From: Parvibaculum indicum
GTDB lineage: Bacteria > Pseudomonadota > Alphaproteobacteria > Parvibaculales > Parvibaculaceae
NCBI RefSeq assembly: GCF_011762095.1
Contig: NZ_JAASQO010000009.1
Span: forward strand, 124,001-188,000
Length of the DNA stretch: 64,000 nucleotides
Reading direction: 5' to 3'
Positions within the stretch are counted from its first letter, which is position 1. Each line of letters begins with the position of its first letter. Under the pieces are notes generated by a model that saw nothing but the letters and a program-made list of their open reading frames with translations, ran no database searches and was not told the origin of the DNA. Made by a program: the position numbers and the translations under genes. This document shows positions 1 through 64,000 of the stretch, one piece after another.

Positions 1-1045
1 TCTCGCCGGGAAAGCCGACGATGAAGTCTCCCGACATGGCGATGTCGGGGCGGGCGGCGCGGATGCGCTCGATGAGGCGCAGATAGCTTTCCGCCGTGTG
101 CTTGCGGTTCATCGCCTTCAGGATGCGGTCGGAGCCCGCCTGAACCGGCAGATGCAGATAGGGCATCAGCTTGTCGACCTCCGCATGGGCGGCGATCAGT
201 TCGTCGTCCATATCGCGGGGATGGCTCGTCGTGTAGCGAATGCGCTCCAGACCCGGAATCTCCGCAAGCCGCCGGATCAGACCGCCCAGCGTGGTGTCGC
301 GGCCGGCATCGTCTTCGCCGTGATAGGCGTTCACATTCTGGCCAAGCAATGTGACCTCGCGTACGCCCGCCTGCGCGAGCGCTTCCGCCTCGCCGAGAAG
401 CCGCGTTACGGGACGCGAATATTCGCCGCCACGCGTATAGGGCACGACGCAGAAGGCGCAGAACTTGTCGCAGCCTTCCTGCACGGTCAGGAACGCCGTC
501 GCTCCCCGTGCGAGCGTCTTGCGCTTTTCCGCCATGGGGAGGCTCTCGAATTTCGCCTCCACGGGAAACTCCGTCTCCACGATGCCCGGCGAGCCATTAT
601 CGAGGCGGGCCACATATTCCGGCAGGCGGTGATAGGTCTGGGGCCCAACCACGAGATCGACGGCGGGCGCGCGGCGGCGCATCTCCTCACCCTCCGCCTG
701 TGCCACGCAACCGGCCACGCCGATCATCAGACGCTCGCCTTTCGCGGCCCTTTCCTCCTTGAGACGGCGCAGGCGGCCCAGTTCCGAATAGACCTTCTCG
801 GCGGCCTTTTCGCGGATATGGCAGGTGTTGAGGAGGATAAAATCCGCCTCTTCGGGCGTCTCGACCTCGGCATAGCCGTTCGGCGCCATGACATCGGCCA
901 TGCGGGCGCTGTCATAGACGTTCATCTGGCAGCCATAGGTCTTGATGAAAATCTTGCGGGCGGGCGCACCGGCGGGGCGGTCACTGCTTTCGAGGCCGGG
1001 GCCTTCCGGTTGCGTTGGCTGTTCGGACGCTGAAGTGTCAGACAA
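1..1045 (-). CDS. miaB: tRNA-2-methylthio-N6-dimethylallyladenosine synthase MiaB, 3' end cut by window edge
   Basis: MiaB is the radical-SAM methylthiotransferase that adds a 2-methylthio group to i6A37 of tRNAs reading codons that start with U. About 348 codons are visible; the C-terminal part (end of the radical-SAM domain and the TRAM domain) lies outside the window. The N-terminal UPF0004 domain shows KTYGCQMN (Cys at about residue 39) and LLNTCHIR. The radical-SAM cluster motif reads CDKFCAFC (CxxxCxxC), followed by [11 protein letters not shown]. The only sensible in-frame start is a TTG at 1045; an in-frame TGA lies six codons upstream, and AGGA precedes it. It is the last visible gene of the fur-plsC-miaB run, a typical alphaproteobacterial order. 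The family call is secure; the exact start is moderately so. Confidence 0.93.
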
Positions 1046-1225
1046 TGGGTGCTCGTTTCCTCAAACCGTTGAGCAACTCTCCGGGACCGCCCTTCTCTTC
1101 CATGCGCGGCCAGCCGGCCCGCATACGATCTGTCGACCCAAACGCTATCACGTTCGCGACAGCGGCGGGAGAGGGTGTTCGCCGGATGCGATCTTGTGAA
1201 GAGGCCGTCCTTCCGGGCGCCGCCA

Positions 1226-2167
1226 TTATCGGGCGACTGCCGCCTCGGGGGCGACCTGGGCCGCGGGCCGGTCGGCTGCGACCTCCTCGGGACCGGGAAC
1301 ATGACGGCCCGTCAGCGCGCGCGCAAGCCCGATCCGGCAACAGGCCTCGCAATAATTGGCCAGCGCCTTGCGGTTGCCGATTTCCCGGATGGTGACCGGG
1401 CGGTGATATTCCATCACCACGTCGATCGGGCCCTTCTTGAAAGCCTCCCAGAGATGGGGCACCAGCTCCATATCGCCATACCAGGCGAAGAAGGGGCGGT
1501 TGTGGCGTCCCATGGGCAAACCGTGAAGGCTGGTATAGGCGACGGAAATCGGCTGAACGACGAGGTCGTCTTCGCGATCGTCCTCGCCATTGACGACGGC
1601 AAGCTGGGCTACGCTCATCAGCGCGCTCTTGAAAGTCAGCACACGATTGCCGTCGCTGGAGGTGCCTTCGGGAAAGAGCACCAGCCTGTCGCCCTGCGCG
1701 ATCCGCGAATGAATGAGGTTGCGCGACTGGGCGGTCCGGGTCCGGCGCTCGCGTTCCACAAAGACCGTGTCCTGAAGGCGGGCCAACGTCCCGAAGAAAG
1801 GCCATCCCGCGACTTCGCTCTTGGCGACGAAGGAAATCGGCAGGACCGAACTCATGATCGGGATGTCGAGCCAGGAGGTATGGTTGGCGGTAAACAGGCA
1901 GGCGCCGTCCTGATGCGGCTCGCCGCGCACGATCACGCGGATGCCGATGAGCCGGCACAGGAAGCGGTGATAATGGAGCGGGATCGTCTTCGCCGCGGGA
2001 AGGCGGAGCTTGCGCGCCACCGCCTGAACCGGCATCAGAAAGAGCGCGGACAGGATGAAGCCCGTCAGAAGCGTTGTCGCGCGCAAGGTGCCCATAGCGT
2101 TATCCGGTACCCTGCCGCTGGCGGCGGGGCGCCGTCCCTTTCCCTGTTGAGCGCGACGTGCCGTCAT
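1226..2167 (-). CDS. plsC: 1-acyl-sn-glycerol-3-phosphate acyltransferase (PlsC family)
   Basis: This enzyme acylates lysophosphatidic acid at sn-2 to make phosphatidic acid, the precursor of membrane phospholipids. It acts at the cytoplasmic membrane. The N-terminus carries a membrane segment (around residues 27-48). The catalytic HX4D motif is NHTSWLD, and the substrate-binding block is FPEGTSSDGN, with VERERR between them. The stretch after residue 285 is Ala/Pro-rich and probably disordered. The first ATG is at 2167, 10 nt after the fur stop. An internal ATG at 2095 (MGTLRATTLL) has a GGAT just upstream and would drop a basic N-terminal tail, so the true start is open. It sits between fur and miaB and is probably co-transcribed with them. 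Confidence 0.9.
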   Translation of the reverse strand: MTARRAQQGKGRRPAASGRVPDNAMGTLRATTLLTGFILSALFLMPVQAVARKLRLPAAKTIPLHYHRFLCRLIGIRVIVRGEPHQDGACLFTANHTSWLDIPIMSSVLPISFVAKSEVAGWPFFGTLARLQDTVFVERERRTRTAQSRNLIHSRIAQGDRLVLFPEGTSSDGNRVLTFKSALMSVAQLAVVNGEDDREDDLVVQPISVAYTSLHGLPMGRHNRPFFAWYGDMELVPHLWEAFKKGPIDVVMEYHRPVTIREIGNRKALANYCEACCRIGLARALTGRHVPGPEEVAADRPAAQVAPEAAVAR

Positions 2168-2177
2168 CGGCCGTCGC

Positions 2178-2666
2178 CTAATCCTGTTTCTTGTCCTGAG
2201 ACTTGTCTTTCAGGGGCGTTCCATAAAGCTCGAGGCGGTGATCCACAAGGTCGTAACCCAGCTCGCGCGCCACGATTCGCTGCAGACGCTCGATCTCATC
2301 GTTCTGAAACTCGACGACCCTTCCCGTCGAAACATCGATCAGGTGATCGTGATGATCTTCCGTCACCTGTTCGTAGCGCGAACGGCCGTCGCGGAAATCG
2401 TGCCGCTCGAGGATACCGGCTTCCTCGAACAGGCGAACCGTCCGGTAGACGGTGGCGATCGAAATCTTGTCATCGACCTTGGATGCCCGACGATAGACCT
2501 CTTCCACATCGGGATGGTCCGTCGCGACGGACAGCACCTGCGCAATGACCCGCCGCTGGTCGGTCATGCGCATGCCGGCCTTGATGCACAGATTTTCGAT
2601 CCTGTGCGGATCGGAAGGATGATCTTCCGGACGGATGGTTTCCGTCGATGTGTTCATGTCACTCAT
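2178..2666 (-). CDS. fur: Ferric uptake regulator family transcription factor (Fur/Mur-like)
   Basis: This is a 162-aa metal-responsive repressor of the Fur superfamily. An N-terminal winged helix is visible (RMTDQRRVIAQVL, then DKISIATVYRTVRLFEEAGIL as the recognition region). A metal-binding/dimerisation half follows with EDHHDHLIDVSTGRVVEF. The CxxC pairs of structural-zinc Fur proteins are absent, as is common in alphaproteobacterial Fur/Mur. In rhizobia the protein at this locus often senses Mn rather than Fe, so the metal cannot be read from the sequence. It lacks the haem-binding motif expected of Irr. The ATG at 2666 has no Shine-Dalgarno; a -10-like TAATAT ends 7 nt upstream, suggesting a leaderless mRNA. 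plsC and miaB follow directly. Confidence 0.93.
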   Translation of the reverse strand: MSDMNTSTETIRPEDHPSDPHRIENLCIKAGMRMTDQRRVIAQVLSVATDHPDVEEVYRRASKVDDKISIATVYRTVRLFEEAGILERHDFRDGRSRYEQVTEDHHDHLIDVSTGRVVEFQNDEIERLQRIVARELGYDLVDHRLELYGTPLKDKSQDKKQD

Positions 2667-2672
2667 GGGGCT

Positions 2673-2702
2673 ATATTAGGTGATCGCAACCCGCCTTGTC
2701 AC
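2673..2702 (-). promoter_or_regulatory. Predicted sigma-70 promoter of fur
   Basis: Read on the minus strand, GTGACA (2702-2697, 5/6 to TTGACA) is followed after 18 nt by TAATAT (2678-2673). Transcription would start at or next to the A of the fur ATG (2666). The leader has no purine-rich ribosome-binding site, which fits leaderless translation. Confidence 0.5.
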
Positions 2703-2729
2703 CAACAGGCGACCGTCTTTCGCTCTCGC

Positions 2730-2753
2730 AAAAACCCCGTTAAAAACAGGGGT
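2730..2753 (-). terminator. Intrinsic terminator downstream of rimI
   Basis: On the minus strand, ACCCC pairs with GGGGT around a 10-nt A/T-rich loop and is followed by TTTTTG. It lies about 105 nt beyond the rimI stop and upstream of the fur promoter, so it would separate the tsaB-rimI transcript from fur. The stem is short (5 bp, extendable with a bulge). Confidence 0.5.
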
Positions 2754-2859
2754 ATAGATGGGTTCTACCGGGCAACCAAGCCCTTCCGGGACGCATTGTC
2801 ACGCTCGAATAGACATCAATCCTGCGACAATTTCGCGACGCATCGGTGACCGGGCCCGT

Positions 2860-3309
2860 TCAACCGGACAATTCGAGCTTCATGGAGATGGCTGCAATCT
2901 TGCCGCCGGGCCTGTCGTAATAGGCCGGGCGGCGGCCTACCGCCGCAAAACCCAGCCGCTCATAGAGCGCAATGGCAGCGACATTGTCCTCGGCCACTTC
3001 CAGAAACACGGCCTCCGCACCCCTTGCCAGCGCCTCCGCGCCCGCGCGGTTCATTAATGCCCGGCCAAGCCCCTGGCGGCGGTAATCCGGGTCGACGGCA
3101 ATGGTGATGATTTCCGCCTCTCCGCCGCCGAACCGGACCAGCACGAAACCCGATGGCGCATCTTCCACATGCGCCAGCAGGGCGAAGGCGCCGGGCATGG
3201 CAAGCAGGCGGGCAAAGGACGCCGCGTCCCAGGCTTCGTCGAAAGCCCGGGAATGAAGCGCCGCCAGCGCCGGGATTTCTCCAGCCTCCACCGGACGTAT
3301 GTCAGCCAC
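2860..3309 (-). CDS. rimI: Ribosomal protein bS18 N-alanine acetyltransferase RimI (GNAT family)
   Basis: This is a GNAT-fold N-acetyltransferase of about 149 aa, assigned to RimI by its fold and its partner tsaB. The acetyl-CoA loop is seen as VDPDYRRQGLGRALM, followed by the typical FLEVAEDNVAAIALYERLGF and a late Tyr pair (PAYYDRPGG). The open frame extends much further upstream, but that part is the shadow of tsaB. The real start is the GTG at 3309 (VADIRPVE...), which overlaps the tsaB stop by 8 nt (GTGGCTGA). The overlap implies translational coupling, and tsaB-rimI is a very common pair. Confidence in the GNAT assignment is high; substrate specificity is inferred from context. Confidence 0.9.
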   Translation of the reverse strand: MADIRPVEAGEIPALAALHSRAFDEAWDAASFARLLAMPGAFALLAHVEDAPSGFVLVRFGGGEAEIITIAVDPDYRRQGLGRALMNRAGAEALARGAEAVFLEVAEDNVAAIALYERLGFAAVGRRPAYYDRPGGKIAAISMKLELSG

Positions 3310-4045
3310 GGGAACGGCCTTGCGCCTGTGCCTCTTCCAGCGTGAGGCCGCCGGGCAGTTTGGCATCGGGCGCCCTGATATAGAGCGGCGCGGGCGGTTC
3401 GCGAAAGGCGTCGAACCCCTGCGTACGGATACGCCGGATCGCAATGCGACCCACGGCGCGCGCATCGGGCTCGGCCCGCGTTTCCACGGGGAGTGCCTCG
3501 ACGCCCAGCGGCAGAAGACGCTCGGCCAGCAGGGGCGCGCCGCTGCCTGCGAGGAGGAGTTTTGCTGCAGTGCTATGCTGCGCAGCATTTTCTGCAGCAA
3601 TTTCCAGCGGCAACAGGGCCGGCTCTGTCACAAGTTGCTGATTTTGTTCAAAAATCTGGAAGTATACTTCTTCCCGCCGCGCATCGAAGGAAACCGCCAG
3701 GCGCTCGGTTCCATGCAGCTCCACAGGCTCTGCGACGGCCTCCAGCGTGGTCACGCCGACGCAAGGGAGCTTGCGCGCCAATGCGATGCCCCGCGCGGCG
3801 GCAAGGCCGACCCGGAGTCCCGTAAAGGTGCCGGGCCCGACCGTCACCGCCAGCGCATCGAGATCGGCAAACCCCGTCCCCGCCTCCGCCAGCACCTCTT
3901 CCAGCACAGGAAGAAGGCGCTCGGCATGACCGCGAGACCGGGCCTCGAAAAGATGCGAGAGCAATGTTGGCTCGCCCTTCCCGTTCGCATCGAACAGAGC
4001 GGCGGAAAGCGCGCCTTGCGCGGTATCGAATGCGAGCAGGATCAA
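3302..4045 (-). CDS. tsaB: tRNA threonylcarbamoyladenosine biosynthesis protein TsaB
   Basis: TsaB is the non-catalytic, ASKHA-fold partner of TsaD in t6A37 formation on ANN-decoding tRNAs. The 247-aa product begins ILLAFDTAQGALSAAL (phosphate-1 loop). It carries the diagnostic VGPGTFTGLRVGLAAARGIA around residue 70. The C-terminal half is divergent, as is usual. The start is a TTG at 4045, only 15 nt after the stop of the upstream nitroreductase. No other start keeps the conserved ILLAFDT block. It overlaps rimI by 8 nt and forms the standard tsaB-rimI unit. Confidence 0.93.
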   Translation of the reverse strand: MILLAFDTAQGALSAALFDANGKGEPTLLSHLFEARSRGHAERLLPVLEEVLAEAGTGFADLDALAVTVGPGTFTGLRVGLAAARGIALARKLPCVGVTTLEAVAEPVELHGTERLAVSFDARREEVYFQIFEQNQQLVTEPALLPLEIAAENAAQHSTAAKLLLAGSGAPLLAERLLPLGVEALPVETRAEPDARAVGRIAIRRIRTQGFDAFREPPAPLYIRAPDAKLPGGLTLEEAQAQGRSRG

Positions 4046-4060
4046 AGGGCCGGTCCGCCG

Positions 4061-4654
4061 TTAGACGATCTTGCAGGCATCGTCGAAGGGCAGCCTGGGG
4101 CTGCGCTCGAAGAGACCTGCGGGATCGCCATGGCCGATATTGCAGATGAAGTTCACCTTCACATTGGTGCCCTTGAAATAAAGCTCGTTCACCGCATCCA
4201 TGTCGAAACCGGACATCGGACCGCAATCGAGGCCCAGCGCACGGGCGGCGATCATGAAATAGGCGCCCTGCAGCGACCCGTTGCGGAAAGCATTCATTTC
4301 CGCCCACTCGTCCGACCAGTTGAACCAGGTCTTGGCGTCGGGCGCATGGGGGAAGAGTTCCGGCAGGCGCTCATAGAACTTCACGTCATAGCCGATGATG
4401 GCGGTGACGGGGGCCTGACGGGTCTTCTCGCGATTGCCTTCCATCAGCGCGGGCAGGAGCCGTTCCTTCTCTTCCGCCGACTTCACGAAGATGAGGCGCG
4501 CGGGCGACATGTTGGCGCTGGTGGGACCCCATTTGAAGAGGTCGTAGATTTCCTTCAGCTGCTCGTCGGTGACGGGCTTGTCCTGCCATGCATTATGCGT
4601 ACGGGCTTCACGGAAAATCAGATCGAGCGCGTCGTCGCTCAGCTTGCCGTTCAT
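4061..4654 (-). CDS. RutE/HadB-type nitroreductase family protein
   Basis: This 197-aa FMN-dependent nitroreductase-fold protein is closest to the malonic semialdehyde reductase RutE group. Visible family blocks are FREARTHNAWQDKPV near the N-terminus, LFKWGPTSANMSPARLIFV (FMN/substrate site), GSLQGAYFMIAARALGLDCGPMSGFD, and NFICNIGHGDPAGLFERSPRL near the end. RutE reduces malonic semialdehyde to 3-hydroxypropionate in the Rut pyrimidine pathway. No other rut genes are nearby, so that role is not supported by context, and a general NAD(P)H reductase is equally possible. A GGGGA lies 5 nt before the ATG. It lies just upstream of tsaB on the same strand. Confidence 0.85.
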   Translation of the reverse strand: MNGKLSDDALDLIFREARTHNAWQDKPVTDEQLKEIYDLFKWGPTSANMSPARLIFVKSAEEKERLLPALMEGNREKTRQAPVTAIIGYDVKFYERLPELFPHAPDAKTWFNWSDEWAEMNAFRNGSLQGAYFMIAARALGLDCGPMSGFDMDAVNELYFKGTNVKVNFICNIGHGDPAGLFERSPRLPFDDACKIV

Positions 4655-4709
4655 CGGCTTCCCCTTGCTTTAGCTGGTGTGGATCGGCGGCCGTCGGACC
4701 GCCCGAAAG

Positions 4710-4736
4710 AAAAACCCCGGGAGCGCAATCCCGGGG
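4710..4736 (-). terminator. Intrinsic terminator of the nfu-like gene
   Basis: On the minus strand, CCCCGGGA (4736-4729) and TCCCGGGG (4722-4715) form an 8-bp perfect stem around a 6-nt loop, followed by TTTTT. It lies 8 nt beyond the stop of the NifU-domain gene and leaves about 55 nt for a promoter of the RutE-like gene. Confidence 0.85.
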
Positions 4737-4743
4737 CAAAACA

Positions 4744-5301
4744 TCAAACCTGCCGGACTTCGGTCACTTCCGGCACATAGTGGCGCAGCATGTTTTCCAC
4801 GCCGCGCTTCAACGTGATGGTGGAGGAAGGGCAGCCGGCGCAGGCGCCCTGCATGTTCAGATAGACAATGCCATTGTCATATCCCTGAAACGTGATGTCG
4901 CCGCCATCCTGCGCCACGGCCGGGCGCACACGGGTGTCGAGCAGATCCTTGATCTGATCGACGATCTCGGCGTCGTCTCCCTCATGCGCGGCATGGACAT
5001 CGGTGCCGCTGCCGCCTTCCTGAAGGATCGGCGCGCCGGAGGTGAAGTGCTCCATGATCGCGCCCAGCAATGCGGGTTTCAGATGCTGCCACTCGCCTTC
5101 CGCCTTGGTCACGGTGACGAAATCCGATCCGAGAAAGACACCCGTCACGCCCTCGACCTGGAACAGGCGGCGCGCCAGCGGCGAGGCGGCGGCGGCCTCC
5201 GCATCGGCGAAGTCGGCCACGCGACCGTCGCCCATCACGTCCCGGCCCGGCAGGAACTTCAGTGTGGCGGGATTGGGGGTCGATTCCGTCTGGATGAACA
5301 T
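4744..5301 (-). CDS. NfuA/NifU-like iron-sulfur cluster carrier protein
   Basis: The 185-aa product has an Nfu N-terminal domain (MFIQTESTPNPATLKFLPG, residues 1-87) and a C-terminal NifU domain. The NifU domain contains the Fe-S scaffold motif CAGCPSSTITLKRGVE, whose CxxC binds a labile [4Fe-4S] cluster for transfer to apoproteins. The order and length match the mitochondrial/alphaproteobacterial NFU1 class rather than the longer gammaproteobacterial NfuA with a degenerate A-type domain. GGAG is positioned 10 nt before the ATG. The strong terminator immediately after the stop suggests a monocistronic transcript. Confidence 0.92.
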   Translation of the reverse strand: MFIQTESTPNPATLKFLPGRDVMGDGRVADFADAEAAAASPLARRLFQVEGVTGVFLGSDFVTVTKAEGEWQHLKPALLGAIMEHFTSGAPILQEGGSGTDVHAAHEGDDAEIVDQIKDLLDTRVRPAVAQDGGDITFQGYDNGIVYLNMQGACAGCPSSTITLKRGVENMLRHYVPEVTEVRQV

Positions 5302-5492
5302 GGTTTTGCGCTCCGGATTGGCCGCGTCGAGAGAGAGGGCCTTTCAAAACCCCTTGTCGCGTCGCGGTTTAGCAAAGTTTTCCTGCGTCTTAAATGGCGT
5401 TGCGCGGGATTTGAATCAAGGAAAAAGCCCGACTGCGGCGCTTGGTCATAGGCGGCGCCCCAACTCCGAACAGGCAATCGTCCGGCAACCGC

Positions 5493-6014
5493 TCAGGTGA
5501 GGGCGCGCAGTTCCTCTTCGGAAAGATCGCCGGGGACGACGGTGACGGGGATATTGAAGGCCTTGTCGCTGCCGCCGGCAACCAGCGTGACAAGCGGTCC
5601 GGGGCCTTCCTTGCCGGTGCCCGCCGCGAGGACGAGGATTGCGACATCCTTGTCCTCTTCGATCAGTGCCTTGACCTGTTCGGCGCGGCGCCCTTCGCGG
5701 ATGATGAGTTCGGCACGGATGCCCGCATATTCGTTCACATGCGAAGCAAGGCGGTGGAGAAGCTGCTCGGCTTCCTCGCGCGCTTCTTCCTTCATGATGT
5801 TCTGGACCCCCAGCCATTGCTGGGAGGCGTCGCCGGGTTCCAGCACGGCCAGCAGCGTCACCACGCCATCGGTGTGCCTGGCGCGGAGGCTGGCAAAGTG
5901 GATGGCCACCTCCGACTCGGGCGTGCCGTCCACAACAACAAGGAATTTGCGGCGCTTGGCGCCTTCGGGTCTGGTCATGAGGCGGATGCTGCCACCAGGC
6001 GGGGAATCCGGCAA
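5493..6014 (-). CDS. Universal stress protein (UspA family)
   Basis: This is a single Usp domain of about 160 aa. It begins KFLVVVDGTPESEVAIHFASLRA, contains the middle helix EEAREEAEQLLHRLASHVNEYAG, and ends VTLVAGGSDKAFNIPVTVVPG. That final region corresponds to the G-2x-G-9x-G(S/T) ATP-binding loop but is degenerate (LAAGTGKEGPGPLVTLVAGG), so nucleotide binding is uncertain. Two starts compete. The TTG at 6014 has GGGAGA about 10 nt upstream, while the ATG at 5978 (MTRPEGAKRRK) has no ribosome-binding site. It is 27 nt after the DUF2333 gene on the same strand. Confidence 0.88.
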   Translation of the reverse strand: MPDSPPGGSIRLMTRPEGAKRRKFLVVVDGTPESEVAIHFASLRARHTDGVVTLLAVLEPGDASQQWLGVQNIMKEEAREEAEQLLHRLASHVNEYAGIRAELIIREGRRAEQVKALIEEDKDVAILVLAAGTGKEGPGPLVTLVAGGSDKAFNIPVTVVPGDLSEEELRALT

Positions 6015-6041
6015 GCCGGACTTTCTCCCGCGCCGCGGCTT

Positions 6042-7106
6042 CTATTTCAGCAGGATGTCCGTGATTTCGCGAAGCTGAACGCGGGCCCGCAGCAGGTAGA
6101 AGCCCTGTGCGGAGAGATGGCTCGGCTGGAACTGCGCATCCGGCGCGCCGTTGACCACCACCCAGGGCTCGAGCTCGACGCCTTTTCGCAGACTGGCCAG
6201 CATCTGCACCCAGGCTTTTTCGAGATTGCGTTCCTTGATGACCTCGCTGAAGTCCTCGCCAAGCGCCTTCATGACAACGTAATAGGCGTAGAGGCGACCC
6301 TTGTTGAAATAGAAGAGATTATCCGCCTGCACGTCGATCCAGACGCCCGCATGCTTTTCGATATGCTCATCGGTGGCCGCGGAGGCCGACCCCATATCGG
6401 CGGCAAAACGATCGAGCGTCGCCATCAGATTGTCGGCGCGGCGGTCGAAGATCGCGTCGCCCTTCGCCAGACGCCGGTTATAGGCGAGGAGATGTTCCCG
6501 CGCTTCGCGGTATTGCGATTCAGAACTCGATTTGAGCGCCAGCGACTTCGACGGGTTCCAGAGCCAGACATCGCCGGGATATTGCAGACGGCCATTGGCG
6601 GCGGCAAGGTCGGGATCGGCCTCGGAGGAGCCGCGCAGGCGGCCGAGCTGGTCCATCAGCTCGAAGCTGAAACGCGCAAGCGCCGTGACGATGCCCTGCT
6701 GGAAATTGGGCATGTTGTCGAGCGCCCAGCCGGGCTGGAAGAAGGGATCGTTCGCCGTCCAGCTATGCTGATTGACCTCGCGGTCGACAAGCGCGGCGGC
6801 CACCGCCACTGCCTTCGATCCGCCTTGCGGAATGTCGGACTCCGCAACAGTGAAATCCGGGTTGTCATCGACATTCTGCACGATGGCCATGCCGACGCCG
6901 TAATAGAGCACGATCGCCAGCGGGATCAGGATGATGACGGGTTTGAGCCAGCCCAGCCAGCTGCGCGAGGAAGAGGGCGCGCGATCTCCGTCCTGCGCCC
7001 GTCCCGCGGCGGCTGCGCCCTGCGCGCCGCCCCCGCCGCCTTTCCGGTACATCCATTTGTGGCGGAACCAGTCGCGCATCGCCTCGAGGCGGTCGCTAAA
7101 GGCCAT
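6042..7106 (-). CDS. DUF2333 family membrane-anchored protein
   Basis: This 354-aa protein of unknown function resembles the DUF2333 family. The N-terminal 45 residues are basic and Gly/Ala-rich and lie on the cytoplasmic side. They are followed by one transmembrane helix (about residues 52-74) and a large, presumably periplasmic, helical domain. That domain contains HSWTANDPFFQPGWALDNMPNFQQG, LQYPGDVWLWNP and a late WVVVNGAPDAQFQPSHL block, which I recognise from this family. No catalytic motif is evident. It lies between trpS and the UspA gene in the same orientation, a neighbourhood I recall for several alphaproteobacteria. The basic cytoplasmic tail could be regulatory, which is speculation. 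Confidence 0.8.
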   Translation of the reverse strand: MAFSDRLEAMRDWFRHKWMYRKGGGGGAQGAAAAGRAQDGDRAPSSSRSWLGWLKPVIILIPLAIVLYYGVGMAIVQNVDDNPDFTVAESDIPQGGSKAVAVAAALVDREVNQHSWTANDPFFQPGWALDNMPNFQQGIVTALARFSFELMDQLGRLRGSSEADPDLAAANGRLQYPGDVWLWNPSKSLALKSSSESQYREAREHLLAYNRRLAKGDAIFDRRADNLMATLDRFAADMGSASAATDEHIEKHAGVWIDVQADNLFYFNKGRLYAYYVVMKALGEDFSEVIKERNLEKAWVQMLASLRKGVELEPWVVVNGAPDAQFQPSHLSAQGFYLLRARVQLREITDILLK

Positions 7107-7226
7107 GGGTTTTGTCTCCTTCCCCAGGGATCAGGCAGGCATCTTCTTTCCACCGCATTATCCGGTGGAACAGCTTCTACATGGGGTGCTGCCCCGCCGG
7201 ATCAAGCGGAGCGGGCCTCCCCGGAC

Positions 7227-8234
7227 TCAAATGAAGCCGACGATTTCCTTCACGCGCTTCAGCACCGGGTCGGCGATGGCGCGGGCGCGCTCTGCGCCCT
7301 TTTCCAGCTCGCCGTCGATATAGGCCGGGTCGGCCAGCAGGTGCTTCATCTCGCCGGTGATGGGCGAGAGTTTGTCCACGGCAAGGTCGGCCAGCGCCGG
7401 CTTGAACTCGGAGAACATCTTGCCGCCGAACTCTTTCAGCACCTGTTCGGTCGTGGTGTCGGAAAGCGCGGCATAGATGTTGACGAGGTTCGCCGCCTCG
7501 GGCCGCTCGGCAAGGCCGTCCTTCACCTCCGGTAGCGGTTCCGGATCGGTGCGGGCCTTGCGGATCTTCTGGGCGATCTCATCGGCATTATCCGACAGCG
7601 TGATGCGCGAATAGGCGGAAGGGTCGGATTTCGACATCTTCTTGGTGCCGTCCCGCAAGGACATAACGCGCGTCGCCGCGCCCATGATGAGCGGCTCGGG
7701 CAGGGGAAAGAAATCCTCCGCCTCGAAATCATTGTTGAATTTCTGGGCCGTGTCGCGGGCAAGCTCCAGATGCTGCTTCTGGTCCTCGCCGACCGGCACA
7801 TGGGTCGCGCGATAGGCCAGAATGTCGGCGGCCATCAATACCGGATAGGCATAGAGGCCGACGCTCGCCTTTTCCCGGTCCTTGCCCGCCTTGTCCTTGA
7901 ACTGGGTCATGCGGTTGAGCCAGCCGATCCGCGCCACGCAGTTCAGGATCCAGGCCAGCTCGGCATGGGCCGTCACCTTGGACTGGTTGAAGATGATATG
8001 CGTTTCAGGGTTGATGCCGGAGGCGATATAGGCCGCCGCGACCTCGCGCGTATTGGCGGTCAGTTCCTTCGGATCCTGCCAGACCGTGATCGCATGCATG
8101 TCCACCACGCAGTAGAGGCATTCATGCGTGTCCTGCAGGCCGACGAAATTGCGGATGGCGCCGAGATAGTTCCCCAGATGCAGATTGCCGGTGGGCTGTA
8201 CGCCTGAGAAGACGCGATTGGTGGGCTTTTCCAT
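7227..8234 (-). CDS. trpS: Tryptophanyl-tRNA synthetase
   Basis: This class I aminoacyl-tRNA synthetase charges tRNA-Trp in the cytoplasm. The HIGH signature appears as [14 protein letters not shown]. The KMSKS loop is [16 protein letters not shown], followed by the C-terminal anticodon-binding helices. The product of 335 aa is typical for bacterial TrpRS. The open frame extends 21 codons further upstream, but the ATG at 8234 ([16 protein letters not shown]) matches the usual N-terminus and has AAGG about 10 nt upstream. It follows murJ after about 108 nt on the same strand. Confidence 0.96.
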
Positions 8235-8342
8235 GGATTTTGGGCCTTGTGAACGCTTTTGCACCGGCGTTATGCGGCGGCGCGCGGCGCTTTGCAATCC
8301 CCTGCGATACCGCAGCTATTCGCTTACAGGGCCGTTCCAGCC

Positions 8343-9884
8343 TCATTTGCGCGAAAAGGAGCGGCGGAGCGTCGTCACGCTCACCGCGCCCGTCGCCTGG
8401 GCAAGACCCGCATAGGCGATCAGGCCGCCGAAGATGAGGACGGCCAGCGCGGCGACGCTTTCCAGGAAGGTTCCCTCGAACCAGGGGGCGGCGTAGAGCG
8501 CGCCATACCAGAGCGCGGCGCCCATCGCCGCGGAGGCAACGACGATAAGCGGCAGACGGGTCAGCACCTGCGTGTCCGGCACGAAACCGCCGCGTTTTGC
8601 CAATGTCGCACCGAGAAGGCCCGCATTCACCCAGGCGGCAATGGTGGTGCCGGCCGCGATGCCCGCGAAGGCGTAGAACTGGAAGAGGGTGATGGAGGCG
8701 GCGATATTGACCGCCACCGAAATCGCCGCATAGCGCAAGGGCGTCATCGTGTCTTCCCGCGCAAAGAAGCCGGGCGAGAAAACCTTGTTCAACACGAAGG
8801 CCGGAAGCCCCGCCGCATAGACGAGAAGCGCCAGCGAGGTGTTTTGCGTATCCAGCGCCTCGAAGGCCCCGCGCTGGAACAGCACCTGAATGATCGCATG
8901 CGGGATCACCATCAGCGCCACCGCCGCCGGAACCGTCAACAACATGGAGACTTCCAGCGCGCGGTTCTGCGCCCAATGCGCCCCGGCTTCGTCATCGTCC
9001 CGCAGACGGCGCGAGAGGTCGGGCAGCAGAACCACGCCGATAGCGATCCCGATCACGGCAAGCGGGAGCTGATAGATCCGGTCGGCATAATAAAGCCAGG
9101 AGACCGCGCCGATCTGCAGCGAGGCGATGATGGTGCCGACGGTCAGGTTGATCTGCATGATGCCGCCGGAAATGATGCCCGGCACACCGAGGCGGACGAG
9201 CTTTCGCATATCGGGCGTGAGGCGCGGCCTGCGCAGGCGCAGCACATAGCCCGCCCGCCAGCAGGAAACCGTCAGCCAGAGGAACTGCACGATGCCCGCC
9301 GCCATCACGCCCCAGCTGAGCGCAAGGCCCGGATTGTCGAGCACCGGCACGAGAAAGAGGATCGCCAGAATGAGCGTGACGTTGAGCATCACGGGCGCGG
9401 CGGCCCCGGGGAAGAAACGGCCCACCGAATTCAGGATGCCCGCCTGCAGCGCCGTCAGCGAAATGAAAAGGAGATAGGGAAAGGCGATACGGGTGAATTT
9501 GACCGCCATGTCCTGCTTGCCCGGCTCGTCCGAAAAACCCGGCGCGAAGCCCGAGATGATCCAGGGCATGAAGATCAGGGCGAGGATCGTCATGAGGAGG
9601 AGCGCGGAGAGAAGCAGCGCCAGCGCATCCTCGGCGAAACGCCTCGCCGCCGCCTTGCCGTCGCCCTCCAGATGTTTGGAAAAGAGCGGTACGAAGGCGG
9701 AGTTGAAAGCGCCTTCCGCGAAGATGGAGCGGAACATGTTGGGAAAGCGGAAGGCGACGAAAAACGCATCCGCCACCGGCCCCGTCCCCAGCACGGCGGC
9801 GACCATCATGTCGCGGATGAAGCCGAGGACGCGGCTCATCATAGTGGTCCCGCCTACCGTGGCGGCGGAGCGGACGAGGCTCAT
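8343..9884 (-). CDS. murJ: Lipid II flippase MurJ
   Basis: This 513-aa polytopic MOP-superfamily membrane protein flips undecaprenyl-pyrophosphoryl-linked peptidoglycan precursor across the inner membrane. Hallmarks are the N-terminal TVGGTTMMSRVLGFIRDMMVAAVLG, FRFPNMFRSIFAEGAFNSAFVPLFS (MurJ signature with conserved Arg and Asp/Glu residues), and RVFSPGFFAREDT-type sequence in the middle (NKVFSPGFFAREDTMTPLR). About 14 hydrophobic segments are present. It lies 71 nt downstream of glnD in the same direction. The glnD-murJ-trpS order is a familiar alphaproteobacterial arrangement. Confidence 0.96.
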   Translation of the reverse strand: MSLVRSAATVGGTTMMSRVLGFIRDMMVAAVLGTGPVADAFFVAFRFPNMFRSIFAEGAFNSAFVPLFSKHLEGDGKAAARRFAEDALALLLSALLLMTILALIFMPWIISGFAPGFSDEPGKQDMAVKFTRIAFPYLLFISLTALQAGILNSVGRFFPGAAAPVMLNVTLILAILFLVPVLDNPGLALSWGVMAAGIVQFLWLTVSCWRAGYVLRLRRPRLTPDMRKLVRLGVPGIISGGIMQINLTVGTIIASLQIGAVSWLYYADRIYQLPLAVIGIAIGVVLLPDLSRRLRDDDEAGAHWAQNRALEVSMLLTVPAAVALMVIPHAIIQVLFQRGAFEALDTQNTSLALLVYAAGLPAFVLNKVFSPGFFAREDTMTPLRYAAISVAVNIAASITLFQFYAFAGIAAGTTIAAWVNAGLLGATLAKRGGFVPDTQVLTRLPLIVVASAAMGAALWYGALYAAPWFEGTFLESVAALAVLIFGGLIAYAGLAQATGAVSVTTLRRSFSRK

Positions 9885-9955
9885 CGGTCGAATCTCTTCA
9901 GGGCGGGGCTCATGCGGGCAGCATAGACCGGTTTTCGCGGCAGAAAGAGGGCCGG

Positions 9956-12751
9956 CTATTCGGCCGCCGCCGCATCTTCGCGCTTGCGGGGTTTTTGCGG
10001 GCGCGCCTTCTTGACCGGATCGGCCAGCGCTTCCAGCAGATGCCGCTCGACCGCCTTCTTCTTGTTGGCGTTGGTTACCTTGTGGCCGATCACGTCCTTC
10101 ACATAGAACACGTCCACCGCGCGCTCGCCGAAGGTGGTGATATGCGCCGACCCGATGGTCAGGCCCAGATGGAACAGGGCCCGCGTGATGGCATGAACGA
10201 GGCCGGGCCGATCGAGCCCGTTCACCTCGATCACGGTGTAATCGTCCGACAGATCGTTATCGATGAAGACCTGCGGCGCGACCGAGAAGGCGTCGGCGCG
10301 GCGACGGCGGCGGAAACGCTGCTCGATCTCGTCGGGCGGCAGCATCTCGCCGGCCAGCACCTGGTGAATGGTTTCCTTCAGGCGGGTGCGGCGGCGCTCC
10401 TCGCGCACGGCGCTGCCGTCCTGTTCCTGCACCCAGATCATGTCGAGGGCCATGCCGTCGCGCGTGGTGAAGATCTTGGCGTCCACAATGCTCATGCCGA
10501 GAACCGCGCAAGCGCCTGCGAAACGCGAGAAGAGCCCGGGATGGTCCTGCGTGTAGATCGTGACCAGCGTCACGTCGCGCATCGGATCGGTTTCGGTGGC
10601 GATGATGAGGGGCTCGTCCTTGCCCGCCTCGATCATCCGCGCATGACGTTCATGCGTGTCGGTATCCATGGCAAGCCAGTACTGCTCGGAGTGGCGCTTG
10701 AGATAGCGCTTGCGGGCCGCCTCGCTCCAATCCGACAGGCGCTCGGCCAGATCCTCGCGCGCGGTATTGATGCGCCCCTCGCGATTGACCGCGCTGTCGC
10801 CGCCCTGAAGCACGGAGGCGGTTTCGAAATAAAGCTGGCGGAGAAGCTGGCCCTTCCAGCCGTTCCAGACGCCGGGGCCCACGGCCTTGATATCGGCGAC
10901 GGTGAGGACATAGAGCATGCGCAGGCGCTCCGGGCTCTGCACCTCGCCGGCGAAATCCTTCACCGTGCGCGGGTCGGCGATATCGCGTTTCTGCGCGACG
11001 TCCGACATGACGAGATGGTTCTGCACGAGCCAGGCGACCGTTTCCGTTTCGCCGGGCCCCATGCCCAGACGCGGGCAGAGCTTGCGCGCAATGGCGGCGC
11101 CCGCATCGGAATGATCTTCCGGGCGGCCCTTGGCGATGTCATGCAGGAACATGGCGACATAGAGCGCATTGCGGCTCTTCACCTTGGACATGAGTTCCGT
11201 CGCAAGGGGGGTGTCTTCGGGATGATCGCCCTTTTCGATCTCCGACAGAATGCCGATCGCGCGCAGCAAATGCTCATCCGCCGTGTAGTGGTGATACATG
11301 TTGAACTGCATCAGCGCGACGATGCGGCCGAAATCGGTGACGAAGCGCCCCAGCACGCCGGCCTCGTTCATCAGGCGCAGCGTGCCCTCCGGATTCTTCC
11401 GGGAAGCGACGATCTTGAGGAAAAGGCTGTTGGCCTTTTCGTCCTTACGCAGCTTTGCATCGATGAGCTTCAGCGAGCGCGTAATAAGCTTCAGCGCGTC
11501 GGGATGGATGTCGAGGCTGTGCTCGTCGGCCAGCTTGAAGATGCGGATCAGGTTCACCGGATCCTTCTCGAAGACCTCGCTGCCCGAAACCGTCAGGCGG
11601 CCCGCTTCCACGGTGAAGTCCTCGATCGCCTTCTTGCGGCGCAGGGCCTGCATGAAACGGCCGATGGAGGGCTGCTTCTTGCGTTCCTGTTCTTCCAGCA
11701 CGGCGCAGAAGATACGGGTGAGGTCGCCCACATCCTTTGCGACAAGGAAGTAGTGCTTCATGAAGCGCTCGACCGCCTTCAGGCCCCGATGCGGCTGGTA
11801 GCCCAGATACTCGGCCATGGCGGTCTGGATATCGAAGGTGATGCGCTCTTCGGCACGGCCGGTGAGAAAGTGCAGCTCGCAGCGCACTGCCCAGAGGAAA
11901 TCCTCGGCGCGGCGAAAGGTCTGGTATTCGTCCTTGGTGAAAACGCCCGCCTTGACGAGGTCGGAGGGCTGCTTCACCCGATAAACATATTTGCCGATCC
12001 AGAAAAGCGTGTTGAGGTCGCGCAGGCCCCCCTTGCCTTCTTTCACATTCGGCTCGACGAGGTAGCGGCTTTCGCCGCTACGCCGGTGGCGCTCATCGCG
12101 CTCGGCGAGCTTGGCGTCCACGAATTCATTGCCCGTGCCCTTCACCACCTCCTCGCCGAAGCGGTCTTCCAGCTCGTCGAACAGGGCTCTGTCGCCATGA
12201 ATGAAGCGGGCTTCGAGAAGCGCGGTGCGGATGGTGAAGTCCTCGCGGCCGAGCCGGATGCAATCCGCGATCGAGCGCGTGGCATGGCCGACCTTCTGGC
12301 CCAGGTCCCAGAGTACATAGAGCATGTACTCGACCACGCTCTCGCCCCACGGCGTCTGCTTGTAGGGAAGCAGGAAAAGAAGATCGATGTCGGAGCCCGG
12401 CGCCAGCAGTCCACGGCCATAGCCGCCCACCGCCGCCACGGAGAGCCGTTCGGCCTCGCTCGGATTGTTGGCCGGAAAGACATAGGCGGTCGCGAAGTCG
12501 TAAAGCTCCTTGATGAGAACGTCTTCGAGATAGCAGATCGATTCCGCACAGGCCCGGCCGCGATGGGCGCCCTGCTCCAGCCGTTCGCGCGCCTTGGCGC
12601 GGCCTTCATGCAGATTGCGCTTCAGCACCTCCACGACACCGCGCTGAAGCGCCGTATCGTTTCCCTTGTGCTCGCGATAGACCGCTTCGAGATCGGCCCG
12701 GATCTGATCCGGATCGGCGATCTCAAGCAGGCTGGGCATGGTACGGCCCAT
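9956..12751 (-). CDS. glnD: Bifunctional PII uridylyltransferase/uridylyl-removing enzyme GlnD
   Basis: GlnD is the glutamine sensor that uridylylates PII (GlnB/GlnK) under nitrogen limitation and removes UMP under nitrogen excess. Domains in order: nucleotidyltransferase (AVGGYGRGLLAPGSDIDLLFL, the GX11DXD site), a helical linker (VEPNVKEGKGGLRDL), an HD hydrolase (HHYTADEHLLRAIG, then AMFLHDIAKGRPEDHS), and two C-terminal ACT domains (TIYTQDHPGLFSRFAGACA and EVNGLDRPGLVHAITRAL) that bind glutamine. The open frame reaches an ATG at 12835. I prefer the ATG at 12751 (MGRTMPSLLEI), where GGGAG sits 5 nt upstream, giving 931 aa. The C-terminal Lys/Arg-rich tail is short. Confidence 0.96.
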   Translation of the reverse strand: MGRTMPSLLEIADPDQIRADLEAVYREHKGNDTALQRGVVEVLKRNLHEGRAKARERLEQGAHRGRACAESICYLEDVLIKELYDFATAYVFPANNPSEAERLSVAAVGGYGRGLLAPGSDIDLLFLLPYKQTPWGESVVEYMLYVLWDLGQKVGHATRSIADCIRLGREDFTIRTALLEARFIHGDRALFDELEDRFGEEVVKGTGNEFVDAKLAERDERHRRSGESRYLVEPNVKEGKGGLRDLNTLFWIGKYVYRVKQPSDLVKAGVFTKDEYQTFRRAEDFLWAVRCELHFLTGRAEERITFDIQTAMAEYLGYQPHRGLKAVERFMKHYFLVAKDVGDLTRIFCAVLEEQERKKQPSIGRFMQALRRKKAIEDFTVEAGRLTVSGSEVFEKDPVNLIRIFKLADEHSLDIHPDALKLITRSLKLIDAKLRKDEKANSLFLKIVASRKNPEGTLRLMNEAGVLGRFVTDFGRIVALMQFNMYHHYTADEHLLRAIGILSEIEKGDHPEDTPLATELMSKVKSRNALYVAMFLHDIAKGRPEDHSDAGAAIARKLCPRLGMGPGETETVAWLVQNHLVMSDVAQKRDIADPRTVKDFAGEVQSPERLRMLYVLTVADIKAVGPGVWNGWKGQLLRQLYFETASVLQGGDSAVNREGRINTAREDLAERLSDWSEAARKRYLKRHSEQYWLAMDTDTHERHARMIEAGKDEPLIIATETDPMRDVTLVTIYTQDHPGLFSRFAGACAVLGMSIVDAKIFTTRDGMALDMIWVQEQDGSAVREERRRTRLKETIHQVLAGEMLPPDEIEQRFRRRRRADAFSVAPQVFIDNDLSDDYTVIEVNGLDRPGLVHAITRALFHLGLTIGSAHITTFGERAVDVFYVKDVIGHKVTNANKKKAVERHLLEALADPVKKARPQKPRKREDAAAAE

Positions 12752-12835
12752 GAAAACTCCCATCGTCCTGAAATTTGTGTCGGCCCGAGGTGCCTCGGCA
12801 TCCTGTCCGAACGCAGCGGCACCATAACATGTCAT

Positions 12836-13164
12836 GCAAGAAATGGCGTCAGAGGGCGGCGCCCGCCAACCCCGCTTGCCCGAAATCTTTGTATGAGGGA
12901 AGGAGACGCAGGCCCAAACAGGCTGGAGACTGAAGATGTCTTGCCCGTTAACCCATTGTAATCATTGCTATTCTTTAACATCCCGCCGCATTTTCGCCAT
13001 GAAATTGCCGGGTTTCCGACAAGCCGCCGGCTCATACCCGAAACGCGCCGGCGATAGAGGCGGTCTCTCATCCCCCCGCTCCCGGGACTGCCCGCCGGCG
13101 CAGCATATTTCACCCAGGCGGGTCTTCCGGGGGAACCCGCGCAGGACGAATGGAAGAGGATCAG
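12836..13164. promoter_or_regulatory. Divergent intergenic region between glnD and a small exported protein
   Basis: No convincing gene is present in these 329 nt. The only notable piece is an A/T-rich patch at about 12940-12985. It contains GTTAA-N7-TAAT (12947-12962), a near match to the CtrA consensus TTAA-N7-TTAA, and a further TTAAC at 12976. The rest is GC-rich with no clear hairpin. Short frames here lack ribosome-binding sites and family resemblance. Confidence 0.35.
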
Positions 13165-13494
13165 ATGCTTGACCGAACAAGAGCCGTCCTCACCGCCTCG
13201 GCGATGAGCCTGGCCATTGCGTCCGGCTTTGCGGTTTCCGCGCACGCGGCCGTCAATGCCAACATGTCCAAGGGCGACGCGCAGGACGCCTGCGCGACCC
13301 TGACGAAACAGTTCGACTATCTGGCACCCACGAAAAAGGGGCTGCCCTACTGGAACGAGGCCCACTCGGAATTCCAGACCGGGAAGAAGGCCTGCGACGG
13401 CGGCAATCCGGTTAAGGGCGCCACCGCCATGAAGCAGTCGATCCGCGACATGTATGTCATCCCGGACACGGACCGGAAAAACGACAACGGCTAG
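13165..13494 (+). CDS. Small exported protein of unknown function
   Basis: This 109-aa product has a clear Sec signal peptide. Basic residues (MLDRTRAV) are followed by a hydrophobic stretch and an AHAA cleavage site around residue 27. The mature part is about 80 aa, polar and helix-rich, with two Cys (DACATL and KKACDGG) that could form a disulfide in the periplasm. I recognise no family. An upstream ATG at 13150 is in frame, but the ribosome-binding site GAGGA lies inside its first codons, just before the ATG at 13165, so the later start is preferred. It is followed by the methyltransferase after 175 nt on the same strand. Confidence 0.7.
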   Translation: MLDRTRAVLTASAMSLAIASGFAVSAHAAVNANMSKGDAQDACATLTKQFDYLAPTKKGLPYWNEAHSEFQTGKKACDGGNPVKGATAMKQSIRDMYVIPDTDRKNDNG

Positions 13495-13669
13495 CGGCTT
13501 CCGGCCAGCGACCAATCCGGCAAGGCCCGGCGGTTTTCCCCGGGTCTCGTCGCTTTTGCCGCGCCTTTCATGGTTTGCTTGACAAGGAGACGCCGATCCC
13601 AACACTGGGCGCGAATTCGCCCCAGTCGGCTCCGGGGCGGCCCGCTCCATTGTTCAGGTTTCAGCACCC

Positions 13670-14413
13670 GTGTCACAGCAAGGCCAGCTTCCCCATCCGC
13701 CGCTCGACAAGCGCAAGATCTTCAGCCGTCTGGTGCAGGCCTGGTGGAAGGATCGCGGTCAGTTCTCGCGCAAGAAGATCGCCCGCTCCTGCCCGATCTG
13801 CGGCTATCACGGCACTTTCGTGAGCGTGGGGCGCCCGTCGCGCTGGGACACGCGCTGCCCCAATTGCGGCTCGCGCGAGCGCCATCGCCTGATGTGGCTC
13901 TATATCCAGGATCACGGGATCGACCTGGCGGACAAGAAGATCCTTCATTTCGGCCCCGAAAAATGGCTGATGAAGCTGATGAAGGACAATGAGGGCTACG
14001 AGCCCGCGGACCTTTATGCCCCCATCGCCAAATTCCGGCTCGACATCACCAATATCGATCGGCCCGACGACTATTTCGACGTGGTGATCGCACATCACGT
14101 GTTCGAGCATATCGACGACGACCGCAAGGCGATGAAGGAGATGTACCGGGTCCTGAAGCCCGGCGGCTACGGTTTCTTCTCGGTGCCGATCAACCTGTCG
14201 CGCGACAAGACCTACGAGAACCCGCAGATCACCGATCCCGATCTGCGCTTCGTGCATTTCGGCGGTACGGACCATAAACGGTTCTACGGACGCGACTTCC
14301 AGCAGAAGCTGAGCGAAGCGGGCTTCAAGGTGGAACCCTATCGCCGCGCGCCCGACGAGGAAGTGAAGTGGGGTCTCCTGCGCGACGAATGCGTCTACGT
14401 CGCGCGCAAATAA
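13670..14413 (+). CDS. Class I SAM-dependent methyltransferase with N-terminal zinc ribbon
   Basis: The product has 247 aa. Residues 41-72 hold a CPIC ... CPNCGSRERHR pair of CxxC motifs, forming a predicted zinc ribbon. A Rossmann-like methyltransferase follows, with ILHFGPEKWL (motif I, replacing the usual G-rich loop), YFDVVIAHHVFEHIDDDRKAMKEMYRVLKPGGY (motifs IV-VI of the Methyltransf_11 type), and a late DHKRFYGRDFQQKLSEAGF. The arrangement resembles sugar or glycan-related methyltransferases found near polysaccharide genes, but no such genes are adjacent and the substrate is unknown. The start is a GTG at 13670, the first canonical start after an in-frame stop about 30 codons upstream; no strong Shine-Dalgarno is visible. 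Its stop is 1 nt from the convergent mutS stop. Confidence 0.82.
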   Translation: MSQQGQLPHPPLDKRKIFSRLVQAWWKDRGQFSRKKIARSCPICGYHGTFVSVGRPSRWDTRCPNCGSRERHRLMWLYIQDHGIDLADKKILHFGPEKWLMKLMKDNEGYEPADLYAPIAKFRLDITNIDRPDDYFDVVIAHHVFEHIDDDRKAMKEMYRVLKPGGYGFFSVPINLSRDKTYENPQITDPDLRFVHFGGTDHKRFYGRDFQQKLSEAGFKVEPYRRAPDEEVKWGLLRDECVYVARK

Positions 14414-14414
14414 G

Positions 14415-17135
14415 CTACTCCCCGCCCAGCGCCTTCAGCCGATAGAGCGCTTCGAGCGCCTGTTTGGGCGTCAGCTCGTCGGGATCGATGTCCTTCAGCG
14501 TTTTCACCGCTTCGCTCTCTTCCGGGACGGCAGCAGGCGCAGGCGCTTTCGCCGCAGAGAAGAGCGGCAATTCGTCGATCAGCGCCGCCGTCCTCGCGCC
14601 GCCGCCGGAACTCAGCTCGCCCTCTTCCAGCGCGGTCAGCACATCCTGCGCACGCGCGATGACGGGGGCCGGCAGTCCCGCAAGCCTCGCAACCTGGATA
14701 CCGTAGGAGCGGTCCGCCGCGCCGGGCGCAACCTCATGCAGGAAGACCACGTCGCCCTCCCATTCCTTGACGCGCATGGTCGCATTGGCGAGGCCCGGGA
14801 GCCGTTCCGCCAGCGAGGTGAGTTCATGGTAATGCGTCGCGAAGAGCGCGCGCGACCTGTTCACTTCATGCAGATGCTCCACCGCCGCCCAGGCGATGGA
14901 AAGGCCGTCGAAGGTCGCGGTGCCGCGCCCGATCTCATCGAGGATGACGAGGGAACGCGGGCCCGCCTGATTGAGGATCGCCGCCGTCTCGACCATCTCC
15001 ACCATGAAGGTGGAGCGCCCGCGCGCCAGATCGTCCGCCGCGCCCACACGCGAGAAGAGCCGGTCCACCACACCGATATGCGCGGACGCCGCCGGTACGA
15101 ATCCGCCCATCTGCGCCATCAGGGCGATAAGCGCGTTCTGCCTGAGGAAGGTCGATTTACCGGCCATGTTGGGGCCGGTAAGCAGCCAGATATGTTTTGC
15201 CTCTCCGCTGTCCGCGCTGAGCGTACAATCGTTGGGCACGAAATCGCCGCCGCTCGCCTCGCGCCTCAACGCCGTTTCGACCACCGGATGGCGGCCGCCT
15301 TCGATGTGAAAGGCGAGCGAGTTGTCGATAAGGGGGCGCGTGTAGCGCTGCTCGGCGGCGAGTTCGGCCAGAGCCGATGAGGCGTCGAGCGCGGCAAGCG
15401 CCTCCGCCGCCGTCGCTATCACTTCATGCTCGGCCAGCACCTGCGCGGTGAGCGTGTCGAACAGTTCAAGCTCCAGCGCGAGCGACCGGCCGCCCGCATC
15501 CGCGATGCGGCTGGCGAGATCGGCGAGTTCGGCCGTGGTGAAGCGCATCGCATTCGCCATGGTCTGGCGATGGATGAATTCGTCCGAGGCGGTCAGCTTG
15601 TCGGCATGGCGCGGCGACACTTCGATGTAGTAGCCCAGCACATTGTTGTGCCGGACCTTCAGGGCCGACACGCCGGTCTTTTCGGCATATTGCGCCTGAA
15701 GCCCGGCAATGAGGCGGCGGGCGTCGTCGCGCAGCGTGCGGGTCTCGTCGAGATCGGCGGAATAGCCGCCGGCCACGAAGCCGCCATCGCGCGCCATCAG
15801 CGGCAGCTCTTCGGCGAGCGCTTTTCCCAGCTCCTCGCAAAGCGGCAGTGCCGCGCCATCGAGCGCCGCAGCGGCGGATGCGATGTCGTCGGGCAAAGGC
15901 AGCAGCGTCGGATGCGAACTGTTCAGGAGCGTCGCAATGGCATGCGCCGCCGAAAGGCCGTTCTTCACGGTCGCAAGGTCGCGCGGACCACCGCGGCCCA
16001 GCGAAAGGCGCGAGAGCGCGCGGGCCATATCGGGCGCGGATTTCAGATGATCGCGCAGCATGTCCCTCGGGTCGCGTGCGTCGAGAAACCACTCCACCGC
16101 ATCGAGGCGGGCATTGATGCGGGCAGGGTCGGTAAGCGGCGCAGTGAGACGCGCGGCAAGCTCACGTGCGCCCGCCGCCGTCACCGTCCGGTCGATGGTC
16201 GCCATGAGCGAACCTTTGGTCTCACCGGACAGCGTGCGCACCAGTTCGAGATTGGCCCGCGTCGCCGCGTCGATCGCCATGGTCTCGGTGACCGCGATAC
16301 GCCGGGGCGGCTTCAGCGCGGGCAGGCGGCCCACCTGGGTCAGTTCCACATAGTCGATCAGCGCGCCCATGGCTGTGATCTCGGCGCGGGCGAACTGCCC
16401 GAAGCCTTCCAGCGCACCGACATTCAGATGCGTCTTCAGCCGCCGCTCGGCCTGCGTGCTATCGAAACGGGCAACGGGCAAGGGGGTCACCGCGCCGCCT
16501 GCCTGAAGCGGCGCTTCCAGCTCTTCGGCCTCCAGCAGGTTTTCCGGCACGAGGAGTTCGCCGGGCCGCAGGCGGGCAAGCTCCGCGCCGAGCGAAGGGC
16601 CGGAAAGCGCCGTCACGGCGAGGTCGCCCGTCGAGACGTCGACCCAGGCGAGGCCATAATCGGCTTCGGAACCGATGCGGGCGATGGCGGCGAGGTAATT
16701 ATGCGCACCCGGCGAAAGCAGCGTGTCCTCGGTCAGCGTGCCGGGCGTGACGAGACGGACCACTTCGCGGCGCACGACGGATTTGGCCCCGCGCTTCTTT
16801 GCCTCCGCCGGGTCTTCGGTCTGCTCGCAGACGGCGACCTTGAACCCCTTGCGGATGAGACGCTCCAGATAGGTGTCATGGCTGTGCACCGGCACGCCGC
16901 ACATGGGGATATCCTCGCCCAGATGCTTGCCGCGCTTGGTCAGCGCGATATCCAGCGCTTGCGCCGCGGCTACCGCATCGTCGAAAAACAGCTCATAGAA
17001 ATCCCCCATCCGGTAGAACAGGAGCGCACCGGGATGGCTTGCCTTGATCTCCAGATATTGCGCCATCATCGGCGTCACGCCCGGATCGGGCTTGCCGGAT
17101 GGCCGCGCGGGCTGTTTTTCGAGGGGCTCGGACAT
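14415..17135 (-). CDS. mutS: DNA mismatch repair protein MutS
   Basis: This is the 906-aa mismatch-recognition ATPase. The N-terminal mismatch-binding domain shows [32 protein letters not shown], containing the Phe-X-Glu mismatch-reading loop (FYELF). The clamp and lever helices are followed by the ABC-type ATPase: Walker [14 protein letters not shown], Walker [17 protein letters not shown], and the ATHYHEL switch. The C-terminal 35 residues ([20 protein letters not shown]) are the conserved tetramerisation region. No Shine-Dalgarno precedes the ATG at 17135 (the upstream bases read CTCCTCC on the coding strand). An ATG pair at residues 23-24 is an alternative start, but it too lacks a ribosome-binding site. 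Confidence 0.97.
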
Positions 17136-17408
17136 GGAGGAGGAAATTAACAGAACAGGCGGCGACGGATAGAGGCTTCCGGGCAGGCAGGCCCTGAAAT
17201 TTTCAGGCGCTCAAGCGACCATTTCCGGCAAGTTCCCGCCACGTAAACGAAAGAAAATTACCTTCTTAAGGCAAAAATAATAAAAAAATAATCAGAATGA
17301 CCTTGTTTCCGGTCATTTCACCGCCTACAAAGCGGGCTGTTTTTCACCATCCGGGGCGTTTGCGCCCGTATTTCGCACAATTCCCGGCCAAAATCGCGAT
17401 CCGTACCC
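17136..17408. promoter_or_regulatory. A/T-rich divergent promoter region between mutS and maeB
   Basis: The 273 nt contain a striking A/T-rich run at about 17240-17300 (many consecutive A residues interrupted by T), the most A/T-rich intergenic block in the left half of the window. No gene and no strong hairpin is visible. It probably holds promoters for both mutS and maeB; exact boxes could not be set with confidence. Confidence 0.45.
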
Positions 17409-19673
17409 ATGAGCAAGAAGCGCCGTCAGTTTACCGACGAAGAGGCCCTGCTGTTCCACAGCGAAGGCAAACCCGGCAAACTCGAGATCCACGCCACAAA
17501 GCCGATGGCCACACAGCGCGACCTGTCGCTGGCCTACAGCCCCGGCGTGGCCGTGCCGGTACGCGCCATCGCGGAAAACCCGGACAGCGCCTACGACTTC
17601 ACCGCCAAGGGCAACATGGTCGCCGTCGTTTCCAACGGCACGGCCATTCTGGGTCTCGGCAATCTCGGCGCACTCGCCTCCAAGCCGGTGATGGAAGGCA
17701 AGGCAGTGCTCTTCAAGCGTTTTGCCGATGTGGATTCGATCGATCTGGAAATCGACTCCGAAGACGCCGACGCGGTCGTCAACGCGGTGCGCTATCTGGG
17801 CCCGTCTTTCGGCGGCATCAACCTTGAGGACATCAAGGCGCCGGAATGCTTCATGATCGAGAGCCGCCTGCGCGAACTGATGGACATTCCGGTCTTCCAT
17901 GACGACCAGCACGGTACGGCAATCATCACGGCCGCGGGCCTCATCAATGCGCTCTATCTCACCGACCGCAAGATCGAGGATATCAAGGTGGTGGTGAACG
18001 GCGCGGGCTCGGCCGGTATCGCCTGCCTGGAACTCATCAAGGCGATGGGGCTGCCGCATGACAATGCGCTGCTCTGCGACACCAAGGGCGTCATCTATGC
18101 CGGCCGCGAAGAAGGCATGAACCAGTGGAAGTCGGCGCACGCCGCCAAGACGGATGCGCGCACGCTGGAAGAGGCTGTCGCGGGCGCCGACGTCTTTCTC
18201 GGCCTATCGGTGAAGGGCGCGCTCACGCCGAAGATGGTAGAGAGCATGGCCGACAAGCCGATCATTTTCGCCATGGCCAATCCCGATCCGGAGATCACGC
18301 CCGAGGAAGTCGCACAGGTGCGCGACGACGCCATCATGGCGACGGGCCGGTCGGACTATCCCAACCAGGTGAACAATGTCCTCGGCTTTCCCTATATCTT
18401 CCGCGGCGCGCTGGACGTGCGCGCGACCTCGATCAACGAGGACATGAAGATCGCCTGCGCCGAGGCGCTCGCCGCGCTGGCGCGCGAAGATGTGCCGGAC
18501 GAAGTAGCCGCCGCCTATCAGAGCGAGCGTCCCCGCTTCGGCCCGCAATACATCATTCCCGTGCCTTTCGATCCGCGTCTTATCCGCGAGATTCCGCCCG
18601 CCGTCGCCAAGGCGGCGATGGATAGCGGCGTGGCGCGCCAGCCCATCGTGGATATGGAAGGCTACAAGAACCGGCTTTCCGCGCGGCTGAACCCGACCGC
18701 GGGTACGTTGCAGGTCATCATGGACAAGGTCCAGCGCGACCCCAAGCGCGTCGTCTTCGCCGAGGGCGAGGAAGAGCGCGTGATCCGGGCCGCCATCGCC
18801 TTCCGCGATTCCGGTCTCGGTCATCCGATTCTCGTCGGGCGGGAAGACCAGATCCGCGAGACGATGAAGCAGACCGGGCTCGACCCGAACACGCAGATTG
18901 ATATCCGCAATGCGCGGACCTGGCCGAAAAGCGATGCCTATACCGACTTCCTCTACGAGAAGCTGCAGCGCAAAGGCTATCTCTATCGCGACTGCTACCG
19001 GCTTGCGACCAACGACCGCAACGTCTTCTCCGCGCTGATGGTGCAGGAGGGCGATGCCGATGCGATGGTGACCGGCGTCACGCGCACCTATTCGGTGGCG
19101 CTGGAAGATGTGCGCCGCGTGATCGACGATCAGGACGGACGCGGCCCCATCGGGGTGACGCTCGTCGTGGCGGGCGGCCGCACGGTGATCGTTTCCGACA
19201 CCAATGTGCACGAAATGCCGACGCCCGAGGACCTTGCCAATGTGGCCGAGCAGACGGCGGAAGTGGCGCGCCGCCTGGGCTATGAGCCCCGCGTGGCGCT
19301 GCTGGCCAATTCGAGCTTCGGCACGCACACTCATGAGCGGCCTCGCACGGTGCGCGACGCGGTACGCATTCTCGACGAGCGCCGGGTGGATTTCGAATAT
19401 GACGGCGAAATGGCCGCCGATGTCGCACTCAGTGGCGAGACCCAGGCGCTCTATCCGTTCTGCCGCCTGACGGAACCCGCCAATGTGCTCATCATGCCGG
19501 CGATCCACGCGGCGTCGATTTCCACGAAGCTCCTGCGGGTGCTGGGCGGTTCCACGCTGATCGGTCCATTGCTGGTGGGGCTCAAAAAACCCGTGCAGAT
19601 CGTCCCGATGACAGCGACGGTGTCGGACCTCGTCAATATGGCGGCGCTGGCGGCCTATAATCTGGACAAATAA
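17409..19673 (+). CDS. maeB: NADP-dependent malic enzyme with C-terminal phosphotransacetylase-like domain
   Basis: This 754-aa MaeB-type enzyme oxidatively decarboxylates malate to pyruvate, feeding NADPH and pyruvate. Domains in order: malic enzyme N-terminal ([17 protein letters not shown], then DSIDLEID and [17 protein letters not shown]), NAD(P)-binding ([21 protein letters not shown]), and from about residue 430 a PTA/PTB-like domain ([62 protein letters not shown]). The last domain is not catalytic in studied homologues and mediates acetyl-CoA regulation and oligomerisation. Full length with no frameshift. It stands alone behind an A/T-rich promoter region. Confidence 0.96.
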
Positions 19674-19744
19674 TCCCGGCTTGCGAAGACGGGCGAGCCC
19701 GCGTCATGATGCGATCCGTTCTCACCTGACCGCGGAGTTTATTG

Positions 19745-20209
19745 ATGGCCTCCATCGCCAAGACGATCCGATCCTGTGCGCTTGCCGCCGCGCTGGCGCT
19801 TCCCGCCGCCTATGCGATCCATCCCGTTGCCGCGCAGGCGCAGGACGGTGCCTACTGGCCGGAAGATGCGACGCTCTACATCATCTCGCCCGAAGACGGG
19901 GCGACGGTGACGGGCCCCGTCACGGTGCAGTTCGGCCTCAAGGGGATGGGCGTCGCACCGGCCGGCGTGGACAAGGCCAAGACCGGGCATCATCACCTGC
20001 TGATCGATACGGATATGCCGACCGGCGAGGACCTCGCCATGCCGCTCCCGGCGGACGAGAATCATGTTCATTTCGGCGGCGGGCAGACGGAAACCACCAT
20101 CGATCTCGCGCCGGGCACGCATACGCTGCAGCTCATCATGGGCGACATGAACCATGTGCCGCACGACCCGCCGCTGGTTTCCAAGAAAATCACGATTACG
20201 GTCGAATAG
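19745..20209 (+). CDS. DUF4399 domain exported protein
   Basis: The product has 154 aa with a Sec signal peptide (basic start, long Ala/Leu core, cleavage after AAQAQ near residue 33). The mature part reads VYFISPEDGATV-like sequence (LYIISPEDGATVTGPVTVQFGLKGMGVAPAG), then GHHHLLIDTD, a second His block (ENHVHFGGGQTE), and LQLIMGDMNHVPHDPPLVSKKITI. This is the DUF4399 pattern. The clustered His residues suggest metal binding in the periplasm; the function is not established. ATG at 19745 is preferred over the adjacent TTG at 19742 because GGAG lies 8-10 nt upstream. It lies 71 nt after maeB and converges on the APC permease, with 18 nt between. Confidence 0.85.
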   Translation: MASIAKTIRSCALAAALALPAAYAIHPVAAQAQDGAYWPEDATLYIISPEDGATVTGPVTVQFGLKGMGVAPAGVDKAKTGHHHLLIDTDMPTGEDLAMPLPADENHVHFGGGQTETTIDLAPGTHTLQLIMGDMNHVPHDPPLVSKKITITVE

Positions 20210-20227
20210 GCGGAAGAGGCTGCGGCC

Positions 20228-21520
20228 TCAAGCCTTTCCGCTTTTTCGCCTGCCGAATATCCGATAGGCGAGTTCGATCAGGAAGGCGAGGCCGACCAGC
20301 ACCGCCAGCACCGATAGCCGGGCGGGGTGTTTTTCAGCCGTCTGCCAGACAAGGGCGGCGAGCGCACCCAGGCACAGCACGACGCCAAGGCCCGGCAGCC
20401 ATTTCACGGCGCCGATCCGGGCACTCATATGGAAGGCGGCGGCGTTGACCGCGGCGAAGACGAGCAGGAAGCCCGTCGAGCCCATGGTCGAGATGCTTTG
20501 CAGGTCGAACAAGTTCGCCGTCAGCAGCGTAACGCCCGCGGTGATAAGCAACCCTTCGGCCGGGCGATTCCAGATCTTGCGCTCAAGGAAAGGCGGCAGC
20601 TCGCCATCCTTCGCGATCACATAGGAAAGCCGCGCGGCGCCGTAAAGCGTCGCATTGATCGCCGACATGGTGGAGAGAAGCGCAGCCAGCGTAATTGCAC
20701 CATAACCCGCCTGCCCCAGAAAAGGTTTCGCCGCCGCCGCCAGCGCATAGTCGCGCGCCGCCGTCACATCGGCGGGCGCGAGATTGCCGATGGTTACCGC
20801 CGCCACCGCCACATAGAGCAGGATCACGAAACCCACCGAAAGATAGAAGGCGCGGGGCAGGGTGCGCTTGGGATCGCGCACATCCTGCGCAGTGTTGGCG
20901 ATCAGTTCGAAGCCCTCATAGGCCACGAAAATGATCATGCCGCCCGCAATGAGGGACAATGGCGGCGCCCATTGCGACGGCGCCATGCGCACCGTGTCCA
21001 CCGACATCATTCCGAAGCCGACAAAGACGAGCAGGATCGCGATCTTCACGGCGACGATCAGCTCCTCGGCATTGCCGACCGATTTCACGCTCATCAGGTT
21101 CAGCCCGGTCATGGCGATGATGACGAAAGAAATGAGCCCGTGTTTTGCGACCCCGTCCCATATGGGCGGGAAGAGCTGCGCGCCATAGCTGCCGAAGGCA
21201 TAGGCATAGAGCGACAGCATGACGATGTAGCTCAGCCACAGGAGGATATTCGCCGCCCCGGTAAAAAGCCCGGGACCGAACGCATTGTCGAGGAAGGAAA
21301 CCGTGCCGCCCTGCTCCGGCATGGCCACGGAGAGTTTCACATAGGCATAGGAAGTGACGAGCGCGACAAGCCCGGCAAGCGCAAAGGCGACGGGCGCCCC
21401 GCCCTGGGCCAGCTCGACCGACAGGCCCAGCACGGCGAAGATGCCGCCGCCGACCATACCGCCGATACCGATAGCCGCGGCGCTCCAGAAACCGATGCTG
21501 TCGTCAGGCCCCTTCGTCAC
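20228..21520 (-). CDS. APC-superfamily amino acid permease
   Basis: This 430-aa inner-membrane transporter has about 12 hydrophobic helices. The APC hallmark GIGGMVGGGIFAVLGLSVELAQGGAPVAFALAGLVALVTSYAY is in TM1-TM2 (the GxGIxxGIF-type substrate loop). FVAYEGFELIANTAQDVRDPKRTLPRAF is in the TM6-loop region, and SAINATLYGAARLSYVIAKDGELPPFL follows. The substrate cannot be predicted beyond amino acids or related amines/organic cations. It is transcribed away from maeB, with olsB upstream on the same strand (40 nt gap), but no functional link is evident. Confidence 0.88.
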   Translation of the reverse strand: MTKGPDDSIGFWSAAAIGIGGMVGGGIFAVLGLSVELAQGGAPVAFALAGLVALVTSYAYVKLSVAMPEQGGTVSFLDNAFGPGLFTGAANILLWLSYIVMLSLYAYAFGSYGAQLFPPIWDGVAKHGLISFVIIAMTGLNLMSVKSVGNAEELIVAVKIAILLVFVGFGMMSVDTVRMAPSQWAPPLSLIAGGMIIFVAYEGFELIANTAQDVRDPKRTLPRAFYLSVGFVILLYVAVAAVTIGNLAPADVTAARDYALAAAAKPFLGQAGYGAITLAALLSTMSAINATLYGAARLSYVIAKDGELPPFLERKIWNRPAEGLLITAGVTLLTANLFDLQSISTMGSTGFLLVFAAVNAAAFHMSARIGAVKWLPGLGVVLCLGALAALVWQTAEKHPARLSVLAVLVGLAFLIELAYRIFGRRKSGKA

Positions 21521-21560
21521 CGCGAGCCCGCTCTCCCGTATGGTCGAAATGGAAAAGCGC

Positions 21561-22451
21561 TCAGCGCTGTCCCGAAGGTATCTTTTCCTTGCCGCCGAAT
21601 TTCGACATGTAGCGATCCGAAATCTGCGCCACGGGGAAGATGATGAGAACGTCGGTGGTGCCGAACTGGTAGTCGATCACCGCCCCTTCGCCGATATAGC
21701 AGCCGGCCCTGAGATAGCCCTTGATCATGGGCGGGAGCAGGCGCGCGGCCTGGCGGGGATTGAGCTCTTCCTCGGGCACCCGGTTCATCTCGACATAGAG
21801 CTCGGGAAGGGCGCGCACATGCCATTCCGGCGGCGCGGCATGATTATGGTGCAGGAAGGAGAGCGGGATCGCGAGCTCATCCGGGTCGGTGCCCTCGAAG
21901 CTCGCGCAGCCGAACATCACATCGAGATCGTGTTCGGTCACATATTGCATGATGCCGTGCCACAACAGTTCCACGGTGGGCTTGGTGCGGTAAGGCGGCA
22001 GCACGCAGGACCGTCCGAGCTCCAGGAACTTCAGGTCCGAGAAACGCTCCAGCATGGGGCCGATGTCATATTCGTTGGCGGTATAGAAGCCGCCATGTTT
22101 TTCGGCCACTTCCTGGCGCAGCAGGCGGTAACACCCCACCACCGCGTCGCGCGGGATTTCGCCGTTCGCATCCAGCTTACCCGTGATGCGGTCGTGATCG
22201 ATCACCAGCAGATGGTCGCAGATCTCATCATAGCTGTCGGCGTCGCGTTTGGTGGCGAGCGTCGTCTCGTCCGGCTTGGCCGACATCTCCTCGTAGAAGA
22301 CGTGGTAGCGGACGGACTGGGCAGCATCGATCTCGGTTGCGGTTCGAGCAAGCCGTACTTCGAGCTGACCGCGACGGCCATAGCTGAGCGGGTCCGCTGC
22401 CGCCTCGTCCTCGGTCGAGACCGCATCGGTGCCCGCATTCGCAGATGTCAT
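21561..22451 (-). CDS. olsB: L-ornithine N-alpha-acyltransferase (OlsB-like)
   Basis: OlsB transfers a 3-hydroxyacyl chain from ACP to ornithine, giving lyso-ornithine lipid, the first step to phosphorus-free ornithine lipids. Visible family features are AQSVRYHVFYEEMSAKP, the central DHLLVIDHDRI and VVGCYRLLRQEVAEKHGGFYTANEYD, FLELGRSCVLPPYR, and LLPPMIKGYLRAGCYIGEGAVID. The open frame runs to 22598, but the first 49 codons lack family resemblance. The ATG at 22451 has GGAG 9 nt upstream and gives 296 aa, in line with the family. No olsA lies alongside; plsC at 1.2-2.2 kb is the general acyltransferase. A broader hemolysin-like GNAT annotation is sometimes given to this family. Confidence 0.85.
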   Translation of the reverse strand: MTSANAGTDAVSTEDEAAADPLSYGRRGQLEVRLARTATEIDAAQSVRYHVFYEEMSAKPDETTLATKRDADSYDEICDHLLVIDHDRITGKLDANGEIPRDAVVGCYRLLRQEVAEKHGGFYTANEYDIGPMLERFSDLKFLELGRSCVLPPYRTKPTVELLWHGIMQYVTEHDLDVMFGCASFEGTDPDELAIPLSFLHHNHAAPPEWHVRALPELYVEMNRVPEEELNPRQAARLLPPMIKGYLRAGCYIGEGAVIDYQFGTTDVLIIFPVAQISDRYMSKFGGKEKIPSGQR

Positions 22452-22630
22452 GCTTCCCGACTCCATACCACCTTCAGAGGCCGCCACAGGGACCCCCTGT
22501 CCGGCTGTATCGGCCATTTCGCGCATAGTTTCATCAACGGCCCTCCCTGCCAAGCCCGCATGCTGGCCAACAGGGCCATAGCGCAAGCATAGACCCAACG
22601 CAACGTGTTGATTTAATTATAATTCCGTCA

Positions 22631-24064
22631 TCAATCGGCAGCTTCCGCGAGGGCCGACCGGCGCCGCGCATAGAGCAGATAGAGGATCAGGAGGATCGCC
22701 GGCAAGCCCATCAGCCCGGTTGTGGCAAAGAAGGGCACATAGCCCACCGTCTTGGCGGTGAGGCCGGGCGCCGCGGCCAGAAGCGTATCGTGCAGCCCGC
22801 CCGGCGCGGACCAGCTATCCACCATGTAGCCGGAAAGACCGCCCAGCAACTTGCCCGGCAGCGCATAAACCGAGCTGAACAGCGCATATTGCGTGGCGGT
22901 GAATTCGTGATTGGTCAGGCTCGACATATAGGCGATGAGACAGGTGCCCGCGAACCCGCCGGAGAGGTTTTCCGCGCTGATGGTCACCGTCAGGCCGAAC
23001 AGGTCATGGCCGCGCATCGCAAGCCAGATAAACATGAAATTGGTAAGCGAGGCCGCCAGCGCCCCGAGAAGAAGCGCGCGCAGCGTGCCGAGACCTGCGA
23101 TGGCCAGACCGCCGACGATGGCGCCCAGAATCGTCATCCAGACACCGAACAGCTTCACCACGCCCGCGATCTCGGTCTTGTCGAACCCGATATCCACATA
23201 AAGCGGGTTGGCCATCACGCCCATGACGAAATCGGGCACGCGATAAAGCCCGATCAGCGCCAGCACGATCAACGCCTGCCAGCCGAAGCGGCTGAAGAAA
23301 TCGATGAAGGGGGCGAAGATCGCGCGGTAGATCCATTCGAAAGCGCTGCCCGCCTCGCCGTTCAGATGCAGGCGGCGCGCAATGCGCTCGACCGTTTCCT
23401 CGCCGACCACGGGCGCTTCGGATTCCGCGACGCGGGGAGCCACGAGCGCGGCGCCGACCCCGACGCTCATCAGCGCCGCCATGGCGAGATAGGCCATATG
23501 CCAGGACATGGCTTCCGCGATGAGCAGCGCGCCCGCGCCCGACGCGATAATGGCGACGCGATAGCCGAGCTGATAGGCGGCGGCGAGCGCTCCCTGCTTT
23601 TCATCCTCGGCAGCCTCGATACGCCAGGCATCGATGGCGATGTCCTGCGTCGCGGAGGAAAAGGCGAGCAGGAGCGCGAAAATGGCGATCGGCGTCAGCG
23701 AGACATGAGGGTCGCAGAAAGACATGACGACAAGCGACAGCGCGACCCCCGCCTGAGCCACCAGCATCCAGGCGCGGCGCTTTCCCAGCAGATTGCCGAG
23801 AATCGGCACGCGAAGCTGGTCGAGGACCGGCGCCCAGACGAACTTGATCGTGTAGGCGAGGCCGACATAGCTCATCAGGCCGATTTCGGTGCGCGAGACG
23901 CCCGCTTCCCTCAGCCAGAGCGAGAGGGTTGAAAAGACGAGCAGGAAAGGAAGCCCGGAAGAAAAACCGAGCAGCAACATGATGAATGTGCGTCGCTCGG
24001 TATAGACGGTCCAGGCATGGGCAAGCCTTTCGCCCATGCTTTTACGCTCGTCCGGTTCGCTCAT
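22631..24064 (-). CDS. AmpG-like MFS permease (muropeptide transporter family)
   Basis: The protein has 477 aa with about 12-14 transmembrane helices. It begins FIMLLLGFSSGLPFLLVFSTLSLWLREAGVSRTEIGL, the AmpG signature, with FVWAPVLDQ and SSATQDIAIDAWRIE following, and later SAENLSGGFAGTCLIAYMSSLTNHEFTATQYALFSS. AmpG imports anhydro-muropeptides for recycling and can feed beta-lactamase induction. Family membership is firm. Whether this paralogue carries muropeptides is not shown by context, because neither ampC/ampR nor recycling genes are nearby. The open frame extends to 24277, but the ATG at 24064, preceded by GAGAGAGGGG, is the likely start. It follows the hybrid kinase, 68 nt downstream on the same strand. 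Confidence 0.88.
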   Translation of the reverse strand: MSEPDERKSMGERLAHAWTVYTERRTFIMLLLGFSSGLPFLLVFSTLSLWLREAGVSRTEIGLMSYVGLAYTIKFVWAPVLDQLRVPILGNLLGKRRAWMLVAQAGVALSLVVMSFCDPHVSLTPIAIFALLLAFSSATQDIAIDAWRIEAAEDEKQGALAAAYQLGYRVAIIASGAGALLIAEAMSWHMAYLAMAALMSVGVGAALVAPRVAESEAPVVGEETVERIARRLHLNGEAGSAFEWIYRAIFAPFIDFFSRFGWQALIVLALIGLYRVPDFVMGVMANPLYVDIGFDKTEIAGVVKLFGVWMTILGAIVGGLAIAGLGTLRALLLGALAASLTNFMFIWLAMRGHDLFGLTVTISAENLSGGFAGTCLIAYMSSLTNHEFTATQYALFSSVYALPGKLLGGLSGYMVDSWSAPGGLHDTLLAAAPGLTAKTVGYVPFFATTGLMGLPAILLILYLLYARRRSALAEAAD

Positions 24065-24132
24065 GCCGCCCCTCTCTCGTCCCTCGCCGTCCCGCTGCGA
24101 TCCCGCCGGGCCGGAAGGCTCAGAGAAGCATG

Positions 24133-26334
24133 TCAGCCCAGATTCGCCAAGCTGCTGCCCTCGTCCTCGGACGATGCGTTCGGGGAATAGCGGCCCGCCC
24201 AGTTGGAGAGCGTCGCGGCGAGCGCACCATGGCTCACGGGCTTGGAGAGATAATCGTCCATGCCCGCGTCGAGGCAAGCCTGCCGGTCTTCCGACAATGC
24301 ATTGGCTGTCAGGGCGATGATGGGCAGGCGCGCCGCCTCCATGTGCAATTCGCGGATCCGGGCGGTGGCAGCGAAGCCGTCCATGCCCGGCATATGCAGA
24401 TCCATCAGGACAACGTCATAAGGAGGCGTCCCCTGTCGTCCGAGGGCGTCGACCGCTTCTTCGCCATTGCCGACGATTTCCACGCTATGGCCCGCATGCT
24501 CCAGCAGGGTCCGGGTCAGGAGCGCGTTGATTTCATTGTCCTCGGCGACTAGGACGCGCAGTCCGCCGGCGGCGGTTTCGGTGTCGGGTTCCTCGTCGAG
24601 GCCCGGATCGAAACCGGCCGTGCCACGGCCAGCTCCATCGACATCGGCGGCGGCGCGCAGCGCGGCGAGGCGCGCCAGCAGCGACGAGGTACGCACGGGG
24701 CGCACGAGATAGGCGTCGAAAGGCGGCGTCTCGGCAGTGGTTTCGACACCGGCGCCGGTCAGTTCGCCGAGCCTGTTGCGCTCGCGCGGCTGCAAAAGCA
24801 CCATCGTCCTCAGCCCCGGATTGCGGCGGCGCGCGGCGCGCGCAAACGCCGCGCCGTCCTCCCCATCCGCCGTGCGGGACATGCAGACGAAAATATCCGC
24901 CCGTTTCGCCGCCTCCATCAACTCAGGTTCATCCGAGACGCAATGCACCTGCGCGCCGGAATGGCGGGCCGCATTGGCCAGCGTCTCGGCAACGAGCGGC
25001 CGATCCCGATGAATGACGACGGTAAGACCGTCCAGACGCGGCAGGTCCCGCGGGGTCTCTTCGTCGGTGGAGGGTTTGAGCGGCAGGCGGACACGGAAGA
25101 TCGAACCCTTGCCCTCTTCGCTTTCGACCTCGATGCGGCCGCCCATCGCGGTGACAAGGCGGCGCGTGATGGCGAGGCCGAGCCCCGTTCCCTCGAAGCG
25201 CCGCGCATGCCCTTCCTCGCCTTGCGCAAACTCCTCGAAGATGCGGTCCAGCGCCTGGGGGCTCATGCCGATTCCGGTATCCTCGATTTCCAGAACGATC
25301 CCGTCGTCATTCTCCGCGCGACGAAGGCGCAGCGCCACGCCGCCCTCTTCGGTGAATTTGATCGCATTGCCGGCCAGGTTCAGCAGGATCTGGCGGATGC
25401 GGGGCTCGTCGCCATCCAGCGTGCGCGAAACGGCAGGCGAAACCTCGGTGACGATTTCGAGCCCCTTTTCATAGGCGCGCGGCGCCAGCAGTTCGGCCAC
25501 GCTTTCCAGCGCAGCGGACGCGTCGAAGGGCGCGGGATGGAGCGTCACCTTGCCTGCCTCGATTTTGGAGTAGTCGAGAATATCGTTGATGATGGCCAGC
25601 AGCGCCTCGCCGGAGCTTCGAACCGCATCCGCATAGGATCGCTGGGCGGGATCGAGTTTGGTGGAGAGCAGCAGATCCGTCATGCCGATAACGCCGTTCA
25701 TCGGTGTGCGGATTTCATGGCTCATCGTGGCCAGGAACAGGCTCTTGGCGCGGCTGGCGGCCTTGGCCTCGTCAAGCGCCTCGGCAAGGCGCTGCTCCAC
25801 TTCCTTGCGATCGCTGATATCGCGGCCGACCAGCTGCACCTCGCTGAGCGAGCCGCCTTCGTCGCGGATCGTCGTCTCTTCCCAGACGAACCAGCGCGGG
25901 CCGAAAGCGGTCATGACTTTCTGGTCGTAGCGAACGCGTTGCCCGGTGGCGCCGAGCCCGGCCAGCGCGCCCAGCATGCGGGCGCTCTCGCCCTCGGGCA
26001 GCTCGGGCATGAAGGGGCGGCCGATGGATTCGGCCCGTGTGAGGTCGAAGGTTTCGCAGAAAACGTCATTCACATAGGAGACGCGGCCTTCGAGGTCCTT
26101 GCGGATGATGACATCGCCCTGGGTGCGCACGAGGTCGCGGTAGCGCGCCTCGCGCTCGGCCAGTTCCCAGTTCTCGTCGCGGAGCTTCTCGATCCGCGCT
26201 TCGAGTTCATCCACCTTGCCGGCATGCGCCCGTGCGCGCGCCGAAGCACGGCGCCAAGCTTCGGCCCCCAGCAGCAGCACGACGGCCAGACCGAGCAGCA
26301 AAAGCGGCATGTTATCGGGAGAAGAGAGGAACAT
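24133..26334 (-). CDS. Membrane-anchored PAS hybrid histidine kinase with a degenerate internal receiver
   Basis: The 733-aa product is laid out as follows: one N-terminal membrane helix (residues 9-24), a short coiled coil (38-62), a PAS domain (about 62-180), and HisKA with phospho-acceptor His206 in MSHEIRTPMNG. The HATPase then follows, with N box NAIKF, G1 DTGIGM, and G2 GTGLGLAI. Around 425-560 there is a receiver-like segment without a recognisable phospho-Asp. The C-terminal receiver has Asp645 in LMDLHMPGMDG and Lys in LSKPV. No response regulator or phosphotransfer gene is adjacent, so it is an orphan. The input is unknown; with a single helix and no large periplasmic loop, sensing is probably cytoplasmic or in-membrane. 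The PAS domain lacks an obvious haem or flavin motif. Confidence 0.92.
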   Translation of the reverse strand: MFLSSPDNMPLLLLGLAVVLLLGAEAWRRASARARAHAGKVDELEARIEKLRDENWELAEREARYRDLVRTQGDVIIRKDLEGRVSYVNDVFCETFDLTRAESIGRPFMPELPEGESARMLGALAGLGATGQRVRYDQKVMTAFGPRWFVWEETTIRDEGGSLSEVQLVGRDISDRKEVEQRLAEALDEAKAASRAKSLFLATMSHEIRTPMNGVIGMTDLLLSTKLDPAQRSYADAVRSSGEALLAIINDILDYSKIEAGKVTLHPAPFDASAALESVAELLAPRAYEKGLEIVTEVSPAVSRTLDGDEPRIRQILLNLAGNAIKFTEEGGVALRLRRAENDDGIVLEIEDTGIGMSPQALDRIFEEFAQGEEGHARRFEGTGLGLAITRRLVTAMGGRIEVESEEGKGSIFRVRLPLKPSTDEETPRDLPRLDGLTVVIHRDRPLVAETLANAARHSGAQVHCVSDEPELMEAAKRADIFVCMSRTADGEDGAAFARAARRRNPGLRTMVLLQPRERNRLGELTGAGVETTAETPPFDAYLVRPVRTSSLLARLAALRAAADVDGAGRGTAGFDPGLDEEPDTETAAGGLRVLVAEDNEINALLTRTLLEHAGHSVEIVGNGEEAVDALGRQGTPPYDVVLMDLHMPGMDGFAATARIRELHMEAARLPIIALTANALSEDRQACLDAGMDDYLSKPVSHGALAATLSNWAGRYSPNASSEDEGSSLANLG

Positions 26335-26347
26335 TCGGCACCCGGTT

Positions 26348-26374
26348 GAAAAGCGACATCATTCGAAATGTCGC
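26348..26374 (-). promoter_or_regulatory. Inverted repeat between comM-like gene and hybrid kinase
   Basis: GCGACAT (26353-26359) and ATGTCGC (26368-26374) form a 7-bp perfect stem with an 8-nt spacer. On the minus strand the stem is followed by TTTTC. It could be a weak terminator for the ComM-like gene, but it lies only 18 nt before the kinase ATG, so it might equally be an operator or a leader hairpin for the kinase. Confidence 0.5.
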
Positions 26375-26470
26375 AGAAGCCTGCGCCGAACAGGCTTTCA
26401 ATCCGGTTAGGAATGATGGTTAACGGTGGCTAAATGCGCCGATTTGGCTCAAAAGCCGCCTCGGGGCCCG

Positions 26471-28018
26471 CTATGCGGCGGTACCGAGACGGGCCCCCAC
26501 GGACTCGCGATAGGAAAGCGCCTCTGCGATATGGAGGCGCGTCACGCCTTGCGCGTCCTCCAGATCGGCGAGCGTCCGGGCGACGCGGATGACGCGGTGA
26601 TAACCGCGTGCGGTCAGGCCCATGCGCTCGGCGGCTTCCGTGAGCAGAGTACGGCCCGCATCGTCCGGCGCGGCGATTTTCTCGAGCAATTCGCCTTCGG
26701 CATGAGCGTTGAGGCTTACATTGTTCACCCCCAGAGACTCGAATCGGTCGGCCTGCAGCGCCCGCGCCCGGGCGATGCGGGCGGCAACTTCCGCCGAGCC
26801 TTCGGCGGGCGGCGGCAGGGAGAGATCGGCGGCGGAGACGGGCGGCACTTCCACATTAATGTCGAAACGGTCGAGCAAGGGGCCGGACAGCTTGGCCTGA
26901 TAATCCGCCACGCAGCGGGGTACGCGCGGGCAGGCACGTGCCGCGTCGCCCGCATGGCCGCAGCGGCACGGGTTCATCGCCGCGACGAGCTGGAAGCGGG
27001 CGGGATAGCTCACATGCGCATTGGCGCGGGAGACGACGGCCTCGCCGGTTTCGAGGGGCTGACGCAATGAATCGAGTACCTGGCGGGGAAATTCGGGCAG
27101 TTCGTCCAGAAAGAGCACGCCACGATGGGCCAGCGAAACCTCGCCGGGTTTTGCGCGCAGACCGCCGCCGATCAGCGCGGGCATGGAGGCGGAATGATGC
27201 GGCGCGCGATAGGGCCGGCGCCGGCCCATGCCATGGATCATGAGCTCGCCCGCGATGGAGGCGATCATGGACACCTCCAGCATTTCGCGCGGGGAGAGAT
27301 GCGGCAGGATGCCGGGCAGGCGCGCGGCCAGCATGGATTTGCCGGAGCCCGGCGGCCCCACCATGAGCATGTTGTGGCCTCCCGCGGCCGCCAGTTCCAG
27401 CGCGCGCTTGGCGGAAACCTGGCCCTTGATATCGCGCAGGTCCGGCGCGTTGGGCTCTTCGGCGGCCTTCATCGGCACCGGTTCGGACAGGATCTGCGTG
27501 CCTTTGACGTGGTTCACGAGCTGGATGATGGAGCGCGGCGCAAGAACGCCGCCAGGATTGTCGCCATCCATACCGGCCCAGGCGGCCTCCGGGCCGCAGG
27601 CTTCCGGACAGATGAGACCGCGCCCGCGCGCATTGGCCGCCATCGCAGCCGGCAGCGCGCCGGCGACCGCATTCACCGCGCCGTCGAGCGACAATTCGCC
27701 GATGACGACGAATTTTTCCATCTCCTGCGGGGGCAGGACGCCCATGGCGACGAGCAGGCCCAGCGCGATGGGGAGATCGTAATGCGAGCCTTCCTTGGGC
27801 AGATCGGCGGGCGCGAGATTGACGGTGATGCGCTTGGGCGGAAGGCCCAGGCCGATGGCCGACAGCGCGGCGCGGACGCGCTCGCGGCTTTCGCCCACCG
27901 CCTTGTCGGCAAGCCCCACAATGGTGAAAGCCGGCATGCCGCCCGCGATCTGCACCTGCACGTCGACGGGGCGCGCATCCACGCCCTGAAAAGCCACCGT
28001 CTCGATATGCGCAACCAT
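26471..28018 (-). CDS. comM: YifB/ComM family Mg-chelatase-like AAA+ ATPase
   Basis: The product has 515 aa. An N-terminal Lon-S5-like domain (VDVQVQIAGGMPAFTIVGLADKAVGESRERVRAAL, ITVNLAPADLPKEGSHYDLPIALGLL) is followed by an AAA+ ATPase with Walker A VGPPGSGKSMLAARLPGILP, Walker B GVLFLDELPEF, and a central Cys cluster (NPCRCGHAGDAARACPRVPRC). The C-terminus is the Mg_chelatase C domain. In naturally transformable bacteria the ComM hexameric helicase promotes branch migration during transformation. The family is widespread, and a transformation role here is unproven. GGGTGGGGG precedes the ATG. Its upstream DNA holds the left copy of the 51-bp direct repeat. Confidence 0.93.
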   Translation of the reverse strand: MVAHIETVAFQGVDARPVDVQVQIAGGMPAFTIVGLADKAVGESRERVRAALSAIGLGLPPKRITVNLAPADLPKEGSHYDLPIALGLLVAMGVLPPQEMEKFVVIGELSLDGAVNAVAGALPAAMAANARGRGLICPEACGPEAAWAGMDGDNPGGVLAPRSIIQLVNHVKGTQILSEPVPMKAAEEPNAPDLRDIKGQVSAKRALELAAAGGHNMLMVGPPGSGKSMLAARLPGILPHLSPREMLEVSMIASIAGELMIHGMGRRRPYRAPHHSASMPALIGGGLRAKPGEVSLAHRGVLFLDELPEFPRQVLDSLRQPLETGEAVVSRANAHVSYPARFQLVAAMNPCRCGHAGDAARACPRVPRCVADYQAKLSGPLLDRFDINVEVPPVSAADLSLPPPAEGSAEVAARIARARALQADRFESLGVNNVSLNAHAEGELLEKIAAPDDAGRTLLTEAAERMGLTARGYHRVIRVARTLADLEDAQGVTRLHIAEALSYRESVGARLGTAA

Positions 28019-28059
28019 GAAAAGCCCCCACCCGTCCCGATCGGCCGCCCGCTTCGATT

Positions 28060-28110
28060 ATGGAGAAACCTTCGCGTGAATCAGCCGTTTCAGTCAAGAA
28101 CGAAAAGGGA
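28060..28110 (+). repeat. Left copy of a 51-bp imperfect direct repeat
   Basis: This block matches 29924-29974 at 43 of 51 positions, with the last 23 nt (GTTTCAGTCAAGAACGAAAA plus GGG) identical. It lies 42 nt upstream of the comM-like start and immediately left of the A/T-rich 529-aa gene. Both copies begin ATGGAGAAA and are open for 17 codons in the same frame (13 of 17 residues identical, ending VSVKNEKG), though no full gene follows. Confidence 0.85.
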
Positions 28111-28140
28111 ACCTGTCAACAGGGCAGATCGCGCCCCGCA

Positions 28141-29730
28141 TTATCCGTGGCGCCGCCTCCCCACCCACGTCACTGCGAAGGGCACGGCGGATAGGATCGT
28201 GAGCGCCGCAACAAAGAACAGGCCAAGCCCCCAAAAACGGTCATAGGGCATTAGTCCTGCGATCATGAAGGCTAGGACGGCATAAACAACAAGGGAAACA
28301 AAGAATATCCTCTTCTTAGACTTGTGCTTGTTCCTCAGATCCGTCGCGATCAGGAAATATCCGGAAGCGACAAGCAAGACAAAAGCGATCGACAAGACCG
28401 CCACAGCTTCCAGTATTTCCGAAGCCGGGGCGCTGAAAATGTCGGCGCCTTCAACATCGAAGAAGAGGGACAGAAGAATTGCCGAAAGAAGATAGACGAC
28501 GTACCCGACAATGGTCGCCAGAAGGAACGCCGCATGACTCGTCCAGGAACTCCCGTCAAAGAAGGAGACCGTCCGCGCGCCCTTGCGAACGCCGCCTTGC
28601 CGGAGCGACTGCACGCCGGAAAAAACGATGAATGCGACACCGGCGAGAGGGATCAGCCAGTACGGTCCATAATCCGTCGCCAATGTCTTTTTCGGTTTTT
28701 CGGGTTTCTCGGCTTCGGCGGGAGCCGCCTTTTCCTTGATGGCGAACGGTTTGGAGCCCATCACCTTCTTGCCAAGAAGAGACGCCAGCTCTGCGCCCAC
28801 TTCATTCGCGGCTTCGGGTGAGTTGAAATAAAGATTAAAAGAACTCAGCCTTAATTTATAGGATCTCTTTTCCGTTGTTGTAAAAGACTTCGCACAATCA
28901 CTACGCTTTTCACATTTGATGTCGATCCGGTAACATTCGTTTTGTCGGGCAAAATTCACGGAAACAGCTTCTTCCAGACGAACCGAATGCATGTCACCCG
29001 TCGATGTTATCTTGTTTTTTTTATTACTATAATACTGCCGACCCTTGACTTGTATTTCCCCATTCTTCGTAACCCTGACAGCGCCCCTCGGATGTTTCAT
29101 GACGAAGAAGCCTCCGTCACAGACCGAGCCCGACAAATGTTTCCGCAGCAGGGAGTCCAGTCGCTGGAGCGCATTCGGAGGAAATACCGGCTCCTTCTTG
29201 GCTTCTACTGCCGCTTCCTGCGTGCTTTTGAACGGGATTACCTGGTCCGATTTGTAGGACGGAATATTGACGTGCTCTCGCACCGTATGATTGGTGGTCC
29301 AGCTCATAGGCTGATAGCGATAGCCGAAAGACGATTTTACATACTCGGTAAGTTTCGAGGTTCTGGAGCTTTTGGTACGAAACGAGTACCGAAAATTCTT
29401 CTTCGGGGCCACGTGCCACCCATCCAGCCATCCGCCCCGGCCTCCCGGCATAGTGTAGACCGCATAGCCGCCACGTTTCCTGAACGCGAAGAGAACCTGT
29501 TTGTCCTCACCATGAAATACCTGGCGGAACTCGCCAACCCGCAGCTTGTACCACCCTTTCACCTCCCAATCGCGCCAGCCGAACAATGCCAGGCCGCGGA
29601 CTGCCACCGAATAATAAATGTCCTCATTACCGGTGTTCTTGAAAGTAATATAGAAAGTGTCCGCTCTGGATATTGAGCTGTTCATAAAAAGGCACGAAAA
29701 CAAAACGGAAAAAAGAACTATTATTCTCAT
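28141..29730 (-). CDS. A/T-rich multi-pass membrane protein with an exported DUF1036-like N-terminal domain
   Basis: The product has 529 aa. It has a signal peptide (residues 1-23, ending SISRA), then a region resembling DUF1036 (FKNTGNEDIYYSVAVRG ... KGWYKLRVGEFRQVF). A second exported domain has four or more Cys (SVCDGG, NECYRIDIKCEKRSDC). A Lys/Pro/Glu-rich linker (about 340-362) is followed by about five transmembrane helices (about 370-522). AAGG/AGGTG lies just before the ATG. Base and codon use are visibly more A/T-rich than any neighbour, especially over the first 330 codons, which suggests recent acquisition. It is bracketed by two copies of a 51-bp direct repeat. The function is unknown; DUF1036 resemblance is tentative and confined to the N-terminus. 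Confidence 0.75.
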   Translation of the reverse strand: MRIIVLFSVLFSCLFMNSSISRADTFYITFKNTGNEDIYYSVAVRGLALFGWRDWEVKGWYKLRVGEFRQVFHGEDKQVLFAFRKRGGYAVYTMPGGRGGWLDGWHVAPKKNFRYSFRTKSSRTSKLTEYVKSSFGYRYQPMSWTTNHTVREHVNIPSYKSDQVIPFKSTQEAAVEAKKEPVFPPNALQRLDSLLRKHLSGSVCDGGFFVMKHPRGAVRVTKNGEIQVKGRQYYSNKKNKITSTGDMHSVRLEEAVSVNFARQNECYRIDIKCEKRSDCAKSFTTTEKRSYKLRLSSFNLYFNSPEAANEVGAELASLLGKKVMGSKPFAIKEKAAPAEAEKPEKPKKTLATDYGPYWLIPLAGVAFIVFSGVQSLRQGGVRKGARTVSFFDGSSWTSHAAFLLATIVGYVVYLLSAILLSLFFDVEGADIFSAPASEILEAVAVLSIAFVLLVASGYFLIATDLRNKHKSKKRIFFVSLVVYAVLAFMIAGLMPYDRFWGLGLFFVAALTILSAVPFAVTWVGRRRHG

Positions 29731-30075
29731 ACCACACCTTGAAAATGATGGCCGGTCGTAATCCTCAGAACTTAGGACGAGGCAACGGGTGGCGATTTTA
29801 GGCTCGCCCCTGAAATGACTGATGAGCGGTTTGAGAACCTACAGCGCGGACCTGCGCCTTGACGGACCGTGCTTTGACGCCCCTGAAAGTCCCCGCCTGC
29901 CTCTGCCCTCTCCGATATCCTGTTATGGAGAAAGGCTGGCGTGAAAGATCGGTTTCAGTCAAGAACGAAAAGGGTCCTTATGGACGATCCGCAGCGCGCA
30001 GGTGTTTGAGGCTTGCCGATGCGCTGCCACGATGCCATTTGTGGCCGGTTCGTCCGAAACAAGGTCTTCTTTCAT
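29731..30075. other. Non-coding gap carrying the right repeat copy
   Basis: About 345 nt separate the 529-aa gene (minus) from the small reading frame and MFS gene (plus). The first 100 nt are A/T-rich and presumably hold the promoter of the 529-aa gene. The right copy of the direct repeat is at 29924-29974. A frame from 29859 running through the repeat into the MFS gene is open, but it is out of phase with that gene and shows no family resemblance. Confidence 0.5.
29924..29974 (+). repeat. Right copy of the 51-bp imperfect direct repeat
   Basis: 43/51 identical to 28060-28110, in the same orientation, 1864 nt away. The terminal 23 nt are identical. The eight mismatches fall in four codons of the shared ATG frame, all changing the amino acid. 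Together the copies bracket exactly one gene. Confidence 0.85.
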
Positions 30076-30162
30076 ATGCCGATCCGCCGCGCCGCCATTA
30101 TTACAACCCTATTGTCACTCTTCATCGTTTCCCCGACATTGGCGAAACGGATCGGCGAGTAG
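30076..30162 (+). CDS. Possible 28-aa exported peptide or signal-peptide remnant
   Basis: The frame reads MPIRRAAIITTLLSLFIVSP, then TLAKRIGE and a TAG stop. This is a textbook Sec signal sequence: basic n-region, hydrophobic core and an SPTLA-K cleavage site. The mature end has just five residues. AAGG lies 11 nt before the ATG. It may be the surviving 5' end of a lost exported-protein gene, a genuine tiny peptide, or chance. It ends 21 nt before the MFS start. Confidence 0.3.
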   Translation: MPIRRAAIITTLLSLFIVSPTLAKRIGE

Positions 30163-30183
30163 CGGGAGGCGCGGACCGAAGGG

Positions 30184-31317
30184 ATGCGACAAGGGGCGAG
30201 AACAACCAGCATTGTGCTTGGCGCCGCCATCGTGGCAGGCGTGCTGGGCCGCTCGATCGAGCTTGTTCTTCCCGTCATTCTGGATTCGGCCGGGCGTGGG
30301 CTCGGCCTGTCCAATGCCGGACTGGGCCTGTTTGCCGGCGCCGAACTGGCCGGCGTGACGCTTTGCTCGCTTGCCGCCTTCCGTCTCGGCAAATGGCTCG
30401 CCCCGGGGCCCACCGCCCTTTTCGGCGCGCTGATGCTGGCCACAACCAACCTTCTGACCGGCTATGCCGACACATTGCTTCCGATCGTCCTGCTTCGTTT
30501 CGCAGCCGGCCTGCTGGGCGAGGGCGCCTTGCTGGTCGTTGCGGTTTCGCTGCTCGGATCGGGCCGGAACGCAGCCCGTGTCTATGCCGCGTTCATGGCC
30601 TTGCAGATGCTTTTCGGCGCCGGGGCGCTTGTCGGCTTCGGCATGGCGGATACCGCCGGCGGCTTCACCGCCGTGATGCAGCTCGCCGCCGCGATCTGCG
30701 TCGGCGGCGTGATCGCGGCCGTTTTCCTGCCCTGGCACCAGGTCATTGACGGGCACGACAGGACATCGGCCGGCGGGCCGGGAAATGCGGGCATGTGGAT
30801 GGCGCTCGCGGGTATGGGCATATTTCATATCGGCCTTGCCGGCGCATGGGCCTTCATGCAGCAAAAGGCGACGAGCCTCGGCCTGGATGCCGCCACGGGT
30901 GGCAGTATTCTGGCGGTGATGATGCTGAGCGGGCTGGCCGGTACGCTGTATGTCGTTCTGCGCGGGGCGCCGCGCGGTATCCTCACAGGCACCTGCATCG
31001 TCTACGCGGCGGCGGCGATCACCGGCATGTCGACCGGCAATCCCGTAATTTTCACTCTGGCGGGCATCACGCTGATGGTGGCCTGGAATTTGTCGGTGCC
31101 CGGCCAGGTGGCGCTTCTCGGGGTGGAGTTGAAGGGCACGGACCATCTGGCGCTTGTGCCCGGTTTCCAGGGTGTCGGCCTCGCGGGAGGCCCCGTGGTG
31201 GCCGGGCTGGTCAGCTCGCCGGGCCAGTATGCGGGGCTCGCCACGCTGGTCTTCCTGGCGGCGGGGCTCAGCATGTTTCTTTTCATAACCGCATCGCGCT
31301 ACGCTGACCGCTCCTGA
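30184..31317 (+). CDS. MFS transporter
   Basis: This 377-aa integral membrane protein has 11-12 hydrophobic helices and the two-bundle layout of major facilitator transporters. It starts with TTSIVLGAAIVAGVLGRSIELVLPVILDSAGRGLGLSNAGLGLFAGAELAG; the motif-A region between TM2 and TM3 is weak. The size is at the short end for the superfamily, like YbfB/CynX-type carriers. The substrate is not predictable. GGGAGG lies 14 nt upstream and AAGGG directly abuts the ATG, so initiation is not ideal. The next gene follows after 32 nt on the same strand, suggesting a two-gene operon. Base composition returns to the GC-rich norm here. Confidence 0.82.
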   Translation: MRQGARTTSIVLGAAIVAGVLGRSIELVLPVILDSAGRGLGLSNAGLGLFAGAELAGVTLCSLAAFRLGKWLAPGPTALFGALMLATTNLLTGYADTLLPIVLLRFAAGLLGEGALLVVAVSLLGSGRNAARVYAAFMALQMLFGAGALVGFGMADTAGGFTAVMQLAAAICVGGVIAAVFLPWHQVIDGHDRTSAGGPGNAGMWMALAGMGIFHIGLAGAWAFMQQKATSLGLDAATGGSILAVMMLSGLAGTLYVVLRGAPRGILTGTCIVYAAAAITGMSTGNPVIFTLAGITLMVAWNLSVPGQVALLGVELKGTDHLALVPGFQGVGLAGGPVVAGLVSSPGQYAGLATLVFLAAGLSMFLFITASRYADRS

Positions 31318-31349
31318 ATCGGCTATCCAAATTGGCTTCGGGGGGAGTC

Positions 31350-32015
31350 ATGTTCTACGAACGCTATTGCGCAAAAGTCATCACCGACATCATCCAGGTC
31401 GTGGTCGGCCTCGGCCTCGTCACTTTGCTGATGAACTATGTCTATGTCGGTACCGGCCATTCCACACTTTTGAACGATCCGGAATTCCGGTTGCGCTGCG
31501 TGCTGCTGCTTCTGACGATCCTTTTTGCGACCTACCACCTGATCGGCTACATCGCCGATTTCGCGACGGCCGAAAATAACGGCCACTGGGAAGTCCGAAC
31601 GAGAAGCCCGTCGAAAATTATATTGCTCTTCATGCTCGACCTGACGGCTGTCGGCATCGTGGCTGCCATGTTCGCCGTCCTCTATGTAACGGATGAGGGG
31701 TCGGTGTCCGATTTCGATGTGGTGTGGGCCGATCTCTCCGCCCTGGCCGGTCTTGCTGCAAGCTGGCACGGATTGATGCTGGTCTGGCACCTTATCGCCG
31801 GTCCCAGAGTGCGGGCCCTGCTGACGCATATTGCGATGGGTGTGAGCTTTCTCGTGCTTTCCTGTCTGGCCTATCACGACGGCAATACCGGTTTCTTCAC
31901 GGTGAGCACCGTCTTCTGGACGGCGCTGTTTGCAATTGTCGTTGCGCTTTTGTATTTCGTACGCGGTCGGCGGCTCATTCGGAACGCCATCGCGACGGTG
32001 GAAAAATCCGTCTGA
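31350..32015 (+). CDS. Integral membrane protein of unknown function
   Basis: The product has 221 aa with about six transmembrane helices (about residues 12-32, 46-67, 85-107, 120-142, 150-170, 180-202). It has no signal peptide and no recognised motif. The internal HWEVRTRSPSKI stretch and the basic VRGRRLIRNAIATVEKS tail are probably cytoplasmic. The frame extends six codons further upstream, but the ATG at 31350 has GGGGGGAG 3-9 nt before it. It is probably co-transcribed with the MFS gene; any partnership in transport is guesswork. It converges on the GFA-like gene with a 50-nt gap lacking a hairpin. Confidence 0.75.
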   Translation: MFYERYCAKVITDIIQVVVGLGLVTLLMNYVYVGTGHSTLLNDPEFRLRCVLLLLTILFATYHLIGYIADFATAENNGHWEVRTRSPSKIILLFMLDLTAVGIVAAMFAVLYVTDEGSVSDFDVVWADLSALAGLAASWHGLMLVWHLIAGPRVRALLTHIAMGVSFLVLSCLAYHDGNTGFFTVSTVFWTALFAIVVALLYFVRGRRLIRNAIATVEKSV

Positions 32016-32065
32016 CGCGGCTGGACCATACGAGCCCGACGCCGAATATCGAACACCGCAGAGGT

Positions 32066-32509
32066 TCACGCCCCGGCAATTTCGATCGTTGCCGGGGTCC
32101 AGATTTCCTGCCAGCGCCCGACCTTTTCATCCCGGCCGAGCTGTTGCGGGGAGACTGTCTGGCGATCGCCAAACGCAACGTCCCCGTCGATACACCGCAC
32201 ATTCACCGTGCCGATGGTCTTTCCCGCATCCTCGAAGATTGCGCCAACATAGACGCCGCACTCGCGGCAGATGAGGCATTCCACGGCGCCGGAACCCTGC
32301 CGGTAGCGGGAAAGCGCATCCGCTCCCTTCGCATGGAAAACGAGGCGGCCTTCAGGGTCGGAGACATAGGCGGCGTCATGCTTCACGCAGAAGGAGCAAT
32401 CGCAGGCGCGTGGGCGATAGTCGGCAGGCGGGATCGCGGTTTCGAAGCGGAGCGACAGCCGCCCGCAATGGCAGCTCCCGTCCAGGACATGTCGGCCTGT
32501 CATTCGCAC
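32066..32509 (-). CDS. GFA-family (Gfa/CENP-V fold) zinc protein
   Basis: The product has 147 aa with the zinc-ligand pattern of the GFA family: GSCHCG near residue 13, ACDCSFC near residue 34, and CLICRECGVYVG near residue 79. Founding members were described as glutathione-dependent formaldehyde-activating enzymes, but many homologues have no known activity, so the reaction should not be assumed. The start is either the first or second Met (MRMTG). It is the last gene of a four-gene minus-strand run, with a gap of only 7 nt after the preceding gene. Confidence 0.85.
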   Translation of the reverse strand: MRMTGRHVLDGSCHCGRLSLRFETAIPPADYRPRACDCSFCVKHDAAYVSDPEGRLVFHAKGADALSRYRQGSGAVECLICRECGVYVGAIFEDAGKTIGTVNVRCIDGDVAFGDRQTVSPQQLGRDEKVGRWQEIWTPATIEIAGA

Positions 32510-32516
32510 CTCCCGC

Positions 32517-33512
32517 TCACTTCGCCCCGATCACCGCATCCCTTGCGAGCCACGGCGCAAGGTCCTTCCAGGGCATCGTCACCGTGTGGTCGCCAATGGC
32601 ATAGGGCCCGACCGAATAGACGGGGAAATTGACGCCCAGCCCCTCTCGCGTCACGACCCAGTTGTCCGGATCGCCGACCATCTTCGCGATCGTCTCGGGC
32701 GCCTCGTCGAACAGGCCGTAATCGTCGCCGAGAATCTCGTGCAGACCGTCCAGCGCATGGTCGGCGAGCGCTTTCTGCCAGCCGTCCCTTGCGAAGATGT
32801 CCGTCGCCCGCAGCGGCCGCGCCTCATCAAGTCGAAAATTCACATGCTTTGCCGCGCCGAAGCCGTGGGCCGCGCCGACATGAAACTCCCAGCGGAAGAT
32901 ATCGAGACTGGCGAAATTTGCCGTCGCCTCGTTGAGCTTGAACCAGGTGGAGCGCTGCTGCTCGCCATCGAAACCGTTCCAGAGATCGGACTGTTCGGCA
33001 ACAAGCGCATTAAAAGCGCGCTCCCCTGCGCTTTCCGGGGCGTCGATCTCGAAGCTCACGGTTTCGCGATACTGCATCCGGTTGGCACCGGGCATTTCTT
33101 CCTCGCCCTTTTTCTCGGGCGCGATGAATGTCCACTCGTCGAGGGTCAGGAATATGCGGCCGGCTTTTTCCGTCACCGCGCGGCTGAGAAATTTCAGCCG
33201 CTCGCGATACCAGGGTTTCAGACATGCTGCCTGCGTCTCGACATCGCTCTGCGGGCAGGCCTTGTCCAGAAAACGCAGCCACGACACCTGGCTGTCGCGC
33301 AATCCGGTCGCGGCTTTCCCGGACATGCGCGCGCGGGCGCCGGCGTAGAGCGCGGCCATGATCTCGTCGTCGGTCGAAAGGTCGTCGGTCTTGCAGATGG
33401 CCGTTTCGCGCGGGCCGGACGCCTTGTCGCAATCGAAGCTCGCCGCCCGCGCCGATCCGACCGTCAGCAGAAGCCCCGTGAGGACGGCCGTCATGGCCGC
33501 GGCATATTTCAT
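32517..33512 (-). CDS. Exported DUF1311 (LprI-like) / DUF3298-like protein
   Basis: The product has 331 aa with a signal peptide (cleaved after ARA, about residue 23). Residues 24-100 match the LprI N-terminal or DUF1311 pattern: FDCDKASGPRETAICKTDDLSTDDEIMAALY, then LRDSQVSWLRFLDKACP, with paired Cys for disulfides. The C-terminal half resembles the RsiV-type DUF3298 fold (ANFASLDIFRWEFHVGAAHGFGAAKHVNF, GVNFPVYSVGPYAIGDHTVTMPWKDL). LprI-like domains can inhibit lysozyme in other bacteria; whether this one does is unknown. It sits between the HugZ-like gene (12 nt upstream) and the GFA-like gene, so co-transcription is likely. Confidence 0.78.
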   Translation of the reverse strand: MKYAAAMTAVLTGLLLTVGSARAASFDCDKASGPRETAICKTDDLSTDDEIMAALYAGARARMSGKAATGLRDSQVSWLRFLDKACPQSDVETQAACLKPWYRERLKFLSRAVTEKAGRIFLTLDEWTFIAPEKKGEEEMPGANRMQYRETVSFEIDAPESAGERAFNALVAEQSDLWNGFDGEQQRSTWFKLNEATANFASLDIFRWEFHVGAAHGFGAAKHVNFRLDEARPLRATDIFARDGWQKALADHALDGLHEILGDDYGLFDEAPETIAKMVGDPDNWVVTREGLGVNFPVYSVGPYAIGDHTVTMPWKDLAPWLARDAVIGAK

Positions 33513-33524
33513 GTCGTCCCCCTC

Positions 33525-34049
33525 CTACGCCTTGGCCGACAGCATGTCCGAGGGGGTCAGTTCATACGCCTTGCCGAACCCGCCATTGAGACTGCCGCGC
33601 AACGGCGCCAGACGAAAAAAGGCAAAGTCGGGAAAGTCGATATAGAGTTTCGACTTCGGATGACGGACAAGCCAGCGCTCGCGCAATCGCGCATGCATAT
33701 CGCTGTCGTGCGCCACCCGCTCCGCCTCGGCGATAACGGTGAGACGCGGATGGGTGAGCGGATCGCCCTTCGCCTCCTTGATCATGCCGGGCTCGCCTAC
33801 CAGCAGCGAGCAGCGCCCATCCGCTTCGATGGCGGGCGTGTGGGCAGCAAGTTTCGAGGTAAGGATCACCGGCGTCCCGTCCTCGTCGAGCGCCAGGGCG
33901 ACGCGACTTGCCAGCGGATGGCCGGTCGCGGGATCGAGTGCGGCAATCGCCGCATAGTCCGCCCGGGCCATCAGCTCGTGCACCAGCGCGCGCGCCTCGT
34001 CGTCGGTGGGCTGGAGGATGTCTTCCTTCTTCTTCGCCGCGTCGCTCAT
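33525..34049 (-). CDS. HugZ-like pyridoxamine 5'-phosphate oxidase-fold protein
   Basis: This 174-aa FMN-binding split-barrel protein has LVHELMARADYAAIAALDPATGHPLASRVALALDEDGTPVILTSKLAAHTPAIEADGRCSLLVG near the N-terminus and the ending RGSLNGGFGKAYELTPSDM. The GGFGKA end is typical of the HugZ group, which in some pathogens degrades haem. The C-terminal haem-binding DUF2470 domain of full-length HugZ is absent, so haem oxygenase activity is doubtful. The ATGA overlap with the dipeptidase stop (4 nt) indicates coupling. Confidence 0.82.
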   Translation of the reverse strand: MSDAAKKKEDILQPTDDEARALVHELMARADYAAIAALDPATGHPLASRVALALDEDGTPVILTSKLAAHTPAIEADGRCSLLVGEPGMIKEAKGDPLTHPRLTVIAEAERVAHDSDMHARLRERWLVRHPKSKLYIDFPDFAFFRLAPLRGSLNGGFGKAYELTPSDMLSAKA

Positions 34050-35335
34050 TCTACCTGCTTCGCTCCCTGCTTGCGTGCCGCTTCGACCTCGTCCATCACG
34101 CGCAGGATATTGCCGCCCCAGAGCTTTGCAATCTCTTCCTCCCCATAGCCCCGTCGCACGAGTTCCAGCGTGACGTTGAATGTCTCACCCGCATCGCGCC
34201 AGCCCTGAATACCGCCGCCGCCCTGAAAGTCCGAGGCGATACCGACATGATCGATGCCGACAAGCGTCACCGCATAATCGATATGGTCGATGAGGTCGGA
34301 GAGTGTCGAGCGAGGATATTCCGCGTCGAGCTCGTCGGAGATTTTCCGGAACTCGGCCTTGGCCTCTTCGCTGGCGTCGAAAAATGCTTCGAGACTCGTC
34401 AGTCCGAGACGCTTTGCCGCCTCTCCCCGCGCCTTGTGTTTTGCTTTCGGCACTTCGTGCAGATAATCGTCGAAGGCAACGATCTGGATGACGCCGCCCT
34501 TTGCCGCCATCGCCTTCATGGTCTCGTCGTCCATATTGCGCGGATGGGCACGGAGCGCATGCACGGAAGAGTGCGACGCAATGACGGGCGCGCGCGACAA
34601 GCGGATGGCATCGAGCGCCGTCGATTTCGCCGAATGGCTTATATCCACCATGATGCCGAGATCGTTGCAGCGGCGGACCACGGCCTCGCCCATCGGGCTC
34701 AGCCCCTGATGTTCGCCGCCCGCATCATTGGGCTTGTCGCCCAGGCTTTCCTTCGGTTGCGCGCTGTCGGCGAGATCGTTGTGGCCGTTATGGACGAGCC
34801 CGAAATAGCGCGCACCGAGTTCGTAATAGATATCGAGAAGTTCCGGATGATGGTCCACCACGAAACCGTTCTCGATCCCGATCAGCGCGACCTTCTTGCC
34901 TTCCTCGTTCAAGCGGCGGACATCGGCCGCGCTGGTGGCAAGGCCGATACGATCCGCATTCTGATTATCCGCCATGCGGTGAATGGCGGCGAATTTCGCG
35001 AAGGCCTTCGAGATAGCCGCGGATTCGCCCGCCGGGTCGCGCTCCGTCTGCGGCACATAAACGATGAAGAAAACGCCGTCGAGACCGCCCTTCTCCATCT
35101 TGGGAATATCGACCAGCACGGGCGCCGGGTTGTCCTCGCCGGGATCGTAGGCGGGGGTCGCGAAGCTTGTCGGAATATCGACATGGGTATCGATGGCGAT
35201 GACACGGTCGTGAATTTCATGCGCCCTGGCACGCAGAGCCGCATCCTCGTCCGCACGTGCGGACACCGACGTGCCCAGCAGAAGGATCGCCCCAAGAACA
35301 AGTCCGCCTATCGATTTACCGCGCATGATGCACAC
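34046..35335 (-). CDS. Exported membrane dipeptidase (peptidase family M19)
   Basis: This 429-aa zinc dipeptidase of the renal dipeptidase family has a signal peptide (about residues 1-28, SARA-DED). Metal-site features are IDTHVDIP (His-x-Asp), GIENGFVV (bridging Glu), RYFGLVHNGHNDLADSA, MVDISHS, VIASHSSVHAL, and GIDHVGIASDFQGGGG. Such enzymes hydrolyse dipeptides, including those with D-residues, in the periplasm. The start may be the first Met or Met4. It is the first gene of the four-gene operon and overlaps the next by 4 nt. GshB lies 55 nt upstream on the same strand. Confidence 0.93.
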   Translation of the reverse strand: MCIMRGKSIGGLVLGAILLLGTSVSARADEDAALRARAHEIHDRVIAIDTHVDIPTSFATPAYDPGEDNPAPVLVDIPKMEKGGLDGVFFIVYVPQTERDPAGESAAISKAFAKFAAIHRMADNQNADRIGLATSAADVRRLNEEGKKVALIGIENGFVVDHHPELLDIYYELGARYFGLVHNGHNDLADSAQPKESLGDKPNDAGGEHQGLSPMGEAVVRRCNDLGIMVDISHSAKSTALDAIRLSRAPVIASHSSVHALRAHPRNMDDETMKAMAAKGGVIQIVAFDDYLHEVPKAKHKARGEAAKRLGLTSLEAFFDASEEAKAEFRKISDELDAEYPRSTLSDLIDHIDYAVTLVGIDHVGIASDFQGGGGIQGWRDAGETFNVTLELVRRGYGEEEIAKLWGGNILRVMDEVEAARKQGAKQVE

Positions 35336-35390
35336 CTCCCGCCGTTTTCCGAGCGGCTCAGTCTAGAGCGTGAATGTGGGATGGGAAATC

Positions 35391-36350
35391 TCAGCCCTTG
35401 CGCGCCTCGATCGCATCCCAGACCAATGCGGAGAGATTGGCATTATCGAAGCGGTCGATTTCCTGAATGCCGGTGGGCGAGGTGACGTTGATCTCTGTGA
35501 GATATTCGCCGATCACGTCGATGCCGACAAAGATGAGGCCGCGTTTTTTCAGTTCCGGCCCGATGGCCTCGCAGATTTCGCGTTCGCGCGGGGTGAGCGA
35601 CCATTTCTCGGCGACGCCGCCCACATGCATGTTGGAGCGTGCCTCGCCCTGTGCCGGAATGCGGTTGATGGCCCCGACCGGCTCGCCTTCGACCAGAATG
35701 ATGCGCTTGTCGCCCTGGCGCACCTCCGGGAGATATTTCTGCACGATCACCGGCTCACGGTTTATCTGGCCGAACATTTCGAGCAGCGAGTTCAGGTTCT
35801 GGTCCTCTTCGGTCAGGCGGAAGACGCCCGCGCCGCCATTGCCGAAAAGCGGTTTCACGATGATGTCCCTGAACTCCTGACGGAAGGCGCGGATCTCGCC
35901 GGGGTCGCGGGTAATGAGGGTCGGGGGCAGGAGGCCCTTGAAGCGGACCGCGAAGAGCTTTTCGGGTGCGTTGCGTACTTCCGCCGGATCGTTCACCACC
36001 AGCGTACGGGGATGCACCGTCTCCAGCATGTGGGTGATGGTGATGTAGCTCATGTCGAAGGGCGGGTCCTGGCGCATGAGCACCACATCCACTTCGTCGA
36101 GAAAGCGCTTCTCGCTACTCCCGAGCGTCGAATGATTGCCGGCCTCGCGGCGCAGCGTCATGGGGCGCATATGGGCGAAGACGCGACCGTCGCGCATGGA
36201 GAGCTCTTGCGGTTCGTAGTAATAGAGTTCGTGGCCGCGCGCCTGCGCCTCGAGCCCCAGCGCAAAGGTGCTGTCGGCATTGATATTGATCGCGTGGATG
36301 GGGTCCATCTGGATTGCGACGGAGAGTTGTCTGCGGGCGGTCATCGGCAT
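35391..36350 (-). CDS. gshB: Glutathione synthetase
   Basis: This 319-aa ATP-grasp enzyme ligates gamma-glutamylcysteine and glycine. Family features are [31 protein letters not shown] at the N-terminus, [29 protein letters not shown] (ATP-grasp loop), [31 protein letters not shown], and the C-terminal metal site [13 protein letters not shown]. Complete length. It lies close to the rsmI-yraN-SirB1-like group in a recurrent alphaproteobacterial neighbourhood, although a MarC-family gene on the plus strand interrupts it here. Confidence 0.96.
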
Positions 36351-36482
36351 TCCTTACGGCGGGTCGTCATATCGGTCGCGTGAAGATGGGGCTTCCGGCG
36401 GGAAAAGACCAGAGGGTGGGTGCCAGAGGGTGGGGAATGTCCGTACTTGCCGCCCCTGCGCGCCGGAGGGCACTATGGACGC

Positions 36483-37175
36483 ATGCTTGAAGAAAATATC
36501 GCCTTTGCCGCCACCTGCCTTGCCGGCTATTTCGCCATCGCCAACCCGATTGCGAACACGCCGGTCTTCATAGCGTTGACGGCCGGTGACAGTCGCAAGG
36601 TGCGGTTTCAAATCGCCCGGCAGAGCGTATTGATCTCCCTTGCGGTCGTGGTGCTGTTCAGCGTGGCCGGCAAGCTCATCTTCGAGCTCTTCGGCGTCAC
36701 CATCGCCGCGCTGCGCATTACGGGGGGCGTTCTGGTGGCGATCATCGGCTTCCAGATGCTGCAGGGTCATTCCTCTTCCGCCCATGTACCCGAAGAGGTG
36801 GAAGACGAAGACGTCCCTACCGATGTCATCGAAGCGCAGCTATCCGTCTCCGTGTCGCCGCTCGCAATACCGATGATCGCCGGGCCCGGGACGATCGCCA
36901 CGGCGGTCGGCTTCTCCGCTCATCCGGGGGTCCTGTCGAGCATCATTTCCATCTGTGCCTTCGCGGTCATCGCCGCCATCACATATTTCTGCTTCCGGCA
37001 GGCGCCGCGCATCGTTCACTACATGGGCACGACGAATCTCACCGTGGTCACACGGCTGATGGGGCTGATCGTTGCGACCATCGGCGTCGAAATGGCGATG
37101 ACGGGCATGGACGAGGCCCTTATCAAATATATGGATACGATCCGAAGCCTCCCCCTGCCACCCCCGACCGGCTAA
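36483..37175 (+). CDS. MarC family inner-membrane protein
   Basis: This 230-aa protein has six predicted helices. It begins AATCLAGYFAIANPIANTPVFIALTAGDSRKVRFQIARQSV, the MarC/YchE signature (the NP-x-x-x-x-P region). Later come the G-rich ALRITGGVLVAIIGFQML and PLAIPMIAGPGTIATAVGF. MarC was once linked to multidrug resistance, but that has been withdrawn; the transport substrate is unsettled. The open frame extends 21 codons upstream; ATG 36483 begins right at the first helix. It is flanked by minus-strand genes on both sides and converges on the SirB1-like gene with an 11-nt gap. Confidence 0.88.
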   Translation: MLEENIAFAATCLAGYFAIANPIANTPVFIALTAGDSRKVRFQIARQSVLISLAVVVLFSVAGKLIFELFGVTIAALRITGGVLVAIIGFQMLQGHSSSAHVPEEVEDEDVPTDVIEAQLSVSVSPLAIPMIAGPGTIATAVGFSAHPGVLSSIISICAFAVIAAITYFCFRQAPRIVHYMGTTNLTVVTRLMGLIVATIGVEMAMTGMDEALIKYMDTIRSLPLPPPTG

Positions 37176-37186
37176 GCGTCGCGGGA

Positions 37187-38068
37187 TCAGTTGAGGCGGG
37201 GTTTCAACTCGCGCAGGGCCTGTTGCGCCATCTCCGCGATGCGGTCTTCGCCAAGATCCAAGGCCTTTTCATAGCAGGAGGCGAAAGCGTCGACGGCGGC
37301 GCCCATCCGTCCGTCATGCACTTCGAGGCGGCCCAGCTCGAAGAAAAGGCCCGCACGCTCCGGTGCGATCCAGATCATGCGCCTGACGACATCGCAGCCC
37401 CGGGCGAAATCATTGCCGCGCACGGCGCGCATCATAATGTTGTTCTGAAGCCTCAGCAGAATGTCGCGCGACGACACTTCCGCATATGCCTCCGGCGAAA
37501 GAGTGGCGCGCGGGCCCTCCACCTGACGGATCATGGAGAGGAGGTCGGCGCTTGTCAGAATCCGGCCGCCATTGAAGGGATCGACAATTGCCGCGTCGCG
37601 CGGGCCGCTTCCCTCGGTTCTCAACCGCAGCACGAAATGACCGGGGAAATTGAGCCCGGCCAGATCGAGGCCCAGCCGCGCCGCCACATGGAGCCAGACG
37701 ATGCCCAGCGCCACGGGCAGGCCCTTGCGCCGGTCGATCACCTCCATGAGGTTTGCATTGCGCGGATCGTCATAGGTCTCCGCATCGCCGCGATAACCGT
37801 GAAGACCGGAAATGACGCCTCCCAGAAGCGCAGCCAACTCATGCGCGTCGCCATCGGGCGACCTGTCCGTCGCCTCGCGCACGGCGTCACACAGCAGCGC
37901 CAGATGGTCCCGGTAATTGTCCGGCGACAGATCCGGCCGGTCACAGGCCGCCAGCAGCAGGGCGGTTTCGGCGATATCGATATCGCCCTCCCCGGCCTTG
38001 CCCGCCGCGCGCAATCGGCGCTCGATTTCGTCATCGGTTTGCTGAAAAGGCCGTCTCATGCCGGACAT
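37187..38068 (-). CDS. SirB1/transglutaminase-like family protein
   Basis: The product has about 293 aa. Residues 80-165 carry the SirB1 pattern: GLHGYRGDAETYDDPRNANLMEVIDRRKGLPVALGIVWLHVAARLGLDLAGLNFPGHFVLRL. The C-terminal third looks like TPR helices (RAGLFFELGRLEVHDGRMGAAVDAFASCYEKAL). Members are transglutaminase-fold relatives, and the role is unknown. Candidate starts are ATGs at 38071, 38068 and 38059; none has a good ribosome-binding site. The gene overlaps nothing and follows yraN by 50 nt on the same strand. Confidence 0.82.
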   Translation of the reverse strand: MSGMRRPFQQTDDEIERRLRAAGKAGEGDIDIAETALLLAACDRPDLSPDNYRDHLALLCDAVREATDRSPDGDAHELAALLGGVISGLHGYRGDAETYDDPRNANLMEVIDRRKGLPVALGIVWLHVAARLGLDLAGLNFPGHFVLRLRTEGSGPRDAAIVDPFNGGRILTSADLLSMIRQVEGPRATLSPEAYAEVSSRDILLRLQNNIMMRAVRGNDFARGCDVVRRMIWIAPERAGLFFELGRLEVHDGRMGAAVDAFASCYEKALDLGEDRIAEMAQQALRELKPRLN

Positions 38069-38118
38069 CATGGCGCGACGGGAACGGCCTGCGCAAGCCG
38101 CGGGTCGATCGGACGGCG

Positions 38119-38553
38119 TCAATCGCGCCAGGCATCGGGCAGATGGCGCGGCCAGCCGCCGGGAAACCCGAAGGGCCATGACGAGGGCGTGACGAGCACC
38201 AGGTCGAAACGCAAATCGCAGCCTGCGAGATCCGGCCTGAGTGCAAAAAGCTGTTCGCCCGCCCGCCAGAGACGCGCCCGCTGATGCGGCCGCAGGGCTT
38301 CGCTGGCCGCGCCCTCCCCCGTCCTGGCCTTCACCTCGACCACGGCCAGCATTTTGCCGCGCCGCGCGAGAATATCAATCTCGCCGGCGCGGGTCTTGAG
38401 GCGGCGCGCCAGAATCCGGTAACCCTTGAGACGCAGCAACAAAACGGCGAGCGCCTCGGCGCGCAGCCCCCGCGCATACGAGGCTTTCCCCCTCACCTGC
38501 CGTTCGAGGGTTTTTCGGGCCCGAATGCCGCCACCGCGGCGCTTCCCCTCCAT
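38119..38553 (-). CDS. YraN family (UPF0102) endonuclease-fold protein
   Basis: The product has 144 aa with an N-terminal basic tail. The conserved restriction-endonuclease-like core is GLRAEALAVLLLRLKGYRILARRLKTRAGEIDILARRGKMLAVVEVKART, with the E-I-D ... V-E-V-K catalytic-type residues. The biological role is unproven (a nuclease fold, possibly DNA related). The ATG at 38553 follows the rsmI stop by one base (TGACATG). The longer frame upstream is the rsmI shadow. The rsmI-yraN linkage is one of the most conserved in proteobacteria. Confidence 0.9.
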   Translation of the reverse strand: MEGKRRGGGIRARKTLERQVRGKASYARGLRAEALAVLLLRLKGYRILARRLKTRAGEIDILARRGKMLAVVEVKARTGEGAASEALRPHQRARLWRAGEQLFALRPDLAGCDLRFDLVLVTPSSWPFGFPGGWPRHLPDAWRD

Positions 38554-38554
38554 G

Positions 38555-39418
38555 TCAGTCCTCTTTGGAAAGCTCGAGCGCGCGCTGATAGACCTCGCGC
38601 TTGGGCAGGCCGGTGACGGAAACGACCTCGGCCACCGCATCCTTGAGGCTGGTCCGGCGCAGGGCATTCTCGATCATCGCATCGACCTCATGGGCACAGA
38701 GCGCGGCGCGCGGCGCGGGCGGGCCGACCACAATCACGATCTCGCCTTTCGGTGCGCCGGCTTCCGCGTAATGCTGCGCGACATCGGCGAGCGGTCCCTT
38801 GCGCACCTCCTCGAATTTCTTGGTGAGTTCGCGGGCGACGGCCACCTCCCGCTCGCCCAGCGTCGCGGCCATGTCGGCCAGCACGGCGGCGAGCCGGTTG
38901 GCGCTCTCCAGAAAGACCATGGTGGCGGGAATCGCGGAAAGCTCGGTCAGGTCCTTGCGCCTTGCCTCCTGTTTTGCCGGCAGGAAGCCGCCGAAGAAGA
39001 AACGGTCGGTAGGCAGCCCCGCCACGACCAGCGCGGCCAGAAGCGACGAAGCGCCGGGCAGCGCCGTCACATTGAACCCTTCATCCAGCGCATCGCGCAC
39101 CAGCTTGAAACCCGGGTCGGAAACCATGGGCGTGCCGGCGTCGGAAACCAGCGCGATCGCCTCTCCCGCGGCCAGCCTTTGCAGGACGCGCGGGCGCATT
39201 TCCTCGGCATTATGGTCGTGATAGGGCGCGGTTTTCGCCTGGATATTGTGGATGGCAAAGAGCTTCGCCGTCACCCGCGTATCCTCGCACAACACGAGAT
39301 CGGCGCGGGACAGGACGTCCAGCGCGCGCAACGTGATATCGGACGCATTGCCGATGGGGGTCGCCGTCACGTAGAGACCGGGCTCGAGACGGCCCGTTAC
39401 GGTGGTTTTTTCGGTCAT
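38555..39418 (-). CDS. rsmI: 16S rRNA (cytidine(1402)-2'-O)-methyltransferase RsmI
   Basis: RsmI 2'-O-methylates C1402 in the decoding centre of 16S rRNA. The 287-aa product starts GLYVTATPIGNASDITLRALDVL and contains CEDTRVTAKL, the ALVSDAGTPMVSDPGFKLV signature of the tetrapyrrole methylase fold, PGASSLLAALVVAGLPTDRFFFGGFLP, and FLESANRLAAVLADMAATLGEREVAVARELTKKFEE. Complete. It is divergent from the LpoA-like lipoprotein gene (128 nt between starts) and heads the rsmI-yraN unit. Confidence 0.96.
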   Translation of the reverse strand: MTEKTTVTGRLEPGLYVTATPIGNASDITLRALDVLSRADLVLCEDTRVTAKLFAIHNIQAKTAPYHDHNAEEMRPRVLQRLAAGEAIALVSDAGTPMVSDPGFKLVRDALDEGFNVTALPGASSLLAALVVAGLPTDRFFFGGFLPAKQEARRKDLTELSAIPATMVFLESANRLAAVLADMAATLGEREVAVARELTKKFEEVRKGPLADVAQHYAEAGAPKGEIVIVVGPPAPRAALCAHEVDAMIENALRRTSLKDAVAEVVSVTGLPKREVYQRALELSKED

Positions 39419-39546
39419 GATGCGCAGACCATGCGCCCGCCATATTTGTTTGGCAATTGGTTGCGGTTAGAACACGTTGCGTTTGTTTACTTGAGGGGCG
39501 GTGCAGCCTAGGCTTTCCGCACTGCAAATCCGGCAGGACATATCCC

Positions 39547-40827
39547 GTGCATTCCAAGATCTCCGCTTATCTTTCTTCCACCCGGCACGCCTTGCGTCCG
39601 GCCCTGTTCGTTCTCGGCGCCCTCCTTCTGGCAGGGTGCAGCTCCGGGCCCAAGCCGGATGTGCACACCCCGGTCCAGCCGCAGCAGCCCTCCGCGCAAC
39701 AGCCGGTCCAGCAGGAGCCGGAACGTCTGGTCGAGCGCAATCCGGCTAACTATTACCGCCCGGCCTTCCTGCCCGCCAACCTCGACCCGGTGCGCATCGC
39801 GGTCATCCTGCCCTTCAACAATTCGCGGACGCAGGATCTGGCGAACGCGCTTTACAATGCCGCGCAGCTCGCGCTTTTCGAGTTCGACAGGCCGAATGTG
39901 CTGATGATGCCCAAGGCGACCGACGGCTCGGCCGGCAGCGCGGAGCGTGCCGCGCGCGAAGCCCTGGAAGAAGGTGCGGACATCATTCTGGGGCCGCTTT
40001 TCTCCGCCGAGGTACGGGCGGTGAAGCCTCTTGCCGCCGATACGCAGGTGCCGGTTCTCGCTTTTTCCTCCGACCTCGACGTCGCCGGGGATGGCGTCCA
40101 CCTGCTCTCCTTCCCGCCGTCGCTGGAGGTCGACCGGATCGTCGATTACACGGTCCTGCAGGGCAAGACGCGCTTTGCCGCGCTCTATCCGCAATCCGCT
40201 TTCGGAGATCGCGTCCGCACGGCCTTCAATCAGGCCGTCGCGGCCCGCGCCGCCACCGTGGTAGCCAGCGCGGTCTATCCGCGAAATGCGCAAGGCATGT
40301 ATGCGCCGGCCAAGCAGATCGCGCAGGCCTATGACGGCGGTAACGGATTCGACGCGGTTTTCATGCCGGAGGGCGGCTCGGTCATCAAATCGCTCGCCCC
40401 TCTTCTACCCTATAACGATGTCGATCCGCGCCAGGTGCAGTTCATCGGCACCGGCCAGTGGGACGATCCGTCTCTGGCGCGCGAGCCGCCGCTGCAGGGC
40501 GGGCTTTTTGCCGCCCCGCCGCCCGAAGGACATGAACGCTTCGTGGAGCGCTATCGCCGGGCCTATGGCGCCAATCCGCCCCGGCTCGCCAGCCTTGCCT
40601 ATGACGCGGCGGGACTTGCCATCGCATTGTCCGCGCGGGGCGGCGGCAACCCCTATGCCGAGGACGTGCTGACGGACCCGGAAGGCTTTTCCGGCGTCGA
40701 CGGCATTTTCCGTTTCCTGCCGGATGGCGGGATCGAACGCGGCCTCGCCGTCATGCAGATCACGGCCTCGGGCCTCAAACAGGTCGATCCGGCACCCACG
40801 GGCTTCACCCCCGCCCCGGCGTTCTGA
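39547..40827 (+). CDS. Penicillin-binding protein activator (LpoA-like periplasmic-binding-fold lipoprotein)
   Basis: The product has 426 aa with a lipoprotein signal (LLLAGCSSG, lipidated Cys near residue 28), then a Pro/Gln-rich linker. A type I periplasmic-binding fold follows (VRIAVILPFNNSRTQDLANALYNAAQLALF, ADIILGPLFSAEVRAVKPLA, VPVLAFSSDLDVAGDGVHLLSFPP). Gammaproteobacterial LpoA stimulates PBP1A from the outer membrane. Alphaproteobacterial relatives share the fold and the position next to rsmI-yraN, but their function is mostly inferred. The start is a GTG at 39547 with AGGA upstream; an in-frame earlier ATG would bury the lipobox too deep. It converges on hemW with 6 nt between stops. 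Confidence 0.87.
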   Translation: MHSKISAYLSSTRHALRPALFVLGALLLAGCSSGPKPDVHTPVQPQQPSAQQPVQQEPERLVERNPANYYRPAFLPANLDPVRIAVILPFNNSRTQDLANALYNAAQLALFEFDRPNVLMMPKATDGSAGSAERAAREALEEGADIILGPLFSAEVRAVKPLAADTQVPVLAFSSDLDVAGDGVHLLSFPPSLEVDRIVDYTVLQGKTRFAALYPQSAFGDRVRTAFNQAVAARAATVVASAVYPRNAQGMYAPAKQIAQAYDGGNGFDAVFMPEGGSVIKSLAPLLPYNDVDPRQVQFIGTGQWDDPSLAREPPLQGGLFAAPPPEGHERFVERYRRAYGANPPRLASLAYDAAGLAIALSARGGGNPYAEDVLTDPEGFSGVDGIFRFLPDGGIERGLAVMQITASGLKQVDPAPTGFTPAPAF

Positions 40828-40833
40828 GAAACG

Positions 40834-42033
40834 TCAGGCCAGCAATTCGCCCAGCAGCGCGTTCAGCACCATGCGGCCCTGCGATGTGGCGATGAGGCGG
40901 GTGTCGTTGCCGCGTTGCGCGCGGGCGATGAGCCCCTGTTCTCCCAGCCGGGCGAGCCGTTCCTCTGGAAGCGCCCGGCCCGTCAGTGCCTCGTAGCGGG
41001 CGAGCGAGACGCCTTCCTCCAGCCGGAGACCCATCAGCATCATCTCGTCGCCCTGCTCCGCCGGGCTCACCTCTTCGGCGGTCTGCGTCCCGTCGCCCGT
41101 TGCCTCCACGGCCTCGAGCCAGTCGCCGGGCATACGGCGCGCCGTTGTGGCGATCCGGTTGCCGCCGACGGTCAGCCGGCCATGCGCGCCTGGACCGACG
41201 CCGACATAGTCGCCATAGCGCCAATAGACGAGATTATGGGCGCATTCCGCACCGGGTATGGCGTAGTTGGAAACCTCATAGGCCTTCAGTCCCTTCTCCG
41301 CGCAGATATCCGCTGTCAGGGCATAAAGCGCCGCTGCCGAATCCTCGTCGGGCAGACGGAAGGCGCCCTTTTCATACAGACGCTCGAAGGCCGTGCCCTC
41401 TTCAATGGTGAGCTGGTAGAGCGAGAGATGGTCGGCGGCGTGAGAAAGCGCCTCGCGTAATTCTGCTGCCCAGCTCTCCGGCGTCTGGCAGGGGCGCGCA
41501 TAAATAAGATCGAACGACAGGCGCGGAAAAGTTTCGCGGGCAAGCGCGATGGCGGCCATAGCCTCCCTCGCACTGTGCAGCCGCCCCAGGAATTTCAGCT
41601 GCTCGTCATCCAGAGACTGAACGCCCAGCGACAGGCGGTTGATCCCCGCCGCCCGGTATCCGAGGAAATGTTCGGCCTCCACGCTGGTGGGGTTAGCCTC
41701 CAGCGTCGCCTCCACGCCGTCCGGCACATGCCAGAGCCGGGCAATGGCCTCCATCACCGCGCCCACCGTGTCCGGTGTCATGAGGGAGGGCGTGCCGCCG
41801 CCGAAAAAAATGGAAGTGACCTCGCGCGGGCCCGTCAGCGCGCGATATCGGGCGAGCTCGCCTGCAAGCGCGCGCGCCCAGCGGGACTGATCGACATGCG
41901 CAACGACATGCGAGTTGAAATCGCAATAGGGGCATTTGGACTGGCAGAAGGGCCAATGGACATAGATGCCGAAACCGGGCTCACCCGCCGACCCTGCTTC
42001 AACGACCTTATTGTCAGCTCTTGAAGCAGGCAT
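40834..42033 (-). CDS. hemW: Radical SAM haem chaperone HemW
   Basis: The product has 399 aa. The radical-SAM motif is [11 protein letters not shown] (CxxxCxxC). It is followed by [13 protein letters not shown] (SAM-binding), [55 protein letters not shown], and the HemN C-terminal domain. HemW is a haem-transfer protein and should not be called coproporphyrinogen oxidase: it has the CxxxCxxC-Phe pattern of HemW rather than the extra Cys of HemN. ATG 42033 ([10 protein letters not shown]) overlaps the rdgB 3' end by 20 nt; the longer frame is the rdgB shadow. It is part of rph-rdgB-hemW. Confidence 0.93.
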
Positions 42034-42622
42034 CCACGAGCTGCCGGAAAGCATCGGCGCGGTGGGACATGGCGTGCTTTTTCGCCGGATCCATCTCGCC
42101 GAAGGTGATGTCGTGCCCTTTGGGCACGAACATGGGATCGTAACCGAAGCCTTTATCGCCGCGTGGCGGCCAAACCAGTTCGCCGTCCACCCGGCCCTCG
42201 AAATATTCCACATGCCCGTCCGGCCAGGCCAGCGCCAGACCGCAGACGAACCAGGCGGAGGTGTCATGCGTACCGGCTTCGAGGATCGACACGCGCAGCT
42301 TTTCCATGGCGAAGCCGAAATCCTTTTTCGGTCCGGCCCAGCGCGCGGAATAGATGCCCGGCGCTCCGTTCAGGACGCCGACGCATAAGCCGGAATCGTC
42401 TGCCAGGGCAGGGAGGTCCGCGGCTTTCGCAGCCGCCAGCGCCTTCAGCTCCGCATTTTCGCGGAAGGTCGTGCCGGTTTCCTCCGGCTCGGGCAGATCC
42501 AGCTCGCCCGCGGAAACCGTCTCGATGCCGAAAGGCGCGAGCAAATCGGCGATTTCGCGGACCTTGCCCGGATTATGACTGGCGACAACCAGCTTGCCGT
42601 TCCGCTCGAATGTCCGCGTCAT
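42014..42622 (-). CDS. rdgB: Non-canonical purine NTP pyrophosphatase RdgB (ITPase/HAM1)
   Basis: RdgB hydrolyses dITP, ITP and XTP to the monophosphates, keeping deaminated purines out of DNA. The 202-aa product shows [13 protein letters not shown] (substrate loop), [46 protein letters not shown] (catalytic DDSGL), [13 protein letters not shown], and [15 protein letters not shown]. It is full length. The start overlaps the rph stop by 4 nt (ATGA type) and the end overlaps hemW by 20 nt, so the three genes form a tightly coupled operon. Confidence 0.96.
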
Positions 42623-43335
42623 CCCGCGACCGCCTTTTTCTGCGCCTCGACGAGATCGGCAATCGCCGTGCGGGCGAGGGTGAGCAGGGAGGTGAATTCC
42701 TCATCCGAGAAGGGTTCGCCCTCTGCCGTGCCCTGGATTTCGCAGATGCCGCCCTTGCCCGTCATGACAAAATTCGCATCGGTATCGGCGGTGGAATCCT
42801 CGGCATAATCAAGATCGACAACCTGGGTGCCATTGTAGATGCCGCAGGAGATCGCCGCCACATGATCCTTCAGCACGGGCGCGGAAATCATGTCGCGGGC
42901 CTTCATCCACTGGATGCATTGATGCAGCGCGACCCATCCGCCCGTAATCGACGCCGTACGGGTGCCGCCATCTGCCTGAATCACATCGCAATCGACGGTG
43001 ATCTGACGCTCGCCCAGCGAACGCAGATCGACCACGGCGCGCAGGGAGCGCCCGATCAGGCGCTGGATTTCCAGCGTCCGGCCCGACTGCTTGCCGGCGT
43101 TTGCCTCGCGGCGCATGCGCTCATGGGTGGAGCGGGGCAGCATGCCGTATTCCGCCGTCACCCAGCCTTCGCCCCGGCCCTTCAGCCAGGGCGGGATCCG
43201 CTCTTCCAGAGAGGCGGTGCACAGCACATGCGTGTCGCCGAAGCGCACCAGGCAGGAGCCCTCGGCATGTTTGGCAATGCCGGGCTCGAAGCTCACAGCG
43301 CGCATTTCGTTCGGCGATCGGCCGGAAGGTCGCAT
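42619..43335 (-). CDS. rph: Ribonuclease PH
   Basis: RNase PH is the phosphorolytic 3'-5' exonuclease that trims tRNA 3' ends and takes part in rRNA degradation. The 238-aa product shows [74 protein letters not shown] (phosphate and hexamer region), and [18 protein letters not shown]. Complete. The gene is divergent from hrcA, the usual alphaproteobacterial arrangement, sharing about 190 nt of promoter DNA. Confidence 0.97.
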
Positions 43336-43426
43336 GGGTCAGGTCCGTTTCTGTTGTCTTGTCCGCTTTTTTCGTGTCGCTTACCTACAGGCTGGCGGAG
43401 CCAGCGTAAAGCGGAGCGGGCGCGGA

Positions 43427-43455
43427 TTGACGGACGGACATGCCGTTCCTAGATT
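43427..43455 (+). promoter_or_regulatory. Predicted sigma-70 promoter of hrcA-grpE
   Basis: TTGACG (43427-43432, 5/6) and TAGATT (43450-43455, 4/6) are separated by exactly 17 nt, about 72 nt upstream of the hrcA ATG. A possible alternative -10 lies at CTTATACC further down. No CIRCE inverted repeat (TTAGCACTC-N9-GAGTGCTAA) is seen in this interval. Confidence 0.5.
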
Positions 43456-43526
43456 CAGGCGGCGATTTCAATATCTTATACCGCGCAACGTCATCGCTCA
43501 CATCGCCCCTCGGAGTTTGCCCATTC

Positions 43527-44585
43527 ATGGTCGCCGTCAAGGATCTCAATGAACGCTCGCGCGAGATCCTTCGCCATATCGTCGAAGCCTATCTGGAGAC
43601 CGGCGATCCGGTCGGATCGCGCTTCCTGTCGCGCACCATGCCCATGTCGCTGTCGGCGGCCTCGATCCGCAATGTGATGTCGGATCTGGAGACGCTGGGG
43701 CTCCTGTTCTCGCCGCATACAAGCGCCGGCCGCGTGCCGACCGATATGGGCCTCAGGCTCTTTGTCGACGGGCTGCTGGAAGTGGGCGATCTCTCCGACG
43801 AGGAACGCATCTCCATTGAGGCGCAGGTCGCGGGCACGGAACGCGATGTCGAAAACGTGCTGGACGAGGCGACACGGCTTCTGTCCGGGCTTGCCAATGC
43901 GGCGGGTTTCGTCGTTGCGCCGACCCATGACGATGCGCTGAAGCATATCGAGTTCGTGCCGATCGATGCCGAGCGCGCGCTGGTCGTTATCGTGACGGAG
44001 GGCGGGGGCGTCGAAAACCGCGTCATCGAAATGCCCAAGGGACTGACGCCGTCGGCGCTGTCGGAAGCGACGAATTATCTCAACGCCCATTTGCGGGGGC
44101 GGACGCTTGAGGAATCCAAGAGCTTCCTCGCCCGAGAGGTCGAAAAGCAGCGGGCCGAACTCAACGCGCTGACCGCCAAGGTGATCGAGGCGGGGCTTGC
44201 GACCTGGTCGGGCGGACGGGCATCCAATGACGACCCGCTGGCCAAATCGCTCATCGTACGCGGACGCTCGCATCTTCTGGAAGATCTGCATGCGCTGGAC
44301 GATCTGGAACGCATCCGCCATCTCTTCGATGCGCTGGAGAACAAGCGCGACCTGATCCAGCTTCTGGACCTTGCCGAATCCGCCGACGGCGTACGCATCT
44401 TCATCGGCTCGGAGAACAAGCTTTTTTCCATGTCGGGCTCTTCGCTGATCGTGAGCCCCTATATGGATGCCGACGAGCATGTGGTGGGGGTACTGGGCGT
44501 GATCGGCCCGACAAGGCTGAACTATGCGCGGGTCATTCCGATGGTGGACTACACCGCCAAGCTTGTCAGCCGTCTCATCAAATAG
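43527..44585 (+). CDS. hrcA: Heat-inducible transcription repressor HrcA
   Basis: HrcA represses class I heat-shock genes through CIRCE elements, usually groESL in alphaproteobacteria. The 352-aa product has a winged helix at the start (DLNERSREILRHIVEAYLETGDPVGSRFLSRTMPMSLSAASIRNVMSDLETLGLL, then SPHTSAGRVPTDMGLRLFVD), a central GAF-like dimerisation domain, and the closing FIGSENKLFSMSGSSLIVSPYM and GVLGVIGPTRLNYARVIPMVDYTAKLVS. ATG 43527 (MVAVKDLNE) is preferred over the longer frame, which lacks family resemblance. grpE follows after 88 nt. Confidence 0.96.
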   Translation: MVAVKDLNERSREILRHIVEAYLETGDPVGSRFLSRTMPMSLSAASIRNVMSDLETLGLLFSPHTSAGRVPTDMGLRLFVDGLLEVGDLSDEERISIEAQVAGTERDVENVLDEATRLLSGLANAAGFVVAPTHDDALKHIEFVPIDAERALVVIVTEGGGVENRVIEMPKGLTPSALSEATNYLNAHLRGRTLEESKSFLAREVEKQRAELNALTAKVIEAGLATWSGGRASNDDPLAKSLIVRGRSHLLEDLHALDDLERIRHLFDALENKRDLIQLLDLAESADGVRIFIGSENKLFSMSGSSLIVSPYMDADEHVVGVLGVIGPTRLNYARVIPMVDYTAKLVSRLIK

Positions 44586-44673
44586 CCCGTTCGGGCGAGG
44601 CGGGTTGACATATCCGCCCGCGCGCCGCACATCAGCCCATCGAGCCGCCATCTTCTTTTCGAACCGGAAAACC

Positions 44674-45306
44674 ATGAGCGACGAAGAAAAAAAGACGCAA
44701 GCACCCCAAACCCCCGAAACCGACACGCCGGAAGCAGAAGCGGCGGCGGCAGGCGAGGGGGCGGAACAGGCCGCGCCTGAAACCGATCCGGTCGCGGAGC
44801 TGGAAGCGCAGGTCGCCGACCTCAAGGACCGGCTGCTGCGCGCCGCGGCGGAAATGGAAAACACCCGCAAGCGCACCGAGCGCGACAAGCAGGACGCGGT
44901 GAAATTCGCCGCCGCCAGCTTCGCCCGCGACATGCTCGAAGTGTCCGACAATCTGCGCCGGGCGCTGGGTGCGCTCAACGAGGACGACCGCTCGCAGGTG
45001 CCCGACAGCGTGAAAGCGCTGATCGAAGGTGTGGAAATGACCGACCGTCAGCTCCTCACCACCTTCGAACGCCACGGGGTGCGGGAAGTGACGCCCGCGG
45101 AGGGCGAGAAATTCGACCCCAATCTGCATGAAGCCATGTTCGAGGTGCCCGGCACCGGCCAGCCCGCGGGCACGGTGGTACAGGTCATGTCGGCGGGCTA
45201 CATGATCGGCGACCGGCTGCTGCGCGCGGCCCGTGTGGGCGTCGCCAAGGCGGATGAAGGCGGCGGATCGGGCGGCCCCGGCGCCAATGTGGACACCTCT
45301 GCCTGA
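44674..45306 (+). CDS. grpE: Nucleotide exchange factor GrpE
   Basis: GrpE promotes ADP release from DnaK and acts as a thermosensor. The 210-aa product has an acidic, Pro/Ala-rich N-terminal tail. A long coiled coil follows (VAELEAQVADLKDRLLRAAAEMENTRKRTERDKQDA). The four-helix and beta-wing domain ends with the signature FDPNLHEAMFEVPGTGQPAGTVVQVMSAGYMIGDRLLRAARVGVAK. ATG 44674 is the first Met that yields the expected N-terminus. It forms hrcA-grpE; dnaK-dnaJ lie 3.8 kb away on the same strand. Confidence 0.97.
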   Translation: MSDEEKKTQAPQTPETDTPEAEAAAAGEGAEQAAPETDPVAELEAQVADLKDRLLRAAAEMENTRKRTERDKQDAVKFAAASFARDMLEVSDNLRRALGALNEDDRSQVPDSVKALIEGVEMTDRQLLTTFERHGVREVTPAEGEKFDPNLHEAMFEVPGTGQPAGTVVQVMSAGYMIGDRLLRAARVGVAKADEGGGSGGPGANVDTSA

Positions 45307-45356
45307 CTTCCGCCTGCCCGCGGACTGGTATCCTTCCGTTTTTTGGTCCCTACTAC

Positions 45357-45398
45357 TTGACGAGTTCAGCGTTCGGCCTAATTTATAACACTGTTATA
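45357..45398 (+). promoter_or_regulatory. Promoter with overlapping palindromic operator upstream of nnrU
   Basis: TTGACG (45357-45362), a 16-nt spacer and TAATTT (45379-45384) form a plausible promoter. Directly on it lies a perfect 15-bp palindrome, TATAACA-C-TGTTATA (45384-45398), where it would cover the transcription start. This is the layout of a repressor operator. The half-sites do not match FNR/NnrR boxes (TTGAT-N4-ATCAA) and are inverted relative to the Zur box. The regulator is unknown. Confidence 0.6.
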
Positions 45399-45432
45399 GG
45401 TCGATTTCGGAACCAAAATCGGGGAGGCGATC

Positions 45433-46137
45433 ATGCTTATGCTCTGGGCGGCGGCGGCGTTTTTTCTGGGTATCCATCTCATCATCGCAGGCACCCGCCT
45501 GCGCGACCGTATCGTCGGTGCAATTGGCGAGGGGCCTTATCGCGGGCTCTTCTCGCTCGCCTCTCTGGCGGGCATCGTCTGGCTTTGCTGGTCCTATAAT
45601 CTGGCGCTGGAGGGCCCGAACGAGCTTCACTGGGTGACGCCGGACGGGCTGAAACATGCCGCCCCGCTTCTGATGCTGCTTGCCTTCCTGATCGGCATTG
45701 TCGGCCTGACCACACCCAACCCGACCTCGGTCGGCGCGGAAGGGCTGATGGAAAACCCGGGTACGGTGAAGGGCATTTTGCGCATCACGCGGCACCCGTT
45801 TCTCTGGTCCGTCATCATCTGGGGGCTCACCCATATGGCGATGAACGGCGACAAGGCCTCGCTCATTTTCTTCGGCACCTTCACGCTGCTCGCCGCGCTG
45901 GGGACGCTATCGATCGATGCCAAGCGCAAGCGGCTTTATGGCGAAAGCTGGAAGAGCTTCACCGCAACCACTTCCAACCTGCCTTTCGGAGCGATCTTCG
46001 CCGGGCGCAACAAACTGGCCATCGGCGAACTTGGCTGGTGGCGAATCCTCGCCGCGCTGGTCGCTTTCGGCGCGGTTTTCTACGGCCATCTCTGGGCCTT
46101 CGGCGTCACCCCGGTACCGGGCTGGTATCCGTACTAG
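45433..46137 (+). CDS. nnrU: NnrU family membrane protein
   Basis: This 234-aa protein has about six transmembrane helices and NnrU family features: LMLWAAAAFFLGIHLIIAGTRLRDRIVGAIGEGPYRGLFSLASLAGIVWLCWSY, then MENPGTVKGILRITRHPFLWSVIIWGLTHMAMNGD (the RHP motif shared with isoprenylcysteine-methyltransferase-like NnrU/MddA relatives), and KRKRLYGESWKSFTATTSNLPF. In Rhodobacter and Paracoccus relatives it is needed for nitric-oxide reduction, but NnrU homologues also occur outside denitrification loci, and no nor or nir genes are seen here. GGGAGG lies 5 nt before the ATG. It converges on the phosphatase with 5 nt between stops. Confidence 0.87.
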   Translation: MLMLWAAAAFFLGIHLIIAGTRLRDRIVGAIGEGPYRGLFSLASLAGIVWLCWSYNLALEGPNELHWVTPDGLKHAAPLLMLLAFLIGIVGLTTPNPTSVGAEGLMENPGTVKGILRITRHPFLWSVIIWGLTHMAMNGDKASLIFFGTFTLLAALGTLSIDAKRKRLYGESWKSFTATTSNLPFGAIFAGRNKLAIGELGWWRILAALVAFGAVFYGHLWAFGVTPVPGWYPY

Positions 46138-46142
46138 GGCTG

Positions 46143-48005
46143 TCAGGCCTCGCGCCTGAGGCCGGAGAGCTTGCCGGGCCTGTCGGCCGTCACGGTGAAG
46201 CGGGCGAGGGAGATAGGTTCGTACTCTTTCTCGCGAACGGTGGTCACGGCCATATAGGTCGCGTCGGCCTTTTCCGCCGTCAGTTCGAGCAGCACGAAGC
46301 CGTGATGGGCAACATTGGCGTATTTGACTTCCGGACAATGCGAGACCATGACCTTTTCCGCGATTTCCGGGATACGCGGATCGTCGCCCAGATAGCGATA
46401 GCCCGATTGCGAGGTAACGCTGGTCGTGCCGAATTCGACGGCGACCAGATCGCCTGCGTCGTCATGCAGGTCGTTCGCCCAGAAATTATGGCTGTCGCCG
46501 GCCAGCACGAGCAGGTTCGCTTCCGCCGCCTTCGCGCCTTCATAGAGCTTTTCGCGCGCGACCGGATAGCCGTCCCATGAATCGAGATTGATGGGCAGGC
46601 CGAGCTTCGTGTTGTCGAGCCAGCGCTTCGTGTAGGGGCTCGAGGCGCGCGCCTTTTCCACGATGTCGGCGGGGAAGGCCGTGGTGAAGTCGGGCGCATC
46701 CATTCGGGCCATGACGATCTGGTTGGCCAGAACCTGCCATTTGACATCCTTCGCGCGAGCCTTCTTCAACTCGCCGGCGAGCCAGGCCTGTTGCTTCTCG
46801 CCCATCATGTGCCGGGCGGGATCCTTCAGCTTCTCCTCCCGGAAGCGTTTGGTGTCCGGCTTGTAGCCGTAGCCTTCAGGCAGGCCCTTTTCCTGCCATT
46901 CCACCATCCGCGCATAGTCGAGGACCGGCTGGCCTGCCGCGTCATAGGGCGTTTTCACGCGCCGGATGTCCGCGCCGGGGGCGGGCTCTTCCATCACGAC
47001 AACCGGATTGTCCGGGTCCGAGGCGTCGAAGACGGTTTCCTCATAGACCATGTCGGTCCCATAGCTCAGCGCGTCATCGCGCCCCGTGAGCCGCGTTTCG
47101 ACGACATGGATCGACGCCAGCTTGCCATATTCATAGGAGCGGTTGAGCGCGTAGAAGGCCTTGCCGGGCGTGGGGTCGCGCATGGGCATCCACTCGAAAT
47201 AGGCCTTCAGCGCGGCATCGCGGCGCGTTTCCCAATCGCCCTCGGTTGCGGGATCGTGATTGCCCGCGCCGCCGATCCAGCTGTTATTCGCCGTCTCGTG
47301 ATCGTCCCAGACGGTGATGAAAGGGGCCGCGGCATGGGCGGCCTGCAGATCGGGATCGGCGCGGTATTGCGCAAATCGGGTGCGATAATCGGCGAGCGTC
47401 AGCAATTCATGCGGCGGCTCATGCATGCGGCCCAGTTGCTTGCCCACATCGCCGCCATATCCATCCACACCATATTCGTAGATATAGTCGCCCAGATGCA
47501 CGACAGCATCCAGGTTGTCTAATGCGGCGACCTCCCGGTAGACGTGGTAGTAGCCGAAAGAATAATGCGAGCAGGAGATCACCGCGAAGCGCGCCTGCGC
47601 GGTGTCGGCGGGCAGCGTCTTGGTAAGCCCCACGGGCGAAAGCGTGTCGCCTACCGCGAAGCGGTAGTAATAGGCGCTGCCGGGCGCGAGGCCCGTCACG
47701 TCCACCTTCACCGTATGGTCGCGGGCGGCGCTCGCCTGCGCTTCGCCCTCGGCGACCGGTTTCGTGAAATCGGCGTCTTCCGCCACCATCCACTGAACGG
47801 GCACGGGCGAGGTTTCGCTCGTGGTCACGCGCGTCCAGATGATGACCGCATCGCCTTTCGGATCGCCGCTTGCCACGCCATGGCCGAAGGATGCGTCAAA
47901 ACTTTCCGTCGCCTCCTTGTTTTCATCGCACCCGGCGAGACCGAGCCCGCCGACGGCGGTCAGGCCCAAAAGCGTCTGTCTTCTGGTAAAGCGATCCCAA
48001 CTCAT
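46143..48005 (-). CDS. Exported PhoD-type alkaline phosphatase/phosphodiesterase (lipoprotein signal with twin Arg)
   Basis: The 620-aa product begins FTRRQTLLGLTAVGGLGLAGC, combining a twin-arginine motif with a lipobox. It is probably exported folded by Tat and then lipidated. An Ig-like N-domain (SFGHGVASGDPKGDAVIIWTRVT) is followed by the metallophosphatase: ISCSHYSFGYYHVYRE, HLGDYIYEYG, FITVWDDHETANNSW, and LVLAGDSHNFWANDLHDDAG. These match the metal ligands of PhoD (Fe3+/Ca2+ in studied relatives). Substrates may be phosphodiesters or phytate-like esters. No Pho box was found upstream. A 136-nt gap separates it from alkB, which is upstream in its own orientation but on the lower-risk side of transcription. 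Confidence 0.92.
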   Translation of the reverse strand: MSWDRFTRRQTLLGLTAVGGLGLAGCDENKEATESFDASFGHGVASGDPKGDAVIIWTRVTTSETSPVPVQWMVAEDADFTKPVAEGEAQASAARDHTVKVDVTGLAPGSAYYYRFAVGDTLSPVGLTKTLPADTAQARFAVISCSHYSFGYYHVYREVAALDNLDAVVHLGDYIYEYGVDGYGGDVGKQLGRMHEPPHELLTLADYRTRFAQYRADPDLQAAHAAAPFITVWDDHETANNSWIGGAGNHDPATEGDWETRRDAALKAYFEWMPMRDPTPGKAFYALNRSYEYGKLASIHVVETRLTGRDDALSYGTDMVYEETVFDASDPDNPVVVMEEPAPGADIRRVKTPYDAAGQPVLDYARMVEWQEKGLPEGYGYKPDTKRFREEKLKDPARHMMGEKQQAWLAGELKKARAKDVKWQVLANQIVMARMDAPDFTTAFPADIVEKARASSPYTKRWLDNTKLGLPINLDSWDGYPVAREKLYEGAKAAEANLLVLAGDSHNFWANDLHDDAGDLVAVEFGTTSVTSQSGYRYLGDDPRIPEIAEKVMVSHCPEVKYANVAHHGFVLLELTAEKADATYMAVTTVREKEYEPISLARFTVTADRPGKLSGLRREA

Positions 48006-48141
48006 ACTGAAAACCCCCGGACATGAAACTGCCGATCACGCGCCACGACATGACCGTTAGACTATCAAGCCACAATGTCGGTTTTTTTGCCGGTCCGAAC
48101 GCGCATGAAAACCTGCCCGGAAGGACCGGAAAGATGCATTG

Positions 48142-48810
48142 TCAGGGTTTCGTCACGCGGCGCAGCGTGATGTTGAGACGTCCGCCGCCCTCGAGCAGCG
48201 AGGACGAGCCGGGAATGATGCGGTCCACACCGTGAAACCGCAGGCGGCTCTCGCCTCCCAGCAACAGGACGTCGCCGGAAGCGAGCCTGAAACTCTTCGA
48301 TTTATCGCGGCGGGCGAATCCACCCGCCCGGAAGACGCATGTGTCGCCCAGCGAAAGGGAGAGGACGGGCGCATCCAGCGCCTCCTCGTCCCGGTCCTGA
48401 TGCAGGCCCATTTTGGCTTTCGGCCCGCGATAGATATTCAACAGGCAGGCCTCGGGCGGGGCGGGATAGCCGGTCAGCTCGTCCCAGAGCGCCAGCAGGC
48501 TTTCGGGTATGGTGGGCCAGGGGCGGTTCGTTTCCGGGTGGCGGGGCTCATAGCGATAGCCGGAGACGTCCGAAACCCAGCCCAGCGGTCCGAGATTTGT
48601 CTGGGCGATGGACCAGGGCTGACCGGTGCGCGGCATGGTCGGGCGATAGGGCGGCGCGGCGCGGACGGCCTCGCGCAATTCGGTGGCCAGGTGTTGCTGG
48701 GCCGCATCGTCCAGCGCATGGGGAAAGAGCACGAGCCCCGCCATACCTGTATCCACGCCTCGGGCCCTTGCTTTCAGCGCCGTTTTCGCCGACGCGGAGG
48801 CTGTCGTCAT
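48142..48810 (-). CDS. alkB: Alpha-ketoglutarate-dependent DNA repair dioxygenase AlkB
   Basis: AlkB oxidatively removes N1-methyladenine and N3-methylcytosine from DNA. The 222-aa product shows the 2-His-1-Asp iron triad (LHQDRDE and RFHGVDRI), the 2-oxoglutarate-binding RLNITLRR with two Arg, the substrate-lid region [28 protein letters not shown], and the [15 protein letters not shown] block. It is full length and diverges from dnaK. No ada gene is nearby, so adaptive-response control is not implied here. Confidence 0.94.
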
Positions 48811-48887
48811 GCGTTCACCCGCTCATGCGACATGGCAGATCCCGGGACAGGCCGAAAAACCAGTGTGACCAAATTGCCGCATCACCG

Positions 48888-48919
48888 CTTGCGGCCCGTA
48901 GAACCCAATCCTATATACA
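48888..48919 (+). promoter_or_regulatory. RpoH (sigma-32) heat-shock promoter of dnaK
   Basis: CTTG (48888-48891, within CTTGCG), then 18 nt, then CCTATATA (48910-48917). This closely fits the alphaproteobacterial sigma-32 pattern CTTG-N17/18-CYTATNT. Transcription would begin about 160 nt before the dnaK ATG. No CIRCE element is seen between 48811 and 49088. Confidence 0.75.
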
Positions 48920-49088
48920 GCGCAACCAGTTCCAACCCCTAAAGGACCCTTTGGGGGCCGGTCCGGGGCGGGTTGGCGGTTCGCCTTCCTTCCCTCGCAA
49001 AGCGCCCGCGCTGGTGACGTCTCTTCGGAGAAACGGACAGCAATCGGGGCTTGCCCGGCCTGCCACAGACAAGAGGACCAGACGCAAG

Positions 49089-51017
49089 ATGGGAAAAGTA
49101 ATCGGCATCGACCTTGGCACGACGAATTCGTGTGTCGCGGTCATGGAAGGCAATCAGGCCAAAGTCATCGAAAACAGCGAAGGCGCGCGGACGACACCGT
49201 CCATGGTGGCCTTTACGCAGGATGGCGAGAGGCTGGTCGGTCAGTCCGCCAAACGCCAGGCGGTGACCAACCCCACCAATACGCTGTTTGCGATCAAGCG
49301 CCTTATCGGTCGCGCCTATGACGACCCGACCACCCAGAAAGACAAGGATATGGTGCCCTACAGCATCGTCCGCGCCGATAATGGCGACGCCTGGGTGGAA
49401 GCGCATGGCGAGAAATATTCCGCCTCGCAGATTTCCGCCTTCATCCTGCAGAAGATGAAGGAAACGGCCGAGGGCTATCTCGGCGAGAAGGTCGAACAGG
49501 CCGTCATCACCGTTCCCGCCTATTTCAACGACGCCCAGCGCCAGGCGACCAAGGACGCCGGCAAGATCGCAGGGCTCGAAGTACTGCGTATCATCAACGA
49601 GCCGACCGCGGCCTCGCTCGCCTACGGGCTTGAGAAGAAGAGCGGCGAGACCATCGCCGTCTACGACCTCGGCGGCGGCACCTTCGATATTTCGATCCTC
49701 GAAATCGGCGACGGCGTGTTCGAGGTGAAGGCCACGAACGGCGACACCTTCCTCGGCGGCGAAGATTTCGACATGCTGCTGGTCGGCTATCTGGCCGATG
49801 AGTTCAAGAAGGAAAACGGGATCGACCTGCGCGAAGACAAGCTCGCGCTGCAGCGCCTGAAAGAGGCGGCCGAGAAAGCGAAGATCGAGCTGTCCTCGTC
49901 CTCGCAAACGGAAGTGAACCTGCCCTTCATCACGGCGGATGCCTCCGGCCCGAAGCATCTCAACCTCAAGATCACGCGCTCCAAGCTGGAAGCACTGGTG
50001 GACGGCCTCATCGAGCGCACGATCGAGCCCTGCAAGGCCGCGCTCAAGGATGCGGGCGTCAATGCCGGTCAGATCGACGAAGTGGTGCTTGTCGGCGGTC
50101 AGACGCGCATGCCCAAGATCCGCGAGAAGGTGAAGGCCTTCTTCGGCAAGGAACCGAACATGTCGGTGAACCCGGACGAAGTGGTGGCGATGGGCGCCGC
50201 CATTCAGGCCGGCGTGCTGCAGGGCGACGTCAAGGACGTGCTGCTGCTCGACGTGACGCCGCTTTCGCTCGGCATCGAAACGCTGGGCGGTGTGTTCACC
50301 CGCCTCATCGACCGCAACACGACGATCCCCACCAAGAAGGCGCAGACCTTCTCCACCGCCGAGGACAATCAGTCCGCGGTGACGATCCGCGTCTTCCAGG
50401 GCGAACGCGAAATGGCGGCCGACAACAAGCTGCTCGGCCAGTTCGACCTTGTCGGCATTCCCTCCGCGCCGCGCGGCGTGCCGCAGATCGAGGTTGCCTT
50501 CGACATCGACGCCAACGGCATCGTGAACGTGTCGGCCAAGGACAAGGCGACCGGCAAGGAACAGACCATCCGCATCGAAGCCTCCGGCGGTCTCAGCGAG
50601 GCGGATATCGAGCAGATGGTGAAGGATGCCGAATCCCACGCCGAGGAAGACAAGAAGAAGCGTGAGGAAGTCGAGATCCGCAACCACGCCGAAGCCCTTG
50701 TCCACTCCACCGAGAAGACGCTGGAGGAAAACAAGGACAAGATCGACGAGGCGGTGAAGTCGGAAGTCGAAACGGCCGCCGAAGAGCTGAAGACGGCTCT
50801 CAAGGATGGTTCCGCCGACGACGTCAAGGCGAAGACGGAAGCGCTGACCCAGGTTTCGATGAAACTCGGCGAAGCGCTCTACAAGCAGCAGCAGGCCGAT
50901 GCCGAGGCGAATGCCGCCGGCGGCGATGAAGCCGACGGCTCGCAGGACGATGTCGTCGATGCCGACTTCGAGGAAGTCGAGGATGACGACAAGAAGGACG
51001 AGAGCAAGGACTCCTAA
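49089..51017 (+). CDS. dnaK: Molecular chaperone DnaK (Hsp70)
   Basis: The 642-aa Hsp70 has [22 protein letters not shown] at the start (phosphate-1 loop), [49 protein letters not shown], and the interdomain linker [21 protein letters not shown]. The substrate-binding domain and helical lid follow, with a C-terminal acidic Asp/Glu-rich tail ending [15 protein letters not shown]. The longer open frame upstream (to 48339) is antisense-derived and rejected. dnaJ follows after 93 nt, and the RpoH promoter lies upstream. Confidence 0.98.
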
Positions 51018-51110
51018 GGAGTTCCAACGAGTGGACGGGATGCCTGATGCGTCCCGTCCGACTTCAAACGCTTCAGGGCCCAAGCTCGGTGCCCATCGGG
51101 TAATCCTTCA

Positions 51111-52271
51111 ATGTCCAAGCGCGACTATTACGAAATCCTCGGCGTGAACCGGAACGCCTCAGCCGACGAGCTGAAAAAGGCCTACCGGTCTCTCGCCAAG
51201 AAATATCACCCCGACCAGAACGCCGGCGACGACGAGGCCGAGACCAAGTTCAAGGAATTGAACGAGGCCTATGACGTGCTGAAGGACGAGCAGTCCCGCG
51301 CCGCCTACGACCAGTTCGGCCATGCGGCCTTCGAGGGCGGCATGGGCGGTCCCCGTGGCGGCCAGCAGGGCTTTCACGGCGATTTCGGCGCGTCGATGTC
51401 CGACATTTTCGACGATCTGTTCGGCGAATTCATGGGCGGACGGCGCGGCGGACGAGGCGGGCGCGGCGGCGATGGCGGCCGGATGCGCGGTCACGACCTG
51501 CGCTACAATCTCGACATCACGCTGGAAGAGGCCTTCGAAGGCAAAAAGGCGCAGATCCGCGTACCCGGTTCGGTCACATGCGAGGAGTGCCATGGCAGCG
51601 GCGCGGAGCCGGGTTCGAGCCCGGTCACCTGTCCGACCTGCCAGGGCGATGGGCGCGTCCGCGCCAGCCAGGGCTTTTTCACGGTGGAACGCACCTGCCC
51701 GACCTGCCATGGGCGCGGCCAGACCATCGACAAGCCCTGCAAGGCGTGCAACGGCGCAGGCCGGATCGAAAAGGAACGCACGCTGTCGGTGAATATTCCG
51801 CAGGGCGTCGAAGACGGCACACGCATTCGCCTGGCGGGTGAGGGCGAGGCCGGGCTGCGCGGCGGCCCGCCCGGCGATCTCTATATCTTCCTGTCGGTGC
51901 GTCCGCACACGCTGTTCCAGCGCGACGGAGCGGACCTCTTCTGCCGGGTGCCGATTTCGATCGCGACAGCCGCGCTTGGCGGCGAGATCGAAGTCCCGAC
52001 GCTGGGCGGCAAGAAAGTGAAGGTCAAGGTGCCGGAAGGCGCGCAGACCGGACGCCAGTTCCGCCTGCGCGGCAAGGGCATGCCCATCGTCAATACGCGC
52101 GATTTCGGCGACCTCTATATCCAGGTGACCGTCGAAACGCCGGTGAAGCTCACCAAGAAGCAGAAAGAGCTTCTGAAGGAGTTCGAAGAGGGATCCAGCG
52201 ACGCCAACAATCCCGAAAGCACCGGCTTCTTCGCCAAGGTGAAGGATTTCTGGGACAGCTTCCAGAACTGA
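51111..52271 (+). CDS. dnaJ: Co-chaperone DnaJ (Hsp40, type I)
   Basis: The 386-aa product has a J domain ([33 protein letters not shown], with the HPD motif). A Gly/Phe- and Gly/Arg-rich linker contains about 18 Gly in a row-broken stretch (residues 75-125). Four zinc-binding CxxCxGxG repeats follow ([32 protein letters not shown]), then the two C-terminal client-binding domains. Full length. A strong terminator ends the dnaK-dnaJ transcript 20 nt after the stop. Confidence 0.98.
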
Positions 52272-52290
52272 CCGAACCGGTACAGGATAG

Positions 52291-52316
52291 AAGGCCCCGC
52301 TTCGGCGGGGCCTTTT
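52291..52316 (+). terminator. Intrinsic terminator of dnaK-dnaJ
   Basis: AAGGCCCCGC (52291-52300) pairs perfectly with GCGGGGCCTT (52305-52314) around a TTCG tetraloop, followed by TT. This 10-bp stem lies 20 nt past the dnaJ stop and 28 nt before the next gene. Confidence 0.9.
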
Positions 52317-52343
52317 GCATTCCGCCGCCTATCGGGTAGGGAC

Positions 52344-52769
52344 ATGTCTGTCGAAACGCCTGCAATTGTACCCGAACTTGATGTGACCGATCTGGAGGCC
52401 TCCCTGAAGGTCTATACCGAAGTATTCACCTTCAAGGTCCTCTACTCTCGCCCCAAAGAGCGCTTTGCCTATCTCACTCTCGGGAACGCTCATCTCATGC
52501 TCGAAGAGTTGGCCGGGCCGGGACGACGCTTCCATACCGCGGCGATGGTATTTCCATTCGGACGGGGGATGAACCTTCAGATCGAGGTGCCGGACGTTCG
52601 GGCGCTGTATACTAATGCTCAGGCATCCGGGCTCGCCATTCATGTTCCACTGGAAGAGCGCTGGTACCGGCAGGGAGACCGAGAGGCGGGAAACCTTCAA
52701 TTCGTCGTTGCCGACCCTGACGGCTACTTGCTGCGATTTTTCAGCAACCTCGGCAAAAGACCGCTGTGA
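52344..52769 (+). CDS. VOC-superfamily (glyoxalase/bleomycin-resistance fold) protein
   Basis: This 141-aa single-repeat vicinal oxygen chelate protein reads PELDVTDLEASLKVYTEVFTFKVLYSRPKERFAYLTLGNAHLMLEEL at the N-terminal half and LQIEVPDVRALYTNAQASGLAIHV with NLQFVVADPDGYLLRFFSNLG at the end (the terminal D-P-D-G-Y and R-F motif). It resembles bleomycin-resistance-like binding proteins, but the ligand and any enzyme activity are unknown. Its base composition is slightly less GC-rich than its neighbours. It lies between the dnaJ terminator and dapB. Confidence 0.83.
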   Translation: MSVETPAIVPELDVTDLEASLKVYTEVFTFKVLYSRPKERFAYLTLGNAHLMLEELAGPGRRFHTAAMVFPFGRGMNLQIEVPDVRALYTNAQASGLAIHVPLEERWYRQGDREAGNLQFVVADPDGYLLRFFSNLGKRPL

Positions 52770-52849
52770 CATCACAGGAATGGGCGCTCACTTGGCCCAA
52801 CCCGTCCCGCCTGCTATATCCCCGGTCAAATACCAGAGGCGCTAAGAAT

Positions 52850-53665
52850 ATGACCCAGGACCTGAAGATAGCCGTGACCGGCGCCGCCGGGCGCATGGGG
52901 CGCACGATCCTCAAGATCGTGCACGAGACCCCGGGCGTCGCCATCGGGGGCGGCATCGAGGCGGAAGGCTCGCCGCATCTGCGCGTCGATCTCGGGGAGC
53001 TGGCGGGCCTTGCCCACAAGCTCGGCCTCGAGGCGACGAGCGACGCAGGCGCCGTGATCTCCGCTTGCGACGCTATCATCGACTTCACCCGGCCAGCGGC
53101 GAGTGTCGCCTTTGCGCAGGAAGCGGCAAAGGCGGGCAAGGTGCATGTGATCGCGACCACGGGCTTCACCGATGAGGATGAAGCCGCCATCGCGGAAGCG
53201 GCAAAGAGCGCCATCATCGTCAAGGCGGGCAATATGAGCCTTGGCGTCAATCTGCTCGCGGCGCTGGTGCGGCAGGCCGCGCGTGCACTGGATGCGAGCT
53301 GGGATGTGGAAATCGTCGAGATGCATCACCGTCACAAGGTGGATGCGCCCTCCGGCACGGCGCTGATGCTGGGCGAAGCGGCGGCGGAAGGGCGCGACAT
53401 CCCGCTCAAGGACAATTTCGAGAGCGGGCGCGACGGCATTACCGGCGAACGCAAGGAAGGCGCGATCGGCTTTGCCGCGCTTCGGGGCGGTTCGGTGGTT
53501 GGCGAGCATCAGGCGATCTTCGCCGGCGCGCATGAGCGCCTCGTGCTCGGGCATATCGCGGAAGACCGCGGCATCTTCGCGCGCGGCGCCGTCAAGGCAG
53601 CGCTTTGGGCGCAGGGCAGGAAGCCCGGCCTCTATGACATGGCCGACGTGCTCGGCATCAATTAA
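52850..53665 (+). CDS. dapB: 4-hydroxy-tetrahydrodipicolinate reductase
   Basis: DapB reduces 4-hydroxy-tetrahydrodipicolinate in lysine and diaminopimelate synthesis. The 271-aa product begins IAVTGAAGRMGRTIL (NAD(P) loop), with CDAIIDFTRPAAS and HVIATTGFTDEDE. The catalytic signature is VEIVEMHHRHKVDAPSGTALMLGEA (the His-His pair and Lys), ending AVKAALWAQGRKPGLYDMADVLGI. ATG 52850 has the correct N-terminus; the frame extends 28 codons upstream without support. gpmA follows after 39 nt, a typical alphaproteobacterial pair. Confidence 0.97.
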   Translation: MTQDLKIAVTGAAGRMGRTILKIVHETPGVAIGGGIEAEGSPHLRVDLGELAGLAHKLGLEATSDAGAVISACDAIIDFTRPAASVAFAQEAAKAGKVHVIATTGFTDEDEAAIAEAAKSAIIVKAGNMSLGVNLLAALVRQAARALDASWDVEIVEMHHRHKVDAPSGTALMLGEAAAEGRDIPLKDNFESGRDGITGERKEGAIGFAALRGGSVVGEHQAIFAGAHERLVLGHIAEDRGIFARGAVKAALWAQGRKPGLYDMADVLGIN

Positions 53666-53704
53666 TCCAGACTTTCATCAGACCACAGAGCAAAGGAGCG
53701 AACC

Positions 53705-54337
53705 TTGGCCAACCTGCTTGTTCTCGTCCGTCATGGACAGAGTGACTGGAATAAGAAAAACCTTTTCACAGGCTGGCGCGATCCGGAGCTGACCGAGCAA
53801 GGCAAGGAAGAAGCCAGGGAAGCAGGCGAGGCGCTGAAGAAGGCCGGCTATCATTTCGACGTTGCCTATACCTCCGCGCTGACGCGCGCGCAGGAAACCA
53901 ATCGCATCCTGCTCGAAGAACTCGGTCAGAGCGATATCGAGATCGTAAAGGACCAGGCGCTGAACGAGCGCGACTATGGCGATCTTTCCGGCCTCAACAA
54001 GGACGATGCCCGCGAGAAATGGGGCGAGGAACAGGTGCATATCTGGCGCCGTTCCTTCGACGTGCCGCCGCCCGGCGGCGAAAGCCTGAAGATGACGGCG
54101 GAACGAGTGCTGCCCTATTACGAGGCGAACATCCTGCCGCGCGTACTGAAGGGCGAGAAGGTGCTGGTCGCCGCGCATGGCAACAGCCTGCGTGCGCTCG
54201 CCATGCAGCTCGACGGTCTTTCGGAAGACGAGATCACCAAGCTCAACATCGCGACCGGCGCGCCGATCGTCTATGAGCTGGACGACAACGGCAAGGTGCT
54301 TTCAAAGACAATGCTGATCGAGCGCGAGGCGCATTGA
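53705..54337 (+). CDS. gpmA: 2,3-bisphosphoglycerate-dependent phosphoglycerate mutase
   Basis: GpmA interconverts 3- and 2-phosphoglycerate in glycolysis. The 210-aa product shows [33 protein letters not shown] (catalytic RHG), [61 protein letters not shown], and [13 protein letters not shown] (second catalytic His). It is shorter than the E. coli enzyme, as in many alphaproteobacteria. The start is TTG 53705 with AAGGAG 7 nt upstream, so the unusual codon is well supported. It converges on the DUF2244 gene with a 10-nt gap. Confidence 0.96.
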
Positions 54338-54347
54338 TCGCCTGACA

Positions 54348-54893
54348 TCAGGGAGTGGCGTGCTCCGCGATCCCATGATGCTGGGGTACGGCGCGCCATT
54401 CATGCAGGGCCCGGGAAAGCGCATCGGCGAAGTCCCGGCGCTCCGGCACGGAGAGGAACGAGGCGATCTCCAGGTCGCGGCCATGGCTGCGCAGGTGAAG
54501 CTCCGTCGTCTCGTCGGGATTTTCCTTCAGATCGAGCCGCACCCAATAGGGCTCGAAGCTGTAGCCCGTCGCCCGTCCATACTGATCGACGCGGCGCACG
54601 ATCAGCTCGTTCTCGCCGAGCTGGACGGTCTCATGGGCGCGGGCGGCGCGGTAGTTGGCGCGGAAGGCCCACCAGACCAGCGCCACGTCGAGCCCGCAAA
54701 AGGGGGCCACCAGCCAGGCGCCTTTCAGGGCGAAAAGAAAGCCCGCCAGGAAATTGACCCCGACCACGATCCCCATGACCACGAGGAAGCCCTGCCGCCC
54801 CAGCGAGCGATGGGGCGTGATGAGGGCGTTGAAATGCAGCGTCCCGTCCGCGGGCAAGACTGCGTGGCTGCGATGTTCCGGCAATGGCGTCAT
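54348..54893 (-). CDS. DUF2244 domain membrane protein
   Basis: The product has 181 aa. It has two adjacent transmembrane helices (FLVVMGIVVGVNFLAGFLFALKGAWLVAPFCGLDVALVWWAFR, about residues 35-77), then a cytoplasmic domain with ETVQLGENELIVRRVDQYGRATGYSFEPYWVRLDL and ELHLRSHGRDLEIASFLSVPERRDFADALSRAL. This is the DUF2244 pattern. The function is unknown; relatives are often near nth or cytochrome oxidase genes. ATG 54893 is chosen because the longer frame overlaps the divergent nth start region. It shares a 70-nt promoter space with nth. Confidence 0.85.
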   Translation of the reverse strand: MTPLPEHRSHAVLPADGTLHFNALITPHRSLGRQGFLVVMGIVVGVNFLAGFLFALKGAWLVAPFCGLDVALVWWAFRANYRAARAHETVQLGENELIVRRVDQYGRATGYSFEPYWVRLDLKENPDETTELHLRSHGRDLEIASFLSVPERRDFADALSRALHEWRAVPQHHGIAEHATP

Positions 54894-54963
54894 GGCTGTA
54901 TAGAATAGGGTTTGAGCCGCCGCCCGACAATGCGCGGTGGCGCCGCAGCCGGAGAGCCGATCC

Positions 54964-55611
54964 ATGCCCCTGATGAAGAAGCCCGCCATCGAAGAATTCT
55001 TCCGCCGCCTGCAAAAGGCGCTGCCGGAGCCGGAGACGGAGCTTCAATACCATAATCCCTACACGCTGCTGGTCGCCGTGGTGCTGTCGGCACAGGCGAC
55101 CGACAAGGGCGTCAACAAGGCGACCGAGAAGCTCTTCAAGATCGTCGATACGCCGCAGAAGATGGTGAAGCTGGGTCTCGGCAAGCTCACCGACCACATC
55201 AAGACGATCGGCCTTTACCGCAACAAGGCCAAGAATGTGATCGCGCTGTCCGAACAGCTCATCGCGCAACATGACGGCGAGGTACCTCGCTCGCGCGAGG
55301 CGCTGGAGGCGTTGCCGGGGGTGGGGCGCAAGACGGCCAATGTGGTGCTGAACGTCGCCTTTGGCGAGCCGACCATCGCGGTCGATACCCATATCTTTCG
55401 GGTCTCAAACCGGACGGGGCTTGCGCCGGGCAAGAATGTGCTGGAAGTCGAGCAGAAGCTCGAAAAGCGGGTGCCGGAAGAGTTCCGGCTCCATGCCCAT
55501 CACTGGCTCATTCTGCATGGGCGCTATGTCTGCAAGGCGCGCAAGCCCGACTGCCCGGCCTGTCCTGTGAACGATCTCTGTCTGTTCAAGGGAAAGACGG
55601 TGGCGGCGTAA
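54964..55611 (+). CDS. nth: Endonuclease III (base-excision repair glycosylase/AP lyase)
   Basis: Nth removes oxidised pyrimidines and nicks the backbone. The 215-aa product shows the HhH motif LPGVGRKTANVVLNVAF containing the catalytic Lys, then IAVDTHIFRVSNRTGL with the catalytic Asp. The C-terminal [4Fe-4S] site is CKARKPDCPACPVNDLC (C-X6-C-X2-C-X5-C). The start is ATG 54964 or 54973. It converges on the lipoprotein gene with 4 nt between stops. Confidence 0.97.
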   Translation: MPLMKKPAIEEFFRRLQKALPEPETELQYHNPYTLLVAVVLSAQATDKGVNKATEKLFKIVDTPQKMVKLGLGKLTDHIKTIGLYRNKAKNVIALSEQLIAQHDGEVPRSREALEALPGVGRKTANVVLNVAFGEPTIAVDTHIFRVSNRTGLAPGKNVLEVEQKLEKRVPEEFRLHAHHWLILHGRYVCKARKPDCPACPVNDLCLFKGKTVAA

Positions 55612-55615
55612 GGTC

Positions 55616-56014
55616 TCACGACATCGGCGCCGACCGCCTGGCGGCCACATCGTCGATACAGGCCTGCTTGTCGGCCGACCCGCCCTGGCGACGGCGGGCG
55701 TCGATATAGGTCGAGCCCATCCGGCCCTGATCGTCGGGATAGAAATAGACGAAGAGCGAGCATCCGCTTCCGCCATATTGCCAGATCTCCGAGCCCGGCT
55801 CGGTACGCCGGAAATCCGGCTGGCCGAGACGCCGTTCCAGCAGGTCCGGCGCAACGCCGACCAGACCGTCGGGCGTCAGCTTCTGCTGCGGCGGCAGGCT
55901 CGCCATCGCATCGCCACCGCGCGCATCGGGATATTGACGGGGCGTCTGACAACCGGCGAGCAGCAGCACCCCGCCCAGAACAAGACACAGGCGCAGATCA
56001 GGCCGCACGGGCAT
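55616..56014 (-). CDS. Small lipoprotein of unknown function
   Basis: The 132-aa product has a lipoprotein signal (LVLGGVLLLAGCQTP; lipidated Cys at residue 22). The mature domain reads LVGVAPDLLERRLGQPDFRRTEPGSEIWQYGGSGCSLFVYFYPD, which looks like the BamE/SmpA-type fold (a threshold of the sort LxGxPxxRRxEGxxxxWxY), followed by TYIDARRRQGG and ACIDDVAARR. The resemblance is by pattern only. Its start lies 17 nt inside the end of the EI24 gene, so the two are co-transcribed. Confidence 0.78.
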   Translation of the reverse strand: MPVRPDLRLCLVLGGVLLLAGCQTPRQYPDARGGDAMASLPPQQKLTPDGLVGVAPDLLERRLGQPDFRRTEPGSEIWQYGGSGCSLFVYFYPDDQGRMGSTYIDARRRQGGSADKQACIDDVAARRSAPMS

Positions 56015-56663
56015 TTATCCTTTTATAGGTGTGCACCATGAAGACCGTGCCGAAAACGGGTGCAAAAAGATTGAGAACCGGCACGGTAGCGAAGGCGGCG
56101 ATGGCAATGCCCGCCACGAAAACGCTCGGGAAGTAGCCGCGGCGCAACGCTCTCGTATCCTTCTCATCATGATGGCGCAGCGCGACCAGCTCGAAATACT
56201 CGCGGCCCACGAGATAGCCGTTCATGCCCCAGAAGACGATCACATTGGCGATAGGGATGAAGTAGAAGGGGAGCGCCACGAGATTGAAGACAATCAGCAC
56301 CAGCGTGAAACGCAACGCCGTTACGATGGAGCGGAAGAAGGGCTGATCGCGGCCCGGCGCATCGGATGGATAGTCCTTTTGTTCCACTTCCGCGGCGATG
56401 CTTTCCAGAAAAAGTCCCGCCACCAGCGTCGTAACCGGCAGGACGAGCGGAATCAGGATCACCACCGCGATGAAGCGGCTCAGAATGTCGATGATCGTGT
56501 CGAGCCAGTCCGTGCCCGTCAGGGGCATCGCATCGAGCCCCCATTGCGCGCCCGCGCCGAAAACGGCGAGCAGCAGAACGGTAAGACCCAGCGAAATCCA
56601 CATGACGCCACGGAAGGGGGGAGAGAAGGTTTCTCTCAGGGCGCGCACCGCATCGGAGATCAT
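55998..56663 (-). CDS. EI24-domain/CysZ-like membrane protein
   Basis: The product has 221 aa with about four to six helices and the EI24 family layout: MISDAVRALRETFSPPFRGVMWISLGLTVLLLAVFG at the start, then PLVLPVTTLVAGLFLESIAAEVEQKDYPSDAPG, ALPFYFIPIANVIVFWGMNGYLVGREYFELVALRHHDEKDTRALRRGYF, and NLFAPVFGTVFMVHTYKRI. The CysZ group includes sulfate transporters, but cys genes are not near and the function is unassigned. ATG 56663 is preferred over the longer frame. It overlaps the lipoprotein gene by 17 nt and diverges from adenosine kinase. Confidence 0.84.
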   Translation of the reverse strand: MISDAVRALRETFSPPFRGVMWISLGLTVLLLAVFGAGAQWGLDAMPLTGTDWLDTIIDILSRFIAVVILIPLVLPVTTLVAGLFLESIAAEVEQKDYPSDAPGRDQPFFRSIVTALRFTLVLIVFNLVALPFYFIPIANVIVFWGMNGYLVGREYFELVALRHHDEKDTRALRRGYFPSVFVAGIAIAAFATVPVLNLFAPVFGTVFMVHTYKRINARAA

Positions 56664-56825
56664 TCGCTCAAAATCCTTTGCACCAGGCCCGCGGGCGGGG
56701 AGCGGCGAGCTTAACGGGTCGATGTCGCGCGCGCAAACCCGCAGAAACCTGCGCTTTTGGACATGTCGCGCCACATCCCTATACTGCCGCGCGAACCCAC
56801 CCAAGTATCAACCAAGCTGAGGATC

Positions 56826-57824
56826 ATGACCGACCTGAAATTTGACGTGGCCGGCATCGGCAATGCGATCGTGGATGTGATCGCGCATGCGGATGACGAT
56901 TTTCTGATCGCGAACGGTATCGAAAAAGGCGCAATGACGCTGATCGACGCCGAGCGCGCGGAAACGCTCTATTCGAAGATGGGACAGGGCACGGAAGTGT
57001 CCGGCGGTTCCTGCGCCAACACGATTGCGGGGCTCGCATCGCTGGGCGGCAAGGCCGCCTTTTTCGGCAAGGTGCGCAAGGACCAGCTGGGCGATGTCTT
57101 CACCCATGACATCCGCTCGCTCGGCGTGCACTTCACCTCCGAGCCCGCGACCGACGGCGACCCGACGGCGCGCTGCCTCATTCTTGTGACGCCGGACGCC
57201 CAGCGCAGCATGAACACCTATCTCGGCGCGGCGCAGAACCTTTCCGTTTCCGATATCGATCCGGAAGCCATCAAGGCGTCCGCCATCACCTATATGGAAG
57301 GCTATCTGTGGGATCCGCCCAAGGCGAAGGAAGCCTTCCTGGAAGCGGCGAAGATCGCGCATGGCGCGGACCGCCTCGTCTCGCTGACGCTGTCGGACAG
57401 TTTCTGCGTCGACCGCTATCGCGACGAATTCCGCAAGCTCGCCAAGGAGGAGGTCGATCTTCTCTTCGCGAATGAAGCGGAAATCCTCTCGCTCTATGAG
57501 ACCGATGTCTTCGACGAAGCGCTGCAGAAGGTGCTGAAGGACTGCAAGTTCGCCGCGATCACGCGCTCCGAAGCGGGCTCGGTGGTCGTCGCCAATGGCG
57601 AGGTGCATGTCGCCGATGCCGAAAAGGTTTCCAAGGTCGTCGATACGACGGGCGCGGGCGACCAGTATGCGGGCGGCTTCCTTTACGGCCTGTCGCGCGG
57701 CAAGAGCCCGGTCGAATGCGCCCGGCTCGGCCATATGGCGGCGGCGGAGGTGATCTCCCATGTCGGCCCGCGGCCCGAGGTGAAGCTGTCCAACCTTGCG
57801 AAGGAACGCGGCCTCGTGGCGTAA
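56826..57824 (+). CDS. Adenosine kinase (PfkB family)
   Basis: This 332-aa ribokinase-fold sugar/nucleoside kinase is of the type annotated adenosine kinase in alphaproteobacteria. It shows VAGIGNAIVDVIAHADDDFL at the start, GTEVSGGSCANTIAGLASLGGKAAFFGKV (PfkB signature 1), LLFANEAEILSLY, and VVDTTGAGDQYAGGFLYGLSRG (signature 2 with the catalytic Asp and anion hole). The substrate is inferred from the family; purine salvage is likely. GAGGAT lies just before ATG 56826. A strong terminator follows 20 nt after the stop. Confidence 0.9.
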   Translation: MTDLKFDVAGIGNAIVDVIAHADDDFLIANGIEKGAMTLIDAERAETLYSKMGQGTEVSGGSCANTIAGLASLGGKAAFFGKVRKDQLGDVFTHDIRSLGVHFTSEPATDGDPTARCLILVTPDAQRSMNTYLGAAQNLSVSDIDPEAIKASAITYMEGYLWDPPKAKEAFLEAAKIAHGADRLVSLTLSDSFCVDRYRDEFRKLAKEEVDLLFANEAEILSLYETDVFDEALQKVLKDCKFAAITRSEAGSVVVANGEVHVADAEKVSKVVDTTGAGDQYAGGFLYGLSRGKSPVECARLGHMAAAEVISHVGPRPEVKLSNLAKERGLVA

Positions 57825-57845
57825 GCCAACGGCTTATGAAACGCG

Positions 57846-57875
57846 AAACCCCCGGTCGAAAGGCCGGGGGTTTTT
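57846..57875 (+). terminator. Intrinsic terminator between adenosine kinase and coaA
   Basis: AAACCCCCGGTC pairs with GGCCGGGGGTTT (one G-T pair) around a GAAA tetraloop, followed by TT on the plus strand. A short T-run also appears when read on the minus strand, so it can serve both convergent genes, though it is stronger for the plus strand. Confidence 0.9.
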
Positions 57876-57894
57876 CATTGGCCAATGCCGATGT

Positions 57895-58869
57895 TCAGAG
57901 TTTGCGCAGATAGACGTCGCGGATGCGGTGGTCGTCGCCCTTGCGCAGGATGAGATCGGCGCGCTGGCGGGTGGGAAGCACGTTCCTGTGCAGGTTCGCC
58001 AGGTTGATCGAGGTCCAGATCTGGTCCGCCGTCTCGACCGCTTCATCGTCCGAGAGCTTGGAATAACGATGGAAATAGGCGTCGGGATCCTTGAAGGAGG
58101 TTTCCCGCAGGCTCATGAAACGCTCGATATACCAGCGCCGGATCGCCTCCTCATCCGCATCGAGATAGATGGAAAAGTCGAAGAAGTCGGAAACGAAGGG
58201 GACGGGGTCTTCACCCTCGTCGGGCTTCCAGGGCTGCAGCACGTTGAGCCCTTCGACAATGAGAATGTCGGGGTTGCGAATGACGATCTCGTCGCCGGGT
58301 ACGATGTCATAGGTGTGATGCGAATAGACGGGCGCTGCTGCTTCCGCGCAACCCGACTTCACATTGGAGAGGAAGCGCAACAGCTTCTTGATATCGAAAC
58401 TCTCCGGAAAGCCCTTGCGGCCCATCAGATCGCGTTCGAGCAGGACCGCGTTAGGGTAGAGGAAGCCGTCGGTGGTAATCAGGTCCACCTTGGGATGGTT
58501 CGGCCAACGCGCGAGCAATGCCTGAAGAATACGCGAGGTCGTGGATTTGCCTACCGCAACGGAACCCGCCACGCCGATGATATAGGGAACCTTCGCCTGC
58601 TTGGTGCCCAGAAAGTCAGAGGTCACGCGGTAGAGTTCCTGCATCTCCGCCACATAAAGATTCAGCAGGCGCGACAGCGGGAGATAGATTTCCTCCACCT
58701 CGGCCAGCGAGACGCGCTCGCCGAAACCCTTCAGGCGTTCCAGATCCTCCGCCGAGAGCGGCAGCGGCGTATCCTCACGCAGTCTGCCCCAGCGTTCGGC
58801 GGTGAAATGGCGATAGGGTGAAAGAGTGGACGCCTTTTCGTATCCATCGGGGCTCGCACTGTCGGGCAT
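57895..58869 (-). CDS. coaA: Type I pantothenate kinase
   Basis: CoaA catalyses the first committed step of CoA synthesis. The 324-aa product shows the Walker [74 protein letters not shown], and [20 protein letters not shown]. Complete. It is the last gene of the his-region operon, 45 nt downstream of hisE, a common alphaproteobacterial linkage. Confidence 0.97.
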
Positions 58870-58914
58870 CGTCTGGTTCCGGATCGCTGTTGCTCCGAGA
58901 GACGCTTTGACGGG

Positions 58915-59244
58915 TCAGCCCCGTTTGCGGCTCGCTTTTTCTTCCAGACCCGACTGGCCTTCGCGCCGGGCAATCTCCCCATAGACCTCCGTCGGGTCGA
59001 TGTCGAGGGCGGCCATGAGCACGAGCCAGTGGTAGAGCATGTCCGCCGCTTCGGTGACGACCTCGTCACGCTTCCCGGCGGATGCCGCGATCACCGTTTC
59101 CACCGCTTCTTCGCCGAGCTTCTGCGCGCATTTTTCCACGCCGCGATCCAGAAGTTTCGCCGTGTAGGAGGTTTCGGGCGAGGCTCCCTTGCGCGACATG
59201 ATCGTGCGGAAGAGGCCATCGAGTTGGGAGGCGTCGACGCCCAT
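58915..59244 (-). CDS. hisE: Phosphoribosyl-ATP pyrophosphatase
   Basis: HisE hydrolyses PR-ATP to PR-AMP, the second step of histidine synthesis. The 109-aa MazG-like all-alpha enzyme shows SYTAKLLDRGVEKCAQKLGEEAVETVIAA (metal-binding EExxE) and DEVVTEAADMLYHWLVLMAAL (ExxD). Monofunctional. It is separated from hisF by the pentapeptide-repeat and CYTH-CHAD genes, about 3 kb, whereas hisF-hisE are normally adjacent. Confidence 0.96.
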   Translation of the reverse strand: MGVDASQLDGLFRTIMSRKGASPETSYTAKLLDRGVEKCAQKLGEEAVETVIAASAGKRDEVVTEAADMLYHWLVLMAALDIDPTEVYGEIARREGQSGLEEKASRKRG

Positions 59245-59403
59245 CGGTCTGTCCTCAGGCTAAAGGAAATCGCCGGCGCCTTCGTTCATGCCGGCTCCAA
59301 AGGCGCTCACCTAGCAGATTTATCCACAAGTGGCCAGTAAACGGGAGGATGAGGCGGAAGCGCGAAGGGGTGAGAAACCGGAAAGGCCCGTCCCATTCTC
59401 GCG

Positions 59404-60480
59404 TCAACGGCGGGTGGAGAGCGCCGTGCCGGCAAGATCGCCCAGTTTCGCCCCGTCCTGGATGGCCTCGGTGAGGTCCGCGCCGCGAAGATCTGCGCCG
59501 CGCAAATCCGCATTGCGCAGATTGGCGCGTTTCAGCACCGTTTCGCGAAGGTCGGCGGCGGCCAGGAACGCTCGTTCGAAATTCACGTCGGCCAGGATCG
59601 CCTCATGGAAATCGGCACCGGCCAGAACGGCACCGGCAAAATCCATGCGCGACATATCCATTCGCGAAAAGTCGGCTCTTGCGCCTTTCGCCTCGTCGCT
59701 CTGAATCCAGAGCATATGGGCCGACAGCATTTTGGCGAGACGTTCCGGGCCCGGCGCACGGCGCGGCTTTTCGGCCAGCATCATGTCGCCGTTATTCGCC
59801 GTCGCCTCGTCCATGACGGCGCGGCGGAAATCGGCTTCGGAGAGGTTTGCCCCGACAAGCGAGACGCCGGTCAGTTCCGCCCCATTAAAACTTGCGCCGC
59901 GAAGGTCGGCGCCCTGCAGGGTCGCTCCCGAGATGTCGGCGCCTTCGAAGTCGGCGCCCTGCAGCTTGCACTCCGACATGTTCGTGCCGAGAAGCTTGGC
60001 CCCGCGAAAGGAAGAGTTTTCCCGGCCCGACGGTGCGTCGGTTCCGCGCTTGATGACCGAGCCGCGCCGCAGATCCGCGCCGGCAAGTTCCGCCCCGGAA
60101 AGCTCCGCATTCTCGAAATGCGCGCCACGCAGATCGGCGCGGGCGAAATTCGTCCGGGTCAGATTGGCGTCGTCGAACCCGGCGCCGAAAAGATTCGTAC
60201 CCTTGAAGGCTGCGTCTTCGAGATTGGCGCCGGAGAAATCGCAACCGATGAAATGGCCCTGCGAGAAATTCAGGCCGCGGAAATCGAGACCGGAGAGATC
60301 GCATTCCTTCATCACCACGCACCAGCCATTGGGCACGCCACGCAGATAGCGAATATGGAAATCGGCAATCCGGCGAAGCGCGTCCTGCGATATGCGGCGA
60401 CCCACAATCGCCTGGCCTTCTCGAGGGGCGACCGCGCGGGGCTTGTTTTCCTTGCGGCTGGGCGCCGGAGACGAACTCAT
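59404..60480 (-). CDS. Pentapeptide-repeat protein
   Basis: The product has 358 aa. After a basic N-terminal tail and a short region with a VVMKECDLSGLDFRGLNF block, two long arrays of A(D/N)LXX-type pentapeptides run from about residue 60 to 225 (for example ANLEDAAFKGTNLFGAGFDDANLTRTNF, ADLRGAHFENAELSGAELAGADL) and from about 290 to the end. They are separated by a helix-rich insert (MLAEKPRRAPGPERLAKMLSAHMLWIQSDEAKG). The right-handed quadrilateral beta-helix is certain. Some relatives mimic DNA and inhibit gyrase (Qnr/MfpA), but the insert and the lack of the Qnr loops make that unproven. GGGAT lies 10 nt before ATG 60480. It lies within the his operon. Confidence 0.88.
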   Translation of the reverse strand: MSSSPAPSRKENKPRAVAPREGQAIVGRRISQDALRRIADFHIRYLRGVPNGWCVVMKECDLSGLDFRGLNFSQGHFIGCDFSGANLEDAAFKGTNLFGAGFDDANLTRTNFARADLRGAHFENAELSGAELAGADLRRGSVIKRGTDAPSGRENSSFRGAKLLGTNMSECKLQGADFEGADISGATLQGADLRGASFNGAELTGVSLVGANLSEADFRRAVMDEATANNGDMMLAEKPRRAPGPERLAKMLSAHMLWIQSDEAKGARADFSRMDMSRMDFAGAVLAGADFHEAILADVNFERAFLAAADLRETVLKRANLRNADLRGADLRGADLTEAIQDGAKLGDLAGTALSTRR

Positions 60481-60610
60481 TTTTTCGCGATCCCGATACT
60501 CTGGTGCAAATTCGGCAAGCGTTTCACCGAGCGTAGCGACGAGTATTTCCGAAATGATTAACCCCACGGAAAATTTCGCCGGGCCGCAATAGGGCTGGAA
60601 TAGAACGGCG

Positions 60611-62137
60611 TCAGCCGCGCCAGAAGGCGGGGCGGGCAGTGAAATCCGCCCACAGGGAACGAACGCTCTCCCATTCCCGCTCCGCCCTTGCCAGATGGAA
60701 GGCCGCGACATGCGCGACCGCGGGCTGGAGCGCGGTATCGTCCTTAGCCAGCTCGCCCAGAATGGCACGGGCGGTCGCCAGATCGTTCAACGCACCGAAA
60801 GCATCCTGCAGACGGGCAAGGTCCTTCAGATAGGGTTTGGCCTTTTTCCGCCCGAAAAGGGACTGGAAGAAGGAAAGCGTGTAGCGCAGCTTTTTCAGGC
60901 GCTTGCGCAATTCATGGCGCTCTTCCTCATCGAGCTCGCTCATGCGGCTCCCCAGCTTTTCGACACTGGCCTGCCGCTTGTCGAGCGCGCGTACCGCAAA
61001 GGCGGTCACCGGATCGCGCGCGGCGCTTTTCGCACGCCAGCCCCGTTCGCTCAGAAACAATGCCAGTTGCAGCACGAAGCGGCTGTAGCGTTGCGAATGG
61101 ATTGCCTTGTCGGCGGCAGCCCAGGCGCGGGCGCGTTCTTCTTCCACCTTGCGCTTCAGGACGGCAAAGGCTTCTTCCTCGCCCTCGGCCGGCGTCACCG
61201 GTTCCAGAATATCCTGGGTAAAGACATCGAAATCGCGCGCGCGGCCCACCGCATTGCCGAGCCATTTCGCTTCCGCGGAGAGCATTTCCGCCGTTTCGCC
61301 ACCGATCTCCTTGCGGAAAACGGTAAAGGCGGAGCGCATTCGCCGCAGCGACACGCGAAGCTGGTGCAACCCCTCGGGCAGGCGCGCATCGAAAGCGGGG
61401 CCTTCATTGGCCAGCAGATGCAGGAGGCAGTCCCGGAGGATGACTTCATAAGCCTCCTCGGCCGAAAGGTTTTCCCGGAGATCCGTATGGTCGGCCTTGA
61501 CCGCGGCGGAAGCCGTTCCCCGGAGAAGGGCAAAGCCGCGTTCGGCCTTGCTCATACGCGCGATCCACATGGGCGCGATGTCGGCAAAGTCGAGGGCGAT
61601 GCGGTAAAGCTCTTCGGGCCGGCCTTCCTTCAGCTCCAGTTCGACTTCGCAAATATCCGCCTTGCTGCCATTGGCTTTCACAAAGCCGGCATCGAAAGCC
61701 AGCTCCACCCGGTCGCCTTCCTCGGACCGAAGGTCGACCGTCTCGCGGTCGATGTCGCTCTCGATGCGGGGAAGAAGTCTTTCGTCATCGATCAGCTTAC
61801 GGAGCTTTTCGCGAACCGGCGGCGGCAATAGCTCCAGATCCGGCTCGTCGATACGACAGGGAAGAAGGGATTCATATTCTTCCGTATCGTGGAGAAAGCT
61901 CGACGCCGTCCGGTCGTCGCCCGCCTTCAGGGTCTGGATGCATTTGTCGCCGGTGAAGCGCAACCGCAGTGCAAAGCCATTTGCACCAAGCCGCAGATCG
62001 CCCGTATCGAAATAGACGGATCGCATCCGTTTGCGACCGGTCGCCATACCGCTTTCGCGCAGACGCGGCGCCCGGCGCAGGCGCTCCATCGCCTCGGGCG
62101 TGCATTGCAGTTTGAGTTCGATTTCCCTGTCGATCAT
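60611..62137 (-). CDS. CYTH-CHAD domain protein (inorganic triphosphatase/polyphosphate-associated)
   Basis: The product has 508 aa. The N-terminal CYTH domain begins with the EXEXK motif (REIELKL) and shows VYFDTGDLRLGANGFALRLR, CEVELELKEGRPEELY. It is followed by a CHAD domain with its conserved His/Lys/Arg: EGLHQLRVSLRRMRSAFTVF, WLGNAVGRARDFDVF, HELRKRLKKLRYTLSFFQ, and RLQDAFGALNDLATA. CYTH members hydrolyse triphosphates and CHAD domains bind polyphosphate granules. Specific activity is not known. A -10-like TAATAT lies about 55 nt upstream of ATG 62137, suggesting its own promoter. It is 106 nt after hisF and forms the first part of the insertion in the his operon. Confidence 0.9.
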   Translation of the reverse strand: MIDREIELKLQCTPEAMERLRRAPRLRESGMATGRKRMRSVYFDTGDLRLGANGFALRLRFTGDKCIQTLKAGDDRTASSFLHDTEEYESLLPCRIDEPDLELLPPPVREKLRKLIDDERLLPRIESDIDRETVDLRSEEGDRVELAFDAGFVKANGSKADICEVELELKEGRPEELYRIALDFADIAPMWIARMSKAERGFALLRGTASAAVKADHTDLRENLSAEEAYEVILRDCLLHLLANEGPAFDARLPEGLHQLRVSLRRMRSAFTVFRKEIGGETAEMLSAEAKWLGNAVGRARDFDVFTQDILEPVTPAEGEEEAFAVLKRKVEEERARAWAAADKAIHSQRYSRFVLQLALFLSERGWRAKSAARDPVTAFAVRALDKRQASVEKLGSRMSELDEEERHELRKRLKKLRYTLSFFQSLFGRKKAKPYLKDLARLQDAFGALNDLATARAILGELAKDDTALQPAVAHVAAFHLARAEREWESVRSLWADFTARPAFWRG

Positions 62138-62243
62138 GGTCGCGGCACAGCCGGTCTGGTCATCGTTCTGTCGTTCCGGGCTCACTTGTATATTAGCGCA
62201 CCCCAAAATGACAATTCATCGCGTCGGACCTGCGACGATCGCG

Positions 62244-63002
62244 TTAAATCCGAACCGGGACGTCGGCATCTGCCATATGTTGCTTGGCTTCGCCAATCGT
62301 GTACTCGCCGAAATGGAAAATCGAGGCGGCGAGCACCGCGCTTGCATGGCCGTCGCGAACGCCCTCGACCAGATGATCGAGCGTCCCGACCCCGCCCGAT
62401 GCGATCACCGGTATCGCAACCGCATCGGCCACGGCGCGGGTCAGCGCAATGTCGAAGCCGTTGCGCGCGCCGTCACGATCCATGGAGGTCAGAAGGATTT
62501 CGCCGGCGCCGAGTTCGGCCATGCGCGCAGCATATTCCACCGCGTCGATGCCCGTGGGCTTGCGGCCGCCATGGGTGAAGATCTCCCATTTGCCGGGGGC
62601 AACCTGCTTGGCGTCGATGGCAACCACGATGCACTGATTGCCGAATTTTTCCGATGCCTGTCGCACGAATTCCGGATTGGTGACGGCGGCCGTGTTGATC
62701 GACACCTTGTCGGCGCCGGAAAGAAGGAGGGCGCGAACATCCTCCACGGTGCGCACACCGCCGCCCACCGTCAGCGGCATGAAGCAATGTTCCGCCGTGC
62801 GGCGCACCACATCGAAAATGATGGCGCGCTCTTCATGGCTCGCCGTGATGTCGAGAAAGCAAAGTTCGTCCGCGCCGGCCGCGTCATAGGCCTGTGCGGC
62901 CTCCACCGGATCGCCCGCGTCGCGCAGGTCGACGAAGTTCACGCCTTTGACGACGCGGCCGTCCTTCACATCGAGGCAGGGAATGACGCGGGATTTGAGC
63001 AT
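62244..63002 (-). CDS. hisF: Imidazole glycerol phosphate synthase cyclase subunit HisF
   Basis: HisF forms IGP and AICAR from PRFAR using ammonia supplied by HisH. The 252-aa TIM barrel shows [34 protein letters not shown] (catalytic Asp in [12 protein letters not shown]), [33 protein letters not shown] (second catalytic Asp), and [18 protein letters not shown] 63002 overlaps the hisA stop by one nt (TGATG). Confidence 0.97.
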
Positions 63003-63733
63003 CAGGCTTGCCCTTTCAGCAGCGCCAGCACTTCCTTCGGGTCGAGGCGGCCATCGTAAAGTGCGCGGCCGGAAATGGCGCCCTCGATGCCGGGACAATT
63101 CGCGGCCTGAAGCGCCTTGATATCCTCGATGGAGGAAAGCCCGCCCGAAGCAATGACCGGGATCGAGATCGCATTGGCGAGACCGACCGTCGCTTCGATG
63201 TTGAGGCCCTCCAGTACGCCGTCGCGGTCGATATCGGTATAGATGATGGCCGCGACGCCCGCATTCTCGAAGCGCTTTGCCATATCGAGCACGGTGAGTT
63301 CGGAGACATCGGCCCAGCCTTCGGTGGCAACCTTGCCCCCCTTGGCATCGAGACCCACCGCAATCTGCCCGGGGAACTTCCTGCAGGCCTCGATCACGAG
63401 GTCGGGATCCTTCACCGCCGCCGTGCCGATGATGACGCGCGCGATCCCCTTGCCGAGCCAGGTCTCGATGGTCTTCAGATCGCGAATGCCGCCGCCGAGC
63501 TGAACGGGGATGGAGATGGCGGAAAGAATGGCCTCCACCGCGTCGGCATTGACCGGGCGACCCTCGAAGGCGCCATTCAGATCGACCAGATGGAGATATT
63601 CGAAGCCCGCCGTCTCGAAGGCACGGGCCTGAGCGGCCGGGTCGTCATTGAAGACGGTGGCCTCTTCCATCAGGCCGCGCACGAGGCGCACGCACTGGCC
63701 GTCCTTCAGGTCGATGGCCGGAAACAGGATCAT
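63002..63733 (-). CDS. hisA: Phosphoribosylformimino-5-aminoimidazole carboxamide ribotide isomerase
   Basis: HisA catalyses the Amadori rearrangement of ProFAR to PRFAR. The 243-aa TIM barrel, homologous to HisF, shows [31 protein letters not shown] (catalytic Asp), [33 protein letters not shown] (catalytic Asp), and [15 protein letters not shown]. It lies between hisH (5-nt gap) and hisF (1-nt overlap). Confidence 0.97.
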
Positions 63734-63738
63734 GAGTG

Positions 63739-64000
63739 TCAGACTTTCCAGGTCAGAAAATTGCCGATCAGCGCAAGGCCGACGCCCTGGCTCTTTTCGG
63801 GGTGGAACTGCGTGCCCACCATATTGTCACGGCCGACCGCGGCAACGACCGGGCCGCCATAATCGGTCACCGCCAACACGTCTTCGTCGTCCTCCGCCGA
63901 GAAAGCATAGGAGTGGACGAAATAGGCGTGATTGCCGGGCAGATCCTCGAGCAGCGGATGAGCGCGTTTCAGGGTGAGTTCGTTCCAGCCCATATGCGGG
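63739..64000 (-). CDS. hisH: Imidazole glycerol phosphate synthase glutaminase subunit HisH, 5' part outside window
   Basis: The visible 86 codons are the C-terminal part. [17 protein letters not shown] starts at the window edge. It is followed by AYFVHSYAF (oxyanion/His region), a [20 protein letters not shown] block with the catalytic His and Glu of the class I glutaminase triad, and the ending NFLTWKV. The catalytic Cys and the N-terminus lie beyond 64000. Ends 5 nt before hisA. Confidence 0.95.

What the first reader, a model, noticed from the sequence alone, without database searches (positions are those of the whole stretch)
28060..29974. 51-bp direct repeat bracketing a single A/T-rich membrane-protein gene
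28060-28110 and 29924-29974 match at 43/51 positions in the same orientation, with 23 identical nt at the right end. Between them is only the 529-aa gene, whose A/T-rich codons contrast with all neighbours. This looks like insertion of a foreign 1.8-kb segment just upstream of the comM-like gene, with a duplicated target or recombination flanks. No transposase or integrase was seen. All eight mismatches fall in four codons of a shared open ATG frame, so the repeat might instead be a small dispersed genic repeat.
Basis: partly seen in the sequence, partly recalled or inferred. Interest (0 to 1): 0.55.

Follow-up and report, generated by a model that had tools for sequence, protein, structure and literature searches.

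The report
Duplicated comM promoter flanking inserted gene
The repeat is two copies of the damage-controlled switch of a DNA-uptake gene (comM), most likely left when an unrelated membrane-protein gene was inserted beside it in two Parvibaculum bacteria; an unusual scar, but made of known parts.

Summary
The repeat is real: 44 of 52 positions match between 28058-28109 and 29923-29974, and its 23-base core occurs only twice in the 4.02-Mb genome. It is not a short target-site duplication or a dispersed genic repeat. It is the promoter region of comM with its LexA (SOS) box, on the minus strand; 26 of 28 relatives examined carry GTTC-N7-GTTC in that position. Copy 1 is comM's own promoter, box intact. 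Copy 2 has lost one half-site and is followed by a decayed piece of the comM start, 22 or more codons (E 6.9e-9 in sister genome G015, 0.002 in the window). The duplicated unit is therefore about 125-170 bp. Between the copies lies one low-GC gene of 529 codons, found in the genomes searched only here and in Parvibaculum sp. CPC32. Best reading: DNA carrying this gene was joined into the comM start and supplied, or was rejoined to, a second comM promoter and start, so comM stayed whole and a truncated relic was left on the far side. The route (one-sided homologous joining, a degenerated integrative element, or a local duplication) is unresolved; no integrase or IS end was found.

The parts
26471..28018 (-). 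comM (Mg-chelatase-like ATPase), intact, 515 codons
   Evidence: Pfam Mg_chelatase 1.9e-93, ChlI, Mg_chelatase_C; a match in 56 of 61 genomes, this one included
28058..28109 (-). Repeat copy 1 (P1): comM promoter region; -35-like TTGACT at 28097-28092
   Evidence: promoter model hit E 5.6e-9 (this copy is in the model); alignment with relatives; positions
28098..28112 (-). Intact LexA box GTTC-CCTTTTC-GTTC, starting 94 nt upstream of the comM start
   Evidence: the motif in 26 of 28 relatives at comM
28141..29730 (-). Inserted 529-codon gene: signal-peptide-like start and C-terminal transmembrane helices by inspection; no family assigned
   Evidence: homologue only in G015
29731..29847 (-). 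Spacer between the comM relic and the inserted gene; holds the inferred new junction
   Evidence: no comM hit in it at E up to 10
29848..29922 (-). Decayed comM leader and start (model positions 27-67 at 29889-29848; the part with the start codon is missing here but recognisable in G015, where the start reads ACG)
   Evidence: nhmmer E 0.002 in the window, 6.9e-9 in G015; alignment
29923..29974 (-). Repeat copy 2 (P2): second comM promoter region; -35-like TTGACT 29962-29957, -10-like CCAGCC 29939-29934
   Evidence: promoter model hit E 4e-7, copy 2 not in the model; positions
29963..29977 (-). Broken LexA box GGAC-CCTTTTC-GTTC (distal half-site lost)
   Evidence: also lost in G015

Best explanation
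Shown: the repeat is a second copy of the comM promoter region, and copy 2 continues into a decayed comM start of 22 or more codons, so the locus reads (minus strand) P2 - comM start relic - 529-codon gene - P1 with LexA box - intact comM. Inferred: an ancestor of this genome and G015 received DNA carrying the 529-codon gene. One side joined inside the start of comM, near codon 22-27; the other side ended in a comM promoter plus start, so comM was rebuilt behind P1 and a truncated relic was left behind. The simplest route is one-sided homologous recombination (homology in comM on one side, an illegitimate joint on the other) with DNA of a close relative, which I rate at 0.5-0.55; a degenerated integrative element (first rival, 0.2) would give the same order and is counted inside the confidence below. 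Inferred consequence: comM stays LexA-controlled from P1, while the inserted gene lies behind P2, whose box is broken, and is probably transcribed without SOS control.
For: None of the 28 relatives whose comM start was extracted has the gene, and 26 of 28 have GTTC-N7-GTTC upstream of comM. In the window plus 52 partly overlapping loci scanned with the promoter model, only the window and G015 have a second convincing hit; the next is E 0.031 in G024, in front of another gene, and E 2.8 in G004. Models built without P2 find P2 (E 4e-7 window, 3.3e-6 G015) and the relic (0.002 and 6.9e-9). lexA and recA of the same genome carry the motif 81 and 121 nt upstream, there in the opposite orientation. 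P1 and P2 of G015 agree at 48 of 55 positions, more than either agrees with any of 26 relatives (at most 45). The same structure in two separately assembled genomes makes an assembly error unlikely. Low GC and dN/dS 0.26 between the two genomes: foreign-looking and retained. One-sided homologous insertion is a described process (PMC3240628, abstract).
Against: No donor molecule, and no genome with the gene but without the relic, was found, so the order of events is inferred. The window's own P1 and P2 agree at only 44 of 55, no better than P2 agrees with G011 or G019 (45), so descent of the copies within this lineage rests on the G015 pair. Decay hides the true ends of the duplication. The window relic alone is weak (E 0.002; 0.01 in the larger search). 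P2 is no better conserved between the two genomes (92.3%) than the relic (91.9%) or the gene (91.4%), though better than the 88 bp upstream of it (76.5%); P1 has 96.2%. So use of P2 as a promoter is not shown. No expression data. Two relatives of 28 (G027, G031), and G003 with a broken comM, lack the exact box.
Confidence: 0.78

Rival explanations
1. Sub-route of the same reading: remnant of a site-specific integrative element that inserts in the start of comM and carries a replacement promoter and start, like SXT in prfC or islands in dusA; all but one cargo gene has since been lost.
For: The architecture fits: truncated native start plus promoter on the far side, rebuilt gene on the other. 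PMC8409611 (passages) reports this for a dusA island and cites it for SXT/prfC. comM is split in several relatives, beside a serine recombinase in G001 and G004.
Against: No integrase recognised in the insert (only the 529-codon frame was searched for families, and its weak 24-residue Mu-transpos_C match, 13.4 bits against a cut-off of 21.7, is below threshold). No homologue of the cargo in 72,556 plasmid or 50,697 phage records, nor by a two-peptide pattern scan of IMG/VR. Breaks of comM in relatives lie near codons 205-350, not at the start.
Confidence: 0.2
2. Local duplication: the gene already sat upstream of comM, the stretch gene-P-comM start was tandemly duplicated and the first gene copy was then lost.
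For: In G015 P1 and P2 are each other's closest match (48 of 55); the stretch upstream of comM varies in gene content across relatives.
Against: Needs two events; the repeat search of 27000-31200 shows no trace of a second gene copy beyond P2. In the window P2 is marginally closer to two relatives than to P1.
Confidence: 0.2
3. Passenger gene of an IS1595-family insertion sequence, a family found at or near comM in several relatives.
For: IS1595-type transposases lie between comM pieces in G004, G026 and the more distant G040, and near comM in G003.
Against: The 23-36-nt terminal repeats of three such elements score no better in 28110-29922 than in mononucleotide shuffles (best case 31 of 100 shuffles as good); no transposase recognised in the insert; a duplication of 125-170 bp reaching into the gene is not what an IS target duplication looks like (recalled).
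Confidence: 0.03
4. Small dispersed genic repeat unrelated to the inserted gene.
For: A shared short open frame across both copies.
Against: Two copies only in 4.02 Mb; the block is comM promoter on the other strand.
Confidence: 0.01

Closest known systems
LexA-controlled comM promoter of Alphaproteobacteria
   Same: GTTC-N7-GTTC, the motif given for Caulobacter (PMC12700426, passages); comM named with lexA and recA among core SOS proteins in PMC6473078 (passages, citing Erill 2004)
   Different: Here the promoter region is present twice and the second copy has lost a half-site
Gene-restoring integration (SXT in prfC; islands in dusA)
   Same: Target gene rebuilt with a new promoter and start (PMC8409611, passages)
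   Different: No integrase and no island recognised; a single cargo gene of 1.6 kb
Homology-facilitated illegitimate recombination
   Same: One homologous and one illegitimate joint could give this structure (PMC3240628, abstract; the application here is inference)
   Different: Donor unknown; junction sequence decayed
AbaR resistance islands in Acinetobacter comM
   Same: comM as an insertion target (PMC7508600, passages)
   Different: AbaR breaks comM; here comM is intact and the insertion is at its very start

Membership tests
Alphaproteobacterial LexA-box promoter (copy 1) | GTTC-N7-GTTC upstream of an SOS gene | tested here: met
   28112-28098; 26 of 28 relatives at comM; lexA and recA of the same genome too, in the opposite orientation
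Alphaproteobacterial LexA-box promoter (copy 1) | LexA binding and induction by DNA damage | not testable with these tools
   needs footprint or expression data
Alphaproteobacterial LexA-box promoter (copy 2) | both half-sites present | tested here: not met
   GGAC-N7-GTTC in the window; also lost in G015
Gene-restoring integrative element | truncated native start and rebuilt target gene | tested here: met
   relic and P2 on the far side, intact comM behind P1
Gene-restoring integrative element | element-borne integrase | tested here: not met
   one large frame in the insert; Pfam and NCBIfam give it no recombinase above cut-off
Homology-facilitated illegitimate recombination product | one homologous joint, one illegitimate joint, donor identified | tested here: inconclusive
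   structure compatible; no donor in the genomes searched
IS1595-family insertion | transposase and terminal inverted repeats | tested here: not met
   no transposase in the 529-codon frame above cut-off; ends of three IS1595 elements of relatives not found

The most novel reading that the evidence does not exclude
A foreign membrane-protein gene captured a copy of the comM SOS promoter that then escaped LexA by losing one half-site, while P1 in front of comM kept the box but drifted at its -10 block; comM may now depend partly on read-through from the inserted gene, so that insertion at this spot rewires a core SOS and DNA-uptake gene.
Probability: 0.15. Interest if true: 0.5.

Novelty: new member of a known kind. 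Interest (0 to 1): 0.3.

Why it matters
It shows that a direct repeat that looks like a transposition footprint can be a duplicated regulatory region, and gives a concrete case of one gene inserted at an SOS-type DNA-uptake gene without destroying it, whereas comM is split in several relatives. If P2 drives the inserted gene, it is a natural example of promoter capture with loss of repressor control.

Tried and rejected
Dispersed repeat: rejected, two copies only. IS1595 passenger: no matching ends. Fusion of the comM relic to the inserted gene: a frame is open across both in G015 (619 codons) but not in the window (54-codon frame ends at 29798), and the relic's start reads ACG in G015; rejected. 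A second promoter hit in G024 (E 0.031) stands before another gene. Structure of the 529-residue protein: model too poor to use (mean pLDDT 38), so no fold search was made. Family searches gave only sub-threshold hits and no solved relative. Genome searches for the protein: 2 of 61, 2 of 40 (order), 1 of 385 (class sample), 2 of 398 (phylum sample); the last includes a 67-residue match in G608, E 0.0013, in the membrane part, judged chance. The peptide-pattern scan of genome contigs found one relative, the G015 record. P2 conservation as evidence for promoter use: not supported. Papers PMC13384398 and PMC6813329 (passages) gave nothing used. Rows dropped: G010, G027 and G031 were left out of the promoter alignment, so 25 of 28 relatives are in it; the models hold 27 sequences, among them P1 of the window and of G015, but neither P2. 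Only 28 of the 54 other genomes with a comM match were extracted besides G015, since one search returned 30 loci.

Full report
Observation. In exact register it is 28058-28109 and 29923-29974, 44 of 52 identical, spacing 1865. Its ungapped score of 36 compares with a maximum of 17 in 60 dinucleotide shuffles of 27000-31200. The 23-base core, with up to 3 mismatches, has 2 matches in the 4,020,083-base genome, both here. The gene between has 51.9% GC and 61% GC3, against 68.6% and 80% for comM.

What the repeat is. On the minus strand, copy 1 lies just upstream of comM (26471-28018, Pfam Mg_chelatase 1.9e-93). Of 61 genomes, 56 have a comM match; 30 loci were returned, and I extracted the comM start of the 28 that are neither this genome nor G015. 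26 of 28 carry GTTC-N7-GTTC upstream; G027 and G031 do not. The box starts 67-113 nt before the start codon; G010 prints as -140 only because its contig ends 98 nt upstream, and stands at -68. Four further genus members with a broken comM were checked: three have the box, G003 does not. The motif also lies 81 nt upstream of lexA and 121 nt upstream of recA in this genome, in the opposite orientation. It is the LexA motif reported for Caulobacter (PMC12700426, passages), and comM is named among core SOS proteins with LexA and RecA in PMC6473078 (passages, citing Erill 2004). In all 25 aligned relatives the box runs directly into TTG, in 14 of 25 into TTGAC, as in P1 and P2; reading this as a -35 element, and the GCTAGCC-like block as the alphaproteobacterial -10, is recalled and not from a call. 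The long identical run is therefore largely the constrained part of a promoter.

Copy 2 is more than 51 bp. A promoter model without copy 2 finds it at E 4e-7 in the window and 3.3e-6 in G015. A model of comM codons 1-28 finds a second, decayed comM start after copy 2: positions 2-67 at E 6.9e-9 in G015, and positions 27-67 at E 0.002 in the window, where the part with the start codon is missing (0.01 in the larger set). In the window, with the 52-bp repeat excluded, the best local similarity of the two regions scores 38, which none of 1000 mononucleotide shuffles reached, the best being 37. Copy 2 has lost its distal LexA half-site in both genomes: GGACCCTTTTCGTTC in the window. From the outer end of copy 2 to the end of the model hit the duplication measures 127 bp in the window and 158 bp in G015; by eye it may reach codon 27.

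Distribution. The 529-codon gene is in 2 of 61 genomes (this one and G015, 89% identical residues), 2 of 40 of the order, 1 of 385 drawn from the class and 2 of 398 drawn from the phylum, one of these a short match judged chance. Several of the genomes are incomplete. The named record of G015 is Parvibaculum sp. CPC32, a metagenome assembly, the one hit of a peptide-pattern scan of genome contigs. There is no match in plasmids or phages; the IMG/VR scan used two peptide patterns and found none. In the 11 other relative loci compared, comM and genes matching the block beyond about 32.6 kb lie within a few kilobases of each other, with varying content between.

How it arose. P1 and P2 of G015 agree at 48 of 55 positions, P1 and P2 of the window at 44; the best agreement of any copy with 26 relatives is 45, for P2 with G011 and G019. 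The G015 pair thus speaks for copies that separated within this lineage or came from a very close donor; the window pair does not decide. Both copies were there before the window and G015 split (P1 51 of 55, P2 52 of 55 between the genomes). The order P2 - truncated comM start - gene - P1 - intact comM needs only one new joint if DNA ending in a comM promoter and start recombined by homology in comM and was joined illegitimately near codon 22-27. Integrative elements that rebuild the start of their target would give the same order (dusA islands, SXT/prfC; PMC8409611 passages), but no integrase was recognised. IS1595 elements, which do lie in comM in relatives, leave no recognisable ends here. 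I rate the one-sided homologous route 0.5-0.55, a degenerated element 0.2, local duplication 0.2; the identity of the repeat itself I hold at about 0.95. Rechecking the counts did not change these odds.

How it probably works now. comM keeps an intact LexA box at P1. The inserted gene starts about 200 nt downstream of the P2 -10 block, the box of P2 is broken, and a consensus scan of 27950-30200 found no minus-strand promoter, though it does not cover this promoter type. Transcription from P2 is therefore plausible but not shown; P2 is no better conserved between the two genomes than the relic or the gene. The protein has a signal-like start and C-terminal membrane helices by inspection; the predicted model is too poor to use. 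A dN/dS of 0.26 says the gene is kept.

Novelty. Listings of searches for comM with LexA and SOS, for comM as an insertion site (11 papers listed) and for Parvibaculum, comM, LexA or promoter duplication (8 of 74 listed) showed no title describing this locus; the library lacks most subscription journals. It is a new instance of a known kind of event.

Noticed in passing
L068, L069, L070, L071, L074, L075 (also split matches in G039 and G049): comM itself is split in several relatives: a serine recombinase beside the break in G001 and G004, IS1595-type transposases between the pieces in G004, G026 and G040, and one near a partial comM in G003. The pieces overlap by some codons in the alignments, which may be overhang.
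   Followed up: partly
window 28141-29235 versus 29236-29730: Mosaic divergence of the 529-codon gene from G015: codons 166-529 dS 0.10, codons 25-165 dS 0.67, against 0.32-0.59 in six other comparisons (comM and five neighbouring frames, one of them partial and three not verified as genes); suggests recombination within the gene.
   Followed up: partly
window 30013-32015: Two frames that look like membrane proteins (30184-31317, 31332-32015; no family hit above cut-off) stand where G015 has an SH3-domain gene; a 49-codon stub similar to its start remains at 30013-30162.
   Followed up: partly
window 28112-28123: CCTGT and ACAGG, inverted arms of 5 nt with 2 nt between, next to the LexA box of copy 1; kept in G015, absent at copy 2.
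   Followed up: no
window 29482-29496: The other GTTC-N7-GTTC of the window, inside the 529-codon gene; about two per 64 kb are expected by chance from the eight fixed bases.
   Followed up: no
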